Positions 1-64,000 of a stretch of 64,000 bases of DNA are shown here, piece after piece. The notes beneath the pieces are model-generated. The model was given only the letters and a program-made list of their open reading frames with translations. It had not been told where the DNA came from and ran no database searches. Made by a program: the position numbers and the translations under genes. Positions within the stretch are counted from its first letter, which is position 1. Each line of letters starts with the position of its first letter. Origin of the DNA: Curtobacterium caseinilyticum (GTDB lineage: Bacteria; Actinomycetota; Actinomycetes; Actinomycetales; Microbacteriaceae); the NCBI RefSeq assembly GCF_030363035.1, contig NZ_JAUCMN010000002.1:248001-312000 (forward strand), read 5' to 3'.

Positions 1-167
1 TCGTGGCGCTCGCGAGCCGACCACCCCTGACGACGGTCGACATGCGGCTCGACGAGCTCGGCCGGATCGCCGGGAGGGCACTGCTCGAGCTCGTCGCCGG
101 CGGACACCCCGCGTCGGTGTCGGTCACGCCGTCGCTGGTGGTGCGCGAGAGCACCCTCGGCGCGTAG
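1..167 (+). CDS. LacI-family transcriptional regulator, C-terminal fragment
   Basis: The reading frame is open from the window edge (first full codon at base 3) to a TAG at 165-167. The visible 54 residues end in ALASRPPLTTVDMRLDELG, then a GRIAGRALLELVAG helix, then SVVVTP-like strands closing with VVRESTLG. This matches the end of LacI/GalR proteins: the last helix and strand of the periplasmic-binding-protein-like effector domain. The DNA-binding head lies outside the window. Its position just upstream of araB, with two palindromes before araB, suggests that it represses the arabinose operon. The family call is fairly secure; the effector is inferred. Confidence 0.8.
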   Translation, partial: VALASRPPLTTVDMRLDELGRIAGRALLELVAGGHPASVSVTPSLVVRESTLGA

Positions 168-298
168 CCCGGCCAGCGTCCTCGCCCTCCAGGTTCCGCA
201 ATTGCGGCATCTCGGCGACGCGCGCGCCCCTCCTCGGAACCTCGACGTCGCGCGAGCGGCGAGTCGCGGGACCTCGGCGAGCAGGACCCGGACGTGTC

Positions 299-322
299 GG
301 GCGAGGGCGAGGGCGAGGGCGA
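299..322. repeat. GGGCGA hexamer microrepeat
   Basis: Four perfect head-to-tail copies of GGGCGA lie immediately before the 32-bp tandem array. No gene function is evident. An ORF through this stretch has no recognisable protein family and is rich in Arg and Ala, so I treat the DNA as non-coding. Confidence 0.7.
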
Positions 323-324
323 GG

Positions 325-444
325 CGATCGTCGAGCGGTCGGGACGTGCCGCGAGGCGATCGGCGGGCGGGCGGGACGTGCGGCATGCCGATCGTCGAGC
401 GGGCAGGACGTGCCGCATGCCGATGGTCGAGCGGGCGGGAGCCG
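325..444. repeat. 32-bp imperfect tandem repeat, 3.75 copies
   Basis: Copies begin at 325, 357, 389 and 421, giving an exact 32-bp period. Each starts CGATSG(T/G)CGAGCGG and continues to GGGACGTGCC; the last is partial. The middle two copies end GCATGC. This lies in the 591-bp gap between the LacI-type gene and araB. There are no unique spacers, so it is not a CRISPR array. A fifth diverged copy lies at 530-560. No function is evident. Confidence 0.75.
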
Positions 445-529
445 TCGTCGCGCGGCGCCGGGCGTGACGAGAACGGCCCGCTCGACGGGGGTTCGGCCGT
501 CGCACCGACGGTCCCGGACGTACGTGCGG

Positions 530-560
530 CGATCGGCGAGCGGGCAGGACACGCCACGCG
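530..560. repeat. Detached fifth copy of the 32-bp unit
   Basis: CGATCGGCGAGCGGGCAGGA, followed by an ACGCCACGCG tail, matches the unit of the tandem array at 325-444 with a few changes. It is separated from the array by about 85 bp of unrelated sequence. The remainder of the gap from 168 to 758 holds no gene that I can support. Confidence 0.55.
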
Positions 561-696
561 CGGGTCGTGTGCGGGTGGGATCGGGCACCCTGCCGTGTCG
601 AGCGTGACGGAACCGGCCCGCTCGACGCGGTGCACAGCCGCCCCGTCGACCGCGACCGCGACCCCGCACGGCACGGCACGCCGCCGCGTTGCACGC

Positions 697-730
697 GTGA
701 GCGCTCACCTGCCATGATGTGAGCGCTCAC
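697..730. promoter_or_regulatory. Twin 12-bp palindromes, predicted LacI-type operator of araB
   Basis: GTGAGCGCTCAC occurs twice as a perfect palindrome, at 697-708 and 719-730. The centres are 22 bp apart, close to two helical turns, so both would face the same side of the helix. The pair ends 28 bp before the araB start. A CG-centred even palindrome with GAGCGCTC fits LacI/GalR-type operators (family knowledge), and a LacI-type gene lies directly upstream. No other copy was noticed in the window. Binding is inferred. Confidence 0.7.
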
Positions 731-758
731 GCAGGACGACGAGGTCTCGGGAGGACAC

Positions 759-2516
759 ATGAGCGACGACCGCCGACAGCAGGTCGAACACGGCCGCACC
801 ACCCTCGGCATCGAGCTCGGCTCGACCCGGATCAAGGCCGTCCTGGTCGACGAGGACCTCCGCCCGATCGCGAGCGGTTCCCACGAGTGGGAGAACGAGT
901 ACGTCGACGGGCGCTGGACCTACCCGCTGCTGGCCGTCGAGACCGGCGTCCGCGCGGCCTACGCCGACCTGGTCGCCGACGTCGAGCGGCAGTTCGGCGT
1001 CCGCCCCACGACCTTCCGCGCCGCCGGCGTCTCGGCGATGATGCACGGGTACCTGGCGTTCGACGCCGACGGTGACCTGCTCGTGCCGTTCCGGACCTGG
1101 CGCAACACCTCGACCGGCCCGGCAGCGGAGCAGCTCAGCGCCGCGCTCGACTTCAACGTCCCGCAGCGGTGGTCGATCGCGCACCTCGCGCAGGCCGTCC
1201 TGGACGACGAGCCGCACGTGGCGCAGGTCGCCGGGATCACCACGCTCGCGGGGTACGTGCACCGCATGCTCACCGGTCGCGACGTCCTCGGCGTCGGCGA
1301 CGCGAGCGGGATGTTCCCGATCGACTCGTCGCCGGTCGACAGCGCCCCGGGGGAGCCCGGCCGACGCGACTACGACGCCGGGATGCTCGCCACGACGCAG
1401 GACCTGCTCGGCAAGCGCGTCCCCGACCTGCGCGCCCTGCTGCCCGAGGTGCTCGTCGCCGGCGAGGACGCCGGTGCGCTCACCGCCGAGGGGGCCGCGT
1501 GGCTCGACCCGACCGGCACCCTGCAGCCCGGTGTCGCGTTCTGCCCGCCCGAGGGCGACGCGGGTACCGGCATGGTGGCGACGAACGCCGTCGCTCCCCG
1601 GACCGGCAACGTCAGTGTCGGCACGAGCATCTTCGCGATGGTCGTGCTCGAACGCGCGCTCGGCACCGCGCACGAGGAACTCGACGTGGTCACGACCCCC
1701 GCCGGTGACGCCGTCGCGATGGTGCACTGCAACAACGGCGCGAGCGAGATCGCCGCGTGGGCCCGCGTGTTCGGCCGCTTCGCCGAGGCGGCGGGCGAGC
1801 GCGCCGGCACGACCCCGCCGAGCATCGACGACGTCTACGCCACGCTCCTGGCCGAGGCGGCAGACGCCGACCCGGACGCCGGTGGCCTGCTGTCCTTCAA
1901 CTACCTGGCGGGTGAGCCGGTGACCGGCGTCGTCGACGGCCGACCCCTGCTGCTCCGCACCCCCGGTGCCCGGTTCACCCTCGGCAACCTCGTCCGCTCC
2001 GAGGTGCACGGGGCGTTCGCCACGCTCGCGATCGGCATGGACGTCCTGCACGGCGAGCACGTCGCCGTCGACCGGATGACCGCGCACGGCGGGCTCTTCC
2101 GCACCCCCGGCGCACCCCAGCGCCTGCTCGCCGCCGCGCTCCGGGTGCCGGTGGCGCTCGAGGAGACCGCGGGTGAGGGCGGTGCCTGGGGCATCGCGGT
2201 GCTCGCGGCCTACCTGGAGCACACCGACCGTTCCCTCGCCGACTTCCTCGCCGAGACGGTGTTCGGCGGCGACGCCGTCCACGTCGCCGAGCCCGAGGAG
2301 CGCGACGTCGAGGGCTTCCAGGACTACCTCGCCCGGTACCGCGCGGCCCTGCCCGTGCAGGACGTGGCGGCAGCGGCGACCCGGACCGGCGCGCCCGCCG
2401 AGCAGGACGCCGACACCGACCAGGACGCACCGGACCCGGCGGTACCGACCGACCAGGGCGAGCCGAGCGACGAGGCCGAGCCGAGCCTCCAGACCGAGAA
2501 GGAGCCGACCGCATGA
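759..2516 (+). CDS. araB: L-ribulokinase (FGGY-family carbohydrate kinase)
   Basis: Predicted to phosphorylate L-ribulose to L-ribulose 5-phosphate with ATP, in the cytosol. The 585-residue protein has the FGGY order: an N-terminal phosphate motif [10 protein letters not shown] (residues 17-26), a mid-protein PEGDAGTGM segment with the usual catalytic Asp, GNVSVGTS as the second phosphate motif, and [12 protein letters not shown] before the C-terminal ATPase lobe. Glu19 replaces the more common Asp of the first motif. The last 45 or so residues form an acidic, Pro-rich tail that is unusual for the family. A GGGAGG Shine-Dalgarno sits 4 nt before the ATG. Adjacent araD and araA support ribulokinase over xylulokinase. 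Its end overlaps araD by ATGA. Confidence 0.85.
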
Positions 2517-3256
2517 CGGACGCGACCGCATCCGCGAACCCAGCCACCCCGGACGGGACGACCGACGAGACGGCGGCCGCCGTCGCCCGGGCCCGCGAGC
2601 GCGTCGCGTCCCTGCACGGCGAGCTCGTCCGCTACGGCCTGGTGATCTGGACCGGCGGCAACGTCTCCGAGCGCGTCCCCGGCACCGACCTGTTCGTCAT
2701 CAAGCCGAGCGGGGTCTCGAGCGACGACCTGACGCCGGCGAACCAGGTCGTCTGCACCCTCGACGGCGTGCCCGCCGAGGGCTGGGGCAACGCCCACGGC
2801 CCGTCGAGCGACACCGCCGCGCACGCCTACGTGTACCGGAACATGCCCGAGGTGAACGGCGTCGTGCACACGCACTCGACCTACGCGACCGCGTGGGCGG
2901 CCCGTGCCGAGGAGATCCCGTGCGTCATCACCGCGATGGCGGACGAGTTCGGCGGGCCGATCCCGGTCGGCCCGTTCGCGATCATCGGCGACGACACCAT
3001 CGGCCGCGGCATCGTCGAGACGCTGTCCGGCCACCGATCGCGTGCGGTGCTCATGCAGAACCACGGCGTCTTCACGATCGGCAAGGACGCGAAGGACGCC
3101 GTGAAGGCCGCGGTGATGTGCGAGGACGTCGCGCGCACCGTGCACATCGCGAAGCAGGGCGGCGAGCTCGTGCCGATCGCGCCCGAGAACATCGATCGAC
3201 TCTTCGATCGCTACCAGAACGTCTACGGACAGAACCCCGAAGGAGCCATGCGATGA
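2513..3256 (+). CDS. araD: L-ribulose-5-phosphate 4-epimerase
   Basis: Converts L-ribulose 5-phosphate to D-xylulose 5-phosphate, linking arabinose to the pentose phosphate pathway. This is a 247-residue class II aldolase/adducin-fold protein. Visible zinc ligands are His119 and His121 in VVHTHSTYA and His184 in MQNHG. The phosphate-binding GGN is at 48-50 and the KPSG loop at 64-67. The N-terminal 20 residues are a Thr/Ala-rich extension. The ATG lies inside the end of araB (ATGA overlap), and the stop overlaps the araA start in the same way, so the three genes look translationally coupled. Length is close to the family norm of about 230 residues. Confidence 0.93.
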
Positions 3257-4770
3257 CGCAGGTGAACCCCCAGGCCACCCTCGACAGCTACGAGGTCTGG
3301 TTCCTCACCGGCTCCCAGGGCCTGTACGGCGAGGAGACCCTCCGCCAGGTCGAGGAGCAGTCGCGTGCCGTGCACGCCGAACTCGCACCGCACGTGCCGG
3401 TGAAGCTCGTCTGGAAGCCCGTCCTCACGGACGCCGACGGCATCCGCCGCGCGCTCATCGAGGCCAGCGCCGACGACCGGGTCATCGGCGTCACGACGTG
3501 GATGCACACGTTCAGCCCGGCCAAGATGTGGATCGGCGGCCTCCAGGCGCTGACGAAGCCGCTGCTGCACCTGCACACGCAGGCCAACGTGGCGCTGCCG
3601 TGGGGCGACATCGACTTCGACTTCATGAACCTCAACCAGGCCGCGCACGGCGACCGCGAGTTCGGGTACGCCCTGGCCCGCCTGGGCGTGCGGCACGCGA
3701 CGGCCGTCGGGCACGTGTCCGACGAGCGGGTGCAGCAGCGGGTCGCGAACTGGACCCGCGCGGCAGCCGGCGCCGCGGCCGTCCGCGAGCTCAAGCTGAC
3801 CCGTTTCGGCGACAACATGCGCTACGTCGCCGTCACCGAGGGCGACAAGACCGAGGCCGAGATCGAGCTCGGCGTGCAGGTGAACACCTGGGCGGTGAAC
3901 GAGCTGGCCGAGGCCGTGTCCGCCGCGACCGAGCAGGACGTCGACGCGCTCGTCGCCGTCTACGACGAGTCGTACGACCTCGTCCCGGAACTGCAGGACG
4001 GTGGCGCGCGGCGCAGCGCGCTCCGCGACGGCGCCGCGATCGAGCTCGGTCTCCGCGCCCTGCTCGAGCAGAACGGGTCCGCTGCGTTCACCACGAACTT
4101 CGAGGACCTCGGCACGCTCAAGCAGCTGCCCGGCCTCGCGGTCCAGCGGCTGATGGCCGACGGCTACGGCTTCGGCGCGGAGGGCGACTGGAAGACCGCC
4201 GTGCTCGTCCGGGCGATGAACGTCGCCGGCGCGGGCCTGCCCGGTGGCGCCTCCCTGATGGAGGACTACACGTACGACCTCACCCCGGGGGCCGAGAAGA
4301 TCCTCGGTGCGCACATGCTCGAGGTCTCGCCGACGCTCACCACCACGAAGCCGACGCTCGAGATCCACCCGCTCGGCATCGGCGGCAAGGACGACCCGGT
4401 CCGCCTGGTCTTCACCGCCGACGCCGGCGAGGCCGTGGTCGTCGCGCTCTCCGACACCCGCGACGGCTTCCGCCTCACGGCGAACGTCGTCGACGTGGTG
4501 CCGCCGACCGAGGCGCTCCCGAAGCTCCCCGTCGGCCGTGCCGTCTGGGAGCCGCGTCCGTCGTTCCCGGTCGCCGCGGAGGCCTGGCTCACCGCCGGTG
4601 CCGCGCACCACACCGTGATGACGACGGCTGTCGGCCTGCAGGTCGTCGAGGACCTCGCGACCATGGTCGGCACCGAGTTCCTCGTCATCGACGAGCACAC
4701 CACGGCTCGTGGGTTCCGCGACGAGCTGCGCCTGCAGCAGGCGTGGCACCGTCTCGACCGCGGGTTCTAG
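3253..4770 (+). CDS. araA: L-arabinose isomerase
   Basis: Interconverts L-arabinose and L-ribulose with Mn2+ as the usual cofactor. At 505 residues it has the family length. It carries [14 protein letters not shown] at the N-terminus, [12 protein letters not shown], and the HTQAN segment. The catalytic-site segments [30 protein letters not shown] and AAHHTVMT hold the residues equivalent to Glu306, Glu333, His350 and His450 of the E. coli enzyme. The chosen ATG at 3253 overlaps the araD stop (ATGA); a longer upstream frame is only the shadow of araD. It is followed after 4 bp by the alditol oxidase gene. Confidence 0.95.
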
Positions 4771-4774
4771 GACC

Positions 4775-6040
4775 GTGACCGTGGCCGCGACGACCCGCAC
4801 CAACTGGGCGGGGAACGTCACCTACCGTGCCTCCGCGCTGGAACGTCCCACCTCGGTGGACCATCTGCAGCAGCTCGTCGCGGCCACGCCGCGCCTGACG
4901 GCGCTCGGGTCGACGCACTCGTTCAACGAGATCGCCGACACCGACGCCGTCCAGGTCACCCTGGCCGGCCTGCCCCCGGTGCTCGAGGTCGACGAGACGC
5001 GTCGGGTCGTGCGGGTCGCCGCCGGCATGACGCACAGTCAGGTCGCGGCCGGACTGGAGGCCCGTGGCTGGGCCCTCGCGAACCTCGCCTCCCTGCCGCA
5101 CATCTCCGTCGCCGGCGCGGTCGCGACCGGCACGCACGGTTCCGGTGTGCGGAACCCGTCCCTCGCGCAGGCGGTGGTCGGTCTGGAGGTCGTCCGCGCA
5201 TCCGGCGACCTGGCGTCGGTCGACGCGTCCACGCCCGATGGCGCCCTCGACGCGCACCGCGTGGCACTCGGAGCGTTGGGCGTCGTGACCGCCGTCGAGC
5301 TCGCGATCGAGCCGACGTTCCAGGTCGCGACGACCGTGCACCTCGACCTGCCGTGGGACGCGGTGTCCGCACGCTTCGACGAGGTGATGTCCGACGCGTA
5401 CTCGGTGTCGATGTTCACCTCGTTCGACGACCGCGGCGCCCGCCAGGTCTGGACGAAGCACCGGGTGGACGAAGCAGCACCCACCGTCGACCTGGTCGCA
5501 CTCGGTGCGCGTACCGCCGACGGCCCCGTGCACCCGGGCGAGAACGACGCGGCGAGCGTCACCGAGCAGGGCGGCGTGCCCGGTCCCTGGGCCGAACGGC
5601 TGCCGCACTTCCGGTCGACCTTCACGCCGTCGACGGGCGCGGAGATCCAGGCGGAGTACCTGATCCCGGCGGGGCACGCCGTCGCGGCGCTCCAGGCGCT
5701 CCGACCCCTCGCCGACGTGTTCGCCCCGCTGCTCATCGCGGCCGAGGTACGCACGATCGCGGCCGACACTGCGTGGCTGGCGCCCTCCGCCGGACGGCAG
5801 TCGGTCGGCATCCACTTCACCTTCCGGCGGGACCCCGCGGCCGTCGCGGCGGCGGTCGAGCGGATCGAGGAGGTCCTCGCACCGTTCGACCCCCGGCCGC
5901 ACTGGGGCAAGGTGTCGGCGGCGAGCGTCGAGCGGCTGCACGAGGCGTACCCGCGGCTCGACGACTTCGCGGCGCTGGCACGGGACCTCGACCCGGCGGG
6001 GCGGTTCCGGAACGCGTTCCTGGCGCGGCTGCTCGCCTGA
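4775..6040 (+). CDS. FAD-dependent alditol oxidase / D-arabinono-1,4-lactone oxidase family
   Basis: A 421-residue VAO/PCMH-type flavoprotein, matching Streptomyces alditol oxidase AldO (418 residues). GSTHSF places His48 where AldO carries its covalent FAD-linking His46. SVAGAVATGTHGSG (111-124) is the FAD pyrophosphate loop, and HWGK near the C-terminus belongs to the ALO domain. The likely reaction is oxidation of a polyol such as xylitol, sorbitol or arabinitol at C1 to the aldose, with O2 giving H2O2. The GTG at 4775 is chosen because MTVAATTRTNWAGN matches family N-termini and starts 4 bp after the araA stop; GTG 4781 is an alternative. Substrate is not determinable here. Cotranscription with araBDA suggests arabinitol or arabinose-linked polyols. 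Confidence 0.85.
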   Translation: MTVAATTRTNWAGNVTYRASALERPTSVDHLQQLVAATPRLTALGSTHSFNEIADTDAVQVTLAGLPPVLEVDETRRVVRVAAGMTHSQVAAGLEARGWALANLASLPHISVAGAVATGTHGSGVRNPSLAQAVVGLEVVRASGDLASVDASTPDGALDAHRVALGALGVVTAVELAIEPTFQVATTVHLDLPWDAVSARFDEVMSDAYSVSMFTSFDDRGARQVWTKHRVDEAAPTVDLVALGARTADGPVHPGENDAASVTEQGGVPGPWAERLPHFRSTFTPSTGAEIQAEYLIPAGHAVAALQALRPLADVFAPLLIAAEVRTIAADTAWLAPSAGRQSVGIHFTFRRDPAAVAAAVERIEEVLAPFDPRPHWGKVSAASVERLHEAYPRLDDFAALARDLDPAGRFRNAFLARLLA

Positions 6041-6148
6041 CCGACGGGGTGCCCCTCGCCGCCGGCTGCGACGAGGGCACCCGCGTTCCCAGGGTTCTCG
6101 GACGTGATCGACGGCTGGCGTCGTGCTGCGTCGCTGAGTGCTCACATG

Positions 6149-6158
6149 TGTGATCACA
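6149..6158. promoter_or_regulatory. Palindrome TGTGATCACA before the Q/G/Y-rich gene
   Basis: A perfect 10-bp palindrome ends 11 bp before the ATG at 6170. It overlaps the weak AAAGG ribosome-binding site. It resembles half-site spacing of a small repressor but not a full CRP site, which would need a 6-bp spacer. Role uncertain. Confidence 0.3.
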
Positions 6159-6169
6159 AAGGTTGGTGC

Positions 6170-7096
6170 ATGGCGAACCTCAACCGGATCCTCGGCATGG
6201 CCTCGAAGGTCATCGACAAGCAGATGCAGAAGCAGCGCGGGCAGGGGAACGCCGCCGCTGGGAACCAGCAGCCGTCGGGTGGGAGCGACTGGCGGGACAT
6301 CGTGCGCACCGCGGCGGACAAGCTGACCGGCGACGATCGGTCGCGATCGCAACAGCCCGGACAGCAGCCACAGCAGCAGTACGGTCAGCCGGGCCAGCAG
6401 CAGTACGGTCAGCCGGGCCAGCAGCAGTACGGGCAGCAGCAGTACGGCGGGCCGCAGGCGCACCAGCGCGGACCGGCCGACCCGGACAAGGTCGCCCTGG
6501 CGAAGTACGACTACCTGCTCCGCACGTCGAACCCCGACCAGCTCGAGCAGGTCCACCACGACGCCTTCGCTCGACTGACCCCGGCGCAGCGACAGCAGGT
6601 CCGCGACCGCCTGAACTCCGAGCTGCCGCCGCACGAGCACGTGCGCGACGACTCGTCCGGCGGCATGGCCCGGGCGATGACGCGCGGGGAGATGTCGCGT
6701 CCGGGGCTCATCCGGCGTGTGCTCGGTGGATCGGGCCGGTCGGGGAGCGGTCGCGCGGGCTCGTTCGCCGGCGGGGCCGCGGTGGGTGCCGGCGCGATGG
6801 CCGTCGGCGGGCTCGCGGTCGCGGTGGCCGGTGGCGCGGTCGTCAGCGCTGCCGCTGCACCGGTCCTGGCCGGGGCAGCCGACCTCGGCGTCGACTTCGA
6901 GGGGATCGCCTCGGGCATCGGCGACCTCGGACTGGCCGACCTGGGCGGTGGTGTCGAGGGCTTCGCGGCCGAGGGCGAGCAGTTCCTCGGCGGCCTGGGC
7001 GAGCAGGCGAGCGGGCTGAGCGAGCAGGCGAGCGGGTTGGGCGAGCAAGCCTCGAACCTCGGCAACGACTTCCTCGGCGGGCTGTTCGACCGCTGA
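6170..7096 (+). CDS. Hypothetical protein with QYGQPGQ repeats and a glycine-rich hydrophobic segment
   Basis: Not assigned to a characterised family. The 308 residues run as follows: a basic amphipathic N-terminus (MANLNRILGMASKVIDKQMQ), a low-complexity Q/G/Y/P stretch at about 60-93 with repeated QYGQPGQQ, a folded-looking helical module at about 101-155 (YDYLLRTSNPDQLEQVHHDAF...LTPAQRQQVRDRL), a Gly/Ala-rich hydrophobic stretch at about 198-237, and a C-terminal GEQASGL repeat. There is no signal peptide. The start at MANLN is chosen over the upstream in-frame ATG because AAAGG precedes it. A membrane-anchored or self-assembling protein is possible, but that is inference. Confidence 0.75.
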   Translation: MANLNRILGMASKVIDKQMQKQRGQGNAAAGNQQPSGGSDWRDIVRTAADKLTGDDRSRSQQPGQQPQQQYGQPGQQQYGQPGQQQYGQQQYGGPQAHQRGPADPDKVALAKYDYLLRTSNPDQLEQVHHDAFARLTPAQRQQVRDRLNSELPPHEHVRDDSSGGMARAMTRGEMSRPGLIRRVLGGSGRSGSGRAGSFAGGAAVGAGAMAVGGLAVAVAGGAVVSAAAAPVLAGAADLGVDFEGIASGIGDLGLADLGGGVEGFAAEGEQFLGGLGEQASGLSEQASGLGEQASNLGNDFLGGLFDR

Positions 7097-7114
7097 CCGG
7101 AGCCGGCGACGCGC

Positions 7115-8069
7115 TCACTCCCGACGGACGAGCGCGTCGCCGACCGTGCTGCGGTAGTAGAGCACCGATCGCCCGTACCGCGTGCGGTTCAGCAGGCCGC
7201 CGCGCTCCATCACCCGCAGGTGCTGGTTGACGGCGGACGTCGACACCCCGAACCGCATCGCCAGGTCCGTCGACGACGACGGTTCGCCGAGTGCCTCGAG
7301 CAGCGGCCCGCGTCCGGCCGAGCAGGTCCTGGACCGCGCCGATGTCCGGGTGCGACGCCGTCGACCACATCGCGCCCTGGCCGCGAGCCGGGTACATCAC
7401 GGTCGGCGGCAGGTCGTCGTCGATCGGGGTGGATGCCCGCACCACGAACACCGACGGCACGAGCGTCACCCCTTCGCCCTGCACGGGCCGGTCGCGGGCG
7501 ATCGGGCTGTGCAACCGGACGTCGAGGTGCCGACCGTCGAACCGCACCGACTCCGACAGCCCGCCGAGCACCGCACCGACGCCCTCGTGTGCGGCGATCC
7601 GGCCGCGGTGGGTCACGTCGGCCTGCAGCACGCGACGCATCCGGGGCCAGTACGGCGCGAAGCAGAGTTCCCACGTCGTCGCGAGGGCACGCTGCAGGCG
7701 CCCGACCACGTCCTCGTGCCGACCGAGGAAGGCGTCCGGCACGGTGCCGTGCACCCGCTCCAGGTCGTCGCGCAGCCGTGACGGCGTGATCCGGCCGAGC
7801 ACGCGGAGTTCGTGGTCGAACGAGGTCAACGGTGACTCCGGTCGCGGGTTCACGAAGTCGGCGACCCACCGACGCTCGTCGACCAGGCCCGCGAGGACCG
7901 GACGGTCGAGCACGGGCAGCGCGCCCGCGATCCGCTCGAGCCAGGGCTGCTGCAGGGGGTAGCGCTCGGGGGCGCGGAACGCGCGGAGCCCGAGACCCAG
8001 CTCGGACAGCGGCGAGATGCCGAAACGGACGGCGGAGACGTCGCCTGGCTCCAGTCGGTACCGGATCAT
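7115..8069 (-). pseudogene. DUF5937/ArsR-type winged-helix regulator, frameshifted
   Basis: Two reading frames together make one protein. From the ATG at 8069, MIRYRLEPGDVSAVRFGISPL begins a DUF5937-type ligand domain that runs to GRTRA at about 7305. The HTH continues in another frame from 7303 (LLEALGEPSSSTDLAMRFGVS, then TSAVNQHLRVMERGGLL) to the TGA at 7115. The join needs one base removed or two added near 7304. Intact homologues join these parts as one polypeptide of about 318 residues. As written, translation continues out of frame and the HTH is lost. This is either a pseudogene or an assembly error. A TAGGTT box 8 nt before the ATG suggests a leaderless start. It is divergent from the MFS gene at 8125, its probable target. 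Confidence 0.8.
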
Positions 8070-8124
8070 GAAGCCAGAACCTACATCCGTTCGCTCCGAC
8101 GCCGTGTGCTGGGAGAACGGTGTG

Positions 8125-9405
8125 GTGAGCACCACCGCGCAGCAGACGTCGATCCGCACCATGGTCCGGCAGGACGTGACCCTCCGCAGGCTCCTCACGG
8201 TGACGCTCGTGGACACGCTCGGGCGTGGCGCGTTCTTCACCCTGACGTCGCTGTACCTCATCACGATCGTCGGCATCCCCGCGGTCGCCGTCGGGCTCGG
8301 CCTCACGGTCGCCGGGGCCGTCGGCGTGGCTGCGTCACTGGTGTTCGGGCACCTGGCCGACCGGTACAGCGCCCGCCGAATGCTCGTCGCGCTGCACGTC
8401 GTCCAGGGACTCGCACTCGTCGCGTACGTGCTCGTGCACGACCTGCCGACGCTGATCGTCACCGCCTCGGTCGTCACCCTCGCGCAGCAGGGCGGCGGAT
8501 CCGTGCGGAGCGCCGCGATCGGACGCGCCTTCCCCGGCCCCGACCGCGTGCGGGTGCGGGCGACCATGCGGACCGTGACCAACGTCGGCATCGGCGTCGG
8601 CACCGCGCTCGCCGCGATCCCGCTCGCCGTCGGCACCGGGGACGCCTACCGGGTGACGATGGTGCTCTCCGGGCTGCTCTTCGTCTCCTCGGCGTTCCTG
8701 GTGGCCGGACTGTCGGGTGCCCGCGTCGACCCGGCCCCCGCCGACCGGACGGACACCGGCACGATCGTGCGCCGGGAGCCCGCGGGTCGGAGCCCCTACC
8801 GCGACCTGCGCTTCCTGGCGGTCTCGGCGCTGACCGGCGTGTTCGGCATGCAGTTCGGGCTCTTCGAGGTCGCCGTGCCCCTCTGGGTCGTCCAGCACAC
8901 CGTCGCACCGGACGTGCTCGTGTCCCCGCTCCTCCTCGTCAACACGGTCGTGGTCGTCCTGCTCCAGGTGCGGATGAGCCGGGGCACCGACACGGTCGCC
9001 GGAGCCGCGCGGGTGATGCGCCACGCGGGGTGGGTGATGGCACTGGCCTGCGCGCTGTGGGCGGCTGCGGGCTGGGTGCGCGGCGACGACTGGGTCCCCG
9101 CTGCCGTCGCCACGGTCGTCCTGGTGCTCGCCGCGGTCGCGCACTCGCTCGCCGAGATCACCTCGAGCGCCGCGGGGTGGGCGCTGAGCTTCGAGCTGGC
9201 GCCGGCCGACCGGATCGGCGCGTACCAGGGCGTGTACGGCACGGGCTACGCGGTCGCCGCCATGCTCGCGCCCGCCGTGGTCACGCTGACGGCGATCGAC
9301 CTCGGCACCCCCGGTTGGGCGGTCCTCGCCGTGGTGTTCCTGGGCGCCGCACTCGGGACGGCGGCGATCGCCGGGAGGGTGGCGCGCACGACCGCGGCCG
9401 CCTGA
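8125..9405 (+). CDS. MFS transporter
   Basis: A 426-residue major facilitator with about 12 hydrophobic segments in two halves. The cytoplasmic loop-2 motif is recognisable as GHLADRYSARRM. The first half contains TLGRGAFFTLTSLYLITIVG, and a polar loop (DPAPADRTDTGTIVRREP) separates the halves. This architecture fits drug- or metabolite-efflux MFS proteins paired with small regulators; the substrate is unknown. GTG 8125 is chosen because an upstream frame would run into the divergent regulator gene. GGGAG lies about 9 nt upstream. ATG 8161 is an alternative start. Confidence 0.8.
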   Translation: MSTTAQQTSIRTMVRQDVTLRRLLTVTLVDTLGRGAFFTLTSLYLITIVGIPAVAVGLGLTVAGAVGVAASLVFGHLADRYSARRMLVALHVVQGLALVAYVLVHDLPTLIVTASVVTLAQQGGGSVRSAAIGRAFPGPDRVRVRATMRTVTNVGIGVGTALAAIPLAVGTGDAYRVTMVLSGLLFVSSAFLVAGLSGARVDPAPADRTDTGTIVRREPAGRSPYRDLRFLAVSALTGVFGMQFGLFEVAVPLWVVQHTVAPDVLVSPLLLVNTVVVVLLQVRMSRGTDTVAGAARVMRHAGWVMALACALWAAAGWVRGDDWVPAAVATVVLVLAAVAHSLAEITSSAAGWALSFELAPADRIGAYQGVYGTGYAVAAMLAPAVVTLTAIDLGTPGWAVLAVVFLGAALGTAAIAGRVARTTAAA

Positions 9406-9496
9406 CGGGCGCGGGTCGTGCCTCCATCCCGGGTCCCGGGACGCACCGCGGGAATACGCTCGGGCTGCAGGCGTTGTCCTGCTCCGGCACGCACGG

Positions 9497-9509
9497 TTGC
9501 ACCATGCAA
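9497..9509. promoter_or_regulatory. Inverted repeat TTGCA-CCA-TGCAA in the MFS/binding-protein gap
   Basis: Perfect 5-bp arms around a 3-bp spacer lie in the 290-bp gap 9406-9695, about 190 bp before the ABC binding-protein gene. It may be an operator for the peptide importer. Nothing else in that gap is recognisable beyond a GAGGAG ribosome-binding site at 9681. Confidence 0.25.
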
Positions 9510-9695
9510 TGTTGCGCCGCGTGTCATCCGGACCCCGCGGGCGTTCGGACCCGCGGGCCGACCGGTGCCACGATGGACCGCCCGGCCACCCGCGCCGGCT
9601 CGACCGCCGGGCGGACCGGCGACGGTCCGGATGCCGACCGGTCGTCCGCGGACCACGCACGACACCACCACCCCCCCCACGAGGAGCAGCACGCC

Positions 9696-11366
9696 ATGCA
9701 CCGCCCCAAGCGCCTGACCATCACCGCGGCCGCCGTCGCTGCCGCCGCAGCACTCGTGCTGACCGGCTGCTCGGGTGGCGGAGCGTCGGACGACGCCTCG
9801 TCGGGCACGAGCAAGGGCGGCACGCTCAACATCCTCACGCCGCAGACCGCGCTGCACTTCGACCCGGCGACGAGCCAGAGCCTCGGGATCACGTCGATGG
9901 GCCTGGTCGCCCGTCGCCTCACCACCTGGGACGTCGAGCCCGGCAAGACGGCGAAGGTCGTCCCCGACCTGGCGACCACCACGGGCGAGTCGAGCGACGG
10001 CGGCAAGACCTGGACGTACACGCTCAAGGACGGCCTGAAGTTCCAGGACGGCACCCCGATCACCACGAAGGACATCAAGTGGGGGATCGAGCGCTCGTTC
10101 GCACCGAACCTCACCGGTGGCCTGAGCTACCACAAGTCGCTGCTCGTCGGCGGCTCCGACTACCAGGGACCGTTCGAGGGGAAGACGCTCGACAGCATCG
10201 AGACGCCGGACGACAAGACGATCGTCTTCAAGCTCGACGCCCCCTACGGCGACTGGCCGTGGCTCGCCTCGATGCCGGCCTTCGCGCCGGTCCCCGAGGG
10301 CGACGGCAAGGACACCGGCGCGTACGACGCGAAGCCCGTGTCCTCCGGCCCGTACCAGGTCGAGTCGAACACGCAGGGCTCGCAGGTGACGCTCGTCCGG
10401 AACAAGGAGTGGTCCGCGAAGACCGACGCGATCCGCACCGCCGGCCCGTCGAAGATCGTCTTCAAGGAGAGCCAGGACGCGTCGACCACGACGCAGAGCC
10501 TGATCGCCGACAACGGCGACGCGAAGGACTCCTTCGGCGCCATCTACCTCGGTGCCGCCGAGCTCAACCAGGTGCGCGCGAACCCGTCCGCCCAGGACCG
10601 CCTCGCGACGAGCAAGGCCGGCCCGATCACGTACATGGCCATCAACACCCAGCGCGGCCAACTCAAGGACCTCAAGGTCCGCCAGGCCCTGCAGTACGCC
10701 GTCGACCGCAAGTCCTTCCGCATCGCGGCGGGCGGCGCGCTCGCCGGTGAGTACGCCTCCACCCTGATCACGCCCGGCATCGCGGGGCGCCAGGACTACG
10801 ACCTGTACGAGACGAGCGCCACCGGTGACGTCGACAAGGCGAAGGCGCTCCTGAAGGAGGCCGGGGCCGAGGACCTGAAGCTCACGCTGGTCACCCAGAA
10901 CGACCCGACGTACCTGTCCCAGGCGCAGGCCCTGCAGGCCGGCCTGAAGCGTGCCGGCATCACGGTCACGCTCAAGCCGCTCGACTACGACTCGTTCACC
11001 CAGGCCACGACGAACGGCACCGACTTCGACCTGTCGCTGTCGAGCTGGCAGCCGGACTTCCCGAGCGCGAACGCGAACCTGCAGCCGCTGTACGACTCGT
11101 CGCAGATCGGCGGGGGCGGCTACAACGTCTCGAAGTACAGCAACCCCGAGGTGGACGCGCTGATCGCGAAGGCCACCGGCACCGTCGACCAGTCCGAGGC
11201 GCAGAAGGTCTGGGCGCAGGCCGACCGCCGCATCATGGAGGACGCCCCCGTCGTCCCGCTGATCTACGCGAAGCAGTCGTTCCTGGCCGGCTCGAACGTC
11301 GAGAACTTCCGGATCGCGGACTTCCCGGCGTACCCGAACTACCTCAAGGTCTCGCTCGCCCAGTGA
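9696..11366 (+). CDS. ABC transporter substrate-binding lipoprotein, peptide/nickel (SBP_bac_5) family
   Basis: Extracytoplasmic binding protein for a dipeptide/oligopeptide-type importer. The 556-residue protein has a lipoprotein signal peptide (MHRPKRL, then an Ala/Val-rich stretch) with lipobox LTGC, so Cys25 is the predicted lipidated residue. A Ser/Gly-rich linker follows, then GGTLNILTPQTALHFDP, typical of family-5 proteins, and KDGLKFQDGTPITTKDIKWG, the family signature. GAGGAG lies 9 nt before the ATG. It is the first gene of a four-gene operon, and its stop overlaps the ATPase start (GTGA). Ligand not determinable; peptides, opines or glycosides are all possible in this family. Confidence 0.9.
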   Translation: MHRPKRLTITAAAVAAAAALVLTGCSGGGASDDASSGTSKGGTLNILTPQTALHFDPATSQSLGITSMGLVARRLTTWDVEPGKTAKVVPDLATTTGESSDGGKTWTYTLKDGLKFQDGTPITTKDIKWGIERSFAPNLTGGLSYHKSLLVGGSDYQGPFEGKTLDSIETPDDKTIVFKLDAPYGDWPWLASMPAFAPVPEGDGKDTGAYDAKPVSSGPYQVESNTQGSQVTLVRNKEWSAKTDAIRTAGPSKIVFKESQDASTTTQSLIADNGDAKDSFGAIYLGAAELNQVRANPSAQDRLATSKAGPITYMAINTQRGQLKDLKVRQALQYAVDRKSFRIAAGGALAGEYASTLITPGIAGRQDYDLYETSATGDVDKAKALLKEAGAEDLKLTLVTQNDPTYLSQAQALQAGLKRAGITVTLKPLDYDSFTQATTNGTDFDLSLSSWQPDFPSANANLQPLYDSSQIGGGGYNVSKYSNPEVDALIAKATGTVDQSEAQKVWAQADRRIMEDAPVVPLIYAKQSFLAGSNVENFRIADFPAYPNYLKVSLAQ

Positions 11367-13120
11367 GTGCACCGCTGCTCGAGGTCGAGGGGCTCCGCGT
11401 CGCGTTCGGCGACGCGGAGCCCGTCGTCCGTGACGTCTCCTTCAGTCTGACGCCCGGCCGGGTGCTCGCCCTCGTGGGCGAGTCCGGGTCGGGCAAGTCG
11501 GTCAGCGCCATGAGCGTGCTCGGGCTCCTGCCGCCGGGCGCGCAGGTGTCCGGCAGCGCACGGTTCCAGGGCACCGAGCTCATCGGTGCGTCCGCTGACG
11601 TCCTGCGTGCGGTCCGCGGGGCCGGTATCGGCGTGGTGTTCCAGGAGCCGATGAACTCCTTCACCCCCGTGCTCTCGATCGGCACGCAGGTGGCCGAGGC
11701 CGTGCGGGCGCACCCCACGGACCTCGACCGCGCCGGCGTCTCGGCGCGCGTCGACGAGCTGCTGCGCGCCGCGGGCCTGACCGATCCGGCACGGATCCGG
11801 AAGGCGTACCCGCACGAGCTGTCCGGCGGGCAGCTCCAGCGGGCCATGATCGCGATGGCGCTCGCCGGCGACCCGGTCGCCCTGATGGCGGACGAGCCGA
11901 CGACCGCGCTCGACGTGACCGTGCAGGCCGGGATCCTCGACCTGCTGCGTCGGCTCGGGCGTGAGCGCGGGCTGGCCGTGCTCCTCATCACCCACGACAT
12001 GGGCGTGGTCGCGGACGTCGCGGACGAGGTCCTGGTCATGCGCCGCGGCGACCCCGTCGAGCACGGGGCCGTCGCCGAGGTCTTCGCCCACCCGGGCGCC
12101 GACTACACGCGCGAGCTCCTGGCAGCGGTCCCCGCACTGGAGGCGCGACCCGCCCCCGCCACGCAGCCTGCGGTCGCCGACGGCGCGGCCGGGGACGAGT
12201 CGCGGTCCGAGCGACGGTCCTCGCGCTCCGGGACGCGAGCGGCGTCGCCCAGCACGGGCCCCGCGGCCGCAGCGGGCGCGGACGACGCGAGCCGCGCCTC
12301 CCGGCCGGTGGTCGCGCGCCTGCGCGACGTCGCCGTGCGGTACGCGCGCCGCGGTGACCCGACGGTGTCCGGCGTCGACCTCGAGCTGCACGCGGGGGAG
12401 ACCCTGGGTCTGGTGGGGGAGTCGGGCTCCGGCAAGTCCACCATCGGGCGTGCGCTCGCCGGCCTCGTCCCCGTCGTCGCGGGCACGGTCGAGGTGGACG
12501 GCAGCGACCTCCGCACCGCGCGCGGGAGACGCCTCCGTGAGCTCCGCAGCCGCGTCGGGATCGTGTTCCAGGACCCCGCGTCGTCGCTCAACCCGCGGCA
12601 GACCATCGGCTGGAGCATCGCCGAACCGCTGCTCGTGCACGGCGAGGGCGACGCTGCCTCGCGCGCAGCCCGCGCCCGCGAGCTCCTGACCGCCGTGCAG
12701 CTCGACCCGACGTGGGCCGAGCGGTTCCCGCACCAGCTCTCCGGTGGGCAGCGCCAGCGGGTCGCGGTCGCCCGTGCCCTGGCGCTCCGGCCCGCCCTGG
12801 TGATCGCCGACGAGCCGACGAGTGCCCTCGACGTCACCGTGCAGGCCGCCGTGCTCGACCTCCTCGCAGACCTGCAGGACGAGTTCGGGTTCGGCATGCT
12901 GCTCATCAGCCACGACCTCGCCGTCGTCCGGCAGCTCGCGGACGCCGTCGTCGTCCTGCACGAGGGCCGCATCGTCGAGCGCGGTGCCACGTCCGCGGTG
13001 CTCGACGACCCGCAGCAGGACTACACGCGCATGCTGCTCGCGGCGGCGCCCGTCGCCGACCCGACACGACAGGCGGAACGCCGAGCCGCGTGGCGGGCCT
13101 GGGAAGGAGTCGCACCGTGA
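11363..13120 (+). CDS. Tandem ABC transporter ATP-binding protein (fused DppD/DppF type)
   Basis: A 585-residue fusion of two nucleotide-binding domains that power the adjacent permeases. Domain 1 has Walker A GESGSGKS at 39-46, LSGGQLQRAM and Walker B LMADEPTTALD. Domain 2 has GESGSGKST from about 352, LSGGQRQRVAVARAL and VIADEPTSALD. An Ala/Ser/Arg-rich linker at roughly 255-310 joins them. In enterobacteria these are separate DppD and DppF subunits; the fusion is common in actinobacteria. The GTG start overlaps the binding-protein stop, and its own stop overlaps the next GTG, so the operon is tightly coupled. Confidence 0.92.
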   Translation: MSAPLLEVEGLRVAFGDAEPVVRDVSFSLTPGRVLALVGESGSGKSVSAMSVLGLLPPGAQVSGSARFQGTELIGASADVLRAVRGAGIGVVFQEPMNSFTPVLSIGTQVAEAVRAHPTDLDRAGVSARVDELLRAAGLTDPARIRKAYPHELSGGQLQRAMIAMALAGDPVALMADEPTTALDVTVQAGILDLLRRLGRERGLAVLLITHDMGVVADVADEVLVMRRGDPVEHGAVAEVFAHPGADYTRELLAAVPALEARPAPATQPAVADGAAGDESRSERRSSRSGTRAASPSTGPAAAAGADDASRASRPVVARLRDVAVRYARRGDPTVSGVDLELHAGETLGLVGESGSGKSTIGRALAGLVPVVAGTVEVDGSDLRTARGRRLRELRSRVGIVFQDPASSLNPRQTIGWSIAEPLLVHGEGDAASRAARARELLTAVQLDPTWAERFPHQLSGGQRQRVAVARALALRPALVIADEPTSALDVTVQAAVLDLLADLQDEFGFGMLLISHDLAVVRQLADAVVVLHEGRIVERGATSAVLDDPQQDYTRMLLAAAPVADPTRQAERRAAWRAWEGVAP

Positions 13121-14055
13121 CCGCGAACGTCGTCGACCGTCCGGTGCCGGCCGCGGCCGGCCGGACCACCGGGTTCCGCGCCGTCGTGCGCCGCGTCCGG
13201 CAGGACCGCTGGGCCGTGGCCGCCGCGGTCGTCATCGCCGTGTTCGTCGTCGTGGCGATCGGCGCACCGCTCATCGCCGCGGTGACCGGGCAGGACCCGT
13301 ACGGTTACAACGTCGACGCGTTGAACGACTTCGGTGCACCGCGCGGTGCCGCCGGTGGCGTCAGCGCCGAGCACTGGTTCGGGGTCGAGCCGCTGACCGG
13401 CCGCGACCTGTTCGCCATCGTGACGTACGGTGCGCGGACCTCGCTCGGCATCGGCCTCGCCGCCACCGTCCTGTCCATCGTGATCGGCGTGCTCGTCGGC
13501 GTGACGACCGGGTTCCTCGGCGGCTGGTACGACCGGGTGCTCTCGCGCGTGGTCGACGTGATCTTCGGGTTCCCGTCCCTGGTCTTCATGATCGCGCTCA
13601 CCGCGGTCGTGCCGACGTCGTTCCCGAAGCCGGTGCTCGTCGTGCTGGTCATCGGGTTCTTCGGGTGGCCGGCGGTCGCCCGTGTCGTGCGCGGTCAGAC
13701 GCTCTCGCTGGTCAGCCGGAACTACGTCGTGGCGTCGACCGCGATGGGCGCGGGACGCTGGCACGTCATCCGGAAGCAGCTCCTGCCGAACCTCGCCGCG
13801 ACCATCACCGTCTACGCGACCATCTCGATCCCGTCGATGATCGGCGCCGAGGCGGCGCTGTCCTTCCTGGCCGTCGGGGTGAACCCGCCGACGCCCTCGT
13901 GGGGCCGCAGCATCGGCGACGCGATCGGCTGGGTGCAGACCGACCCGATGTACCTCGTCTTCCCCGGAGCCGCACTGTTCCTCATCACCCTGGCCTTCAA
14001 CGTGCTCGGTGACGCCCTGCGCGACGCACTCGACCCGCGGGGGAGCGACCGGTGA
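13117..14055 (+). CDS. ABC transporter permease, DppC type
   Basis: A 312-residue inner-membrane permease with an N-terminal cytosolic stretch, a first membrane helix (WAVAAAVVIAVFVVVAIGAPL), an extracytoplasmic loop with HWFGVEPLTGRDLFAIVTYG (family-typical), and five further helices. The EAA loop that docks on the ATPase is visible as AMGAGRWHVIRKQLLPNLAA. GTG 13117 is chosen because it overlaps the ATPase stop and follows GGAAGGA. The C-type gene precedes the B-type gene, the reverse of the classical dpp order. It pairs with the 332-residue permease that follows. Confidence 0.9.
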   Translation: MTANVVDRPVPAAAGRTTGFRAVVRRVRQDRWAVAAAVVIAVFVVVAIGAPLIAAVTGQDPYGYNVDALNDFGAPRGAAGGVSAEHWFGVEPLTGRDLFAIVTYGARTSLGIGLAATVLSIVIGVLVGVTTGFLGGWYDRVLSRVVDVIFGFPSLVFMIALTAVVPTSFPKPVLVVLVIGFFGWPAVARVVRGQTLSLVSRNYVVASTAMGAGRWHVIRKQLLPNLAATITVYATISIPSMIGAEAALSFLAVGVNPPTPSWGRSIGDAIGWVQTDPMYLVFPGAALFLITLAFNVLGDALRDALDPRGSDR

Positions 14056-15050
14056 ACACCTTCCGCTTCCTGGCCGTCCGCATCGTCGGTGCGGTCGTCG
14101 TGCTGTTCGTCGTCGCGGCCATCACGTACGCACTGTTCATGCTGCTCCCGACGAACCCGGCCCGGGCGATCTGCGACAAGCCGTGCACTCCGGAGCGGCT
14201 GGCCGACGTGCAGGCGTTCCTCGGTACGGACAAGCCCTGGTTCGCGCAGTTCGGCGCGTACCTCGCGGGCATCTTCACCGGGCGCACGTTCGGTTCCGGT
14301 GCCTCGACCGTGACGTGCGCAGCGCCGTGCTTCGGGTACTCGTTCCAGCTCCACGACAGCGTGACGAACCTGATCGTCTCGCGCCTGCCCGTCACTGCGT
14401 CCATCGCGGTCGGCGCCGCCCTGCTCTGGCTCGTCACCGGGGTCGCCGGCGGAGCCGCGTCCGCTCTCAGGCGCGGGACGCTCGTCGACCGGGCCGTGAT
14501 GACGGTGGCGGTCGCGGGTGTGTCCTCGCCGGCGTACCTGATCGGGCTGCTGGCGATCCTGCTGTTCGGGTTCACGCTCGGCTGGCTGCCGACGAGCGGC
14601 TACGTGCCGTTCGCCGAGGACCCGGTCGGCTGGGTGACCCACCTGGTGCTGCCGTGGTGCGTGCTCGCCTTCATCAGCGCGGCGATCTACGCGCGTCTGA
14701 CCCGGGGCGAGATGCTCGAGTCGATGTCGCAGGACTTCGTGCGGACCGCCCGCGCGAAGGGCCTGCGTGAACGCCAGGTCGTCGTGCGGCACGGGCTGCG
14801 GACGGCGATCCTGCCGGTGGTCACCCTGTTCGGGCTCGACCTCGGGTCGCTGCTCGGCGGTGCGGTCATCACCGAGAAGGTGTTCTCCATGCAGGGCCTC
14901 GGCGCACTGCTCATCGACGCGGTGCACACGCTCGACCTGCAGGTGGTCGTCGGGTTCACGGTGTTCTCGGCGCTGCTCATCGTCACGGCGAACGTGGTGG
15001 TGGACATCGTCTACGCGTTCGTCGACCCGCGGGTGCGCCGCCGGGCGTAG
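14052..15050 (+). CDS. ABC transporter permease, DppB type
   Basis: A 332-residue inner-membrane permease, second half of the channel. The N-terminal helix is followed by a long extracytoplasmic loop carrying two CxxxC pairs (Cys41/Cys45 and Cys89/Cys93), uncommon for DppB. The EAA loop reads RAKGLRERQVVVRHGLRTAILPV. The last helices run to VDIVYAFVDPRVRRRA, typical of this family. The GTG start overlaps the previous stop. The operon ends here, converging on the glycosyltransferase 42 bp away. Confidence 0.9.
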   Translation: MNTFRFLAVRIVGAVVVLFVVAAITYALFMLLPTNPARAICDKPCTPERLADVQAFLGTDKPWFAQFGAYLAGIFTGRTFGSGASTVTCAAPCFGYSFQLHDSVTNLIVSRLPVTASIAVGAALLWLVTGVAGGAASALRRGTLVDRAVMTVAVAGVSSPAYLIGLLAILLFGFTLGWLPTSGYVPFAEDPVGWVTHLVLPWCVLAFISAAIYARLTRGEMLESMSQDFVRTARAKGLRERQVVVRHGLRTAILPVVTLFGLDLGSLLGGAVITEKVFSMQGLGALLIDAVHTLDLQVVVGFTVFSALLIVTANVVVDIVYAFVDPRVRRRA

Positions 15051-15092
15051 CCGTCGGTCGTCGTCGGGAGAGCGGCTGCCCCGACGGTCGCC

Positions 15093-16289
15093 TCAGAGCG
15101 ACTCGAGCACGTCGACCGCCCGCCGCACCCCGTGCTCACGCCGTACCAGCCGACCCACCTCGGACGCCCGCTCGCGACGGGACAGGGCGTCGCCCATCGC
15201 GGACGCCAGCGCGCCGCCGGACGCGCGGCGCAGCGGGACCGGGGCGGCGGCCACCCCCTGTCGGTGCAGCCGGGCGGCCCAGAACGGCTGGTCCGCGGTG
15301 ACGGGCACGACGACGGCGGGTACGCCGGCTCGCGCCACCGCGTGTGCGGTGCCGGCCCCACCGTGGTGCACCGCGATGGTCGCGCTCGGCAGCACGGCGT
15401 CGAAGGGCACCGACCGCACCGCCAGGACGTCCGGACCGCGGCACTCCGCGGGCAGCGCGAGCCCGCCCCATCCGGTGACGAGCAGGACCCGCAGGCCGTG
15501 GGAGCGCGCGGCCGTGACGACCGCGCGCCCACGGCCGTCAGCGTCCCCGGCGGACATCGAGCCGAACGAGGCGACCACGAAGGGGCCGTCGTCGAGGAAC
15601 CCGGCGACGGCGGGGTCGAGGGACGCTGCCGGCGACTCCCCGTACCAGGCCCCGGTCTGGTGCACCCGCTCGGGCCAGTCGTCGGGCCGCGGCAGCAGCG
15701 CAGGGCTCACGGCCATGAGCGTCGCGCTCGACGGCGACCGCCGCGCGGGACGACGACCGCCCGGCAGCTCGGCAGCGGCACGTCCGACGTCGCCGTCGAA
15801 GCAGCGTGCGACGGCGCGCGGGACGGCGTAGGTGAACCGGTTGGCCGAGCCGAGGTCGCGGGTCGCTGTCGGACCGCCGGCGGCGGGGAAGCGCTCGCTC
15901 GGCGTCGCGACCGGCGCGAACTCCGCCAGGACGCGGGGGACTCCGAGTGCTCCTGCGGCCATCGGCGCGCTGAGGACCAGCGGGTGGTGCACCACCACGT
16001 CGGGATCGAAGGCGACGGTCTCCCGGACCGCGGAGGCCAACATGCGTCGCATCGCGGGCCGTACCTCGGTGCGCAGGTGACGAGCGAGCGCCAGCGGGGT
16101 GCGCCCTGCGGGCGACGACATCCGCCGGACGTCGAGTCCGAGCGGCACGGTGTCCACCCCGTCGAGTGGCTCCGCGTCGTCGGGAAGCGCCAGCCGGACG
16201 TCGTGACCACGCGACGCGGCGTGTCGCGCGAGGGCTGCGAACGGCTCGACGTCGCCCCGGGTGCCGGCGGTGAGCAGCATCAGGCGCAT
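15093..16289 (-). CDS. GT1-family (UGT/MGT-like) glycosyltransferase
   Basis: A 398-residue GT-B fold enzyme expected to transfer a sugar from a nucleotide sugar to a small lipophilic acceptor. The N-terminus MRLMLLTAGTRGDVEPFAALA is the classic acceptor-domain start. The C-terminal donor-binding signature is IAVHHGGAGTAHAVARAGVP followed by VVVPVTADQPFWAARL, whose Asp-Gln pair contacts the sugar in homologues. ATG 16289 is chosen; the frame extends upstream only into a region lacking family similarity. It is divergent from UbiA and the CrtI-like gene, which suggests that its acceptor is an isoprenoid such as a hydroxylated carotenoid. That link is inference. Confidence 0.85.
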   Translation of the reverse strand: MRLMLLTAGTRGDVEPFAALARHAASRGHDVRLALPDDAEPLDGVDTVPLGLDVRRMSSPAGRTPLALARHLRTEVRPAMRRMLASAVRETVAFDPDVVVHHPLVLSAPMAAGALGVPRVLAEFAPVATPSERFPAAGGPTATRDLGSANRFTYAVPRAVARCFDGDVGRAAAELPGGRRPARRSPSSATLMAVSPALLPRPDDWPERVHQTGAWYGESPAASLDPAVAGFLDDGPFVVASFGSMSAGDADGRGRAVVTAARSHGLRVLLVTGWGGLALPAECRGPDVLAVRSVPFDAVLPSATIAVHHGGAGTAHAVARAGVPAVVVPVTADQPFWAARLHRQGVAAAPVPLRRASGGALASAMGDALSRRERASEVGRLVRREHGVRRAVDVLESL

Positions 16290-16337
16290 CGATCCAGTCT
16301 GACCGGGGAAGATCACCCGACGCCCATCGGCGGCGGG

Positions 16338-16343
16338 TACTGT
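16338..16343 (+). promoter_or_regulatory. -10 box of leaderless UbiA gene
   Basis: TACTGT ends 7 nt before the second of two consecutive GTG codons (16351). This is the spacing seen repeatedly in this window for leaderless genes, and it favours 16351 over 16348 as the start. Confidence 0.5.
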
Positions 16344-16350
16344 CGGCGTG

Positions 16351-17247
16351 GTGACCGACGGTGCCGAGCGGATGTCGAGCGTCGCGCCGTCGGGAGTGGG
16401 TGTCTCCCTGCGTCGCCTCGTGCTCGTCTCGCGCCCGGTGCTCTGGATCAACACCATCGGCTCCGGTCTCGTCGCCGTCTGGCTGACCGGCACGCTGTTC
16501 GACCTGCGGGCGCTGCCGGTCCTGCTGTGGCTGACCCTGCCGTTCAACCTGCTCATCTACGGCGTGAACGACATCTACGACCAGGACACCGACGCGACGA
16601 ACCCGCGGAAGGGCTCGATCGAGGGTGCCAGGATCCACCGGTCCGAGGTGCGGCTCATCGCCTGGGCGGTCGCAGCCGTCAACGCCCCGTTCCTCGTCGT
16701 CTTCCTCATGGTGCTGCCGCCGCTCGCGAACGCCGCGATCCTGCTCTACGTCGGTGTCTTCGTCTTCTACTCCGCACCACCGCTGCGGTTCAAGGCCCGG
16801 CCGTTCCTCGATTCGCTGAGCAACGCGGCCTACGCGCTGCCGCTGGTCATCGTGCCCGCGGCCCTGTCGGTGACGCCGGTCTGGCCCGCCGCCCTCGGCC
16901 TGATGGCCTGGAGCGTGGCCAAGCACGCGTTCGATGCGGTGCAGGACATCGTCGAGGACCGGGACGCGGGCATCACCACGACGGCGGTGCGACTCGGTGC
17001 GCGCGGGACGGCGCTGTGGAGCGGTGCCTGGTGGGTCGTGTCCGCGGCCTCGTTCGCGGTGGTGAGCGTGCCGGTCGCGGTCGTCGACCTGCTGATCGCC
17101 GGCGTCCTCGTGGTACGCCTGCTGCGGGACCCGACACCGGAGACCGGTCACCGTCTGTACCGGCTGTCCGTCGCCTTCCCGTACATCGCCGGAACGTTCG
17201 CCGGGGTGCTGCTCATGGTCTCGATCGTGCTGGGGGACGCCCGGTGA
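16351..17247 (+). CDS. UbiA-family prenyltransferase, lycopene-elongase-like
   Basis: An integral membrane prenyltransferase of about 298 residues with 8-9 hydrophobic helices. The two Asp-rich diphosphate/Mg2+ motifs are present: NDIYDQDTD (from about residue 73) followed by NPRKGS, and DAVQDIVEDRDAG. NDxxDxxxDxxNPRKGxxEGA resembles C50-carotenoid lycopene elongases (CrtEb type) more than menaquinone UbiA enzymes. It ends with a GTGA overlap onto the CrtI-like gene, so the two are likely co-expressed. Acceptor and product are not proven; no crtE, crtB or cyclase gene is nearby. GTG 16348 is an alternative start. Confidence 0.8.
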   Translation: MTDGAERMSSVAPSGVGVSLRRLVLVSRPVLWINTIGSGLVAVWLTGTLFDLRALPVLLWLTLPFNLLIYGVNDIYDQDTDATNPRKGSIEGARIHRSEVRLIAWAVAAVNAPFLVVFLMVLPPLANAAILLYVGVFVFYSAPPLRFKARPFLDSLSNAAYALPLVIVPAALSVTPVWPAALGLMAWSVAKHAFDAVQDIVEDRDAGITTTAVRLGARGTALWSGAWWVVSAASFAVVSVPVAVVDLLIAGVLVVRLLRDPTPETGHRLYRLSVAFPYIAGTFAGVLLMVSIVLGDAR

Positions 17248-18677
17248 GCCGCATCGTCGTGGTCGGTGGCGGGATCGGCGGGCTCGCCGCCGCCGCGCTG
17301 CTCGCGAACGCGGGCCACCGGGTCACCCTGCTCGAGGCCGGTGCCGAGCTCGGCGGCAAGAGCCGTCGCATCCTCCTGGGGTCGGACCGCATCGACACCG
17401 GCCCGTCGCTGGTGACGTTCCCGGCGGTGTGGGACGAGCTGCTGCGGCGGCTCGGCGACGGCGCGCGGACCCCGGGACGTCCCGACGACGACGGCCACCT
17501 CGACCTGGTGCGGATGCCCGAGGTCGGTCGCTACTACCACCGCGGCGAGGAGACGTCCCTGCCGGTGGCGCCCGACCACCCCTGGTACCCCGCGTGGCGA
17601 CGGTTCTCCGACCTGCACGCGCCCCTCGCCGACGACGTGACCGAGCTGCTGCTCGCGGACCCGCTCGACCGGGCCGCCCTGCCGGCACTCCGCCGCATGC
17701 TGGCCGTCTACGGCTCACGCCTCACCACGCGCGCGTACCTCGACGGCCTGGCCTGGCTGCCGGACGGCCTGCGCGAGGTCATCGCGATCCACACCCTGAA
17801 CGCGGGCGTCTCGCCGGCCCGCACCCCCGCGCTCTACGCGAGCATGCCGGCGATCATGGCGGAGACCGGTGCCTGGGTCCCGCGTGGCGGCGTGTACGAG
17901 GTCGTGCTCGCGCTCGGCCGACTGGCCGAGGCGGCCGGGGTCGAGGTGCGCACCAGCGAGGCCGTCACCCGCATCGAGCGCGGCTCGGTCACGACCGACG
18001 TCGGACACCACCACGCCGACATCGTCGTCAGCGCCGTCGACGCCGATCGGCTCACCGCACTGACGGGGCCGTCACGGCTCCCGGCGGTCCCGCGTCGGCG
18101 CCCGCGCACCCTGTCCTGCTCGGCCGTCGCGGTCTACGGCGTGCTGCGCGAGGAGCTGCCGGCGCACCTGTCGGCGCACAGCGTGGTCCTCCCGACGAAG
18201 CCCGATGCGCTCCACCGCAGCCTCGAGGCGGGCGACGAACCGGCGGACACCATGGTGTTCGTCAACCAGTACCGCGCGGGCGAGGTCTACCCGAACGCGC
18301 GCAGCACCGCGGGCATCCTGCTCACGGCGCCCGCCGACGGCGAGCACTACACGGTCGAGCACCCGTTCGTGCGTCGTGAGGTCGACCGCGTCTCGCGGGC
18401 GATGGGACTCGACGGGCCCCTCACGGACCTCCTCGACGAGCAGGTGGTGCTCGATCCGCAGTACTACGGGGCCGGCGGCGAACCGCACGGCGCGCTGTAC
18501 GGTGCAGCGCGGCCGCCGTGGCTGAGCGGGCCCTTCCACCGACCGTCGTACAACGACCCCTGGCGCCCCTGGCTGTGGCGGGTCGGCGCTTCGGTGCACC
18601 CCGGTGGCGGCGTCCCCGCGGTGGTGGGCGGCGCCATGATCGCCGTGCGGCGGCTGCTGCGGTCGAACCCGGTCTGA
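17244..18677 (+). CDS. CrtI-like FAD-dependent oxidoreductase (phytoene desaturase family)
   Basis: A 477-residue flavoprotein of the CrtI/CrtN/CrtP group. The N-terminal dinucleotide fold is [20 protein letters not shown] followed by an acidic residue at the end of beta-2 ([13 protein letters not shown]). [10 protein letters not shown] is the substrate-entry segment usual in carotenoid desaturases, and the C-terminal [14 protein letters not shown] closes the FAD site. It is somewhat shorter than typical CrtI (about 500-550). It could desaturate, isomerise or oxidise an isoprenoid chain. The start overlaps the UbiA stop. Pairing with UbiA suggests a shared lipid substrate, but the exact reaction is unknown. 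Confidence 0.82.
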
Positions 18678-18688
18678 CCCGGGATCGG

Positions 18689-19171
18689 TCAGCGGGCAGC
18701 CCCCCGCTCCTCCACGAACCGGTACGCGGAGCCGTCGTCCGTGCGTTCGAGCACGCCGAGGTCGACCGCGTCACGCCGCACGATCGCGACGTCCGCGCAG
18801 ACCATCGCGATCGCCGCGTTCAGCTCACGCTCCGACACCGGCCGCGAGCGCCCGAGCCGTTCGGCGACGATGCGCACGATCCGGACCGAGAGCGGGTGCC
18901 GCTGGTCCTCCGGCACGGGCATCCGCTCGATCCGGTCGAACTCCAGGAGCGCGGCTGCGCCCTGCAGGCGCCGGAGGTCCTCCGCGGTCCGTCCGAGCGC
19001 CGCGCTGTCCGGACCGTCGTCGCCCAGCCAGTCGAACGCCGCCAGCGACGCCCGGGTGCGGTCGTCGAGCTCCGCACCGCCGATGAGGGCCGCACGGAGC
19101 GTCGGAGCGGCCAGGACGGCGACGGCCTGCCGCGCCCGCCCGACCGAGGTGCGCAGTCCCTCTGCGGACAT
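18689..19171 (-). CDS. DUF2087 domain protein
   Basis: 160 residues. The N-terminal half is helical and looks like a small winged-helix remnant (LRTSVGRARQAVAVLAAPTLRAALIGGAEL). The C-terminal half has the DUF2087 pattern: RPVSERELNAAIAMVCADVAIVRRDAV in two pieces, ending DLGVLERTDDGSAYRF. Family members are often annotated as small transcriptional regulators, without firm evidence. The ATG overlaps the stop of the acetyltransferase gene by one base (TGATG), so they are co-translated and may form one regulatory or detoxification unit. Confidence 0.75.
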   Translation of the reverse strand: MSAEGLRTSVGRARQAVAVLAAPTLRAALIGGAELDDRTRASLAAFDWLGDDGPDSAALGRTAEDLRRLQGAAALLEFDRIERMPVPEDQRHPLSVRIVRIVAERLGRSRPVSERELNAAIAMVCADVAIVRRDAVDLGVLERTDDGSAYRFVEERGAAR

Positions 19172-20499
19172 CAGAAGTACGTGATGCCGTGCGGCGTCCG
19201 TGCCGGCGTCAGCATCGCCCGGAGCAGCGCGGGTGCCGCCGGGTCCGCCGCACGCACGAGGCCCGCCGCCGCGAGCGTCACCGGCGACACCGACCCGATG
19301 AGCACCGCGCCGAGGTCCGCCACGTCGAGCCGGAGGTCGGCCTCGCCGCCGTCGTCCGCAGCGGTCCGGGTCACGGTGCCCTGCCCGTCGACGACGTCGA
19401 GCCGGTAGGTGCCCGTCGCGAAGCCCATCGCGTCGGACACCGCGAGGACGATCGAGCCGTCGACCGCGTACGGGCGCGAGGTCAGCACCGCCGCCACGTC
19501 CAGCACCCGGAGCCAGACGTGGTCCTCCTCGTGGTCGACGTCGTACGCGCGGTTGTCGCCGAGCGCCGCGACGATCGGGTCGTCCAGTCGCGACCGGTTG
19601 TACGTGACCACGTCGTTCAGGTCGATCGAGAGCAGGAACTCCCACAGGGACAGGTACGCCTCGTCGGTCGCGTACACGAGGTCGACGATCTCGAGCACGG
19701 TGTCGCTCTTGCCCTCCTTCATCCGCCAGGTCACGTAGCCGTCGACCTCGTCGGAGCCGGACCCGGCGCCCTCGGGACGGTGCACCGCGGCACGGACGTC
19801 CTTCGCCGGCTTGCCCTCGCCGTCGCGGAGCCCGAACACGATCGGCCACGTACCGGCGTTCCGGACCATGGAACCGGGGGTGCGGGCATCGAACCGGTCG
19901 AAGACGGCGCGCCCGGTGCCCTCGGCGAGCCACTCGGGCGTGACGATCGTGACGGTGCCGGTGGTCGGCGCGAGGAACGGCAGCGCGCGCTCGCGACGGA
20001 CCCGCACCGCGCGCTCGCGGATCGCGCAGCCGAAGCCGAAGCGGCGGTAGATCGTGCCCTCGGAGGCGGTGAGCGACGCGACGGCGTACCCCTCGGCGAC
20101 GCCGCGCTCGAGGGCGTGGGTCATCATCCGACGGAGGATCCCACGTCGGCGTTCGGTCGGTCGCACGGTCACGGCGGAGATCGCCTGCGTGTCGATCGTC
20201 GCTCCGTCACCCCAGCTGAGCCGCTTGCGGAACCACGTGAAGGTGCCGGCCGGCCACGTCTCGTCGACGGAGCCGGGGAGCGGGTCGCGCAGGTACACGC
20301 CGAGGAACGTCTCCTGGTCCTCGAGGAAGTGCGCCGCCATCCGCGCCGCGCCCTCGGCATCGGGGTGGGGCTCGTGGAAGCCGAACCCGACGGAGCGCAT
20401 CCACGCCTCGGTCTCCGGCGTCGGTGCCCCCTCGGCATCGGTCGTCGGCGCGAACTCGCGCAGGTCGTAGCGGTCGTCGAATGCGTCGTTGCTGCCCAC
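19171..20499 (-). CDS. Eis-type GNAT N-acetyltransferase with SCP2-like C-terminal domain
   Basis: 442 residues, the length of Eis proteins, with a tripartite fold of two GNAT domains and a sterol-carrier-like tail. The acetyl-CoA motif is ISAVTVRPTERRRGILRRMM (about 107-126). Tyr151 in GTIYRRFGFG matches the Eis catalytic tyrosine (Tyr126 of M. tuberculosis Eis). The protein ends in Phe, whose terminal carboxylate acts as base in Eis. Probable role: acetylation of amines, including aminoglycosides or polyamines, in the cytosol. The GTG start is preceded at 6 nt by TAGGGT, so it is probably leaderless. Confidence 0.85.
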   Translation of the reverse strand: MGSNDAFDDRYDLREFAPTTDAEGAPTPETEAWMRSVGFGFHEPHPDAEGAARMAAHFLEDQETFLGVYLRDPLPGSVDETWPAGTFTWFRKRLSWGDGATIDTQAISAVTVRPTERRRGILRRMMTHALERGVAEGYAVASLTASEGTIYRRFGFGCAIRERAVRVRRERALPFLAPTTGTVTIVTPEWLAEGTGRAVFDRFDARTPGSMVRNAGTWPIVFGLRDGEGKPAKDVRAAVHRPEGAGSGSDEVDGYVTWRMKEGKSDTVLEIVDLVYATDEAYLSLWEFLLSIDLNDVVTYNRSRLDDPIVAALGDNRAYDVDHEEDHVWLRVLDVAAVLTSRPYAVDGSIVLAVSDAMGFATGTYRLDVVDGQGTVTRTAADDGGEADLRLDVADLGAVLIGSVSPVTLAAAGLVRAADPAAPALLRAMLTPARTPHGITYF

Positions 20500-20505
20500 G
20501 AGCCG

Positions 20506-20511
20506 ACCCTA
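20506..20511 (-). promoter_or_regulatory. -10 box of leaderless Eis-type gene
   Basis: On the minus strand TAGGGT ends 6 nt before the GTG at 20499. There is no Shine-Dalgarno sequence in between. Confidence 0.5.
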
Positions 20512-20637
20512 CCGGTGCGCCCCGGGTGGCCGCCTCCCTCGGTCGGTGGAGCAGGAACCGTCGGGTGGACGGGGGCGACCCGACGTCTGCTGCGCCGTGG
20601 ACGCACGCGGGTTGCGAGCGCGGTGGTGACGGGCGGC

Positions 20638-20679
20638 GGACGGGAGGCGCGTGGCGGCGCCGCCACGCGCCTCCCGTCC
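20638..20679. repeat. Dispersed palindrome, copy 1 (42-bp perfect, no loop)
   Basis: The 21-nt left arm (starts GGACGGGAGGCGCG, ends TGGCGGC) is followed directly by its exact reverse complement. It lies 32 bp beyond the photolyase stop and upstream of the Eis-type gene. It shares the GGACGGGAGGCGCG core with copies at 31867, 41537, 52853 and 57217. It could act as a factor-independent-like terminator for the photolyase gene, though there is no T-tract. Confidence 0.85.
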
Positions 20680-20710
20680 GACGCCTGGTCACGACGGGAC
20701 GCGTGAGCGG

Positions 20711-22201
20711 TCATGGCGTGCCGCGTCGCGCCTCCTGCGCCACCACCTCGTCCAGGTCCGCGAGCCGGCGCATCTGCTGGAGCGGTCGCACCATCCGGTT
20801 GTTGTCCCGCAGCGCGGGCTCGGCACGGGACAGGAACGCCCAGTAGCCCGCGGTGAACGGGCAGGCGTCCGCACCGACGCGCTTGGTCGGGTCGTACCGG
20901 CACCCACCGCAGTGGTCCGACATCCGGTCGATGTACCGGCCGCCGGACGCGTAGGGCTTGGTCGCGACCAAGCCGCCGTCGGCGTGCTGGGACATCCCGA
21001 TGATGTTCGCGGGCATCACCCAGTCGGTGCCGTCGACGAACACGTCGGTGAACCACTCGGTGAGGTGCACCGGGTCGTAGCCGCGCTGCAACGCCCAGTT
21101 GCCGAGCACCATGAGCCGCTGGATGTGGTGCAGCCAGCCGTGGTCGTGCAGCCCCTCGATGGCGGTGGACAGGCAGACCGCGTCGATGTCGGACGCATCG
21201 AGCTCCTGCCACCAGCGGGGGAGTCGCTCGTGCGCGCCGAGTGCGTTCTCGGACGCACCGTAGTCGTCGCCGAACCACCAGTAGAGGTGCCAGACGTAGT
21301 CGCGCCAGCCGGCCACCTGGCGGACGAAGCCCTCGACGCTCGCGAGCGGGGCGTCGTGGTCGCGGTGTGCGGTCAGCGCTGCCTCGACGACCTCGAACGG
21401 GTCGAGCACGCCGAGGTTCATCGGCACGCTGAGCAGCGAGTGCGCCATCGTCCAGTCGTTCGTGAGCGTGGCGTCCTCGAACGGGCCGAAGTCTCCGAGC
21501 CGGACCTGCACGAAGTCGTCGAGGGCCTGCCGGGCCTCGTCGGCGGTGACCGCGAAGCGGCGAGTGTCGTCGCGCCCCACGAACCGAGCCGTGCCGTCGC
21601 GCTCCCAGCGGTCGAGGTCGTGTCGGACCTCGTCGTCGATGTCGTCCTCGGTGGGCCACCAGGGTTCCGGCAGGCCGAGGGTCGTCGCCCCCTTGGGTGG
21701 CGGCTCGCGGTTCTGGTGGTCGAGGCTGAACGTCCCGCCGATCGGCTGCTCGGACTGCATCAGCCAGCCCTCGCGACGGCGGACCCGCTCGTAGTGGGTC
21801 TCCATCCGGAAGCGTCCGGTGCCCTGCGCCGCCCACTCGGCGAACTCGGCCTCGTCGGTGATGAAGCCGCGGCTCGGCAGGATCTCGGTCCCGCGTCCCC
21901 AGTGCCGGACCTGCGCGCGGAGGGTCCGGGAGGGCGGGTCGACCACGTCGAGGTCGTCGCGGCCGACCAGGGCGTCCTGCAGGGAGTCGACCTGCACGTG
22001 CTCGGCCCGGTCGCCGAGCTCGCGCACCCGGTGCCGCAGGGCGCTCAGCCAGAGGTGGGCCTTGGCGCGGTGCACCGGGCGGGCGGTGAAGAACTCGCGG
22101 GCCTCGACGACGAGGGCGGGGCCGCCGTCGTCGAACAGCGGGCCGTACTGACCGGGCAGGACGAGCCTGGTGCGTCCGGTGCTGCCGCGGTCGGGTGTCA
22201 T
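20711..22201 (-). CDS. phrB: FeS-BCP type (6-4) photolyase (PhrB/CryB group)
   Basis: A light-driven repair enzyme for (6-4) pyrimidine photoproducts, using FAD and a 4Fe-4S cluster. The 496-residue protein has Cys343, Cys431, Cys434 and Cys447 (AVCLST, HCGGCRYD, DACPFT). Their spacing is identical to the cluster ligands Cys350/438/441/454 of Agrobacterium PhrB. DNA- and FAD-binding segments such as WGWLHHIQRLMVL-type helices (HGWLHHIQRLMVLGNW) and SRGFITDEAEFAEW are visible. The protein is leaderless: TAGCGT lies 6 nt before the ATG. The neighbouring carotenoid-like genes hint at a photoprotection region. Confidence 0.93.
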   Translation of the reverse strand: MTPDRGSTGRTRLVLPGQYGPLFDDGGPALVVEAREFFTARPVHRAKAHLWLSALRHRVRELGDRAEHVQVDSLQDALVGRDDLDVVDPPSRTLRAQVRHWGRGTEILPSRGFITDEAEFAEWAAQGTGRFRMETHYERVRRREGWLMQSEQPIGGTFSLDHQNREPPPKGATTLGLPEPWWPTEDDIDDEVRHDLDRWERDGTARFVGRDDTRRFAVTADEARQALDDFVQVRLGDFGPFEDATLTNDWTMAHSLLSVPMNLGVLDPFEVVEAALTAHRDHDAPLASVEGFVRQVAGWRDYVWHLYWWFGDDYGASENALGAHERLPRWWQELDASDIDAVCLSTAIEGLHDHGWLHHIQRLMVLGNWALQRGYDPVHLTEWFTDVFVDGTDWVMPANIIGMSQHADGGLVATKPYASGGRYIDRMSDHCGGCRYDPTKRVGADACPFTAGYWAFLSRAEPALRDNNRMVRPLQQMRRLADLDEVVAQEARRGTP

Positions 22202-22207
22202 GCCCGG

Positions 22208-22213
22208 ACGCTA
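22208..22213 (-). promoter_or_regulatory. -10 box of leaderless photolyase gene
   Basis: On the minus strand TAGCGT is separated from the ATG at 22201 by 6 nt. Confidence 0.5.
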
Positions 22214-22294
22214 CCGGCGACGCGTGTCGACCGGCTGACGGAGCGTGTGCCCCGACGACCAGCTGCCGGCGCCCGGTGGTGCGCCCGGCGTCCT

Positions 22295-22325
22295 GGTCGC
22301 ACGACGTGCGGCGCGTCGTGCGACC
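22295..22325. repeat. 12-bp inverted repeat between photolyase and beta-helix genes
   Basis: GGTCGCACGACG at 22295-22306 and CGTCGTGCGACC at 22314-22325 flank a 7-nt loop. It is a strong hairpin in the promoter side of the photolyase gene and downstream of the beta-helix gene. Confidence 0.6.
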
Positions 22326-22356
22326 GGAACGTCCGCGGACGGCAGGTCCTGCGACC

Positions 22357-22390
22357 GGGGCCGCCGACGACCGGTGTCGTCGACGGCCCC
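22357..22390 (-). terminator. Terminator hairpin of the beta-helix gene
   Basis: Arms GGGGCCGCCGACGAC (22357-22371) and GTCGTCGACGGCCCC (22376-22390) pair at 14 of 15 positions around a 4-nt CGGT loop, 20 bp past the beta-helix stop. There is no T-tract, as is usual in high-GC actinobacteria. Confidence 0.6.
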
Positions 22391-22410
22391 GCTGCGGCCG
22401 GACGACCCGC

Positions 22411-24192
22411 TCAGTTGTAGGACACGAGCCGGTTCGGCGCGGTGTTGCCGGCCGGTGTCGGCACCGATCCACCGACCCCGTTGATGACGCTCGAGATCGT
22501 GCCGGTGTCACCGAGCGAGACCGTCACGAGCCCGTGCGCCCGGATGCCCGAGGTGATCGGCGTCTCGAAGGCCCGGTCGGCGTGCACGGCCGGGTTGGTG
22601 TTGAAGAAGCAGTACACGCCACCGCCCCAGATCTCGTGGTTCGTCACACCCGACGCCACCTTGTACGCCGCGTACCCGGCCCCGGTCGGGCTCTGCCACG
22701 AGGCGTTGTCCGGCACGTCGTACGGCATCTCGTTCTGGAAGAAGATCGTCCGACCGCGGTTGCCGTTCCAGAGCACCTCGTACTTCTGGTAGTGCTCGAC
22801 GAACAGCCCGGTGGCCAGGACGTCGTCGCCGTTCACCTCGACGCCGGTCGCACCGGTGTTGACCGTCCAGCCCGTGGCCGCTCCGCCGTGGTCGGCGCGC
22901 CAGGCCCAGATGTGGTCGATCAGGGTGTCGTCGGCGTTGACCTGCAGCGTCGTCGACGCCTTGCCCTGGATGCTCGACCCCACCCGGAAGAACACGTCCT
23001 GGATGCTCTGCGGGTCGGCCGCGTGGTCGACGTGCGAGCCGCTCGTGCCGAGGCGGACGAGCTGCGCGCTGTTCTGCGTGCCCGCGTCGACGACGAGGTT
23101 CGACACGTTGACGCCGGCGACGTCGTTCGACGTGATGACCGCGTTGCCGGCCGTCGGCACGAGCGTCGGGAAGCCGATCCCGGTCACGACGGTGTCGGCC
23201 CGCGTCACGTTGAGCGCCGCGTTCAACTGGTAGGTGCCCGGCGTGAAGAACAGGTTGAGCCCCTGCGCGAGCGCGCTGTTGATCGTGGCCGCCGAGTCAC
23301 CCGGGTGCGCGACGTAGAAGTTCCGCATCGGGATGTCGGTGCCGGCGGTGTTCGGCCACGTGACCCCGGCGGAGTTCGTCCGCAGCGACGGGACGAACAC
23401 GTGGTACTTGTTCGACGAGTCGACGTACAGGTAGGGCTTCTCGCGGGTGACCGGCGTGCTCGCCAGCGTGGTGTAGCTCTTCGAGAAGTCGTTCGCCGGG
23501 GCGCCCTGCACGCCCGAGAACGTCATGTTCCAGTTGCCGCCCTGCCACGAACCGAGCGTCGAGTTGCGGGTGTACCACTGCTGCTGCGACCCGGAGGTGA
23601 CGGTGCCGTCGACCTTCGTGTCGGCGATGTAGCCACCGGACGAGTAGCCCTGACCGCCGTCCTGGTTCGACGGCCCCATCGTCAGGTTGCCCTTGACGTG
23701 CACGCGCCGCATCGGCGCGGCCTGCGACACGGCCCAGCGGTCGGTGCCGCCCTCGGGCACGATCGCCAGGTTCTCGACCGACCGCCAGAAGTTCTGCGTC
23801 GCGTTCTTCTCGTCGCCGGCGTTCCAGCCCGAGTCGACGTTGACCGCGCCGTTGATCGTGACGTCGTCCGGGTTCTTCCCGAGGCCGGCGACCGACGTGT
23901 AGAACCCGAGGTTCGCCCAGACGCGTCCGTAGCTCCCGGGCTTGAACAGGAACGCGTACCGCTGGGACCCGAACTGCGCGGTGGTGCTGCGGAGCTGCGC
24001 GGTGAACGCCGCGTCGACGTCGGCCTGGATGGTCGAGGTCGGTGTCGACGGGCTGTAGACCTTGACGTTGCTGCCGAGGTCCGGGGTGTCGCTGGTCGGC
24101 AGGGCCGCCTGGGCCTGCAGTGCCGGCGCGAGGGCGCCGACCAGGCCGACCGCCGTGATCGTCGCGAGGAGCGTGCTCATCCGTCGTTGCAT
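22411..24192 (-). CDS. Secreted right-handed beta-helix protein (pectate-lyase-like fold)
   Basis: A 593-residue exported protein. The N-terminus MQRRMSTLLATITAVG, ending APALQAQA, is a Sec signal peptide with an Ala-x-Ala cleavage site. The rest is rich in short strand repeats with N/D/G turns (VTINGAVNVDSGW, ADTVVTGIGFPTLVPTAGN, LIDHIWAWRADHGG), as in parallel beta-helix polysaccharide lyases and glycosidases. Relatives in actinobacteria carry unhelpful names such as adenylyl cyclase. Catalytic residues cannot be assigned. Plant polysaccharide binding or cleavage is a plausible inference. ATG 24192 is chosen; ATG 24180 is an alternative. Confidence 0.8.
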   Translation of the reverse strand: MQRRMSTLLATITAVGLVGALAPALQAQAALPTSDTPDLGSNVKVYSPSTPTSTIQADVDAAFTAQLRSTTAQFGSQRYAFLFKPGSYGRVWANLGFYTSVAGLGKNPDDVTINGAVNVDSGWNAGDEKNATQNFWRSVENLAIVPEGGTDRWAVSQAAPMRRVHVKGNLTMGPSNQDGGQGYSSGGYIADTKVDGTVTSGSQQQWYTRNSTLGSWQGGNWNMTFSGVQGAPANDFSKSYTTLASTPVTREKPYLYVDSSNKYHVFVPSLRTNSAGVTWPNTAGTDIPMRNFYVAHPGDSAATINSALAQGLNLFFTPGTYQLNAALNVTRADTVVTGIGFPTLVPTAGNAVITSNDVAGVNVSNLVVDAGTQNSAQLVRLGTSGSHVDHAADPQSIQDVFFRVGSSIQGKASTTLQVNADDTLIDHIWAWRADHGGAATGWTVNTGATGVEVNGDDVLATGLFVEHYQKYEVLWNGNRGRTIFFQNEMPYDVPDNASWQSPTGAGYAAYKVASGVTNHEIWGGGVYCFFNTNPAVHADRAFETPITSGIRAHGLVTVSLGDTGTISSVINGVGGSVPTPAGNTAPNRLVSYN

Positions 24193-24319
24193 GATGCTCG
24201 ATTCGTCGTCGGGCGGCCCCGTTGCCGCCCGCAACAGACGGTAGACCCGAGTCCGGGTCGCGGCAGTCGGTGCTCGGGTGGACAAGTCCGTACCCCGAAC
24301 GGAGGGGGCGACACGGTCG

Positions 24320-24339
24320 GGAGGCGCGGTGCGGCTCCG
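24320..24339. repeat. 20-nt element identical to a segment inside the malF-type gene
   Basis: GGAGGCGCGGTGCGGCTCCG occurs here, 38 bp upstream of the phosphotransferase gene, and again at 35533-35552. It contains the GGAGGCGCGGTG half of the dispersed palindrome family, followed by GCGGCTCC, which forms a shorter hairpin. Confidence 0.7.
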
Positions 24340-24365
24340 TCCCGCGGCTCGCTCTCCGCCATCGG

Positions 24366-24371
24366 TACGCT
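24366..24371 (+). promoter_or_regulatory. -10 box of leaderless phosphotransferase gene
   Basis: TACGCT ends 6 nt before the ATG at 24378, with no ribosome-binding site between. Confidence 0.5.
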
Positions 24372-24377
24372 CACCGC

Positions 24378-25262
24378 ATGTGGCCGACCGAGCAGGACTG
24401 GCGTGCGTCCGTCCCGCGGCTGCTCCGGCGTGCGGTGGACCGCTGGGACCTGCGGCCGAGCGCACCGTACCCGGGTGGCAGCGTCTCGCACGTCGTTCCC
24501 GTGCGGCTGCCCGACGGCGACGACGCCGTGCTCAAGCTCTCGTACCCGCACCGCGAGGCCGAGCACGAGGCAGCGGCCCTCGCGTGGTGGGACGGTGCCG
24601 GATCCGTCCGCCTGCTCGACGTCGGTCCGGACGACCCCTTCGTGCTCCTGCTCGAGCACTGCCGCCCCGGCACTCCGCTCGTCGACCGGGACGACCTGCC
24701 GGCGGCCGAGCGCCTGCGCACCGCATCCGGCCTGCTCACCCGGCTCTGGGCGACGGGTGTGCCGTCCGAGGCCCCCTTCGAGTCCGTCGCCGACGTCACG
24801 GCCGAGTGGGCGGCGCTCGCCGAGGTCCGGATGCACGAGCTCGCACCGCCGTTCGACCCCGGACTCGTCCGCCGCGGCGTCGACCTGCTCCGTGCCCTGC
24901 CGCGCGACGCCGCGCGATCGGTCGTCGTGCACGGCGACGCGAACCCCGGCAACGTGCTCGCCGCGGCGCGGGCACCGTGGCTCGTCATCGACCCGAAACC
25001 GATGGTCGGCGACCCGGCGTACGACCTGTGCCCGTTGCTCGCGCAGGTCGACCACCCGTTCCGTGCGGACGACCCCCTGCGCGTCGTCCGGCACCGGCTC
25101 GCCGTGCTCGCGGACGCGACCGGCGAACCCGCGGACCGGGTCGCCGCCTGGTGCACGGCGCGGCTGGTCGAGTCGGCGCTGTGGTCAGCGAGCAGGGGAG
25201 CGATGGGTGACGGTCTCGATGCGATGGCCCGTGCGGCGGTGGTCGATCGTCACGTTGGCTGA
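24378..25262 (+). CDS. APH(6)/hydroxyurea-type aminoglycoside phosphotransferase (StrK-like)
   Basis: 294 residues with a protein-kinase-like fold. The ATP-site lysine is in VLKL (Lys53). The catalytic loop is VVHGDANPGNVL, with His185, Asp187 and Asn192. The metal-binding Asp205 is in VIDPKPMVGDPAYDL. IDPKP together with VGDPAYDL is typical of the APH_6_hur family, which includes streptomycin 6-phosphotransferases. Actual substrate is unproven; many chromosomal members are not resistance genes. The start at ATG 24378 is supported by a TACGCT box and no upstream Shine-Dalgarno. Confidence 0.82.
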   Translation: MWPTEQDWRASVPRLLRRAVDRWDLRPSAPYPGGSVSHVVPVRLPDGDDAVLKLSYPHREAEHEAAALAWWDGAGSVRLLDVGPDDPFVLLLEHCRPGTPLVDRDDLPAAERLRTASGLLTRLWATGVPSEAPFESVADVTAEWAALAEVRMHELAPPFDPGLVRRGVDLLRALPRDAARSVVVHGDANPGNVLAAARAPWLVIDPKPMVGDPAYDLCPLLAQVDHPFRADDPLRVVRHRLAVLADATGEPADRVAAWCTARLVESALWSASRGAMGDGLDAMARAAVVDRHVG

Positions 25263-25274
25263 CCCCCTCGGGGT

Positions 25275-25610
25275 TCACCTCCGCGGGAGCCCGGCGACGT
25301 AGGCCGTGAGCACCGCGGTCGGATCGACGGCCGCGACCGCGCCGACCGAGTGGAGCAGCAGGGCGCCGACGGTCCCGACGAGGTCCTGTGCGGAGCCGTC
25401 CGGGTCCACCACACCGATGCTGTCGAGCAGGCACCGTGCGGCCCGGACGAGGTCGTCACGCACGGGGTCGGCGCCGGTCAGGGGAGCGCGGAGCTCGGTG
25501 TCGTCCCGCAGCTCGACGAGGAGTGCGAGCCGGGCGCGCTCCTGCCGGACGTGGGCACGGAGCTGGTCGGACCGTCCTTCGACGAGTGGCTCTCCGCTCG
25601 GCCGCGTCAC
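25275..25610 (-). pseudogene. TetR-like C-terminal stub without a DNA-binding domain
   Basis: The 111 residues resemble only the ligand-binding end of a TetR-type repressor: RQERARLALLVELRDD, then VRDDLVRAARCLLDSIGVVD, then VGTVGALLLHSV. The N-terminal HTH is missing. The ORF begins MTRPSGEPLVEGRSDQLRAHV, and no HTH can be read in the 60 bp between it and the NmrA gene. It is probably the remnant of a deleted regulator. It could also be an intact small protein of unknown role. Confidence 0.5.
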
Positions 25611-25670
25611 TGATGCCCCTCGGCCGGGGCGTCGCGCGCGCGGCAGGCCGACCGGTACGGCGGCGTCCGC

Positions 25671-26534
25671 TCAACGGGTGGCGGCGACGACGGCGTCGAG
25701 CGCGTCGTCCGCGGGCCGCGGTTCGCGACCGAGCAGCGTCCGCAGTGTCGGGTCGGTGCCCGCGAACCACCCGTCGCCCGCCGCCTGGTACATGCCGAGC
25801 AGGAAGCGGACCATCCGCTCGTCCTGCCCGGCCCCGACGGCGCGCTCGACCCAGCGCTCGGGGTCCACGAGCGTGAAGCCGACGTCGCGTCCGACGCGCT
25901 CGGCCAGCCGGTCCGTCAGCTCGGCGAAGGTCGGCGCCGCGGACGCGGTGATGGTCAGCGGACCCTCGGCCGGCGCTTCCTGCAACAGCAGGGCGGCGGC
26001 AGCCTCGGCTGCGTCCTCGCGAGCGGTCCACGAGACCGGTCCGTCAGCGGGCAGGGCGACCATCCCGGTCGCTGCCCACGGCCCGAGCAGCCACTGCAGG
26101 CTGTGCGCGTAGAAGCCGTTCCGGAGCGAGGTCCAGCGGAGGCCGGACGCGGCGAGCACGGACTCGGTGGCAGCGTGGTGCTGCGCGGGGACGAACGGTG
26201 ATCCCGCTCCTGCGCCCTGGTGGCTCGTGTAGAAGACGTGGCCGACGCCCGCGTCCGTCGCTGCCTGCACGGCGTTCCGGTGCTGCGCGACGGTGTCCCC
26301 GGCGGGGTCGTTCGACGAGACGAGCAGCAGGCGGTCCGTGCCCGCGAAGGCTGTGGTCAGACCCGCCGGATCGTCGTAGTCGCCCTGTCGGACCGTCGCA
26401 CCGCGCTCGGCGAAACGAGCCGCGCGGGCGGGATCCCGGGTCACGACGACGAGCTCGGAGGCCGGGAGTCGTCGGAGGAGGTGGTCGGCGGTCGCGCCGT
26501 TGAGGGCGCCGGTCGCCCCGGTGATCGTGATCAT
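25671..26534 (-). CDS. NmrA-like NAD(P)-binding oxidoreductase (QorB type)
   Basis: A 287-residue atypical short-chain dehydrogenase. The dinucleotide motif ITGATGALNG (4-13) opens the Rossmann fold. VVVTRDPARAARFAERGATV resembles the NADPH-selecting strand, and FYTSHQGAGAGSPFV the active-site region of QorB quinone oxidoreductases. It lacks the canonical YxxxK pair. The usual role is NADPH-dependent quinone reduction or redox sensing. It is divergent from a TetR gene, with a shared 85-bp control region, so it is probably that regulator's target. Confidence 0.82.
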   Translation of the reverse strand: MITITGATGALNGATADHLLRRLPASELVVVTRDPARAARFAERGATVRQGDYDDPAGLTTAFAGTDRLLLVSSNDPAGDTVAQHRNAVQAATDAGVGHVFYTSHQGAGAGSPFVPAQHHAATESVLAASGLRWTSLRNGFYAHSLQWLLGPWAATGMVALPADGPVSWTAREDAAEAAAALLLQEAPAEGPLTITASAAPTFAELTDRLAERVGRDVGFTLVDPERWVERAVGAGQDERMVRFLLGMYQAAGDGWFAGTDPTLRTLLGREPRPADDALDAVVAATR

Positions 26535-26558
26535 GGCTCGCTCATTCCTGTTATCGGT

Positions 26559-26588
26559 GGAAACACTTGAACCGTAGCGCTGGTTTCC
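26559..26588. promoter_or_regulatory. Candidate TetR operator between NmrA and TetR genes
   Basis: GGAAAC (26559-26564) and GTTTCC (26583-26588) form 6-bp arms 18 bp apart. They overlap a second small inverted repeat, TTCC-GGC-GGAA. They sit in the only gap between the divergent genes, and just upstream of the TetR -10 box. Confidence 0.4.
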
Positions 26589-26607
26589 GGCGGAAGCAAG
26601 CGCCTGT

Positions 26608-26613
26608 TAGCGT
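26608..26613 (+). promoter_or_regulatory. -10 box of leaderless TetR gene
   Basis: TAGCGT is separated by 6 nt from the GTG at 26620. Confidence 0.5.
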
Positions 26614-26619
26614 TGCTCC

Positions 26620-27375
26620 GTGAGCAGTACTGCCCCGAAACCCGACGGTCGTCAGGACGTCCGCGACCGCGTCGTGCTCGCCGCTGCCGACCTCCTGCAC
26701 GACGACGGCGTCGACGCGGTCACGACTCGAGCGGTCGCCGCGCGGGCAGGCGTGCAGGCGCCCACGATCTACCGGCTCTTCGGCGACAAGGACGGACTGC
26801 TCGACGCGGTCGCCGAACACGTCATGGCGGTGTTCAGCACCGAGAAGGCTGCGATGGTCGATGCCGCCGGTGCGAACGGCACCGATCCGGTCGAAGCGCT
26901 CCGCGCGGGGTGGGATGCGACCATCGCCTTCGGGCTCGCCAATCCCGACCTGTTCGTCATCATGAGCGACCCGCGTCGCGGACGAGGGTCGCCCGCTGTG
27001 GCAGCCGGGCTGCGTGTGCTCGCGGAACGGTTGCGACGGGTCGCGGCGGCCGGACGCCTCCTCGTCCGTGAGTCCGATGCGATCCGGCTGGTGCATGCGG
27101 CCGGTACCGGTGCCGTGCTCGCGATCCTCGGGGAACCGGAGGGCGCACGCGACCCTGCGTTGGCCGACGCGGTGTGGGCGGCGGTCGAGGCGCAGGTCCT
27201 CGTCCCCGAGCGCGACGACGTCCCCGGTGCCGACCGGGCGCTCCGCACGGCGGCGTTGACCCTGCGGGCCGGCGTCGAGGAACTCCACCGACTGACGGCA
27301 GCCGAGCGCGCCGTCCTCGCGGAGTGGCTGGACCGCGTGGTGGAGGCACCGGCCCCCGTGCCCGGACAGGCCTGA
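26620..27375 (+). CDS. TetR/AcrR-family transcriptional regulator
   Basis: A 251-residue repressor. The N-terminal HTH is classic: VVLAAADLLHDDGVDAVTTR followed by AVAARAGVQAPTIYRLFGDKDGLLDAV (residues about 18-65). The C-terminal domain is long and Ala-rich and binds an unknown ligand. It is divergent from the NmrA oxidoreductase, which is its most likely target along with itself. A GTG start with an upstream TAGCGT box suggests a leaderless transcript. Confidence 0.88.
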   Translation: MSSTAPKPDGRQDVRDRVVLAAADLLHDDGVDAVTTRAVAARAGVQAPTIYRLFGDKDGLLDAVAEHVMAVFSTEKAAMVDAAGANGTDPVEALRAGWDATIAFGLANPDLFVIMSDPRRGRGSPAVAAGLRVLAERLRRVAAAGRLLVRESDAIRLVHAAGTGAVLAILGEPEGARDPALADAVWAAVEAQVLVPERDDVPGADRALRTAALTLRAGVEELHRLTAAERAVLAEWLDRVVEAPAPVPGQA

Positions 27376-27400
27376 CGCACCGTCGAGCCGGTCCGGAGCG

Positions 27401-27943
27401 TCAGTCGGTCGCGCCCCGCGGCGGGTCGACCAGCAGGGCGATGCGGTCGCGCAGGTACGCCTCGAGCGGCACCGTCGCGCCGGCGACGGGGGACCAGCGG
27501 ACGACCGGCTCGTCGTCCACCACGGCGAGCACCCCGTCGGCCCCGACGAGCGAGGCGTCGAGGGGGATCGGCACCGTGCCGTGGTTGACCGTGTCGCCGT
27601 CGCGGAAGTGCCCCTTCGTCGCGGCCGCCCGGTAGGCGCGACGCACCTCGGCGGACACCGACACGAACTGCTGGCGCCCCGGATCGGTGACCCGCGTGAT
27701 CCGTCCGGTCGCCCAGACCCGGCCGGACGTCTCCGGCGAGGACCCGAGGAGCAGGGCCCCGACGCGCCAGACACGACCGAGGGACCGGATCGTCGGCTCA
27801 CGCCGGATCCCGAGGACGGCGCGCGGCTCGACGTACTCGCCGAGCGCCTCGTCGCGGACGCTCGCGTCCCGGAGCCGTGCCGCCGCCGCGTCGAGCAGCT
27901 CCCGCGTCCGCCGCACCGCGTCCGCCACGACCTCGTCCGTCAC
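27401..27943 (-). CDS. Conserved hypothetical actinobacterial protein
   Basis: 180 residues, not recognised functionally. The N-terminus is a helix (VADAVRRTRELLDAAAARL). The middle carries strands with SLGRVWRVGALLLGSSPETSG and GRVWATGRITRV, and the C-terminus has VVRWSPVAGATVPLEAYLRDR. No catalytic motif, signal peptide or membrane segment is visible. It starts with GTG; a TAGGCT box 8 nt upstream suggests a leaderless transcript. It is convergent with the TetR gene and divergent from pnuC. Confidence 0.75.
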   Translation of the reverse strand: MTDEVVADAVRRTRELLDAAAARLRDASVRDEALGEYVEPRAVLGIRREPTIRSLGRVWRVGALLLGSSPETSGRVWATGRITRVTDPGRQQFVSVSAEVRRAYRAAATKGHFRDGDTVNHGTVPIPLDASLVGADGVLAVVDDEPVVRWSPVAGATVPLEAYLRDRIALLVDPPRGATD

Positions 27944-27951
27944 GACCCCCG

Positions 27952-27957
27952 AGCCTA
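27952..27957 (-). promoter_or_regulatory. -10 box of the hypothetical gene ending at 27401
   Basis: On the minus strand TAGGCT lies 8 nt before the GTG at 27943. Confidence 0.4.
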
Positions 27958-28043
27958 GACCGCGGTGTCACACAGGGTCGTCGGGTCGGCGGAATGCCGG
28001 GCGGGGCCCTACCGTTGCACCGTCGCGGAACGAGGAGGACCCC

Positions 28044-28709
28044 ATGGGGATCGTGCGCTGGCTGTTCGACGCGCAGCTCGTCATCGGCGACCAGACCGTG
28101 CTCTGGCGCGAGGTGATCGGCAACGTCTTCGGCCTGCTCAGCGCCCTGGGTGGCATGCGTCGCCGGGTGTGGGCGTGGCCGGTGGGCATCCTCGGCAACG
28201 CGCTGCTCTTCACCGTCTTCATGGGTGTGCTCTTCGACACCCCGAACCCGGTCAACCTGCTCGGCCAGGCGGGCCGGCAGGTCATGTTCATCGTGGTGAG
28301 CGTCTACGGCTGGTACCGGTGGACGCACCGCGCCGACGAGGCGACGACCGTGATCGAGCCGAGGTGGGCCTCCTGGCCGACCCGCGGACTGCTGGTGCTC
28401 GCCCTGGTCGGTGGCACCGCCGTCCTGACCCCGCTGTTCCGCGCCCTCGGGTCCTACGAGCCGGTGTGGAGCGACGCGTGGATCTTCGTCGGGTCGGTCC
28501 TGGCGACGTACGGGATGGCGAAGGGCTGGGTCGAGTTCTGGCTGATCTGGGTCGCGGTCGACCTGGTCGGCGTGCCGCTGCTGTTCTCGGCCGGGTACTA
28601 CGCGTCCGGGCTGATGTACGTGTTCTACGGTGCGTTCACCCTGACCGGGTTCTTCGTGTGGATGCTGCAGGGCCGGAAGCCCGCCGCCGCCCCGGTGACC
28701 GTCGGCTGA
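28044..28709 (+). CDS. pnuC: Nicotinamide riboside transporter PnuC
   Basis: A 221-residue membrane protein with about 7 helices, importing nicotinamide riboside for NAD salvage by facilitated diffusion. Family-typical segments are REVIGNVFGLLSALGGMRRRVWAW in two parts, NPVNLLGQAGRQV and YGWYRWTH near the substrate channel, and the final GAFTLTGFFVWMLQG. GAGGAGG lies 5 nt before the ATG, deciding the start. No riboswitch or NadR-type box was recognised in the 100 bp upstream. Confidence 0.9.
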   Translation: MGIVRWLFDAQLVIGDQTVLWREVIGNVFGLLSALGGMRRRVWAWPVGILGNALLFTVFMGVLFDTPNPVNLLGQAGRQVMFIVVSVYGWYRWTHRADEATTVIEPRWASWPTRGLLVLALVGGTAVLTPLFRALGSYEPVWSDAWIFVGSVLATYGMAKGWVEFWLIWVAVDLVGVPLLFSAGYYASGLMYVFYGAFTLTGFFVWMLQGRKPAAAPVTVG

Positions 28710-28718
28710 CCTGCTCGA

Positions 28719-28757
28719 CAGGTGTCGCTTGCCCCCCACACGGGGTGGAGACACCTG
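28719..28757. terminator. Hairpin after pnuC, or operator of the following TetR gene
   Basis: CAGGTGTC (28719-28726) and GACACCTG (28750-28757) are perfect 8-bp arms. Between them CCCC and GGGG can extend the stem. It lies 10 bp past the pnuC stop and 20 bp before the next start, so either role is possible. Confidence 0.45.
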
Positions 28758-28776
28758 ACCGTCGATCCTGTGGACT

Positions 28777-29415
28777 GTGGTGGTGACTGACACGCGTGGC
28801 GGGATGGTCGAGGACGACGCCTCCCTTGCAGAGCGCATCGTCCGGGGGGCGATCCGCGCCTACCGGCTGCACCCGTACCACGAGGTCGACGGGCCGGTGG
28901 TGGCGGAGACGTGCGGACTCGCACCGGAGGTCGTCGACCGGCTCTTCCCCACCTGGGACGCACTGCTCCTCGTCACCTACGACCGGTGGACGCAGCTGCG
29001 CGGGACGCGCCGGGCCGCCGTGCCGACCTGCACCGTCGACCACGTGCGGATGACCCTGGCGGAGGACGTCGCCGACCCGGGGCTCGTGCGGGTCCTCGCC
29101 GGCGTCGTCACCATCGCCGCGTCGGAGCGTGACTTCGCGGAGCTGTTCCGGAAGCGCTTCGAGGAGCACGTCGAGGAGATCACCGTCGGGCTGCAGCGTG
29201 ACGTCGACGCCGGGACCGAGCACATCGGCATCCCGACGTACCAGGCGGCGACCCAGCTGCTGGCGGTCCAGGAGGGGCTGCAGGTGCAGATGCTCGTCCG
29301 GCCGTACATCGACGTCCTGGTGGAGTTCGACCGCACCGTGCGGACGCTCCGGCAGGGCTGGCGCGAGCCGGAGCACGCGTCGTGGGACCTCGACGCGGCG
29401 CTCGCCCGGGGCTGA
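28777..29415 (+). CDS. TetR-like transcriptional regulator, divergent HTH
   Basis: 212 residues with a TetR-like layout: an N-terminal helical HTH region (AERIVRGAIRAYRLHPYHEV, then GPVVAETCGLAPEVVDRLFPTWDALLLVTY) and a helical C-terminus. The recognition-helix region is atypical, and the usual T-T-x-x-I-A core is weak. Three consecutive GTG codons (28777, 28780, 28783) make the exact start uncertain. Its target is unknown; pnuC is the nearest upstream gene. Confidence 0.7.
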   Translation: MVVTDTRGGMVEDDASLAERIVRGAIRAYRLHPYHEVDGPVVAETCGLAPEVVDRLFPTWDALLLVTYDRWTQLRGTRRAAVPTCTVDHVRMTLAEDVADPGLVRVLAGVVTIAASERDFAELFRKRFEEHVEEITVGLQRDVDAGTEHIGIPTYQAATQLLAVQEGLQVQMLVRPYIDVLVEFDRTVRTLRQGWREPEHASWDLDAALARG

Positions 29416-29499
29416 CGGCCGGACGAGGACGGCCGCGGCCGGACGGCGCAGGCGGTCTGCTGCGGTGGCCGCGCCAGGGTGCCCGCCGCGGCCTCCGTG

Positions 29500-30726
29500 T
29501 CAGCGTGCCCGTGACCGTCCGCGGCGCCACCCGGCGACCTGCCGCAGCGTGACCTTCGACCCGTACTGGGCGACGGAGTGCCGGAACAGGTACTCCGCGA
29601 ACCACAGCAGGACGGCGGCGGTCACGAAGACCTCGACGATGCAGACCACCGACTCCGTCACGCTCAGCGTGCCGACGGCGTTCCGGACCATCGCCGTGAT
29701 CGGGGTGAAGGTCGGGAAGTACGTGAAGAACGCCGCCACCGGCGAGGAGGGCGTCGTCATCACGAAGAACGCCGCGTAGAGCGGGATGATCAGGGCGAAG
29801 ATCGCTGCCGACTGCAGCGTCGAGGCGTCCTTGATCGACGGCACCGCCGCCCCGACCGCGACGAACAGGCCGCAGGCGAGGAGGACCCCGCCGACCAGCA
29901 GGAGCGCGCCCACCACCATGCGCCACGGGTCGACCGCCAGACCACCGAGTCGCGACGCCACCAACGGCAACGCCGCCAGCGCGACGGCGAGCCCGGGGAC
30001 GAGGACCACGCCGACCTGCACGAGCCCGACGAGCAGCATCGCGAGCACCTTGCCGCGGATGAGGTCGCCGGCCGTCACGGTCGTCAGGATCATCTCGGAG
30101 ATGCGGTTCTCCTTCTCCTCGACCACCACCGTCACCATGCGGGTGGCGAGCAGGATCACGATCCCGAAGAAGGCGGCGACGTAGAGGAAGGGCGGCAGGA
30201 TCGACAGCCATCCCGGGGCGATCCGCCCGTCGGCGTACGCGGTGAGCTCGGTCGACGGCGGGGAGCGGAGGAGGGCGACCGCCTCGTCGTCGTCGACCGA
30301 TGCCGCGACGCTCCGTTCGAGCACCCGTTCGGCCAGCGACGAGTACCCGCCGTTCTCGAAGAGCCCCCGGTCCGCGGCGTCGATGCGGATGGTCTGGTTC
30401 GACGGCTTCGCCGGGTACTCGACGAACGCCTCGAGCGTCCCGGCTCGGACGGCGGCACGGTCGGCGGAAGGGTCCTGTGAGGGGGAGCCGCCCCACTGCG
30501 CGGCGACCGAGGCGGAGACCAGCCCCGAGTGGTCGACGTAGCGGAACGGGGTCTTCGCCGCCGAGGTGCTCGACGAGATCGAGTCCGACCCGGCGGCCTG
30601 TCCGACGCCGACGAGCACCGAGACGAGGACCACCACGATCGGCAGCGCGAGGGTGCCGATCCAGAACGCGGGCTTCTTGACGGCGCGCACGAACTCGAAG
30701 CGCACGACCGTCCCGAGGCGGCTCAT
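29500..30726 (-). CDS. ABC-2 type exporter permease, NatB-like
   Basis: A 408-residue membrane subunit. The N-terminal helix (KPAFWIGTLALPIVVVLVSV) is followed by a large extracytoplasmic domain of about 150 residues, then five or more helices. VVVEEKENRISEMILTTVTA is the ABC2 intracellular coupling segment typical of NatB (Na+ export) and bacitracin-type permeases. The ATG overlaps the stop of the ATPase gene by 4 bp. Substrate unknown; Na+ or a cell-envelope-active compound is plausible. Confidence 0.85.
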   Translation of the reverse strand: MSRLGTVVRFEFVRAVKKPAFWIGTLALPIVVVLVSVLVGVGQAAGSDSISSSTSAAKTPFRYVDHSGLVSASVAAQWGGSPSQDPSADRAAVRAGTLEAFVEYPAKPSNQTIRIDAADRGLFENGGYSSLAERVLERSVAASVDDDEAVALLRSPPSTELTAYADGRIAPGWLSILPPFLYVAAFFGIVILLATRMVTVVVEEKENRISEMILTTVTAGDLIRGKVLAMLLVGLVQVGVVLVPGLAVALAALPLVASRLGGLAVDPWRMVVGALLLVGGVLLACGLFVAVGAAVPSIKDASTLQSAAIFALIIPLYAAFFVMTTPSSPVAAFFTYFPTFTPITAMVRNAVGTLSVTESVVCIVEVFVTAAVLLWFAEYLFRHSVAQYGSKVTLRQVAGWRRGRSRAR

Positions 30727-31691
30727 GCGGCGGCCCCGGCGCGGGTCGGTCCCGGCACCCGGACGGGCCCGGGCGTGCCGTCGTCGGCGCCGGCATCGTG
30801 GCCGTACACCTGCACGAAGATCTCGTCGAGGGGGATGCGGCGCATCTCGAACCCGGTGACGTGCACGCCGGCGGACACGAGCGAGGCCAGGATGTCGGAC
30901 CCGTCCGCGGCCGCAGCAGGCGTGGGCACGAGGTAGGCGACGTGCCCTTCGTGCCGGGCCAGGCGGTACAGCTCGGACCGGGGGACGCTGCCGTCCAGCA
31001 GGACCCGGGCGACGGCGCCGCCGAAGGCCTCCTGCACGTCGGGGATCGTGCCGTAGGCGGCGGACCGTCCGTCCTTGAGCAGGAGGATCCGGTCGCACAG
31101 CCGCTCGACCTCGTCCATGTGGTGCGTCACCAGGACCACGGTCGCGCCGTCGGCCTTCCGCTCGTCCACCAGGTCGAGCAGCAACCGCCGGTTCACCGGG
31201 TCGAGGCCCTTCGTCGGTTCGTCGAGGATCAGCAGCCGCGGGCGGTCCATGATCGTGATGCCGAGCTGCACCTTCTGCTGCTGGCCGCCGGAGAGCTTGT
31301 CGACGCGGAGCTTCGCACGGTCGGCGAGCCCGACCCGCGCCAAGTACTCCGTGCTCCACGCCGTGGCCTCGGATCGGCGCAGCCCGCGGAGCATCCCGAA
31401 GTACGTCATCACGTCGACGACGGACTCCTTGCGGTAGAGCCCGCGCTCCTCGGGCAGGTACCCGATGCCCCCGGTGGCCGGCCGGTACGGCACCCCGTCG
31501 ATCGTCAGGGTGCCCGCGGTCGGCGTCGTGATGCCGAGCAGGGCACGGATCGTGGTGGTCTTGCCCGAGCCGTTGCTGCCGAGCAGCCCGAAGGTCTCGC
31601 CGGGAGCGACGTCGAAGGAGAGTCCGTCGACGACGTCGCGGTCGCCGAAGCGCATCACGAAGTCCCGCACGCTGATGCTGGCACCGCTCAT
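30723..31691 (-). CDS. ABC exporter ATP-binding protein, NatA-like
   Basis: 322 residues with one nucleotide-binding domain. Walker A is GSNGSGKTT (38-46), the signature LSGGQQQKVQL, Walker B LLILDEPTKGLD, and the switch His lies in VTHHMDEVERL. A C-terminal regulatory extension of about 100 residues resembles DUF4162 in NatA-type ATPases. It is cotranscribed with the permease. The ATG is preceded at 7 nt by TAGGGT, suggesting a leaderless transcript, and further upstream by the 19-bp hairpin element. Confidence 0.9.
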   Translation of the reverse strand: MSGASISVRDFVMRFGDRDVVDGLSFDVAPGETFGLLGSNGSGKTTTIRALLGITTPTAGTLTIDGVPYRPATGGIGYLPEERGLYRKESVVDVMTYFGMLRGLRRSEATAWSTEYLARVGLADRAKLRVDKLSGGQQQKVQLGITIMDRPRLLILDEPTKGLDPVNRRLLLDLVDERKADGATVVLVTHHMDEVERLCDRILLLKDGRSAAYGTIPDVQEAFGGAVARVLLDGSVPRSELYRLARHEGHVAYLVPTPAAAADGSDILASLVSAGVHVTGFEMRRIPLDEIFVQVYGHDAGADDGTPGPVRVPGPTRAGAAA

Positions 31692-31698
31692 GCCGCCG

Positions 31699-31704
31699 AC
31701 CCTA
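31699..31704 (-). promoter_or_regulatory. -10 box of leaderless NatA-like gene
   Basis: On the minus strand TAGGGT lies 7 nt before the ATG at 31691. Confidence 0.5.
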
Positions 31705-31766
31705 CCGGCGGCGGCAGCGAGTTCCGCCTGCCCGTTCCTTCCCATCCCGTCCGCGGTGGGAAGCGA

Positions 31767-31811
31767 GAACGGGCGTACCTGGTCGTTTCGTTCGACCAGG
31801 TACGCCCGTTC
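31767..31811. repeat. 19-bp inverted repeat of the CGACCAGGTACGCCCG element
   Basis: GAACGGGCGTACCTGGTCG (31767-31785) and its exact reverse complement (31793-31811) enclose a 7-nt TTTCGTT loop. A further direct copy (ACCTGGTACGCCCGGTT) follows from 31814. The same unit recurs as four tandem copies at 39359-39434. It lies about 80 bp upstream of the NatA-like gene. The remaining gap to 31983 contains only a degenerate dispersed palindrome. Confidence 0.85.
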
Positions 31812-31866
31812 CCACCTGGTACGCCCGGTTCCGCCCGGCGCGCGAGGGCCGACGGGACCCCACGAC

Positions 31867-31906
31867 GGACGGGAGGCGCGGTGCCTGCCCGCACCGTCCT
31901 CCCTCG
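31867..31906. repeat. Dispersed palindrome, degenerate copy 2
   Basis: The left arm GGACGGGAGGCGCGGTGC is intact. The right arm GCACCGTCCTCCCTCG has several changes relative to the expected complement. It lies just past the 3' end of the alpha-glucosidase gene. Confidence 0.7.
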
Positions 31907-31983
31907 CAGGCTCGGTCGGCGCGCCCGGCACGACGCTCCGCGTCGCCACCCAGCCGGGCGCGCCCGTCCGCCAGCCGCTTGCG

Positions 31984-33645
31984 TCAGGAACGCAACCAGG
32001 CGGTCCCCACACCCGACAGTGCGCCGTCTGCCACCGGCGCGGAGGCGAGCAGGAGCTCGCCGGCGGGGAGTGCGTACGGCTCGTCACCGAACACCGTCAC
32101 GCTCGTCCAACCGTTCGGCCGACGGAAGGCGAGCACGTCGTCGCGACCGGTCTCGAGCCACTCGAGGTGCTCCTCGGACTGCAGCTGGCCGCGCAGCCCG
32201 AGGGCCTTGCGGTACAGGTTGAGCGTCGAGTCCGGGTCGGCGTCCTCCGCCTCGACCGAGACTTGCGCGAACCACGACGGCTGCGGCAGGTGCGACCCGC
32301 CGGGGCCGAACCCGAAGCTCTCGCCGGTCCTGGTCCACGGGATCGGGACGCGGCAGCCGTCACGGCCGACGTCGACGCCCGGGTTCCGGAAGAACGCGGG
32401 GTCCTGGCGCTCGGCCTCGGGGATGTCGCCGACCTCGTGGAGGCCGAGCTCCTCGCCCTGGTACAGGTAGGCGGACCCGGGCAGTGCGAGCTCGAGCAGT
32501 GTCGCGGCCTGCGCACGCCGGAGACCGAGCGCGCGGTCGAGGTCGTCCTGCGACCCGCCGGCGAGCAGCCACGCGGCGCCCTGCTTCTGCTCCGACCCGT
32601 TGCGCGCGGGCAGCGCGTAGCGGGTGGCGTGCCGGACGACGTCGTGGTTGGAGAAGACCCACGTGGTCGACGAGCCGGACTGTTCCGCCAGGCCGAGGTT
32701 GAACTCGATGATGGTGCGGAACTGCTGCGCGTCGAAGTCGGCCTCGAGCAGGTCGAAGTTGAACGCCTGGCCGAGCCCCTCGGCGCTGGCGTAGCGGGCA
32801 CGACGATCGGCGGCCACCCATGCCTCGGCGACGGCGGTGCGGGCGGGGGTGTACTCGTCGAAGACCTGCCGCCACTCGGCGTAGATCTCGTGCACGTCGT
32901 CGCGGTCCCAGAGGATGTGCGTCCCGTCCTTCGGCGCGGCGAGCACCTCGGCCCAGCTCGGCAGGGGCCCGTCGGGCAGGCCCTTCGCCAGACCGTGCGC
33001 GACGTCGATGCGGAACCCGTCGACCCCGCGGTCGGACCAGAAGCGCAGCGTGTGCAGGAAGTCGTCGCGGACCTCGCGGTTCGCCCAGTTCAGGTCGGGC
33101 TGCTCCTTCGCGAAGTTGTGCAGGTACCACTGGCCGTCGCCGACCGCCGTCCACGCCGGGCCGCCGAAGATCGACACCCAGTCCGCGGGCGGCTCGGAAC
33201 CGTCGGGGCCGGTACCGTCGCGGAAGACGTAGCGGTTGCGGGCCGCGCTGCCCTTCGGGGACGCCAGGGCCTCCTGGAACCAGGCGTGCCGGTCGCTCGT
33301 GTGGTTCGGCACGATGTCGACGATCACGCGGATGCCGGCGCCGTGCAGGGCCTCGACCATGGCGTCGAAGTCGTCCAGGGTGCCGAGGCGCGGGTCGACG
33401 TCACGGTAGTCGTCCACGTCGTAGCCGCCGTCGGCGAGGGCGGACGGGTAGAACGGGCTGAGCCAGACCGCCTCGATGCCGAGCGAGGCGAGGTACGGCA
33501 CGCGGGACGTGACGCCGGGCAGGTCGCCGATGCCGTCGCCGTCCGCGTCCGCGAAGGAGCGGGGGTAGACCTGGTAGACGCTCGCCTGGCGCCACCAGGT
33601 CTCGGCGTCGGTGGGTGCTGCGGGCTGGACGAGCGTGTCGGTCAC
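31984..33645 (-). CDS. GH13 alpha-glucosidase / oligo-1,6-glucosidase
   Basis: A cytosolic glycoside hydrolase of 553 residues, with no signal peptide. The four GH13 regions are clear: DIVPNH (110-115), GFRIDVAHGL with nucleophile Asp214, AVAEAW with acid/base Glu274, and FSNHD with Asp335. QVYPRSFADADGDGIGDL is typical of the oligo-1,6-glucosidase/alpha-glucosidase branch. It is last in the operon with the ABC importer, so it probably hydrolyses imported alpha-glucosides such as isomaltose, maltose or sucrose. The GTG start (33645) is the only start agreeing with MTDTLVQPAA; its Shine-Dalgarno is AAAGG. Confidence 0.92.
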   Translation of the reverse strand: MTDTLVQPAAPTDAETWWRQASVYQVYPRSFADADGDGIGDLPGVTSRVPYLASLGIEAVWLSPFYPSALADGGYDVDDYRDVDPRLGTLDDFDAMVEALHGAGIRVIVDIVPNHTSDRHAWFQEALASPKGSAARNRYVFRDGTGPDGSEPPADWVSIFGGPAWTAVGDGQWYLHNFAKEQPDLNWANREVRDDFLHTLRFWSDRGVDGFRIDVAHGLAKGLPDGPLPSWAEVLAAPKDGTHILWDRDDVHEIYAEWRQVFDEYTPARTAVAEAWVAADRRARYASAEGLGQAFNFDLLEADFDAQQFRTIIEFNLGLAEQSGSSTTWVFSNHDVVRHATRYALPARNGSEQKQGAAWLLAGGSQDDLDRALGLRRAQAATLLELALPGSAYLYQGEELGLHEVGDIPEAERQDPAFFRNPGVDVGRDGCRVPIPWTRTGESFGFGPGGSHLPQPSWFAQVSVEAEDADPDSTLNLYRKALGLRGQLQSEEHLEWLETGRDDVLAFRRPNGWTSVTVFGDEPYALPAGELLLASAPVADGALSGVGTAWLRS

Positions 33646-33749
33646 GTCGGGCCTTTCGTTGGTCGTGCGGGTGGTGATGGTCGTGGTGGTGTCGGACGTG
33701 CCGGTCGCGGTGGCGGCCGCGGTTTCGCTCGTGGCCGCGGTGGCGGGAA

Positions 33750-34655
33750 TCACTTGATGGCGCCCTGGGTCACACCGGCCATCACCCATCGCTGGGTGAC
33801 CAGGTAGACGATGATCGCGGGGGCCATCGCCATCAGGTACGAGGCGAACGACACGTTGTAGTTGTTGCTGAACTGCGTCTGGAACATCTGCTGCAGCACC
33901 GGCAGGGTCTGCAGCGCCGGGTCGGAGGTGATCAGCGACGGCATCACGAAGTCGTTCCAGGACGCCAGGAACGCGAAGATGCCGACGGTGGCGCTCATCG
34001 GTGCGAGGAGCGGGAACACCAGTCGCCAGAACACCTGCCCCGTGCTCGCACCGTCGATGCGTGCACTCTCCTCCAGCTCGGCCGGGATCGACCGCAGGAA
34101 GGCGGTGAAGAGCAGCACGCTGAACGACAGCTGGAACATGACGTGCAGGATCGCGACGCCGAACGGGTTGTCGAGTCCGGCCAGACCGGTGAGCTTCACC
34201 TGCGACAGTGCGAGCACCGGGAACGGCAGGAACATCGCCGCGAGCAGGTAGAAGAACGACCAGCGGAAGAACCGGCGGTCCCAGTTCCGGGCGATGGCGT
34301 ACGCGGTGAACGAGGCGAGCAGGATCGTGCCGACGACCGTGATCGCGGCGACGAGCACGGAGACGCCGAAGGCCCGCGGGAAGTCCGTCAGCTCCCAGGC
34401 CTGCACGAAGCCGTCGACGCTGAACGGCGCCGGCAGTGAGAAGGCGTTGCCGTCGACCGCCTGCGAGGTCGTCTTGAACGCCATCGTCACGGTGACGTAC
34501 AGCGGGACCAGGACGGACAGCGTGCACAGCGTCAGGACGATCGTGACCGGCCAGTTGGAGCGCTCGCCGCGGCGCCCGGCGGTGCGGTCGGCGTCGACCG
34601 ACCGGATGGTGCCCGTGGCGGTCGTGCCCGGGCGGAGGGGTGCTTGCATGGTCAT
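33750..34655 (-). CDS. ABC sugar transporter permease, MalG type
   Basis: A 301-residue permease with six helices. The EAA loop reads ELEESARIDGASTGQVFWRLVFPLLAP in two parts. It forms the channel with the MalF-type partner encoded immediately upstream. The ATG at 34655 overlaps the MalF-type stop by one base. No ATP-binding subunit is encoded in the operon, so a shared MsiK-type ATPase elsewhere probably energises it, as is known for actinobacterial CUT1 importers. A GT-rich low-complexity stretch of 104 bp separates it from the glucosidase. Confidence 0.92.
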   Translation of the reverse strand: MTMQAPLRPGTTATGTIRSVDADRTAGRRGERSNWPVTIVLTLCTLSVLVPLYVTVTMAFKTTSQAVDGNAFSLPAPFSVDGFVQAWELTDFPRAFGVSVLVAAITVVGTILLASFTAYAIARNWDRRFFRWSFFYLLAAMFLPFPVLALSQVKLTGLAGLDNPFGVAILHVMFQLSFSVLLFTAFLRSIPAELEESARIDGASTGQVFWRLVFPLLAPMSATVGIFAFLASWNDFVMPSLITSDPALQTLPVLQQMFQTQFSNNYNVSFASYLMAMAPAIIVYLVTQRWVMAGVTQGAIK

Positions 34656-35605
34656 CAGAGCGCTGCCTTCCCGCGGGTCGCCCGCAGCTGGATCACGGCG
34701 ATGACCACGGCGATCACGAAGAAGATCGTCGCGTTCGCCATCTGGTACGCGTAGTCGCCGCCGCTGAAGCCCTTGAAGATCGACATCGCGACCGACGTGG
34801 TCGAGGTGCCCGGGCCGCCGTCGGTCAGGCCGACGATGATGTCGTAGGAGTTCAGGAAGTTCTTGAACCCGATGACGAGGTTGATGAGGATGTAGCCCGC
34901 CGTCAGCGGCGCGGTGATCGAGACCAGCTGCCGCCACGCGCTGGCACCGTCGAGTGACGCGGCCTCGTAGACCTCGCCCGGGATCGACAGCACGCCGGCG
35001 ATGTAGATGAGGAGCGTCGAGGGGATCGCCTGCCACGCGGTCACGACGACGATCGCGACCCACGCCAGGTCGGGGTTCGCCAGGATGCTCTGCTCGAGCG
35101 GGGCGAAGCCGAGTGTGGTCGCCAGTGCCGGCAGGGAGTTCGCGAACAGGAACGAGAACACGTAGGCGATGACGATGCCGGAGATGACCATCGGCAGCAC
35201 GAAGACCGCGCGGAGCGCGATCTTGCCGCGGATCTTCGACGTCAGCGCGATCGCGAGCAGGAACGCGACCGCGTTCACCAGGAGCACGGTGACGAGCGAG
35301 AACCCGATCGTGAACAGGTACGCCTGCAGGATCGCGGGATCGGAGAACACCGCGACGTAGTTCGTCAGGCCGGTGAACCGGAACTCGCCGAAGCCGACGG
35401 AGTTCGTGAAGCTCAGCACGATGCCCATCACCGCGGGGAGCGTGATGGCGAGCGTGAAGAGCACGAGCGTGGGGACGAGGAACACGAGGAAGAGCGGGTC
35501 GACGCGCTTCCCGCGTCCGCGGCTGCCGGCCTGGAGGCGCGGTGCGGCTCCGCCCCGTCGGCGGCGGTCCGCCGTCGTGATCGATTCGGTGGTCGTGGTG
35601 GCCAA
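34655..35605 (-). CDS. ABC sugar transporter permease, MalF type
   Basis: A 316-residue CUT1 permease with an Arg-rich cytosolic N-terminus (DRRRRGGAAPRLQAGSRGRG) and six helices. The EAA loop is EVYEAASLDGASAWRQLVSI. The start is TTG at 35605: an AAGGAGA site that itself overlaps the stop of the binding-protein gene precedes it, and no in-frame ATG or GTG lies nearby. Codons for the N-terminal GGAAPRLQ overlap a 20-nt repeat also found at 24320, suggesting that a mobile repeat fragment was absorbed into the coding sequence. Confidence 0.88.
   Translation of the reverse strand: MATTTTESITTADRRRRGGAAPRLQAGSRGRGKRVDPLFLVFLVPTLVLFTLAITLPAVMGIVLSFTNSVGFGEFRFTGLTNYVAVFSDPAILQAYLFTIGFSLVTVLLVNAVAFLLAIALTSKIRGKIALRAVFVLPMVISGIVIAYVFSFLFANSLPALATTLGFAPLEQSILANPDLAWVAIVVVTAWQAIPSTLLIYIAGVLSIPGEVYEAASLDGASAWRQLVSITAPLTAGYILINLVIGFKNFLNSYDIIVGLTDGGPGTSTTSVAMSIFKGFSGGDYAYQMANATIFFVIAVVIAVIQLRATRGKAAL
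35533..35552. repeat. 20-nt repeat element inside the MalF-type coding sequence
   Basis: GGAGGCGCGGTGCGGCTCCG is identical to 24320-24339. It sits in the part encoding the non-conserved N-terminal tail. Confidence 0.7.
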
Positions 35606-35615
35606 GGTCGTCTCC

Positions 35616-36914
35616 TTACGCGGCCGACCGGAGCGCGAGTCGCGCCCAGTCGCCGTCGAGGGTGCGGAGTTGCGGTTCGGGCGCACCGCCGAAGGCGATG
35701 GACTGCAGGTAGTTCGCCACCGGGATCTCGGCGGGGATGAGCTGCGAGGCGCCGAGGTAGAAGGCGGCGCGGTCGTACGAGTCCTGCATGCCGCGGAGTG
35801 CGGGGTTCGACACCGGCGGCGAGTCCTTGCGGACACCGAAGCCGTTGTTGTCGGCGTTGTACTGGTCGCTGACCGCCGGGCTCATCAGGAACGACAGGAA
35901 CTCGCGCGCCGCCTCCTGCTTGCGGGACGCCTCGGGGATCCACAGCCCGAGGTCGACGTTCACGCGGACCTTGTTGTCGGCGGCGTCGTCGGTCGCCGGG
36001 AACGGGAAGGTGCCGAGGTCGGCCTCCGGGTTCGTCTTCGCGATCTCACCGAGTGCCCACGGCCCCTGCAGGTACATCGCGGCCTTGCCCTGCGCGAACG
36101 CCAGGTTGCCGTCGCCGTACGCGCGGCTCGCGGCACCGGGCTGGTGCCACTGCAGCAGGTCCACCATCCGGTCGACCGGTGCGGCGAAGTCCTGCTCGAA
36201 CGAGACCTCCGAGCCCCGACCGACCGAGGTGCCCTCGCGGTCGAGGGCGGCGAAGGTGGCCGGAACGTCGAGCATGCCGCCGACCGAGTAGTCGAACATG
36301 CCCTGGGCGATCGTCCAGTTGTCCTTGTAGGTGCCGTACATCGGCGTGATGCCGGCTGCGACGAGCCGTTCGCAGACGGCCCGGAACTCGCTCCACGTGG
36401 TCGGCACCTCGAGCCCCTGCCGGGCGAACACGGTCTTGTCGTAGATCACCGACGCGGCGGTCACCGAGTACGGCAGGACGCTCGTGCGACCCGGGTACTC
36501 GGCGGTCTGCCGCATGAGCGGCCACAGGTCCGGGTTGATCGTGTCCTTCTCGGGCATGTCCGACAGGTCGGTGAGTGCCCCGTGCTCGACGAACGACACC
36601 ATCGCGTAGTTGTAGTTCAGGCACCCGAGGTCCGGCGGCCGGTTCCGGACGAAGTTCGCGGACATGTTCGACGTCGAGTCGCGGACGACCCGGATCTTCG
36701 ACTGGCTGTCGTGGAACTTCGCGATGACGTCGTCGAAGTACCCGATGACCTCGGGCTTCGACACGTAGAAGGTGATGGTCTCGGGTCGGCTGCTCGATCC
36801 TCCGAGCGGGGCGCACCCGGCGAGTGCCAGGCCGGCGCCGATGCCGCCCGCACCGAGCAGGAACCCGCGGCGGGTGACCCCGGCCGTGCCCCTGGTAATG
36901 GCGTGTGCTTGCAC
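35616..36914 (-). CDS. ABC sugar-binding lipoprotein (CUT1, Tat-type signal)
   Basis: 432 residues. TRRGFLLGAGG contains a twin-arginine motif (Arg15-Arg16) followed by the lipobox LAGC with Cys34, so it is probably a Tat-exported lipoprotein. The mature part is a family-1 solute-binding protein (FAQGKAAMYLQGPWAL, the usual GKAAM segment). It binds the sugar imported by the two downstream permeases; the glucosidase at the operon end points to alpha-glucosides. It is the first gene of the operon, divergent from the ROK repressor. Confidence 0.9.
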   Translation of the reverse strand: MQAHAITRGTAGVTRRGFLLGAGGIGAGLALAGCAPLGGSSSRPETITFYVSKPEVIGYFDDVIAKFHDSQSKIRVVRDSTSNMSANFVRNRPPDLGCLNYNYAMVSFVEHGALTDLSDMPEKDTINPDLWPLMRQTAEYPGRTSVLPYSVTAASVIYDKTVFARQGLEVPTTWSEFRAVCERLVAAGITPMYGTYKDNWTIAQGMFDYSVGGMLDVPATFAALDREGTSVGRGSEVSFEQDFAAPVDRMVDLLQWHQPGAASRAYGDGNLAFAQGKAAMYLQGPWALGEIAKTNPEADLGTFPFPATDDAADNKVRVNVDLGLWIPEASRKQEAAREFLSFLMSPAVSDQYNADNNGFGVRKDSPPVSNPALRGMQDSYDRAAFYLGASQLIPAEIPVANYLQSIAFGGAPEPQLRTLDGDWARLALRSAA

Positions 36915-36992
36915 GTCGTCTCCGTCCGTCCGGACCCGGCGTCCCTGCCGTTCCGGTCCGCGTGCCGGCGTCTGTGTCGGCTCGCGGGACTA

Positions 36993-37020
36993 AATGTACT
37001 CAGAAAATCTAATCGCGCAA
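36993..37020 (-). promoter_or_regulatory. Promoter of the alpha-glucoside operon
   Basis: In the only AT-rich stretch of the 134-bp divergent gap, the minus strand reads TTGCGC (37020-37015), 16 bp, TACATT (36998-36993). This gives a reasonable -35/-10 pair for the binding-protein gene. The AT-rich core between them is the likely ROK operator. Confidence 0.5.
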
Positions 37021-37036
37021 GCAAGTCGGTGCGCGG

Positions 37037-37042
37037 TAGGGT
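37037..37042 (+). promoter_or_regulatory. -10 box of leaderless ROK gene
   Basis: TAGGGT lies 6 nt before the ATG at 37049. Confidence 0.5.
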
Positions 37043-37048
37043 CACCGC

Positions 37049-38257
37049 ATGCCACAGCGCCGTGAGACCACCCGCGCGACCAGCGCCGAGACGGTCCTGG
37101 CCTTCGCGTTCGACACTGCCGCGTCCGGCGCCGGGGCCTTCACCGCGACCGAGGCGATCGACGCGACGGGCCTGACCCGGTCGACCGTGCTCGCCGCCTG
37201 CACCGAGCTCACCCGGCTCGGGTGGCTGCGTGACCTCGACGACGCCCGCGCCGCGGGGGAGTACCGGAAGGGCCGCCCTGCACGCCGCTACGAGCTCGAC
37301 GCGCGCGCCGGGTTCGTCGTCGGCGTCGACGCGGGGCAGCACCGCGTCACGGCGCTCGTCGCCGACCTGCGCGGCCGGGTGCTCGGTCGGAGCGAGGGCG
37401 CGCTCGGCGAGTCGGGCCTCGACGTCCCCGTCCGGCTCCGGACCACGGCGGAGACCATCGCGTCGGCGCTCGCCGCGGCCGCCGTCGACCCGGAGCGCGT
37501 GCTCGTCACCGTCGTCGGGATCCCGGCGCCCGTGGACGCCGCAGGGATCTCGCCCGACGACGGCGGCTTCTGGGACAGCATGAACCCCGGCTTCGCGGAC
37601 GTCGTGCCGCACGGGCTCGTCGTGGTGGAGAACGACGCGAACGCCGCCGCGCTCGCCGAACGGCCGTCCTCGGGGGACGCGTCGTTCGCCGCGCTCCTGT
37701 CCGGCGAGCGGTTCGGAGCCGGCCTGGTCGTCGACGGCGTGCTGCTCCGCGGCGCCCGTGGTGGTGCCGGGGAGCTCCGCGTGCTCGACCTGGTCGACGG
37801 CGTGTCGTCGTCCGACGGCATCGGGCGCACGGCCCGCACGCTCGTCCGCGAGGCACGCGCCGAGGGGCGCGTCGACGCGGGGTCCCTGCTCGGTGGTGAC
37901 GAGGAGCCCGGGGCCGAGGCGGTGTTCGCCGCAGCGGCGCTGCTCGACCCGGTCGCGCTCGAGGTCGTCGACCGCCTGGGCGACCGCCTCGCCCGCGTCT
38001 GCGTGCTGCTCGCGAGCCTGCTCGACATCGACCGCGTGGTCGTGGCCGGAGCGATCGCGGATGCCGCGGCCCCCGTGATCGAGCGCGCCCGCGAGCAGCT
38101 GGCCACGGGCGGGTACGACCCGACGCCCGAGGTCGTGGCCTCCCGGCTCGGCGGCGACGTCGTCGTGCTCGGCACCGTCACCCGGGCGCTCGACGTCGTG
38201 CACGCCGACCCGTTCGCGTTCCCGCTCCCGGTGGCCCGCTCGACCGTTCCCGCCTGA
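37049..38257 (+). CDS. ROK-family transcriptional repressor
   Basis: A 402-residue fusion of an N-terminal winged HTH (FTATEAIDATGLTRSTVLAACTELTRLGWL, about 32-62) with a ROK sugar-kinase-like domain (VVGVDAGQHRVTALVADLRG). The zinc-binding CxCGxxGC cluster of most ROK proteins is absent: GARGGAGELRVLDLVDGVS stands where it should be. Probable role: repressor of the divergent alpha-glucoside operon, released by the sugar. Leaderless start. Confidence 0.88.
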   Translation: MPQRRETTRATSAETVLAFAFDTAASGAGAFTATEAIDATGLTRSTVLAACTELTRLGWLRDLDDARAAGEYRKGRPARRYELDARAGFVVGVDAGQHRVTALVADLRGRVLGRSEGALGESGLDVPVRLRTTAETIASALAAAAVDPERVLVTVVGIPAPVDAAGISPDDGGFWDSMNPGFADVVPHGLVVVENDANAAALAERPSSGDASFAALLSGERFGAGLVVDGVLLRGARGGAGELRVLDLVDGVSSSDGIGRTARTLVREARAEGRVDAGSLLGGDEEPGAEAVFAAAALLDPVALEVVDRLGDRLARVCVLLASLLDIDRVVVAGAIADAAAPVIERAREQLATGGYDPTPEVVASRLGGDVVVLGTVTRALDVVHADPFAFPLPVARSTVPA

Positions 38258-38290
38258 GCGTCCCTCGGGTGATCCTGGCGGGCTGAGCCG

Positions 38291-38812
38291 GTGCGTCCTC
38301 GCCCTGATCACTCGACCGTCCGCACGATGCTCCTGTCGGGTCTCCTGTTCGGCCTGCCGTGGTTCGTCGCCGTGCGGCTGGTGCTGCCCGACGTCCCCAC
38401 GCTGCAGCTCGCGCTCGGTACGGTCGTCGCGGCGGTGTTCTTCGGCGTGGTGTTCGGCGGCTGGACCGCCGGACAGCGACGTGCCGCCGGTCCTGCGGCG
38501 GGTGACCGGTCGCTCCGCCGTGCGCTGCGCACCGGAGTGTTGCCGCCGGACGTCGACGTGGTCGCTTGGCGTCGCGCGGTCGAGCACCGTCGCACGGTCA
38601 CCCTCCGACAGCGGTGGTCCGCACCCCTCTCCTTCGGCGCCGCGACCGTGCTGTACGTGGTGCTGGCGGTGACCTCGCACCCGCTCTGGTGGCTCGCCGC
38701 GGTGGCGTTCTGCGGGCTCCTCGTGGCCGTGCTCGTCCTGACACCGAGGACCCTGCGCACGACCTCGACCCTGCTCGACGAGCTCGATCGTCGTCAGTCG
38801 GTCACTGCCTGA
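38291..38812 (+). CDS. Small hypothetical membrane protein
   Basis: 173 residues with about four membrane helices in two pairs (MLLSGLLFGLPWFVAVRLVL, LALGTVVAAVFFGVVFGGW; then SFGAATVLYVVLAV and LAAVAFCGLLVAVLVL). A polar loop of about 55 residues lies between the pairs. No family recognised. A GTG start 33 bp after the ROK gene suggests possible cotranscription, but there is no functional link. Confidence 0.7.
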   Translation: MRPRPDHSTVRTMLLSGLLFGLPWFVAVRLVLPDVPTLQLALGTVVAAVFFGVVFGGWTAGQRRAAGPAAGDRSLRRALRTGVLPPDVDVVAWRRAVEHRRTVTLRQRWSAPLSFGAATVLYVVLAVTSHPLWWLAAVAFCGLLVAVLVLTPRTLRTTSTLLDELDRRQSVTA

Positions 38813-38829
38813 CGCCGGTCCGCTCCTGC

Positions 38830-39252
38830 TCAGCGGATCGTGACCGGCACATCGGCACCCGAGCCGTCGCCGTCGTGGGAGTGCACGCCCAGGACCGCCT
38901 CGCCGCGTGCCAGGTCCGCGGGCAGGGCGAAGCGGCCCGACACCGTGAAGGCGGGTCCCTCCGGTCTCGGTCGGCCGAGCAACACGCTGCGACCCGTGGC
39001 CGCGGGGGTGATCGTCACGGTCACGTCGTCCGAGGCGCGGGCGGTCCCACCGGTGTCCTCGCACGTCCGGTACAGCCAGTCCACCGTCAGCTGCACGGAG
39101 CCTCCTGGCCGCAGGTCCGAGTCGCCGAGCTCGACCTCGTTCGCCGCGCAGGACCCGGCGGAACTGCTCGCCTCGGTGCACCCCGTCAGGAGCAGCGCCG
39201 TCGTCGCGAGGGCCGAAGCCACGGCCGCCACCGCTCTCCGTCGTCGCCGCAT
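38830..39252 (-). CDS. Predicted small secreted lipoprotein
   Basis: 140 residues. MRRRRRAVAAVASALATTALLLTGC, read as basic start, hydrophobic core and LTGC, is a lipoprotein signal with Cys at about 25. The mature part has two further Cys (SCAAN, RTCED) and strand-rich sequence ending DVPVTIR, like a small beta-sandwich. Function unknown. ATG 39252 is chosen as the start of the signal peptide. Convergent with the preceding membrane-protein gene. Confidence 0.72.
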   Translation of the reverse strand: MRRRRRAVAAVASALATTALLLTGCTEASSSAGSCAANEVELGDSDLRPGGSVQLTVDWLYRTCEDTGGTARASDDVTVTITPAATGRSVLLGRPRPEGPAFTVSGRFALPADLARGEAVLGVHSHDGDGSGADVPVTIR

Positions 39253-39358
39253 GCGTCCAGTCGAGCACGACCCGAGTCCGTCCGGCGTCTCGATCCGGTG
39301 ACGATCCTTCCCCGGACGCGTGCGATGGAAGGCGGATCCGGGCACACCCGACGGAACA

Positions 39359-39434
39359 GTTCGACCAGGCAAGCCCGGTTCGACCGAGTTCGCCCGGTTC
39401 GACCCGGTACGCCCGTTTCGACCAGGTACGCCCG
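39359..39434. repeat. Four tandem copies of a 19-bp element
   Basis: Units start at 39359, 39378, 39397 and 39416, each close to GTTCGACCAGGTACGCCCG. The same unit forms the inverted repeat at 31767-31811. The array lies between the lipoprotein gene start and the threonine aldolase stop. Confidence 0.85.
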
Positions 39435-39470
39435 GTCCGCCGCGGCCCTGCCCGCCTGACCCACCCGGCG

Positions 39471-40481
39471 TCAGCGGGGGAGCGCCGCCAGGACCTCGGC
39501 GGCGCGGGCGGCGTCCTCGGCGGAGACGTCGAGGTGCGTCACGAGCCGGACGCTGCGCGGCCCGAGCTGCATCACGCGGACGCCCCGCTCGGCAGCAGCG
39601 GTGACGAACGCCGCCGGGTCGGACACCTCGGCGAACACGATGTTCGTGTCCACCGTCGCCGGGTCGACGTCGAGCGCGGCGGCGAGCACGCGGGCGTTCG
39701 CGTGGTCCTCGGCGAGCCGGTCGACGTGGTGCCGGAGCGCGTACCGCCCGGCCGCCGCCAGGAAGCCCGTCTGCCGCATGCCGCCGCCGTAGCGCTTCCG
39801 CCAGATCCGGGCCGCCGCGACGTGCTCACGGGAGCCGACCAGCACCGAGCCCACCGGCGCGCCGAGCCCCTTCGACAGGCAGACGGACACCGTGTCGAAG
39901 CCGGCGGCGAGCTCGCGGAGCGGGGTGCCCGACGCGACGTGCGCGTTCCACAGCCGGGCGCCGTCGAGGTGGACCGCGATGCCCTGCTCGCGCGCGAAGG
40001 ACTGCACCGCACGGACCTCGTCGACCGGCTGGACGGTCCCGCCGCCGAAGTTGTGCGTGTTCTCGATCGCGATCGCCGTCGTCGACACGCTGTAGGCACC
40101 GGCGTTCGGTTCCGCGACCTCGGCGACCGCGGCCGCGACGAGCCGTCCGCGCTCCGACGGCCACGTGCGCGTCGTGATGCCTGAGAACACCGCGGCCGCA
40201 CCGAGTTCGGCACGGACCACGTGCGCGCGGACGTCAGCGAGCAGCTCCTCGCCGGGGGCGACGTGCAGCCGCAGCCCGAGCTGGTTGGCCATCGACCCGG
40301 TGGGGGTGAACAGGCCGGCCTCGTGCCCGAGCAGGTCGGCGACCTCGCGCTCGAGAGCGTTCGTCTCCGGGTCCTCGCCGAAGACGTCGTCGCCGACCTC
40401 GGCCTCGGCCATCGCCCGGCGCATCGCGGGCGTGGGGCGGGTGACGGTGTCGGAGCGCAGGTCGATCGTGGCGTCGGTCAC
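39471..40481 (-). CDS. ltaE: Low-specificity L-threonine aldolase
   Basis: A 336-residue PLP enzyme cleaving L-(allo-)threonine to glycine and acetaldehyde. The fold-type I signature is clear: [19 protein letters not shown] at the N-terminus, [19 protein letters not shown], and the PLP lysine in [13 protein letters not shown] (Lys204). The GTG start is preceded at 6 nt by TAGCGT (leaderless). It is divergent from the metallophosphoesterase gene. Confidence 0.93.
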
Positions 40482-40487
40482 CAGGCA

Positions 40488-40493
40488 ACGCTA
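40488..40493 (-). promoter_or_regulatory. -10 box of leaderless ltaE
   Basis: On the minus strand TAGCGT lies 6 nt before the GTG at 40481. Confidence 0.5.
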
Positions 40494-40527
40494 ACGCGCC
40501 GCCCAGACCGCTGGTGACCGGCGTCGC

Positions 40528-40533
40528 TAGCGT
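40528..40533 (+). promoter_or_regulatory. -10 box of leaderless metallophosphoesterase gene
   Basis: TAGCGT lies 7 nt before the ATG at 40541. The divergent -10 boxes of this gene and ltaE are only 34 bp apart, so the two promoters overlap. Confidence 0.5.
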
Positions 40534-40540
40534 GTGCCGC

Positions 40541-41461
40541 ATGCAGCCGCCAGCAGCCGGGACCCTCCGCATCCTCCACCTGTCCGACACGCACCTGACC
40601 GGTGACGGCGCCCTGCACCAGGGGTCGGTCGACACGACCGCTGCGCTCGACGCCGTGCTCGCCCACGTCGACGGCGTGCCCGGCGTCGGACTCGTCGTCG
40701 TCTCGGGCGACGTGTCCGAGGACGGCAGCCCCGAGTCCTACCGGTCCGTGCGCGAGCGCGTCGGCGGTTGGGCCGAGCGGCACGGGGCCGCGTTCGTCGT
40801 GGTGCCGGGCAACCACGACCAGCGCGAGGGGTTCCGACAGGTGTTCGCGAACGGCCACGTGCTCGGCGAGGGCGGTCACCCGCTCGCCCACACGATGGAG
40901 TACCTGCCGCCGAGCGTCCCGGTGTCCGGCCGGACGACGGTCGCGGGCTTCCGTGTCGTCACGGTGGACACGAGCGTCCCCGGGGCGGGCTACGGCGAGG
41001 TCAGCGAGACCGCCCTCGAACGCCTGCGCGCGGCCCTGACGGGCGACCCCGTCCCGAACGGCACGATCGTGGTGCTCCACCACCCGCCGCTGCCGTCCCC
41101 GACGCTGCTGCACGAGGCGCTCCGGTTGCAGAACCCGGAGGACCTCGCCGAGGTGCTCGCGGGATCGGACGTCCGGGTCGTGCTCGGCGGTCACCAGCAC
41201 CACCACGCAGCGGGCACCCTGGCCGGCGTCCCGGTGCTGGTCGCGCCGGCCGTCGCGAACGACACCGACGTGGTCGGACCGTACGACGAGGAGTCCGCGC
41301 ACGTCGCCGCGGGCGCCCTCGTGGTCGACGTCGCGGCGGACGGTTCGGTCTGGTCGACGCCGGTCCGCGTGCCGCGGCCCGACTCGGACCCGCTCGCGTT
41401 CGTGCTCGACGCCGAGACGGTGGCGCGCATCGCGCGGCAGGCCGGACCCGGCTTGCGCTGA
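40541..41461 (+). CDS. Calcineurin-like metallophosphoesterase (CpdA-like)
   Basis: 306 residues. The dimetal motifs appear in order: LSDTHLTG, SGDVSEDG, PGNHDQREG, LHHPPLPSP and GGHQHHHAAG. This is the class III cyclic nucleotide phosphodiesterase layout (CpdA, Rv0805), so hydrolysis of cAMP or a related phosphodiester in the cytosol is plausible. Sequence alone does not settle the substrate. ATG 40541 is chosen because of the -10 box; GTG 40514 is in frame but lies upstream of that box. Confidence 0.88.
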   Translation: MQPPAAGTLRILHLSDTHLTGDGALHQGSVDTTAALDAVLAHVDGVPGVGLVVVSGDVSEDGSPESYRSVRERVGGWAERHGAAFVVVPGNHDQREGFRQVFANGHVLGEGGHPLAHTMEYLPPSVPVSGRTTVAGFRVVTVDTSVPGAGYGEVSETALERLRAALTGDPVPNGTIVVLHHPPLPSPTLLHEALRLQNPEDLAEVLAGSDVRVVLGGHQHHHAAGTLAGVPVLVAPAVANDTDVVGPYDEESAHVAAGALVVDVAADGSVWSTPVRVPRPDSDPLAFVLDAETVARIARQAGPGLR

Positions 41462-41536
41462 CCGCGCGCCGACCGGCGGGCGGTCGACGACCGGAGGACG
41501 CTCGGTGACCGGCGCGCGGCGAGGACCCACCACCTG

Positions 41537-41582
41537 ACGGACGGGAGGCGCGGTGTCGGCCCGCACCGTGCCTCCCGTCCGT
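41537..41582. repeat. Dispersed palindrome, copy 3
   Basis: ACGGACGGGAGGCGCGGTG and CACCGTGCCTCCCGTCCGT pair with one mismatch around TCGGCCCG. It lies 76 bp past the metallophosphoesterase stop. The rest of the gap 41462-41700 shows no other signal apart from an AAGGAG site before the next gene. Confidence 0.85.
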
Positions 41583-41700
41583 CCTCCGCACCGGTCGCAC
41601 CGCGACCGGTGCCGCGCGTCCCGGAGCAGTACCCCTGCTTCACGGACGCCGCCCCGGAGCCGCGAGTACACCGGAGCCATGCCCACGGAAGGAGTCACCC

Positions 41701-42762
41701 ATGCGCATCGGTAGTGCAGTGCAGTACGACCGGTACGGCGGGTTCGACGTCGTCGACCTCGTCCCGCAGGAACGTCCCGAACCCGGACCCGGCGACGTCG
41801 TCGTCGAGGTCGTCGCGGCCGGTCTCAACCACGTCGAACGCTTCCTCCGTGAGGGGAAGCTGCGCGACCACATCGACCTCGAGTTCCCGGCCCACCAGGG
41901 CGTCGACTTCGCCGGCATCGTCCGTGCGCGCGGCGCCGAGGTCCGCGACCTCAAGGTCGGCGACGAGGTCATGGGCCACGCCCCGGACGGCGGCGCGCAC
42001 GCGACGTGGGTCCGCGTGCCGCGCGGAGCGGTCGTGAAGAAGCCCGAACACGTCGGGTGGGAGGTCGCCGGTGGGCTGTACCTGGCCGGTGCGACGGCGG
42101 TGACGGTCGTCCGCGGCCTGCGGCTGGGACCGGACGACACGGTCGTGGTCTCCGCGGCGGCGGGCGGCGTCGGGCACATCGAGTGCCAGCTCGCCCACGA
42201 CGCCGGCGCGACCGTCATCGCACTCGGCAGCCCGCGGAACCACGACTACCTGCGTCAGATCGGCACGCTGCCGGTGGCGTACGGCGACGGCGAGGAGGAC
42301 CGCATCCGTCAGATCGCGGGCGGTCGACCGATCACCGCCTTCATCGACAACCACGGCGGCGGCGGTGCGGCGGACCTCGCCGCGCGGCTCGGCGTGCCCT
42401 CGGACCGCCTCGTGACCTCCGAGGAACGGCGGGACATCGAGATCCGCTTCCTCCGAGCACCGGCGGAGGACGAGGAGGCCCGCGACCTGCTCACCATGCT
42501 CGCGAAGGCCGTGCAGGACCGCCGCGTCCAGGTGCTGATCTCGGGCTTCTACCCGTTCGAGTACATCGTCGACGCGTACGAGGACCTGGCGGAGATGCGC
42601 TCGCGCGGCAAGGTCGTCATCGGCATGCAGACGGTGGAGACCGGCGCGCGGCTCGACTGGTACCGGTCGGAGAAGGCCCGCGACCTGCGGGACCGCTACG
42701 CCGACCAGCGCGGCGCGGACACGGAGACGATGGCCGGCGGGTCGGCGAGCCCGCAGGCCTGA
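41701..42762 (+). CDS. Zinc-free medium-chain dehydrogenase/quinone-oxidoreductase-like protein
   Basis: 353 residues. The GroES-like half has GPGDVVVEVVAAGLNHVERF and HQGVDFAGIV. The Rossmann half has VVVSAAAGGVGHIECQLAHD, the AAGGVG motif of NADPH-binding quinone reductases. No catalytic or structural zinc cysteines are present. Probable NADPH-dependent reduction of quinones or enones. GAAGGAG before the ATG fixes the start. It is followed by a strong palindromic terminator. Confidence 0.85.
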   Translation: MRIGSAVQYDRYGGFDVVDLVPQERPEPGPGDVVVEVVAAGLNHVERFLREGKLRDHIDLEFPAHQGVDFAGIVRARGAEVRDLKVGDEVMGHAPDGGAHATWVRVPRGAVVKKPEHVGWEVAGGLYLAGATAVTVVRGLRLGPDDTVVVSAAAGGVGHIECQLAHDAGATVIALGSPRNHDYLRQIGTLPVAYGDGEEDRIRQIAGGRPITAFIDNHGGGGAADLAARLGVPSDRLVTSEERRDIEIRFLRAPAEDEEARDLLTMLAKAVQDRRVQVLISGFYPFEYIVDAYEDLAEMRSRGKVVIGMQTVETGARLDWYRSEKARDLRDRYADQRGADTETMAGGSASPQA

Positions 42763-42777
42763 GCCAGCCCCCCGCAC

Positions 42778-42815
42778 GATCGGGCCCGGTCTCCTGCAGG
42801 AGGCCGGGCCCGATC
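42778..42815. terminator. Bidirectional terminator, 38-bp near-perfect palindrome
   Basis: GATCGGGCCCGG and CCGGGCCCGATC enclose TCTCCTGCAGGAGG, itself a palindrome apart from one T-G pair. It sits exactly between convergent genes (stops at 42762 and 42835). Confidence 0.75.
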
Positions 42816-42834
42816 CGTGCGCGGACGGCGGTGG

Positions 42835-43677
42835 TCAGCTGAGGACGTCCTTGGTGGCGAACCGGCCGTACGCCAGCGCACCGAAGACCGCGACGTACCC
42901 GAGCTGCAGCAGCGCGTTCGCGCCGAACGAGTCGAACGAGACCGGGTCGCGGAGCAGGTCGCCGAACCCGAGCCACAGGTGCGAGAACAGGAACGGGTGC
43001 AACCAGTCGAGCTGGGGGAGCTGGTCGAGCACCTGCGACACCCCGGCGAGCACGACCGTCGCTGCCATCGCACCGACGGGCACCGTCGTGAGGCTCGAGG
43101 CGAACAGCCCGATCGCGGACAGGCCGAGCATCGACAGGGTCACGTAGAGCGCGAGCAGCACCGCCCGGCCGGCGTACGACCACCCGTCGACCTGCGTACC
43201 GGAGAGCAGGGTCACCGGACCGATCGGGAACAGGAGGGCCCCGACCGCGGCGCCCACGAGCACGATCAGGAGCGTCGCTGCCAGGCAGAACGCGACCGCG
43301 CCGGCGTACTTGACCAGGATGAAGCGCAGGCGACCGGTCGGGGCGACGAGCAGGTAGCGGATGGTGCCGTGCGAGGCCTCGCCCGCGACGGTGTCGCCGG
43401 ACACCACGCCCACGACGAGCGGCAGGAACAGCGGGATCGACACGGTGAGCGCGGTGAAGGAGACGAACAACCCGTTGTTCGTGATGTCCCCGAGGAACGC
43501 CGGACCACCGGAGTCGCGGTCGGTCGTGAGCCGCACCGCGATCGCGATGAGCACCGGCACCAGGGCCAGCGCCGCGAGCATCGCCCAGGTCCGTCGACGC
43601 CGGAACACGAGCGCGAGCTCGGACCCGAGCAGCGCGAACGGGCGCGTCCGGCGGCGGACCGCCTCAGGCTGCGACAT
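42835..43677 (-). CDS. ABC-2 type transporter permease
   Basis: 280 residues, six helices. VVSGDTVAGEASHGTIRYLLVAP is the typical ABC-2 loop (AGExxxGTxxxLLxxP). It is the partner of the ATPase gene, whose end it overlaps by 14 bp. Substrate not determinable; such pairs export lipids, antibiotics or ions. Confidence 0.88.
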   Translation of the reverse strand: MSQPEAVRRRTRPFALLGSELALVFRRRRTWAMLAALALVPVLIAIAVRLTTDRDSGGPAFLGDITNNGLFVSFTALTVSIPLFLPLVVGVVSGDTVAGEASHGTIRYLLVAPTGRLRFILVKYAGAVAFCLAATLLIVLVGAAVGALLFPIGPVTLLSGTQVDGWSYAGRAVLLALYVTLSMLGLSAIGLFASSLTTVPVGAMAATVVLAGVSQVLDQLPQLDWLHPFLFSHLWLGFGDLLRDPVSFDSFGANALLQLGYVAVFGALAYGRFATKDVLS

Positions 43678-44644
43678 CGAACCCCTCCCCGGTGAGCGCG
43701 ACGAACAGGTCCTCGAGCGTGCCCCCGCCGACCGCCACGCCCCGGACGCGGACGTCGGCGCGGACGAGCTCGGCGGTGACCGCCTCGGGCAGGACGTCGG
43801 CGGGCAGGTCGGCGACCAGGGTGTCCGCGCCGACGTCGCGCCGCGGTTCGAGCCCGAGCCGGACGAGCACGGTACCGGCCTGGCCGACGTCCGGGGTGCG
43901 GATCGTCAGCGTGCGTCCGCCGGTGGCCCGCAGGTCGTCGAGCGAGCCCTGGGCGACGAGCCGACCGCTCCGCATCACGGCGGCGTGCGTGCAGACCTGC
44001 TCGATCTCGGCGAGCAGGTGGCTCGAGACGAACACCGTCGTGCCGTCGTCGGCGAGCGACCGGATGAGGTTCCGGACCTCGCGGGTGCCCTGCGGGTCGA
44101 GGCCGTTCGTCGGCTCGTCCAGCACGAGCAGGTCCCGCGGCGCGAGCAGGGCGTTCGCCAGGCCCAGGCGCTGCTTCATCCCGAGCGAGTACGCGTGCGC
44201 CTTCTTGTCCGCCGCGTGCGTCAGCCCGACGCGGTCGAGCGCCGCCGCGACGCGGTCCCGCCGGGTGCGCGGATCGGACGCCGGGTCGGCGGCGTCGAAG
44301 CGCTGCAGGTTGGCACGGCCGGACAGGTACGGGTAGGCGGCGGGCCCCTCGACGAGCGCACCGACGCGGGGGAGCACCTCGCGCAGGGCGCCGGGGACCG
44401 GCCGTCCGAGCAGCTCGATCGAGCCGCTCGTCGCCGACGACAGGCCGAGCAGCATCCGGATCGTCGTGGTCTTGCCGGACCCGTTCGGCCCGAGGAAGCC
44501 GAACACGGAACCGCGGGGCACGGCGAGGTCGATGCCGTCGACCGCCCGCTGCTTCCGGAACACCTTCACGAGCGCCTCGGTGCGCACCGCGAGCGGCGGG
44601 TCGGGGTGCTCGGCCTGCTCGTCCGGGACGGTTCCTGACGTCAC
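43664..44644 (-). CDS. ABC transporter ATP-binding protein (CcmA/DrrA type)
   Basis: 326 residues. Walker A is GPNGSGKTT (52-60), the signature segment reads YSLGMKQRLGLANALL, and Walker B is LLVLDEPTNGLDPQGTREV. LGMKQR in place of LSGGQ and the long C-terminal extension are usual for DrrA-type exporters. The GTG start overlaps the stop of the LolA-like gene, so the three genes form one operon with the lipoprotein-carrier-like protein first. Confidence 0.9.
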   Translation of the reverse strand: MTSGTVPDEQAEHPDPPLAVRTEALVKVFRKQRAVDGIDLAVPRGSVFGFLGPNGSGKTTTIRMLLGLSSATSGSIELLGRPVPGALREVLPRVGALVEGPAAYPYLSGRANLQRFDAADPASDPRTRRDRVAAALDRVGLTHAADKKAHAYSLGMKQRLGLANALLAPRDLLVLDEPTNGLDPQGTREVRNLIRSLADDGTTVFVSSHLLAEIEQVCTHAAVMRSGRLVAQGSLDDLRATGGRTLTIRTPDVGQAGTVLVRLGLEPRRDVGADTLVADLPADVLPEAVTAELVRADVRVRGVAVGGGTLEDLFVALTGEGFDVAA

Positions 44645-45723
44645 TTGGCGGCGGCGACCAGGGCGGACACCGGAACGGCACCGGTCAGGACCCGCCCGTC
44701 GTCGGTCAGGTAGACCGACACGAGCGAGGTCTGCACGGCACGACCCCCGTCGACCGGCTTCGTCAGCTGGTCGAGGAGCGCCGAGGCCTCACCGTCCTCG
44801 GACGACCGGGCCGTGCCGCCCGCGGGCAGTTCGACCACGGTGTCCCAGCCGGACCCGGTGACGGTCGGCTCGGCACCGCGGTCGCCGGTGTCCCCGTGCC
44901 CGCCCGAGCGGTGCCTGTCGGCGTCGGACAGGTCCTTCGTGGTCACGTCGGCACCGGTCGGTGGCGTGAAGTCGAACAGGCGTGCGGCCGGCGCGCCGTA
45001 GTCGAGGCTGGTGAACCCGACCTGGAACGCCGGGTCGTCCTGTCCGGCGGCGGTCACGGTGACCCGCAGCGGCAGGCCGGTCTGCTGGTCGACCGCGAGC
45101 CGGACCGTCCCGACCAGGGTGTCCGAGGACCTCGGCGTCAGCGTGACCTGCCACGCGGCGTGCCCGGCGACGCGGACCGCGGTCGGGTCGGACACGCGCG
45201 TGCTCGGCGTGACGGCCGCGATCGCACGGTCGGCGACCTCGGCCGGCGTCGTCGTGCCGGCGGAGGGAGCGCCGGTCGACGTCCCGCCGCTGCCGTCGGG
45301 GAGCGTGACGTGGACCGCCGCGCGCTCGGCCGAGTCCCACGTCCACACGTCGGAACCGTTGCGGACGACGTCCTGTTCGGCGAGCTGCTGCGTCAGCTGG
45401 AACCGCTGCTTGTCCGGGCCGTCGACGTACACACGGGCGGTGTGCGACGCGGTGAGGAGCCCGAGCGCGTCGGATGCGTCACCCTGCAGCGAGGACCCGC
45501 CGCTGCCGGCGGGGAGCTCGGGCAGCCCGAGGTCGCTCGTCTGCGACAGCTTCCCCGAGTACTGCGCGTCCCGTGACGCGGCGACGCTGGCCAGGACGTC
45601 CGCGGCGCTCGGGTCACTGCCCGCGACGGGGTCGGCGGCGGCGTTCGCGATCATCGGCGCGGCGACGGCGCCGGCGACGACGACCGGTGCGATGACGGCG
45701 GGCAGCCAGGCTGACTTCTTCAT
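44641..45723 (-). CDS. Exported LolA/LppX-like protein
   Basis: A 360-residue secreted protein with an N-terminal signal (MKKSAWLPAVIAPVVVAG, ending MIANAAA). The body resembles the LolA-like half-barrel of actinobacterial sigma-factor-associated or lipid-carrying proteins: ARVYVDGPDKQRFQLTQQL, DVWTWDSAERAAVHV, VGTVRLAVDQQTGLPLRV. Gly/Ser/Thr-rich insertions interrupt it. Likely to bind a lipid or sense the envelope, in line with the ABC exporter it precedes. GGGAGA before the ATG supports the start. Confidence 0.78.
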   Translation of the reverse strand: MKKSAWLPAVIAPVVVAGAVAAPMIANAAADPVAGSDPSAADVLASVAASRDAQYSGKLSQTSDLGLPELPAGSGGSSLQGDASDALGLLTASHTARVYVDGPDKQRFQLTQQLAEQDVVRNGSDVWTWDSAERAAVHVTLPDGSGGTSTGAPSAGTTTPAEVADRAIAAVTPSTRVSDPTAVRVAGHAAWQVTLTPRSSDTLVGTVRLAVDQQTGLPLRVTVTAAGQDDPAFQVGFTSLDYGAPAARLFDFTPPTGADVTTKDLSDADRHRSGGHGDTGDRGAEPTVTGSGWDTVVELPAGGTARSSEDGEASALLDQLTKPVDGGRAVQTSLVSVYLTDDGRVLTGAVPVSALVAAAK

Positions 45724-45815
45724 CGGATCTCCCTCGGTCGAGCCGTGCTCGCGGTCGAGTGGTGGCTCGCGAGAACGGTACGTCCGGTGACCGACAACCG
45801 GCTGGGGATCCGCCG

Positions 45816-46319
45816 TCAGCGCACCGGACCGCCGCCCACCGCCGTGGCATCGGTGCCGACGGGTGCCGAGCCGTCGTAGCCGCAGATCGCCGCGACCTTC
45901 TCGGCGCTCGCGCTCGCCGTGTCGAACTCGTAGCCGAGCCACTCCTTCGCCAGACGCCGTGCGAGCTCGATCCCGACGACGCGCTGCCCGAGGCAGAGCA
46001 CCTGCGCGTCGTTCGACAGCACCGAGCGCTCGACGCTGAACGAGTCGTGCGCGGTGACCGCCCGGATCCCCGGCACCTTGTTCGCGCTGATCGCCACCCC
46101 GAGTCCGGTGCCACAGACCAGGATCGCCCGGTCTGCCTCGCCGTCGGCGACCATCCGTGCCGCGTCCACCGCGACGTGCGGGTACGCGGTGTGCCCGTCG
46201 GCACCGACCCCGACGTCGACCACGCTCACCACGCGGTCGTCCGCCTCGAGGTCACGCTTGAGGACCTCCTTGTAGTCGAACCCGGCGTCGTCCGAGCCGA
46301 TCACGAGACGGAACGTCAT
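45816..46319 (-). CDS. derI: RpiB/LacAB-family isomerase, probable D-erythrulose-4-phosphate isomerase
   Basis: 167 residues. The RpiB fold starts [14 protein letters not shown] (Asp10, Asp11). Catalytic Cys69 is in [17 protein letters not shown], and GQRVVG follows. In mycobacterial tetritol pathways the homologous enzyme DerI converts D-erythrulose 4-phosphate to D-erythrose 4-phosphate. The adjacent erythrulose-type kinase and EltD/DthD-like dehydrogenases favour that role over ribose-5-phosphate isomerase. Its ATG overlaps the kinase stop by 4 bp. Symbol assigned by context. Confidence 0.82.
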
Positions 46320-48058
46320 GCCGCCACTCCTTCGTGCTGGTGCGCGCGCGCGGCGAGCACCTCGCCCACGCGCGTGAGGACCATCCCCATCGAGGTCGCC
46401 CCGGCGTCAGGGGTGCCGACGCTCTTCTCGGCGAGCGGCCGGGCACGCCCGACCCGTGGCCGCAGGTCCGCCGTCGCCGCGGCCTGCTCGACCGCGACCC
46501 CTGCCGCCGCCTGCCACGCCTCGGCCAGGTCGGCGCCGTCGTCGACCGAGGACCGCAGCGCCTCGACGAAGGGGAGCAACGCGTCGAGCAGCGTCTTGTC
46601 GCCGCGGGACGCGCCGCCGAGGTGCACGATCGAGTCCGCGAACGCCTGCGCCGCCGCGACGACCTCGGACGCGCCCACGTGCTCGGCGTCGTCGCCGAGC
46701 GCGCGCCCGAAGGCCTCGAGGGCCGCACCCCACAGCACGCCGGACGTGCCGCCCGCCGACTCGGCCCACGCCGCACCGGCGCGGCCGAGGACGAAGGCGA
46801 CCCCGGCCTCCCCGTCGGTCTGCTCGACCGCCCGACGGGCCGCGCCGATCCCCTTCACCATGCCGCGTCCGTGGTCACCGTCCCCGGCGACCGCGTCGAT
46901 GCGCCCCAGTGTCTCCTCCTGGGCACGGAGCAGCACGTCCATCGCCGCGACGGCGACGCGCGCCGTGTCGGCGGCCCGCCGGGAGGCACCGGTCGCCACC
47001 GGCACGACCGTCACCTCCGCCGCGGCCTCGGCGACCGCCGTGGCCGGCACGAGCGCCGCGACCGGCGCCGCGACCTTGCGGTACGCCGGTGTGTAGGCGT
47101 CTGCGCGCCAGTGGCGCTCGAGCTCGTCGTCGAGGAACTGCAGCGTGAGGGAGCAGCCGCCCATGTCGAGGCTGGTGACCAGTTCGCCGACCTCCGGCTC
47201 GACGACCTCGAGCCCGGCGTCCTCGAGGAGGGGCAGCACCCGGCCCCAGAGCAGGAAGAGCTCCTCGTACTTGGTGTCGCCGAGGCCGTTGAGGATCGGT
47301 GCGACCCGCGGTCCGGCCCCCTCGGGGCGTTCGGCGAGCAGCCTGCCGACGAGCAGCGTCGCGAGCTCCCGGGCGGGCAGCACCGGGACGTCCTGGATGC
47401 CCGGCTCGCCGTGGATGCCCAGGCCGAGACCGAGGTGCCCGTCGGGGACGGAGAAGAGCGGCTCGGTGGTGCCGGGCATCGTGCAGCCGGAGAACGCGAC
47501 GCCGATCGTGCGGGTCGCGGCGTTCGCGGCGGTGCCGACCCGCTCGACCTCGTCCAGGTCGGCGCCGGTGGCTGCAGCTGCGCCCATCGCCTTGAAGACC
47601 GAGAAGTCGCCGGCGATGCCCCGCCGCTTCGCGACCTCGTCGGCGCTCGCCACGTCGTCGGTGACGACGACGATCCGGGTGTCGATGCCATCGGCGCGGA
47701 GTCGCTCGGCGGCGAGGCCGAAGTTCATCGTGTCGCCGGCGTAGTTGCCGAACGACAGCACCACGCCGCGCCCCTGGTCGGCGGCCTTCGCGACCGAGTA
47801 GACCTGCGCCGCCGACGGCGAGGTGAAGACGTTGCCGACCACGGCGCCGGTGGCGAAGCCCGGGCCGACGACACCGCAGAACGCGGGGTAGTGCCCGGAG
47901 CCACCGCCGACGACGACGGCGACCTGCGGGTCGGCGCCCTCGGTCGGGAGGGCGACCACCCCGCCGTGCACGCCGCGTACCCGGTCGGCGTAGAGGGCGA
48001 GCCAGCCGGCGAGCTGGTCGTCGGCGAAGTCCTCGGGGTCGTCGTGGATCGTGGTCAT
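46316..48058 (-). CDS. DhaK-DhaL fusion kinase, probable erythrulose kinase
   Basis: 580 residues, an ATP-dependent single-chain DHA-kinase-type enzyme. The DhaK half contains [17 protein letters not shown] and GLGIHGEPG, where His216 is the residue that binds the ketose carbonyl covalently in this family. The DhaL half (from about 370) has [13 protein letters not shown], the nucleotide/Mg2+ motif, and [12 protein letters not shown]. In mycobacteria paralogues DerK and LerK phosphorylate D- or L-erythrulose; this locus has only one. Dihydroxyacetone is the alternative substrate. Start ATG 48058. Confidence 0.88.
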
Positions 48059-48152
48059 GGCAGTGCGTTCCTGTCGTCTGGTGGATCAGGGTGGAAGGGG
48101 ACGGGATCGGGTCGGGCGACCGGGTGCGTCGGTCGGGGTCGGAGGGGTCGTG

Positions 48153-48222
48153 TCGGGCTGGTCTCGTCGAGCTGGTCTCGTCGGGCTGGTCTCGTCGGGC
48201 TGGTCTCGTCCGGCTGGTCTCG
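48153..48222. repeat. 14-bp tandem repeat, five copies
   Basis: TCGGGCTGGTCTCG repeats at 48153, 48167, 48181, 48195 and 48209, with single changes in copies 2 and 5. It fills much of the 223-bp gap between the transporter stop and the kinase start. There are no spacers and no palindromy. The rest of the gap holds nothing recognised. Confidence 0.85.
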
Positions 48223-48281
48223 TCGGGGGGACCGGGCGGCGGTGGGACGGCCACCGCCGCCCGGGGTCGGGTCGACGTGCG

Positions 48282-49610
48282 TCAGCGGGCGCCGCCGTGC
48301 GGGCGTCCCTGGGGAACGTCGAGGAAGTGGATCATCACGAAGGCGCAGGCGTAGAGGCCGACGAAGGTCCAGGTCACGGCTTGACCGCCGCCGCCGAGCG
48401 CGAAGACCGCTGCGACGACGCCGGTGCCGAGGAAGGCCGCGCCGCCGGCCGCCGTGGTGTACATCGCCATCGCGGCGCCCTTGTGCTCCGGAGCGAGCGC
48501 CGGCATGATCGCGCCCATCGGCACGAAGCCGGCGAGCAGGCACCCGAAGACGCAACCCGCGGCGACGGAGAGGACGTAGCCCCAGTCCGAGCCGGCGGGC
48601 ACGAGCTGCGGCACGTACCACCAGGCGACGAGCCCGGTCGCGGAGCCGACGATGCCGAACCACTTGACGGTGCGCTGCCAGCCGATCCGGTCGCCCACCC
48701 AGCCGAACAGGGCGTTGACGAGGATGTTCGTCGCGTAGACGCAGACGGTCATGAGCAGCCAGCGGCCCTGGCCCCACCCGCGGTCGTTCGCGATGATCGC
48801 GGGGAGCACGACGAACATGCCGAACTCGGGTGCGGTGTTGATCAGGCGGACGAGGAAGCCCATCAGGATCTTCGGCCGCGTCGCCGTCAGGCGGATGCCG
48901 CTGGTGAGGACCCGCCAGGCGCTCTCTCCCGCCGGCGCGATCCGGGTGAAGCCGTTGGGCAGGCGGACGCCGAACAGCATGATCAGGAACCCGGCGACCA
49001 CCAGGCCGATCGATGCGACCATCGCACCGGTCTCGCCGGCCGTGCCGCCCCCGAACACCGGGATGGCCCCGATGGCGAACAGCGAACCGAGGGTGGGCAG
49101 GCCGCCGGTGAACGCGACGTAGAACCAGCCGACCGCGGCACCGTTGCGCTCGACCGGCGTGGTGATGTTCACCCAGACCAGGAACGCGAACGCGAAGAGC
49201 GGGTAGCCGAAGCCGCGCACCGCGTAGGCGACGGCGGCGAACGGCACGCTCCGGGCGTCCAGCGCGAGCAGGAACATCACCTCGGGGACGACCCAGACGG
49301 CGAACCCGAGGATCATCACCCGGCGCGGACCGACCAGGTCGGACAGGGCGCCGGAGACGTAACTGCCGATCAGCGCGGCGAGGCTGTAGAACGTCACGAT
49401 CGTGGCGACGGTGGCCTCGGGGCTGCCGAGGACCGCGACCATGTGCGGGGTGACGAAGTTCGACTCGACCCCGTTGCCGGTCATGAAGACCAGCACGGCG
49501 ACGAAGCCGAGGGCGAGCGGACGGGGGATGCCCATCCGGTCGAGCCGGCCCTCGGGCCGGGTCGGGGTGGACGTGGGCGCCGTGGTGGCGCGTGCTGCCG
49601 TGGTCGACAT
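48282..49610 (-). CDS. MFS polyol transporter (RbtT/DalT/CsbX-like)
   Basis: 442 residues, 12 helices. VFMTGNGVESNFVTPHMVAVLG in two parts, GALSDLVGPRRVMILG as the loop motif, and RLINTAPEFGMFVVLP are typical of the ribitol/arabinitol permease group. Its place between the EltD-like dehydrogenase and the erythrulose-type kinase makes it the probable tetritol uptake system, driven by H+ symport. Start ATG 49610, 20 bp after the dehydrogenase stop. Confidence 0.86.
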   Translation of the reverse strand: MSTTAARATTAPTSTPTRPEGRLDRMGIPRPLALGFVAVLVFMTGNGVESNFVTPHMVAVLGSPEATVATIVTFYSLAALIGSYVSGALSDLVGPRRVMILGFAVWVVPEVMFLLALDARSVPFAAVAYAVRGFGYPLFAFAFLVWVNITTPVERNGAAVGWFYVAFTGGLPTLGSLFAIGAIPVFGGGTAGETGAMVASIGLVVAGFLIMLFGVRLPNGFTRIAPAGESAWRVLTSGIRLTATRPKILMGFLVRLINTAPEFGMFVVLPAIIANDRGWGQGRWLLMTVCVYATNILVNALFGWVGDRIGWQRTVKWFGIVGSATGLVAWWYVPQLVPAGSDWGYVLSVAAGCVFGCLLAGFVPMGAIMPALAPEHKGAAMAMYTTAAGGAAFLGTGVVAAVFALGGGGQAVTWTFVGLYACAFVMIHFLDVPQGRPHGGAR

Positions 49611-49630
49611 CGCGGGGACTCCTCGCTGTG

Positions 49631-50818
49631 TCAGGCCCGCGCGGCGGACGTGGTCGACCCGGACGTGGTCGGCGCGCTCAGCGACGGGACGATCGAGACC
49701 TTCACCGATGCGCCGGCCGAGTCGCCGACCAGGTCGAGTGCCTGCTGGAAGTCCTCGAGCGGGAACTGGTGCGTGCAGATCTCGTCCATCGGCAGCGTGC
49801 CCGACTCGAGCAGCTTGATGGCGGCCGGCCACGTGTGCGGCCCGAGGTGGGCACCGCGGACGTCGAGCTCCTTGTCGTCGGAGATGATCGACCAGTCGAC
49901 GGAGACGTCGTCCTTGAAGACCGAGTACTCCACGAACGTGCCGAGCTTGCGGAGCAGGGCGAGACCCTGCGGGACGGCCGAGGGGTGGCCGGTCGCCTCG
50001 ATGTACACGTCCGCGCCGTAGCCGTCGGTGAGTTCCCGCACGCGGGCGACCGCGTCCTCCCGCGCGATGTTGATCGTCACGTCGGCGCCGACCTTGCGGG
50101 CGAGGGCGAGCTTCTCGTCGACGACGTCGAGCGCGACGACCCGCAGCGGGTTCTTCTGGCGGGCGCCGGCGATCGCGGACAGGCCGATCGGGCCGGCACC
50201 GGCGATCACCACGGTGTCGCCGAACCCGACGTCGCCGCGCTCGACCGCGTGGAAGGCGCAGGACAGCGGCTCCGCGAAGGCGGCGACCTGGCCCGGCAGC
50301 GTTCGGTCGACCGGGTGGGTCAGGGCCCTCGACGGGACGAGCACGTACTCGGCCATGGCGCCGTCGAAGCCCTTGAACCCGAACATGTCGTGCACGGCGC
50401 ACATCCAGTAGGCGCCCTCGAGGCAGTAGCGGCACTCCCGGCACGGGACGATCTGCTCGCACGCGATGCGGTCGCCGAGGGACACGGCGCGCTTGCCGAG
50501 GGCCTCGTCGTCGCCGGCGACGACGGTGCCGACGAACTCGTGCCCGGGGACCCGGTCGGCCTCCGCCCACGCGGGGCGGTGCTCGTCACCCCAGAACTTC
50601 GCGGCGCCGTGGTAGCACTTCAGGTCGCTCGCGCAGATGCCGACGGCGTCCGTGCGGAGCAGCAGTTCACCGGGTCCGGGCACGGGCACGGGGCGTTCCT
50701 CGAGCCGGTAGTCACCGGGGCCGTGCACCACCACGGCTCGCATCGTGCTCGGCAGGGCGTCGTGTCCGGGGAGGTGCCCCGGGGTGGTCGTCGTCGTCTC
50801 GGTCGTCGTCGTCGACAT
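49631..50818 (-). CDS. eltD: Zinc-dependent erythritol/L-threitol dehydrogenase-like enzyme
   Basis: A 395-residue medium-chain dehydrogenase. The catalytic zinc site is visible (GICASDLKCYHG and PGHEFVG), and the structural zinc site is CRECRYCLEGAYWMC. The NAD-binding motif is VVIAGAGPIGLSAIAGA. The sequence fits the EltD group, which oxidises erythritol or L-threitol to L-erythrulose. A Thr-rich N-terminal tail and a Ser/Thr/Ala-rich C-terminal tail are additions. It is the first gene of the leftward operon, transcribed from the shared divergent promoter. Confidence 0.85.
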   Translation of the reverse strand: MSTTTTETTTTTPGHLPGHDALPSTMRAVVVHGPGDYRLEERPVPVPGPGELLLRTDAVGICASDLKCYHGAAKFWGDEHRPAWAEADRVPGHEFVGTVVAGDDEALGKRAVSLGDRIACEQIVPCRECRYCLEGAYWMCAVHDMFGFKGFDGAMAEYVLVPSRALTHPVDRTLPGQVAAFAEPLSCAFHAVERGDVGFGDTVVIAGAGPIGLSAIAGARQKNPLRVVALDVVDEKLALARKVGADVTINIAREDAVARVRELTDGYGADVYIEATGHPSAVPQGLALLRKLGTFVEYSVFKDDVSVDWSIISDDKELDVRGAHLGPHTWPAAIKLLESGTLPMDEICTHQFPLEDFQQALDLVGDSAGASVKVSIVPSLSAPTTSGSTTSAARA

Positions 50819-50874
50819 GCGCTGGTCCTCCGTTGGTCAGCCGGGCGGGTGCCCGTTCCGATGGGTCGGCGACG

Positions 50875-50923
50875 ACTGTACACGAGGCAGAACAGATGTC
50901 CAGAACACAATTTCTGCTAGCGT
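50875..50923. promoter_or_regulatory. Divergent promoter/operator of the tetritol locus
   Basis: Leftward: TGGACA (50902-50897), 16 bp, TACAGT (50880-50875). Rightward: TAGCGT (50918-50923). Between them CAGAAC occurs twice (50888, 50901), and CAGAA-N6-TTCTG forms an inverted repeat (50901-50916). This is the likely binding site for the SorC regulator encoded downstream. Confidence 0.55.
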
Positions 50924-50960
50924 TCCGATCCGCACGACCACGACGCGCAAGGGAGCGAAC

Positions 50961-51767
50961 ATGACCACCGACCTCGACACGGCCCTCCGACCGGGCCCGC
51001 AGACCGTCGACCTGACCAACGACCTGACGGGCCGGACGGCCGTCGTCACGGGTGGCGCGTCCGGCATCGGCAACGCGATCGCCCGCGCCTTCGCGACCCG
51101 TGGGGCACGTGTCGCGATCCTCGACGTCCGCGCCGACGGGGCGTCGTCCGCCGCGGCGGACCTGCCGACGGTCGCGAGCGGCGCGCACCTCGGGCTCGCG
51201 TGCGACGTCACCGACGACGTGTCCGTGGCCGAGACGGTGCAGGCGGTCGTCGACGCGGCCGGGTCGATCGAGGTGCTCGTCAACTGCGCCGGCATCGTCG
51301 CGCTCGACGCCGCCGAGGACCTCGACGCCGGCGCCTGGGCCCGGACGCTCGACGTCAACCTCACCGGCACCTTCCGGCTCGCCCAGGCCGTCGGTCGGCA
51401 CATGCTCGCCGCCGGCACCGGGCGGATCGTGAACATCGCCTCGCAGGCGGCGCACGTCGGACTCGACCGGCACGCGGCCTACTGCGCGTCGAAGGCCGGC
51501 GTCCTGGGGCTGACCCGGGTGCTGGCGCTCGAGTGGGGCGGGCGCGGGGTCACGGTCAACACGGTCTCGCCGACCGTCGTGCTCACCGACCTCGGGCGCG
51601 CGGCCTGGGCGAACGAGGCGGGCATCCGTCACCAGCGCGAGATCCCGACCGGCCGCTTCGCGACGCCCGCCGAGATCGCCGCAGCGGTGCTGTTCCTGGC
51701 GAGCGACGGCGCGGCGATGGTGAACGGCGCCGACCTCCGCGTGGACGGCGGGTTCACGATCCGGTGA
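50961..51767 (+). CDS. dthD: GolD/DthD-family short-chain dehydrogenase (probable D-threitol dehydrogenase)
   Basis: A 268-residue SDR. The cofactor motif is TGGASGIG (30-37). Asp55 at the end of beta-2 favours NAD+. Catalytic Ser161, Tyr174 and Lys178 are in NIASQAAHVG and AAYCASKAG, with Asn133 assisting. DthD oxidises D-threitol to D-erythrulose in mycobacteria, and the GolD relatives oxidise D-arabinitol. The neighbouring kinase, isomerase and EltD-like gene favour the tetritol role. AAGGGAG lies 5 nt before the ATG. Confidence 0.83.
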   Translation: MTTDLDTALRPGPQTVDLTNDLTGRTAVVTGGASGIGNAIARAFATRGARVAILDVRADGASSAAADLPTVASGAHLGLACDVTDDVSVAETVQAVVDAAGSIEVLVNCAGIVALDAAEDLDAGAWARTLDVNLTGTFRLAQAVGRHMLAAGTGRIVNIASQAAHVGLDRHAAYCASKAGVLGLTRVLALEWGGRGVTVNTVSPTVVLTDLGRAAWANEAGIRHQREIPTGRFATPAEIAAAVLFLASDGAAMVNGADLRVDGGFTIR

Positions 51768-51820
51768 TCCGCGGTCGGACTACGATCCCAGTGTCCGACC
51801 GATCCGAAGGGTCCCGCAGC

Positions 51821-52786
51821 ATGTCCTCCGAGAGCACCACCGGCGCCGAGGGGTCCCGGGCCCGCTTCCCGCTCGACACCGTCTACCAGGCGGCGCGGAT
51901 GTACTACCTCGAGGACGCCACCCAGGTCGAGATCGCTTCGCGCCTCGGGGTCTCCCGGCCGACGGTGAGCCGGCTGGTCGCCGAGGCCCGGCGTGCCGGG
52001 CTCGTCCGCATCGAGGTCGTCGACCCCTTCCAGGACGAGACCGTCGCGCTCGCCGAACGGCTGCAGGTCGTGCTCGGCCTGCGCGCCGTGCACCTGGCGG
52101 CCGTCACACACCAGGCGACCCTCGGCGCCGACCTCGCCGGCCCGATCGCGACCGCGGTCGAGGGGATGGGCCTGGTCCCCGGGGACGCCGTCCTGATGTC
52201 CTCGGGCCGGACCGTGTACGACGTCGCGCACGCGGGCATGCCACCGCTCGCCGGGGTCCAGCTCGTGCCGACGGTGGGCGGGCAGGCGGACCCGATGCCG
52301 TGGTTCCAGACCAACGAGATCACGCGCACCGCGGCCGAGCACTCCGGCGCGATCCCCGCGTTCCTCTTCGCCCAGGCGCTGCCGTCCCACGCCATGCGGG
52401 CCACCCTCGACGAGGACCCGGCGTTCCAGCACGTGGTCGGGCTCTGGGGGCGGGCAAAGGGCGCGATCCTCGGCGTCGGCGCCCCGACCCCGACGCGGGA
52501 CGCGCTGGCTCGGGGCATCCCCGTGGAGGACGCGGCCTTCGACCAGGCAGCCGGCGACGTCTGCCTCAACTTCTTCGCTGCCGACGGCTCGCCGATCGAG
52601 TTCCCCGGAAGCGAACGGATGGTCCGCACCTCGCGCGAGGTCCTGGCCGGGGTGCCCCACGCCGTCGGTGTCGCCGTGGGGGCGGCGAAGGTGCCGAGCA
52701 TCACCGGTGCGGTCCGCGCCGGGATGATCAACGAGCTCGTGACCGACGCCGCCACGGCGCGAGCCCTGCTCGACGCGCTCGCCTGA
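51821..52786 (+). CDS. SorC/DeoR-type sugar-binding transcriptional regulator
   Basis: A 321-residue regulator. The N-terminal HTH is AARMYYLEDATQVEIASRLG followed by VSRPTVSRLVAEARRAGLV. The effector domain has the SorC sugar-phosphate fold (GDAVLMSSGRTVYDV, KGAILGVGAP, GSERMVRTSREVL). It is placed just after dthD and likely responds to a tetrulose phosphate. An in-frame GTG at 51791 is a possible longer start; ATG 51821 is preferred from the HTH position. Confidence 0.87.
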   Translation: MSSESTTGAEGSRARFPLDTVYQAARMYYLEDATQVEIASRLGVSRPTVSRLVAEARRAGLVRIEVVDPFQDETVALAERLQVVLGLRAVHLAAVTHQATLGADLAGPIATAVEGMGLVPGDAVLMSSGRTVYDVAHAGMPPLAGVQLVPTVGGQADPMPWFQTNEITRTAAEHSGAIPAFLFAQALPSHAMRATLDEDPAFQHVVGLWGRAKGAILGVGAPTPTRDALARGIPVEDAAFDQAAGDVCLNFFAADGSPIEFPGSERMVRTSREVLAGVPHAVGVAVGAAKVPSITGAVRAGMINELVTDAATARALLDALA

Positions 52787-52852
52787 GCGCGTCGGTCGCG
52801 CTGCCCGCCGTGTCGTCGACGTGCCTGCTGCGCGGGTGACGACACCACGGAC

Positions 52853-52894
52853 GGACGGGAGGCGCGGTCCGGGCCGGCACCGTGCCTCCCGTCC
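52853..52894. repeat. Dispersed palindrome, copy 4
   Basis: GGACGGGAGGCGCGGT and ACCGTGCCTCCCGTCC pair with one mismatch around a CCGGGCCGGC loop. It lies between the convergent SorC-type and DinB-like genes, where a bidirectional terminator would be expected. Confidence 0.85.
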
Positions 52895-52912
52895 GGCCGT
52901 GGGTCGCGACCG

Positions 52913-53449
52913 TCAGGCCGTGCCGTCGGCGGTGCGGCGCACGTCCCACAGGTGGTGGACCGGGTCGTGCGCGTAGTAGGTGGCCAGGGTCGCGACCGTG
53001 AAGACGCTGCCGTCCGACCGGCGACCGGTCCGTGTCATCGCCGCGTCCGGCACGGCGGCGAAGGCGGTGGCGGCGACCTCGGCCGCCTCGGCGAGTCCGC
53101 GGGACACGAGCGCCGGGTCCTGCTCGCCGTACCGTTCCTCGACGGCGGTGGCGTCCTGGTCCCAGTTCGGGAACGCCGGGTCGTCCTCGGACAGCACGAG
53201 CCGGAGGCGTTCCGTCATCTTCCGGTGGACGTCGCGCACGTGCGCGCCGTACTCGAGCGGCGACCACGTGTGGTCGTCGGGGCGGTCGCGCACGTCGGGC
53301 CGGCCGAGCTGCTCCGGCCAGGCCGCGGCGTTCTCGGCGATGACCGTCGGGACGTCCCGGAAGGCCAGGGCGGCGCCGTCGAAGCCGCAGTCAGGGCACG
53401 CGGCCTCGATGACCCAGGTCCAGTTCTTCGTGTCCGGTTCGATCGCCAC
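52913..53449 (-). CDS. DinB-like metal-dependent protein
   Basis: A 178-residue four-helix-bundle protein of the DinB/YfiT type. Candidate metal-ligand histidines are in EYGAHVRDVHRKM and in YYAHDPVHHLWDV. EAACPDCGFDG near the N-terminus holds a CxxC pair. Members act as thiol-dependent transferases, often with mycothiol or bacillithiol; activity here is unproven. A GTG start gives MAIEPDTKNW, a typical beginning in actinobacteria. Convergent with the SorC gene. Confidence 0.8.
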   Translation of the reverse strand: MAIEPDTKNWTWVIEAACPDCGFDGAALAFRDVPTVIAENAAAWPEQLGRPDVRDRPDDHTWSPLEYGAHVRDVHRKMTERLRLVLSEDDPAFPNWDQDATAVEERYGEQDPALVSRGLAEAAEVAATAFAAVPDAAMTRTGRRSDGSVFTVATLATYYAHDPVHHLWDVRRTADGTA

Positions 53450-53640
53450 GGGGCAGACGTTACCGCCTCGTGACCTCCGGGCACATCGGCGCGGGCGTAG
53501 GGATCGAGCGTGGCCCCCGTCCGGGTGACACGCCGCTACCTGAGAATCACCTGCCGATGACATTTCGGTTGCTCGGTACCGTTGCTGGCTGTTCCGGGCC
53601 GGTACGGATCGGCCCGCCCCCCACCACGAGGAGATCGCGC

Positions 53641-55140
53641 ATGGGTTCCGACCCCAGCAGTACCACTCGACCGCCACGACGCCTGCGGGTCAGCGACGTC
53701 ACGGTGGTCGACAAGAGCATGATGCGCCGTGCCGTCAGTGGCATGGTCGTCGGCAACACCATGGAGTGGTACGACGTCGGCGTCTACGGGTACCTGGCGG
53801 TCACGATGGGCAAGGTGTTCCTGCCCACGGCCGAACCGTCGGTGCAGATCCTGTTCAGCCTCGGGGTGTTCGCGGCGACCTACGTCGCGCGGCCCCTGGG
53901 CGGCATCGTGTTCGGGCGGCTCGGGGACCGGCTGGGTCGGCAGAAGGTGCTCGCCACGACGCTGATCCTGATGGCGTCCTCGACCTTCCTGATCGGGGTC
54001 CTGCCCGCGTGGTCGACGATCGGCGCGGTCGCCCCGGTCGTCCTCGTCGTGCTGAAACTCGCACAGGGGTTCTCGACCGGAGGTGAGTACGCCGGCGCCA
54101 CGACGTTCGTGACGGAGTACGCCCCCGACCGCCGGCGGGGCTTCTTCGCGAGCATCCTCGACTTCGGCAGCTACATGGGCTTCGCGCTCGGCGCCACGGT
54201 GGTGACCGCGCTGCAGGTCGCCCTCGGAGACGAGACCATGACCGCGTGGGGCTGGCGGATTCCGTTCCTGCTCGCCGGCGTGATCGGCGTGGTCGCGATC
54301 TGGTTCCGCCTGCGCATCGAGGAGTCGCCGGTGTTCCAGGCGACCCAGGCCGCGCAGGAGGCCGCGGCGTCCTCCCGCGAGGACGCCGAAGGCGGTCGTC
54401 CGGCGAACGTGCTCGTCATGGTGCGTGACCACTGGCGTCCCATCGTCATCGCGATCATGCTCGTCGGTGCGTCGAACACCGTCGGGTACGCCCTGACCTC
54501 GTACATGCCGACGTACCTGACCGACTCGCTCGGCTACTCGGCGATCGACGGCACGCTCCTCACCATCCCGGTGCTCGTGCTGCTCGCCGTCATGCTCCCG
54601 GTCGCCGGACGGCTGTCGGACCGCATCGGTCGCCGGACCGTGATGTGGATCGGCGCCGGCACGACGGTCGTGCTCGCCGTGCCCGCCTTCCTGCTCATCG
54701 GGCACGGCGCGCAGTGGTCGACCCTCGCCGGACTGGGACTGCTGGCGCTGATGACCGCGCTGTGGGTGTCGAACCAGGCGGCCTCGCTGCCCGCGCTCTT
54801 CCCGACGTCGACCCGGTACGGCGGGATGGGCTTCGCGTACAACATCGCCATCGCGGTGTTCGGCGGGACGACGCCGCTCATCGTGCAGGCGCTCCTGACC
54901 ACCACGGGGGACCAGCTCGCGCCTGCGTACTTCCTCGTGGCGATGAGCGTCGTCGGGGCGATCGGTGTGTTCTGCATGCGGGAGTCGTCGCAGCGGCCGC
55001 TCCCCGGGTCGATGCCCGCCGTGGAGTCCCTGGACGAGGCACGCGAACTCGTGCTCACCCAGGACACCAACCCGAACCTCGACCTGGGAGACCTGCCGTT
55101 CGCGGCGCAGGACCAGACGGAGGTGGCCGCTCGACGCTGA
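53641..55140 (+). CDS. MHS-family MFS transporter (ProP-like)
   Basis: 499 residues, 12 helices. The family signatures are GNTMEWYDVGVYGYLAV in helix 1, GRLGDRLGRQKVL in loop 2, and FSTGGEYAGATTFVTEYAP, typical of metabolite:H+ symporters such as ProP, KgtP and CitA. Probable substrate is an osmolyte such as betaine or proline, or an organic acid. GAGGAG precedes the ATG. A C-terminal acidic extension of about 40 residues replaces the ProP coiled coil. The 191-bp gap upstream shows no clear regulator site. Confidence 0.88.
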   Translation: MGSDPSSTTRPPRRLRVSDVTVVDKSMMRRAVSGMVVGNTMEWYDVGVYGYLAVTMGKVFLPTAEPSVQILFSLGVFAATYVARPLGGIVFGRLGDRLGRQKVLATTLILMASSTFLIGVLPAWSTIGAVAPVVLVVLKLAQGFSTGGEYAGATTFVTEYAPDRRRGFFASILDFGSYMGFALGATVVTALQVALGDETMTAWGWRIPFLLAGVIGVVAIWFRLRIEESPVFQATQAAQEAAASSREDAEGGRPANVLVMVRDHWRPIVIAIMLVGASNTVGYALTSYMPTYLTDSLGYSAIDGTLLTIPVLVLLAVMLPVAGRLSDRIGRRTVMWIGAGTTVVLAVPAFLLIGHGAQWSTLAGLGLLALMTALWVSNQAASLPALFPTSTRYGGMGFAYNIAIAVFGGTTPLIVQALLTTTGDQLAPAYFLVAMSVVGAIGVFCMRESSQRPLPGSMPAVESLDEARELVLTQDTNPNLDLGDLPFAAQDQTEVAARR

Positions 55141-55295
55141 ACCGGAACGGTCCGCCCGGGTGACCGGCGCTCGGCGCTCGGCGCTCGGCAGCCGGTCTGC
55201 GACGTCGCGCGTGTCGATCGACGCGTGCGACGGCGCAGTCCGCGCTGCGCCCCGGTCGGCGCGCGGCCCTCGCGTGCCGGTCGCACCGGTCGGCG

Positions 55296-56339
55296 TCAGG
55301 GTCGGTCGTGCCGCTGCTCGTGCGACGCGTCGAGCGCCGGCCACACCGGGAACGGGTCCGGCCACCGCCGCCACGCATCCGGGCCGGCGAGCAGTTCGTC
55401 CGGCGTGAGCAGCGCGCCGTCGAGGGCCCGTTCGACCGCGTGCACGTCGAGCCGCTCGCCGACGAACCAGATCGCCTGACCGACCGGGGCGTCCTCGTCC
55501 CACGACGGGTTCGCGGTCGGGTCGAGCGCGAGCATCGCCCCGAAGCTCGACCACGACCCGACGTGGTCCGGTCGTGACGCGAGCCGGAAGAACCCCTTCG
55601 AGCGCAGGACCCGGCCGTTCGCCCCCGCCGCGAGGTCGTGCGCGATGACGTCGGCGAGGCGTCCCGGGTGGAACGGCAGCGGTTCCCGGTACCGCAGGGT
55701 CACCAGCTCGTCCCGCGGACCGCGCGCCGTGTCCTCCCGGCCCGCGTCGGACGAGAGCGCGCGCATCCCTCCCGCGCCCGAGGCCAGCAGGCGGGCGGCG
55801 CCGCCGTTCGACGCCGGCAGGTCGAGCGGGCCTCGCAGCGCTGGCGCCGCGACGATCACCGCGTGCGGCGCCATGCGGTGGAGCAGGGACACGAGGGCAC
55901 GACGCCGTCGGCCGGACAGCGGCTCGACCCGGTCGAGCGCAATCACCGTGGCGTACTCGACGGCGGCGACCACCCGTTCCGCCGCGACGAAGGCGTCGTC
56001 CACGTCGGACCAGAGCAGGTGGGCGACGTCGTCGGCGCGCAGCACGGCGACGACGTGGCGCAGGATCCGGTCGTCCCCGGTCTCCGAGCGGGCGGCGTTC
56101 GCGAGCATCATGCCGACCGCGCGGACGTCGACCTCGGGCGCGAGCGTCACGACGAGGTCGTGGTCGGCGTCCGGGCCGCAAACGCGGTCGAACTGGTCAC
56201 GCCGCGCGGCGATGCCCCGGGCGGCGGCGAGGGCGTGGCCGGTGACGTGCATGCGATGGCCGGCGCTGATCCGGGCGGCGACGCGGACGGCGTCGGCGTC
56301 GTGCAGGGCGGTGACGAGGGTGGTGGCGGCGGGACGCAT
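55296..56339 (-). CDS. CobW/COG0523-like protein lacking the GTPase P-loop
   Basis: 347 residues. The C-terminal CobW_C domain is clear ([32 protein letters not shown]). The N-terminus starts [20 protein letters not shown], with no GxxGxGKT, and no CxCC metal motif is present; only one Cys is seen. The position normally occupied by NKxD reads ALDRVEPL. It may be a zinc-allocation chaperone relic or a pseudo-GTPase with a binding role. It is divergent from the zinc-free bL36 gene across a Zur-like box. ATG 56339 is preferred; ATG 56360 would lie inside the box. Confidence 0.78.
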
Positions 56340-56354
56340 GTCGGGTACCCTACA

Positions 56355-56369
56355 TGACAACCGTTCTCA
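56355..56369. promoter_or_regulatory. Predicted Zur box
   Basis: TGACAACCGTTCTCA is a perfect TGANAACNGTTNTCA palindrome apart from the free centre and the two N positions. This resembles actinobacterial Zur operators (TGANAANNNTTNTCA-like). It lies between the CobW-like gene and the alternative bL36 gene, both classic zinc-starvation genes. Confidence 0.75.
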
Positions 56370-56397
56370 ACAAGGAGGCGGTGGAGGAGGAAGTCCC

Positions 56398-56520
56398 GTG
56401 AAGGTCCGCAACTCGCTCAAGGCGCTCAAGAAGATCCCCGGCTCGCAGATCGTGCGACGCCGTGGTCGCGTGTACGTCATCAACAAGCAGGACCCCCGCT
56501 GGAAGGCCCGCCAGGGGTAG
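56398..56520 (+). CDS. rpmJ: 50S ribosomal protein bL36, zinc-independent (type B) form
   Basis: 40 residues: [15 protein letters not shown], then [18 protein letters not shown] and WKARQG. The Cys and His zinc ligands of the primary bL36 are all missing, marking this as the C-minus paralogue that replaces the zinc form when zinc is scarce. GTG start with AAGGAGG and GGAGGAGG sites upstream. It is under the Zur-like box and divergent from the CobW-like gene. It is too short for routine ORF calling but certain by sequence. Confidence 0.95.
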
Positions 56521-56535
56521 CCCACCGGGCGTCCG

Positions 56536-56541
56536 TACGCT
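56536..56541 (+). promoter_or_regulatory. -10 box of leaderless histidine phosphatase gene
   Basis: TACGCT lies 6 nt before the ATG at 56548. This gives the gene its own promoter after the bL36 gene. Confidence 0.45.
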
Positions 56542-56547
56542 GGGGCC

Positions 56548-57204
56548 ATGCGACTCCTGCTCATCCGTCACGGCCAGACCCCCGCGAACGTCACCGGTGT
56601 CCTCGACGCCGAGGTGCCCGGCCCCGGGCTCACCGAGCTCGGGCAGCAGCAGGCGGACGCGCTGCCGGCGGCCCTGGCCGACCGGGGCATCGAGCGGCTG
56701 TTCGTGTCGTCGATGGTCCGGACGCACGTCACCGCCGCGCCGCTCGCCGCGGCGCTCGGGCTCGAGCCGGTCGAGCTGCCGGGGCTCCGCGAGATCGAGG
56801 CCGGTGACCTGCAGGGCCAGCGCGACCGGACCTCGGTGCAGCTGTACATCTCGACCGTGCACGGGTGGTCGGCGGGGGACCGCGCGAGCCGGATGCCCGG
56901 TGGCGAGAGCGGGGACGACTTCTTCGCGCGCTACGACGACGCGGTGCAGCAGATCCTGGCGACCGGTGTCGAGGTCGCTGCTGCGTTCAGCCACGGTGCC
57001 GCGATCCGGACGTGGGCGAGTGCGGTGTCGCAGAACACGCCGGACGAGTTCGGCACCCAGCGCCACCTGGAGAACACGGGGATCGTCGAGGTCGAGGGCT
57101 CCTTCGAGGACGGCTGGCGCCTGGTGGACTGGGAGGGCGAGCCGGTCGGCGGCGAGCAGCTCGTCGACCGGACGGCGCAGGACCCGACCGGCGACGCGTT
57201 CTGA
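56548..57204 (+). CDS. Histidine phosphatase superfamily protein
   Basis: 218 residues. The catalytic RHG is at 7-9 (LLLIRHGQTPANVTG), the second Arg in SSMVRTHVTAAPLA, Glu in REIEAGDLQG, and the second His in AAAFSHGAAIRTW. This is the phosphoglycerate-mutase-like fold. The substrate is unknown; this branch includes phosphatases of small phosphorylated metabolites. Followed by two strong hairpins. Confidence 0.88.
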   Translation: MRLLLIRHGQTPANVTGVLDAEVPGPGLTELGQQQADALPAALADRGIERLFVSSMVRTHVTAAPLAAALGLEPVELPGLREIEAGDLQGQRDRTSVQLYISTVHGWSAGDRASRMPGGESGDDFFARYDDAVQQILATGVEVAAAFSHGAAIRTWASAVSQNTPDEFGTQRHLENTGIVEVEGSFEDGWRLVDWEGEPVGGEQLVDRTAQDPTGDAF

Positions 57205-57216
57205 GGCGCCCACACG

Positions 57217-57262
57217 ACGGACGGGAGGCGCGGTGCCGACCGGCACCGCGCCTCCCGTCCGT
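57217..57262. repeat. Dispersed palindrome, copy 5 (22-bp perfect arms)
   Basis: The left arm at 57217-57238 starts ACGGACGGGAGGCGCGG and ends TGCCG. Its exact complement follows at 57241-57262 after two bases (AC). It starts 12 bp past the phosphatase stop. Confidence 0.9.
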
Positions 57263-57281
57263 TGCGTGGTCGCGTTCCCGT

Positions 57282-57355
57282 CCGCAGAACGCAACGTCGG
57301 CGGCTCCCCGCAGCGGTACTTCGCTGCGGGGAGCCGCCGACGTTGCGTCCTGCGG
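57282..57355 (-). terminator. Terminator hairpin of glpD, 26-bp stem
   Basis: A stem of 57289-57314 with 57323-57348 (26 perfect pairs) has an 8-nt GGTACTTC loop. A further CCGCA/TGCGG pair lies outside a small internal loop. It is located 15 bp after the glpD stop. Confidence 0.8.
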
Positions 57356-57369
57356 AACCGTCCTGGGGA

Positions 57370-59112
57370 CTACGCGGGCTGCGCCGCCGAGTGCAGCGGC
57401 ACGACCACGCCGTGCGACTCACGCAGGACGTCGAGCGTGCGCTGGACCTCGTCCGCGCGCTCCTCGGTCGTCCAGCCGAGCGCCTCGGCGAGCACGTCGG
57501 CCAGCTCGTCGAGCAGGTCGATCGTGACGCCGCCCACGAAGGCGAGGTTCGTGCGACGGAGCACCACGTCGACCAGGTGCACGGCCTGCTCGTGCTGGGC
57601 GAAGTACGCGACCTCGGCGCGGGTGAGCGACGGGTCGGACTCGAGTGGCTCGACCGGGCCGTCGATCAGCACGTCGACGACCTCTGCGGCGCGGGTGCCG
57701 TAGCGCTCGAGCAGACCCTCGACGACGGACTCGTCGAGACCGTCCCGGTGCGCCGTGATCCAGAGCGCACGCTGCGCGTCGGTCGTCGGGAAGTCCTTGC
57801 CACCGCCGATCGGCATGCCGGTCGTGTCGACCTTGCGGGCCACCCCGAGCTTCTGCGTGGCCTCGGTCGACAGGTGTGCGGCGAGGGCGCGGAAGGTCGT
57901 CCACTTGCCGCCGACGAGCGACAGGACCGTGCTGTCCGGCAGCCCGGCGATCGGGGTGTCGACGATCCGGTAGTCGCGGGACACGAAGCCGGGGGCGGTG
58001 TCCTCGTGGCGGGGGAGCGGTCGGATGCCCGAGTAGCTGTAGACGATGTGGTCGCGGGTGACCTCGATCTGCGGGAAGACGTGCTTCACCAGGCCGAAGA
58101 AGTAGTCGATCTCCTCCTCGGTCGTCGTGACCGGCTTCGAGGGGTCGGCGTCGATGTCCGTCGTGCCGATGAGCACCCGGCCCTTGAGCGGGTAGATGAG
58201 CACGATGCGGCCGTCGTTGTTCTCGAAGAACAGCTCGCGACCCTTGGTCGCCTCGAGCAGCTCGTCGTTGTGCACGACGATGTGCGACCCCTTCGTGCCG
58301 CCCATGAACTTCGTCTCGCCGCCGAAGGCCTGGTTCGTCAGGTCGGTCCAGGGACCGGAAGCGTTGATGACGACGTCGGCGTGGAACGCGAACTCCTCGC
58401 CGGTCTCGCGGTCGCGCAGGAGCACGCCGCCGTCGCGGGTGCCGGCGGCCTCGACGTAGTTGGTCGCACGCGCGGTGCTGGCCGACCCGGTGCCGGTGCC
58501 GGCGGCGATGCCGTCCTTGAGCACGTCGAGCGCCAGCCGCTCCGGCTCGTGCACGGAGGCGTCGTAGTAGGTGCCCGTGTACTTCAGGTCCTCGTTGAGC
58601 GCCGGCATGTCCTCGAGCGCTGCCTTCTTGGTGCGGAAGACGTGCTTCGGGACGGAGCCGCCGTCGCGCGAGAAGGAGTCGTAGATCGTCATGCCGATCT
58701 TGATGAGCATCGCGCCGCGCTCCTTGGTGGAGCGCTGCTTGTGCGTGAGCATGCGCAGCGGGGCGTTCATGATGCCGGAGAACGTCGAGAAGATCGGCAT
58801 GGTGGTCTGCAGCGGCTTGACGTAGTGCGGCGCGATACGGATGAGGCCGTTGCGCTCCTGGACGCTCTCGCGCACCAGGCGGAACTCGCCGTTCTCGAGG
58901 TAGCGGATGCCGCCGTGGATCATGTGGCTCGAGGCGGCCGATGCACCGCCGGCGTAGTCGCCGCGCTCGACGAGCACGACGTCGACGCCCTGCAGGGCGA
59001 GGTCGCGGAAGGTGGCGATGCCGTTGATACCGCCACCGACGATGAGGACCTGTGCGTTGGGGCGCTCGGTGAGCGCGGTCACCGTGTTCCGGGGCTGCGT
59101 CTTCTTCGACAT
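57370..59112 (-). CDS. glpD: Aerobic glycerol-3-phosphate dehydrogenase
   Basis: A 580-residue FAD enzyme oxidising sn-glycerol 3-phosphate to dihydroxyacetone phosphate, with electrons passed to menaquinone at the membrane. VLIVGGGINGIATFRDLALQ is the FAD motif. GGASAASSHMIHGGIRYLE is the signature of the DAO-type enzyme, and SLVGGKWTTFR closes the FAD domain. The C-terminal DAO_C domain follows from about 430. Start ATG 59112. Regulation: a palindromic operator lies in the 188-bp gap shared with the SorC gene. Confidence 0.94.
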   Translation of the reverse strand: MSKKTQPRNTVTALTERPNAQVLIVGGGINGIATFRDLALQGVDVVLVERGDYAGGASAASSHMIHGGIRYLENGEFRLVRESVQERNGLIRIAPHYVKPLQTTMPIFSTFSGIMNAPLRMLTHKQRSTKERGAMLIKIGMTIYDSFSRDGGSVPKHVFRTKKAALEDMPALNEDLKYTGTYYDASVHEPERLALDVLKDGIAAGTGTGSASTARATNYVEAAGTRDGGVLLRDRETGEEFAFHADVVINASGPWTDLTNQAFGGETKFMGGTKGSHIVVHNDELLEATKGRELFFENNDGRIVLIYPLKGRVLIGTTDIDADPSKPVTTTEEEIDYFFGLVKHVFPQIEVTRDHIVYSYSGIRPLPRHEDTAPGFVSRDYRIVDTPIAGLPDSTVLSLVGGKWTTFRALAAHLSTEATQKLGVARKVDTTGMPIGGGKDFPTTDAQRALWITAHRDGLDESVVEGLLERYGTRAAEVVDVLIDGPVEPLESDPSLTRAEVAYFAQHEQAVHLVDVVLRRTNLAFVGGVTIDLLDELADVLAEALGWTTEERADEVQRTLDVLRESHGVVVPLHSAAQPA

Positions 59113-59189
59113 TGGTGCGTCGCTTCCTTGGGTCGGTTCCGTGGGACGACTCCGATGGTGCGCCTGTGTGAGAGGTCGGGCAACTCGTG

Positions 59190-59203
59190 TGCACGAACGT
59201 GCA
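59190..59203. promoter_or_regulatory. SorC-type operator copy 1 (glpD side)
   Basis: TGCACG-AA-CGTGCA is a perfect 6-2-6 inverted repeat. The same motif recurs at 59275, 85 bp away, in the same gap. Confidence 0.7.
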
Positions 59204-59274
59204 GCACACGTGTCGTGCGGCTCGCAGGCGGCCGGGGCGGCGGCCGGGAGGCGCGACAGGGGTTGCAGAGGCCG

Positions 59275-59288
59275 TGCACGTCCGTGCA
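59275..59288. promoter_or_regulatory. SorC-type operator copy 2 (regulator side)
   Basis: TGCACG-TC-CGTGCA, same half-sites as copy 1, ends 12 bp before the regulator ATG. Occupancy here would block its own expression. Confidence 0.7.
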
Positions 59289-59300
59289 TGCTCGGTTCCC

Positions 59301-60263
59301 ATGAGCGACGCAGCGCAGCCCATGCGCACGCAGCAGGCGCTGCGCGCAGCGCACCTGTACTACCTGCAGGACCTGACGATGGACGCGATCGCCGACGAGC
59401 TCGGGACGTCGCGCTCGTCGGTCTCGCGCCTGCTCAAGTACGCCAGGGACACCGGGCTCGTCGACATCCAGATCCGCTCGCCGCTCGACCAGGCGGCAGC
59501 GCTCAGCCGGAACATCCGCGCCCGCTTCGGCGTGCACGCGCACGTCGTGCCGGTGCCGGACCACACGAGCGACGTCGACCGGCTCGAGCGGGTCGCCCTG
59601 TCTGCCGCCCGCATCCTGACCCAGTACGTCGAGTCGAACATGGTGATCGGGATCTCGTGGGGGTCGACCGTCAGCGCGGTCAGCCGGTACCTCGTCCCGA
59701 AGACCACGCACGGGTCCACGGTCGTGCAGATCAACGGCGCCGCGAACACCCGCACCACCGGCATCGTCTACGCCTCGGAGATCCTGCGGCGCTTCGGCGA
59801 GGCCTACGGTGCGTTCGTGCAGCAGTTCCCCGTGCCGGCGTTCTTCGACGACCCGGCGACGAAGGAGATGCTCTTCCGCGAGCGGTCGATCCGCCGCGTC
59901 CTCGACCTGCACGAGCGGATGGACCTGGTCGTCTTCGGCGTCGGTGCACCGCAGGCCCCGGTGCCGTCGCACGTCTACTCCGGCGGGTACCTCGACCCGG
60001 AGGACCGCGACGAACTGACCGAGGCCGGTGTGGTCGGCGACGTGTCGACGGTGTTCTACCGCGCGGACGGGTCGTGGAAGGACATCGGGGTGAACGCCCG
60101 GGCCGGAGCGCCGGACCTCGACACGATCAAGCGTGCGCCGAGACGGGTGTGCGTCGTGGCGGGACGGTCCAAGGCGGCATCGCTCAAGGGCGCACTGGCC
60201 GCGGGGCTCGTCACCGACCTCATCCTGGACGAGAGCGTGGGGCAGGCCATCCTGCAGCCCTGA
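59301..60263 (+). CDS. SorC/DeoR-type sugar-binding transcriptional regulator, probable glycerol regulator
   Basis: A 320-residue regulator paralogous to the one at 51821. The HTH is AAHLYYLQDLTMDAIADELG followed by TSRSSVSRLLKYARDTGLV. The effector domain contains GISWGSTVSAVSRYL and VVAGRSKAASLKGALAAGLV, typical of SorC phospho-sugar domains. It is divergent from glpD, with two TGCACG-N2-CGTGCA sites between, so it most likely controls glpD and itself. Possible effectors are glycerol 3-phosphate or DHAP (inference). Confidence 0.87.
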   Translation: MSDAAQPMRTQQALRAAHLYYLQDLTMDAIADELGTSRSSVSRLLKYARDTGLVDIQIRSPLDQAAALSRNIRARFGVHAHVVPVPDHTSDVDRLERVALSAARILTQYVESNMVIGISWGSTVSAVSRYLVPKTTHGSTVVQINGAANTRTTGIVYASEILRRFGEAYGAFVQQFPVPAFFDDPATKEMLFRERSIRRVLDLHERMDLVVFGVGAPQAPVPSHVYSGGYLDPEDRDELTEAGVVGDVSTVFYRADGSWKDIGVNARAGAPDLDTIKRAPRRVCVVAGRSKAASLKGALAAGLVTDLILDESVGQAILQP

Positions 60264-60311
60264 GTCAGGCGCTGACCTACTTTGTCGGTGGCGTCTCGTA
60301 CGTTCTGGTGC

Positions 60312-61325
60312 ATGGTGTCTTCCCTCGGTTCCCGCGGACAAGCGGAGCCCGACCGCTCCGCCCCGTCGACCCAGGACCCCCAGGACGCGCGCCGTGGCGG
60401 GCGCGCCTTCCGACGGCTCGTCGGGACCGATGTCGACGAGGCGCTCTCGTTCTTCGGCGGCGACTACGACTTCCGCGCACCCCGGGTCCGCCGGACACGG
60501 CAGCGGCCCCAGTGGGACTTCGCGGGTGTGGGCGACGACCGCATGTCGCTGCGGTCGTCGCGCTTCTACGTCGACCTGCGCACCGAGAGCGTGGTCGACG
60601 ACCAGTTCATCGTGGCGTGGCTCCGGTCCGGGTCGAGCACGATCACGTTCGGCGGCCGGTCCGTCCAGCTCGAGCCGGGCGTGCCCGTGGTGCTGCCCGA
60701 CGCCTACGAGCTCCACCACCGGGACATCGGCCTCAACCTCGTCCAACTCGACCGCGCGCACGTGCGGGCCGTCGTCGGCGACCCCGAGTTCACGTTCGAC
60801 CCGATGCGGCGTCCGACCGCCGAGGGCATCAGGGTCTGGCAGGCCGCCGTCCGTGCGCACACCTCCACCTGGCTCGACGTCGAGCACGAGCTCGGACCGG
60901 CAGCAGAGCGGACCATCACGGACGCGTTCGTCACGGCTGCGGTCGAGGCGTTCCCGCGTCGCGACCGGTGGCAGTCGGCCGTCCGGGGGAGCGGACCCGA
61001 ACACGACCGCCTGCGCCGGGCGCTCGAGTTCGTGCACGCGCACGCACGCGATCCGATCGGCACGCCGGAGATCGCGGCCGCGGCCGGGCTGAGCGCGCGC
61101 GGACTCCAGCAGTCGCTGCGGCGGCACCTCGACCAGACCCCGGGCGACCTGTTGCGCGGCGTCCGGCTCGACGGTGCGCGGGCAGACCTGCTGCGCGGCG
61201 ACCGGGACGCGACGAGTGTGGCGGACATCGCCCGCTCGTGGGGCTTCGGGCACCTCGGCCGGTTCTCGGCGACCTACCGCGAGCGGTTCGGCGAACTCCC
61301 CAGCGAGTCCCTCCGCGCACGCTGA
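60312..61325 (+). CDS. AraC-family transcriptional regulator
   Basis: 337 residues. The N-terminal cupin-like domain (FIVAWLRSGSSTITFGGRSV, then LEPGVPVVLPD) is followed by a C-terminal double HTH (IAAAAGLSARGLQQSLRRHL and VADIARSWGFGHLGRFSATY). It probably responds to a small ligand. It lies directly upstream of the alanine dehydrogenase gene in the same orientation and could activate it. ATG 60312 is chosen; GTG 60282 is in frame. Confidence 0.87.
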   Translation: MVSSLGSRGQAEPDRSAPSTQDPQDARRGGRAFRRLVGTDVDEALSFFGGDYDFRAPRVRRTRQRPQWDFAGVGDDRMSLRSSRFYVDLRTESVVDDQFIVAWLRSGSSTITFGGRSVQLEPGVPVVLPDAYELHHRDIGLNLVQLDRAHVRAVVGDPEFTFDPMRRPTAEGIRVWQAAVRAHTSTWLDVEHELGPAAERTITDAFVTAAVEAFPRRDRWQSAVRGSGPEHDRLRRALEFVHAHARDPIGTPEIAAAAGLSARGLQQSLRRHLDQTPGDLLRGVRLDGARADLLRGDRDATSVADIARSWGFGHLGRFSATYRERFGELPSESLRAR

Positions 61326-61479
61326 CCCCACGTTCGGCCGACCGTGCGTCCGGGCTGTCCGTGACGAACGTCGTCGCATCGAATACCGTCCTGCTGCGCA
61401 GATGTTCGGTGGGACGGGTGCGCGGGCGAACGAGGGCGCATCGTGAGCGGTACCTGCACCGCCCACGAAGGAGTCCGTG

Positions 61480-62580
61480 ATGCTGATCGGCGTCCCCACC
61501 GAGGTCAAGAACAACGAGTACCGCGTCGCCGCGACACCAGCCGGCGTGGGCGAGCTGACGCTGCACGGGCACCAGGTGCTCGTGCAGGCCGGAGCCGGGG
61601 CGGGGTCGTCCTTCTCCGACGACGAGTACCGTGCTGCGGGCGCGACCGTCGTGGACGAGGCTGCCGAGGTCTGGGAACGGGCCGACCTCGTGCTCAAGGT
61701 CAAGGAGCCGGTGGCGTCCGAGTACGCGTCGATCCGCCCCGGGCAGGTGCTCTTCACCTACCTGCACCTCGCCGCCGACCGGCCGCTGACCGATGCCCTG
61801 GTCGCGTCCGGCGCGACGGCGATCGCCTACGAGACCGTGCAGCTGGCGGACCGCTCCCTGCCCCTGCTGTCACCGATGTCCGAGATCGCCGGGCGGCTGT
61901 CCGTGCAGGTCGGCGCCCACCAGCTCATGCGGACGAACGGTGGACGTGGGCTCCTGCTCGGCGGCGTACCGGGGACACCGCGCGGGCGTGTGGTCGTGAT
62001 CGGCGGCGGCGTGGCCGGCGAGCACGCCGCGACGATGGCGCTCGGCCTCGGTGCCGAGGTCACGGTGTTCGACATCAGCCTGCCCCGACTCCGGGCACTC
62101 GACGCCCGGTTCGACGGACGCATCACGACGCTGCGGTCCTCGTCCCACGCCATCGCCGACGCCCTGCGCGACGCCGATCTGGTGATCGGGTCGGTGCTCA
62201 TCCCCGGGGCGTCAGCGCCGAAGCTCGTCACCGACGCGATGGTCGCCGACATGCGGCAGGGGTCCGTGCTCGTGGACATCGCGATCGACCAGGGCGGCTG
62301 CTTCGAGGGCTCCCGGCCGACCACGCACGACGACCCGACCTTCCGCGTGCACGATGCCGTGTACTACTGCGTCGCGAACATGCCCGGAGCGGTTCCGCGC
62401 ACGAGCACCATCTCGCTGACGAACGCGACGCTGCCCTACGCGCTCGCGATCGCCGACCAGGGCTGGGAGCAGGCGATCGCGGCGGACCCGGCGCTCGCGG
62501 CGGGCGTGAACGTGCACGCCGGCGGGGTCGTCAACGCGGCCGTCGCCACCGCGCACGGCCTGGTGCCCGCCGAACGCTGA
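61480..62580 (+). CDS. ald: Alanine dehydrogenase
   Basis: A 366-residue NAD-dependent enzyme interconverting L-alanine and pyruvate plus ammonia. The N-terminus MLIGVPTEVKNNEYRVAATP is the family signature. Lys75 (LVLKVKEP) and His96 (TYLHLAAD) match the catalytic residues of other alanine dehydrogenases. The NAD motif is VVVIGGGVAGEHAATMALGLG, followed by Asp in TVFDIS. GAAGGAG lies 6 nt before the ATG. The 154-bp gap before it contains no clear operator. Confidence 0.95.
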   Translation: MLIGVPTEVKNNEYRVAATPAGVGELTLHGHQVLVQAGAGAGSSFSDDEYRAAGATVVDEAAEVWERADLVLKVKEPVASEYASIRPGQVLFTYLHLAADRPLTDALVASGATAIAYETVQLADRSLPLLSPMSEIAGRLSVQVGAHQLMRTNGGRGLLLGGVPGTPRGRVVVIGGGVAGEHAATMALGLGAEVTVFDISLPRLRALDARFDGRITTLRSSSHAIADALRDADLVIGSVLIPGASAPKLVTDAMVADMRQGSVLVDIAIDQGGCFEGSRPTTHDDPTFRVHDAVYYCVANMPGAVPRTSTISLTNATLPYALAIADQGWEQAIAADPALAAGVNVHAGGVVNAAVATAHGLVPAER

Positions 62581-62623
62581 CGCGCGCCGCACCGCCGCCG
62601 CTGGGCGCGAGACTCGTCGCCAC

Positions 62624-62659
62624 GGACGGTTTCGCGGCGCCCGTGCCGCGAGACTGTCC
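62624..62659 (+). terminator. Terminator hairpin of ald
   Basis: GGACGGTTTCGCGGC and GCCGCGAGACTGTCC form a 15-bp stem with two G-U pairs around a 6-nt GCCCGT loop, 43 bp past the ald stop. A run of G/C-only sequence follows to 62745. Confidence 0.55.
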
Positions 62660-62745
62660 GCCAGGCCGAGGCTCGGCATCGCCGGCGGGCGCTGGGCGGG
62701 GCCGGGGCGGGCGCGGGGCCGGCGCGCGGCCGGGGCCGGCGGCCG

Positions 62746-63543
62746 TCACGCGGCGTGCGGCACCACCCGTGCGCGGGACCATCCGGTGCGGGCGCGCACC
62801 GCGAGCGTGACGACCACCACTGCCGCGACGGCGACCACCGCGGTCACGGCGGTCGGCACGGACACGAGCGGGCCGTCGAGCCGCGCGACCGCGACCCACG
62901 CCAGACCCCAGCCGAGCGCAGCGGTCGGGGCGAGGCGCCCGCGGCCCCACACCGCGAGCAGCACGCCGACGAAGCCGGCGACCGCCGCGACGAGGACGCC
63001 CCAGACGTCCTGCCCCAGGCCGAAGCCGCGGAAGCCCGCGGCGGTCAGCACCGCGGCCGTGTTCGCCGCGGTCGCGACGCACACCCACCCGAGGTAGAGC
63101 CCGAAGGTGCCGTCCGTGACGACCGCCTCGACCGTGCCGGACGGCCGGGTGCGCCGCAGCACGACGAACGCCCACACCAGCACGGCGAGCAGCGCGACGA
63201 TGACGGGCTCGCTGGCCCACAGGAACCCGAACTGCACGGACAGGATCCACGCGGCGTTGAGCAGCAGGGACAGCACGGCCGGCACGAACAGGCGCTCGTG
63301 GCGCTCGTCGTCCGCGGTGCGGAAGAACTGCCGCACCGCGTACGCGATGAGCCCGACGTAGACCACGCTCCAGATCGAGAACGCGGGGCCGCCCGGTGCG
63401 ATGGCCGTCGAGGACGCCGAGAGGGCGCCGCCGGCCGCTTCGGCGATCGGGGTCCCACCGGCAGCTCCCGAGCCGACGAACGCGCCGACCACCGCCACGA
63501 CGGCGCTCACGGCGACCGCGATGCGCTTCCAGGTCTTCTTCAT
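62746..63543 (-). CDS. TspO/MBR-like membrane protein
   Basis: 265 residues with about 7-8 hydrophobic helices. Segments AFSIWSVVYVGLIAYAVRQF, LLLNAAWILSVQFGF and TFGLYLGWVCVATAANTA resemble tryptophan-rich sensory proteins (TspO family) of actinobacteria, though it is longer than the usual five-helix form. Possible role in tetrapyrrole or stress signalling. ATG 63543 follows GGAG; a more upstream ATG exists at 63564. Confidence 0.75.
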   Translation of the reverse strand: MKKTWKRIAVAVSAVVAVVGAFVGSGAAGGTPIAEAAGGALSASSTAIAPGGPAFSIWSVVYVGLIAYAVRQFFRTADDERHERLFVPAVLSLLLNAAWILSVQFGFLWASEPVIVALLAVLVWAFVVLRRTRPSGTVEAVVTDGTFGLYLGWVCVATAANTAAVLTAAGFRGFGLGQDVWGVLVAAVAGFVGVLLAVWGRGRLAPTAALGWGLAWVAVARLDGPLVSVPTAVTAVVAVAAVVVVTLAVRARTGWSRARVVPHAA

Positions 63544-63661
63544 GTCCGCTCCGTTCGTCAGCATGCTGATGACCTGCACGCTAGGCCCGGGGGGTCGCGC
63601 GGCGCGCAGCCCGCATCCAGGTGGCAGGGGGACGGCGGGCGCGGCAGACCCCGCCGGTGCG

Positions 63662-63667
63662 TACGGT
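63662..63667 (+). promoter_or_regulatory. -10 box of leaderless corA
   Basis: TACGGT lies 6 nt before the GTG at 63674. Confidence 0.45.
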
Positions 63668-63673
63668 GGCGTC

Positions 63674-64000
63674 GTGACCGTCGAGCTGAACACCGTCTAC
63701 GTCGACCGCATCGCACCGATCGTGTGCCCGTCCCTCGACGACACCTTCCGCATGGTGGGCGAGCAGGGTGCGAGCGCGTGCATCGTCCTGAACGAGCCGG
63801 ACGCCACCGAGCTCGGTGACGTGGCGGTCGCGCTCGGCCTGCACGAGCTCGCGGTCGAGGACGCAGCCGAGGGGCACCAGCGGCCGAAGCTCGAGCGCTA
63901 CGGCTCCACGCTGTTCGCGGTCCTCAAGCCCGCGGTCTACCACGACGGCGCCGAGGAGGTCGAGTTCGGCGAGGTGCACGCCTTCGTCGGACAGGACTTC
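63674..64000 (+). CDS. corA: CorA-family Mg2+/Co2+ channel, N-terminal fragment
   Basis: 109 residues are visible before the window edge. HELAVEDAAEGHQRPKLERY and FAVLKPAVYHDG are the characteristic cytosolic alpha-beta domain of CorA/MIT transporters. The two membrane helices and the GMN selectivity motif lie beyond the edge. GTG start with a TACGGT box, without a Shine-Dalgarno. Confidence 0.85.
   Translation, partial: MTVELNTVYVDRIAPIVCPSLDDTFRMVGEQGASACIVLNEPDATELGDVAVALGLHELAVEDAAEGHQRPKLERYGSTLFAVLKPAVYHDGAEEVEFGEVHAFVGQDF

Follow-up and report, generated by a model that had tools for sequence, protein, structure and literature searches.

What do two perfect inverted repeats do between glpD and the divergently transcribed gene of a SorC-family regulator? 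The question arises in a window of 64,000 nucleotides (the whole stretch of DNA that was analysed) from Curtobacterium caseinilyticum, where TGCACGAACGTGCA and TGCACGTCCGTGCA, both perfect copies of TGCACG-N2-CGTGCA, lie 85 bp apart, start to start, within the glpD/SorC gap. A sequence-only reading had reported two perfect repeats with the same half-sites at this distance between the two genes, and its coordinates and sequence are confirmed here. The features are as follows.

57370-59112, minus strand: glpD, FAD-dependent glycerol-3-phosphate dehydrogenase of 580 aa (PF01266 and PF16901), the divergent target
59169-59182, no strand assigned: TGAGAGGTCGGGCA, weak second half of operator 1, exactly 21 bp upstream of the strong half and matching it at 8 of 12 positions
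59190-59203, no strand assigned: TGCACGAACGTGCA, the glpD-proximal palindrome and strong half of operator 1, an exact and conserved match
59254-59267, no strand assigned: CGACAGGGGTTGCA, weak second half of operator 2, 21 bp upstream of the strong half and mainly its inner half, TTGCA
59275-59288, no strand assigned: TGCACGTCCGTGCA, the SorC-proximal palindrome and strong half of operator 2, an exact and conserved match
59301-60263, plus strand: SorC-family regulator of 320 aa, with a DeoR-type helix-turn-helix (HTH) and a sugar-binding effector domain (PF04198)

The palindromes at 59190 and 59275 are the sole exact copies of the motif in the window, and only exact copies stand out there because looser counts sit near the shuffle mean: up to two mismatches gave 11 matches against a mean of 7.65, and 10 of 100 shuffles reached 11, which is chance level. 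Across the genome of 3,452,592 bases we found 7 exact copies, compared with the 0.7-1.8 expected under first- to fourth-order Markov models fitted to 211 kb of the genome's own DNA. All seven are intergenic by the simple gene calls made in this analysis. One-mismatch copies fell inside genes in 23 of 25 cases (22 of the 24 placed, plus that at window position 59715 in the SorC gene itself) and were taken as background; one of them is located ~60 bp upstream of a gene whose product resembles a sugar-binding lipoprotein (L033). An alternative is that the palindromes, which are perfect inverted repeats in DNA of high G+C content and can join RNA hairpins, are RNA or terminator structures, or chance repeats, rather than operators. 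RNA folding of the two sites was no better than that of shuffles (z -0.30 and -0.37), no terminator was found in the gap, the sites are conserved between divergent genes, and at glpX/fba the arms show 0.95 identity against 0.43-0.48 in the flanks; we regard the hairpin or chance reading as extremely improbable. No sigma-70-like promoter was recognised in the glpD/SorC gap.

Judged by its domains and alignments, the product of the gene at 59301 is a SorC-family protein of the DeoR subfamily. PF04198 matched residues 63-318 at 199 bits, which gives a C-terminal effector domain of ~250 residues, and the HTH matches were confined to residues 10-63, corresponding to a short homeodomain-like HTH of 50-60 residues; the winged HTH of ~100 residues that marks the SorC/CggR subfamily is excluded by an effector domain that begins at residue 63. 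The protein scored 216 bits against the NCBIfam DeoR orthologue model NF053881, whose cut-off is 420, and so falls outside the DeoR orthologues; it matched neither PF00455 (DeoRC), as a GlpR-family protein would, nor an IclR domain, as a GylR would. It is 99% identical to Curtobacterium records. Its nearest solved structure is PDB 3nze (297 bits over the effector domain, with common NGA and FPVPAFFD stretches), followed by DeoR, SorC and LsrR. The 3nze structure comprises the effector domain only and is listed as a 'putative' sugar-binding transcriptional regulator; a search of the open-access literature returned no paper naming it. Asn145, invariant in 14 sequences, aligns with the Schiff-base lysine of DeoR, and since the regulator lacks this lysine, binding of deoxyribose-5-phosphate in that manner is unlikely. 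Bacillus subtilis DeoR (PDB 8r7y and 4oqp) otherwise aligns over residues 9-318 (152 bits), and Arg38 and Arg43 of the regulator, also invariant in 14 sequences, align with Arg34 and Arg39, which contact bases in DeoR according to the available text of PMC11229326, the offset to the PDB numbering of DeoR being inferred. The divergent GlpD product matched the NCBIfam GlpD models below their cut-offs.

If the palindromes are operators of a glycerol-3-phosphate regulon, other glycerol genes should carry them, and the sequence-only reading had predicted copies near glpK, glpF and dha genes. The genome scan located a motif pair 75 bp apart between glpFK and the divergent dhaKLM. Single exact sites lie in the glpX/fba gap, upstream of cydAB, and in the interval that separates an inositol-monophosphatase-like gene from one for an M23 peptidase, so that 6 of the 7 exact sites adjoin glpD/SorC, glpFK/dhaKLM, glpX/fba or cydAB; the remaining one (C2:432907; L017 6908) has no evident link to glycerol. 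GlpK, DhaK, DhaL, the DhaM domain, GlpX, Fba and CydB passed curated cut-offs, and CydA and the GlpF-type channel gave model matches below theirs. Thus, the two pairs connect the uptake of glycerol with glycerol kinase, glycerol-3-phosphate dehydrogenase and dihydroxyacetone kinase, and the glpX/fba site leads from dihydroxyacetone phosphate (DHAP) to fructose 6-phosphate. In other bacteria this job belongs to GlpR, a member of another protein family (DeoR/GlpR, PF00455). The idea of a glycerol-3-phosphate regulon run by a SorC-type protein is supported; that this protein acts instead of GlpR is supported but unproved, in that no DeoR/GlpR-family gene lies beside the glp genes. The genome's four PF00455 proteins adjoin genes that read, by eye, as ptsH, fruK, pdxA and galT, and although the GlpR model was their best match they reached 157-211 bits against its 300-bit cut-off.

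Random scatter of the motif, with no conservation in orthologous gaps, would have spoken against this reading; the exact copies are instead intergenic, and the motif is conserved in such gaps. In the Curtobacterium group, two of whose records carry no title beyond Microbacteriaceae bacterium, both sites stand with at most one mismatch beside a divergent glpD in 44 of 44 loci, and in 43 both are exact. Eighteen loci from other genera carry the wider form TGCACR-N2-YGTGCA, again with at most one mismatch; a divergent glpD was seen in 14, the remainder being three Amnibacterium-type loci and one short contig. At the level of the order the regulator was matched in 126 of 248 genomes (E 1e-60 or better), and in the best 29 loci (the 30 best-scoring minus our own genome) a divergent glpD with the wider-form motif in between, at most one mismatch, was present every time (29 of 29, spread over four families with 16, 8, 4 and 1 loci).

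The motif persists where gene order differs (REARRANGEMENT). In both Amnibacterium genomes the regulator gene is flanked by glpFK and dhaKLM and has a motif on either side. The glpF/dhaK gap pair is present in all five other Curtobacterium genomes, and the corresponding Leifsonia gap holds one site with one mismatch in both genomes inspected. Galbitalea and three Microbacterium genomes with an orthologous glpF have glpD, glpF and glpK contiguous, with no site before glpF, and none precedes the glpF of Cellulomonas. The Arcanobacterium regulator is 43% identical to the 59301 protein, and the sole exact wider-form site of that genome lies ~125 bp before a glycerophosphodiester phosphodiesterase gene (L106 621-1501), whose product would release glycerol-3-phosphate; an open frame that follows is transporter-like by eye and had no Pfam or NCBIfam match. 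Retention of the motif across these gene orders indicates that the operator follows both the pathway and the regulator. Two further loci deserve mention: near the Galbitalea regulator gene, an open frame (L115 3-437) looks, on inspection by eye, like the last part of an IclR-type regulator, which may share the locus, and a metagenome record titled Acidobacteria (L080), probably misassigned, encodes a regulator 69% identical to ours beside an Amnibacterium-like motif.

Co-occurrence bears on whether the palindrome belongs to this protein at all. A set of 16 relatives that possess the regulator gave 51 occurrences of the wider form, as opposed to 6 of the reversed pattern. An orthologue scoring 250 bits or more is present in 87 of 150 Microbacteriaceae genomes; these 87 average 1.99 exact wider-form sites, compared with 0.34 for the reversed pattern, and 78 of them have one, leaving nine with no exact site. 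The 63 genomes without an orthologue average 0.68, against 0.30 reversed (p 0.009), and 29 have at least one site. With the three own-genus genomes removed, the difference between the two sets holds (Mann-Whitney p 7e-10; Fisher p 1e-8, odds ratio 9.8). The motif therefore tracks the regulator, imperfectly. Sites in those 29 regulator-less genomes, above the reversed control, are what one would expect if another factor, for example of CRP, LacI or IclR/GylR type, bound the palindrome and the SorC gene were simply a neighbour, and several families suit palindromes of such size. Three lines of evidence speak for the SorC protein: the motif flanks its gene on both sides where the gene has moved, it tracks the presence of the regulator, and its half-site spacing, TGNA-N6-TNCA, is that of DeoR. 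The CRP consensus differs from the palindrome. The core site of Streptomyces GylR, GGTCGGCATTGTCGAACA, is likewise unlike it, and the GylR operator, compared as a possible identity of the palindrome, gave no match (available text of PMC9732521). We therefore consider binding by another factor a distinctly poor prospect.

We also looked for glpD in 30 of the 63 regulator-less genomes, where a close type (59-63% identical) turned up in two, a distant one alone in 21, and none in the other seven at the threshold used. Upstream of 24 glpD loci in the 23 positive genomes there was no exact site and a single one-mismatch site, beside a close-type glpD. Because 22 of these 24 loci are the distant GlpD paralogue, this comparison says no less about whether the close GlpD goes with the regulator than about the motif. 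The one-mismatch site lies 72 bp upstream of the close-type glpD of Microbacteriaceae genome G177 (L232) and is perhaps a remnant; the regulator is present in G107, a genome from that genus.

Each palindrome of the glpD/SorC gap is accompanied by a second, weaker copy 21 bp upstream, giving a 35-bp bipartite site. GCA at -10, within the inner half of this copy, is present at all 44 distal sites of the Curtobacterium group and at 42 of its 44 SorC-proximal ones, as well as in Microbacterium (9 of 9), Leifsonia (2 of 2), Galbitalea (1 of 1) and Cellulomonas (1 of 1) and at 3 of 4 cydA sites. It is scarce at glpF-proximal (2 of 6), dhaK-proximal (0 of 8), Amnibacterium-type (1 of 3) and SorC-dhaK sites (0 of 2), and absent from the single sites of the metagenome-assembled genome M67, of Arcanobacterium, of our own glpX/fba gap and at C2:432907 (0 of 1 each). 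Weighted over 15 groups, its frequency was 0.49; no other upstream offset exceeded 0.12. Ranked by score, offset -21 came first for distal glpD sites and for other genera, was tied for glpF-proximal sites, came second for SorC-proximal sites (where -25 lay slightly above it, 6.65 vs 6.54) and for dhaK-proximal sites and third for cydA, and was not raised in the Amnibacterium set. The best 29 order-level loci have CA at -9/-8 in all 29, GCA in 15 and a full -21 copy with two mismatches in 5. A composite of 38 non-redundant glpD-gap sites (50 before near-identical rows were dropped, with 3 of the 44 Curtobacterium-group loci used) reads approximately KGMAC-N4-TTGCAA from -21 to -7, followed by TGCACR-WA-YGTGCA from 0 to 13. 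The two-half operator of the SorC/DeoR subfamily is accordingly found at the glpD gap; its second half is faint or lacking at a number of the other sites.

This layout closely resembles that of DeoR, whose operator TTGAA-N6-TTCAA has a direct repeat 22 bp on, a distance that we counted on the sequence quoted in the available text of PMC11229326; here TGCA-N6-TGCA has its copy 21 bp away. The same text states that DeoR half-operators alone have no affinity. The two systems differ in that the outer half of the second site is the better match in DeoR, whereas here it is the inner half, and in that DeoR controls deoxyribonucleoside genes, whereas the 59301 regulator lies beside glycerol genes. B. 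subtilis CggR offers a second likeness, being described in the available part of PMC11229326 as a tetramer on a two-half operator whose effectors, fructose 1,6-bisphosphate (FBP) and DHAP, are intermediates of its pathway. CggR has a winged HTH of ~100 residues and controls the gapA operon, in contrast to the short HTH here, with an effector domain from about residue 60.

The distance between paired palindromes also follows a pattern. Over the 45 glpD/SorC loci, the window included, spacings were 74-76, 84-86, 96 or 108 bp, and a phase test at 10.5 bp on the eight distinct values gave p 0.001. With the glpF-gap spacings of 65, 67 and 75 bp added, drawn from a 38-genome set among the matches listed, the 11 values gave R 0.81 and p 0.0002, and a period scan of these 11, their glpF-gap members again from the matches listed, peaked at 10.5 bp. 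Related loci contribute distinct values that the test counts as independent, which makes these p-values optimistic; with neighbouring spacings collapsed, p was 0.02 for the glpD gap (4 values) and 0.003 for both gaps (7 values, glpF-gap ones among the matches listed). Distances from site to start codon, approximate because start codons in relatives were extrapolated from alignments, showed no 10.5-bp phase for SorC or glpD (p 0.51 and 0.99), and the collapsed controls gave p 0.17 for SorC and, for glpD, an uninformative R of 1.0 on two values only. Such spacing suggests tolerance of insertions and deletions that leave the two operators on the same helical face, and with it cooperation between them.

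We think it highly probable that the 59301 protein is a SorC/DeoR-subfamily repressor of glycerol and triose-phosphate genes and of its own gene, acting through bipartite, probably cooperative operators and probably released by glycerol-3-phosphate or DHAP. As the local regulator of glycerol and glycerol-3-phosphate use, it would place four subunits, a dimer of dimers, on each 35-bp operator, formed by the strong TGCAC-N4-GTGCA and the weaker copy 21 bp upstream. In Curtobacterium the two operators of each divergent gap would face the same side of the helix, so that two tetramers probably cooperate, and the bound regulator would repress glpD, glpFK, dhaKLM and itself. When glycerol-3-phosphate or DHAP accumulates, it would occupy the effector domain, the assembly would come off the DNA and the genes would be expressed. 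Family precedent points to an effector that is a phosphorylated intermediate in the pathway under control, and these two metabolites are the natural candidates. Streptomyces GylR provides a precedent for the same job: as described in the available text of PMC9732521, it acts as repressor of the glp operon and of its own gene, and glycerol-3-phosphate and DHAP release it, although it belongs to the IclR family and uses an 18-bp operator of other sequence.

The direction of control admits an alternative, in which the same protein at the same sites would activate, or dually regulate, glpD and the remote genes and repress only itself. The distal site, 73-90 bp upstream of the glpD start in 45 Curtobacterium-group loci, and the cydA site, ~145-148 bp upstream of the cydA start, are suitably placed for an activator. 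Only in 18 of 45 loci, the window included, is the end of the SorC-proximal site 10-12 bp from the SorC start, a repressor position; in the rest it is 27-84 bp away. SorC-family members are, however, frequent repressors of carbohydrate catabolism, according to the available text of PMC11229326, and predicted repression fits both this family habit and the 10-12-bp sites. We judge activation or dual control to be unlikely, and we favor the repressor.

In Curtobacterium the proposed repressor would reach beyond glycerol, to gluconeogenesis at glpX/fba in some species and to the bd oxidase at cydAB. Unselected counts for these two sites are those of the 16-relative set. There the cydA site is exact in the wider form in the three Curtobacterium relatives with cydAB, and absent from all ten other-genus genomes and from the second cydA copy of genome G002; the glpX/fba site was exact in none of the 16 relatives and present with one mismatch in one. 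It is patchy, recurring in four further genomes that were found via the motif. Its arms are 0.95 identical and its flanks 0.43-0.48, and at cydA (L019 around 6187, L166-L168, L221, L222 and L229-L231) the arms are again 0.95 identical and the flanks fairly conserved at 0.68-0.76, in a comparison for which an exact match had led to each of the five glpX/fba loci and to five of the nine at cydA, our own included. Twenty stretches around exact sites in other Curtobacterium-group genomes comprised 9 glpX/fba or cydA gaps and 11 that we set aside as background, 8 of them inside coding genes (three the same deformylase-like gene) and 3 by unrelated genes. The cydA promoter region holds two more conserved elements, near GCACGGTTGTGCCGTGCA upstream of the motif and TTCTACAACTTGTCGA downstream of it, which suggests that additional regulators may act there. 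The sequence-only reading was right on the sites and largely right on their meaning; to it we add that the palindrome at glpD is the strong part of a longer, bipartite site and that the Curtobacterium regulon seems to reach glpX/fba and cydAB.

A broader reading, to which we give slightly less than an even chance, holds that the protein is a widespread and undescribed actinobacterial regulator of glycerol and triose-phosphate use, whose paired bipartite operators are in helical register, so that two tetramers bridge divergent promoters or loop across them, and which in Curtobacterium has become a small regulator of central carbon through glpX/fba and the bd oxidase. If true, Curtobacterium ties glycerol oxidation to gluconeogenesis, and a bd-type oxidase could accept the electrons of GlpD. 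A SorC-type regulator facing glpD may be the missing controller in part of the order, Cellulomonas being one named genome. GlpR and GylR already represent two protein families in this role, and the SorC-type regulator would add a third. A testable function and operator would become available for genes so far recognised just as those of sugar-binding regulators, and for the effector-domain structure 3nze, and the duplicated, helically spaced operators would offer a natural test of cooperation between SorC tetramers. Our literature search, limited to open-access papers so that absence is unproved, found no report of a SorC-type glycerol regulator; a 'sorC' match in the available text of PMC5430705 was to the software name Sorcerer only.

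The window also contains a second SorC-family gene (51821-52786), within a cluster at 45816-52786 that includes genes for a DhaK-type kinase, an RpiB-like isomerase, an MFS transporter, a zinc alcohol dehydrogenase and a short-chain dehydrogenase, and that may encode a pathway for a tetritol or another polyol.
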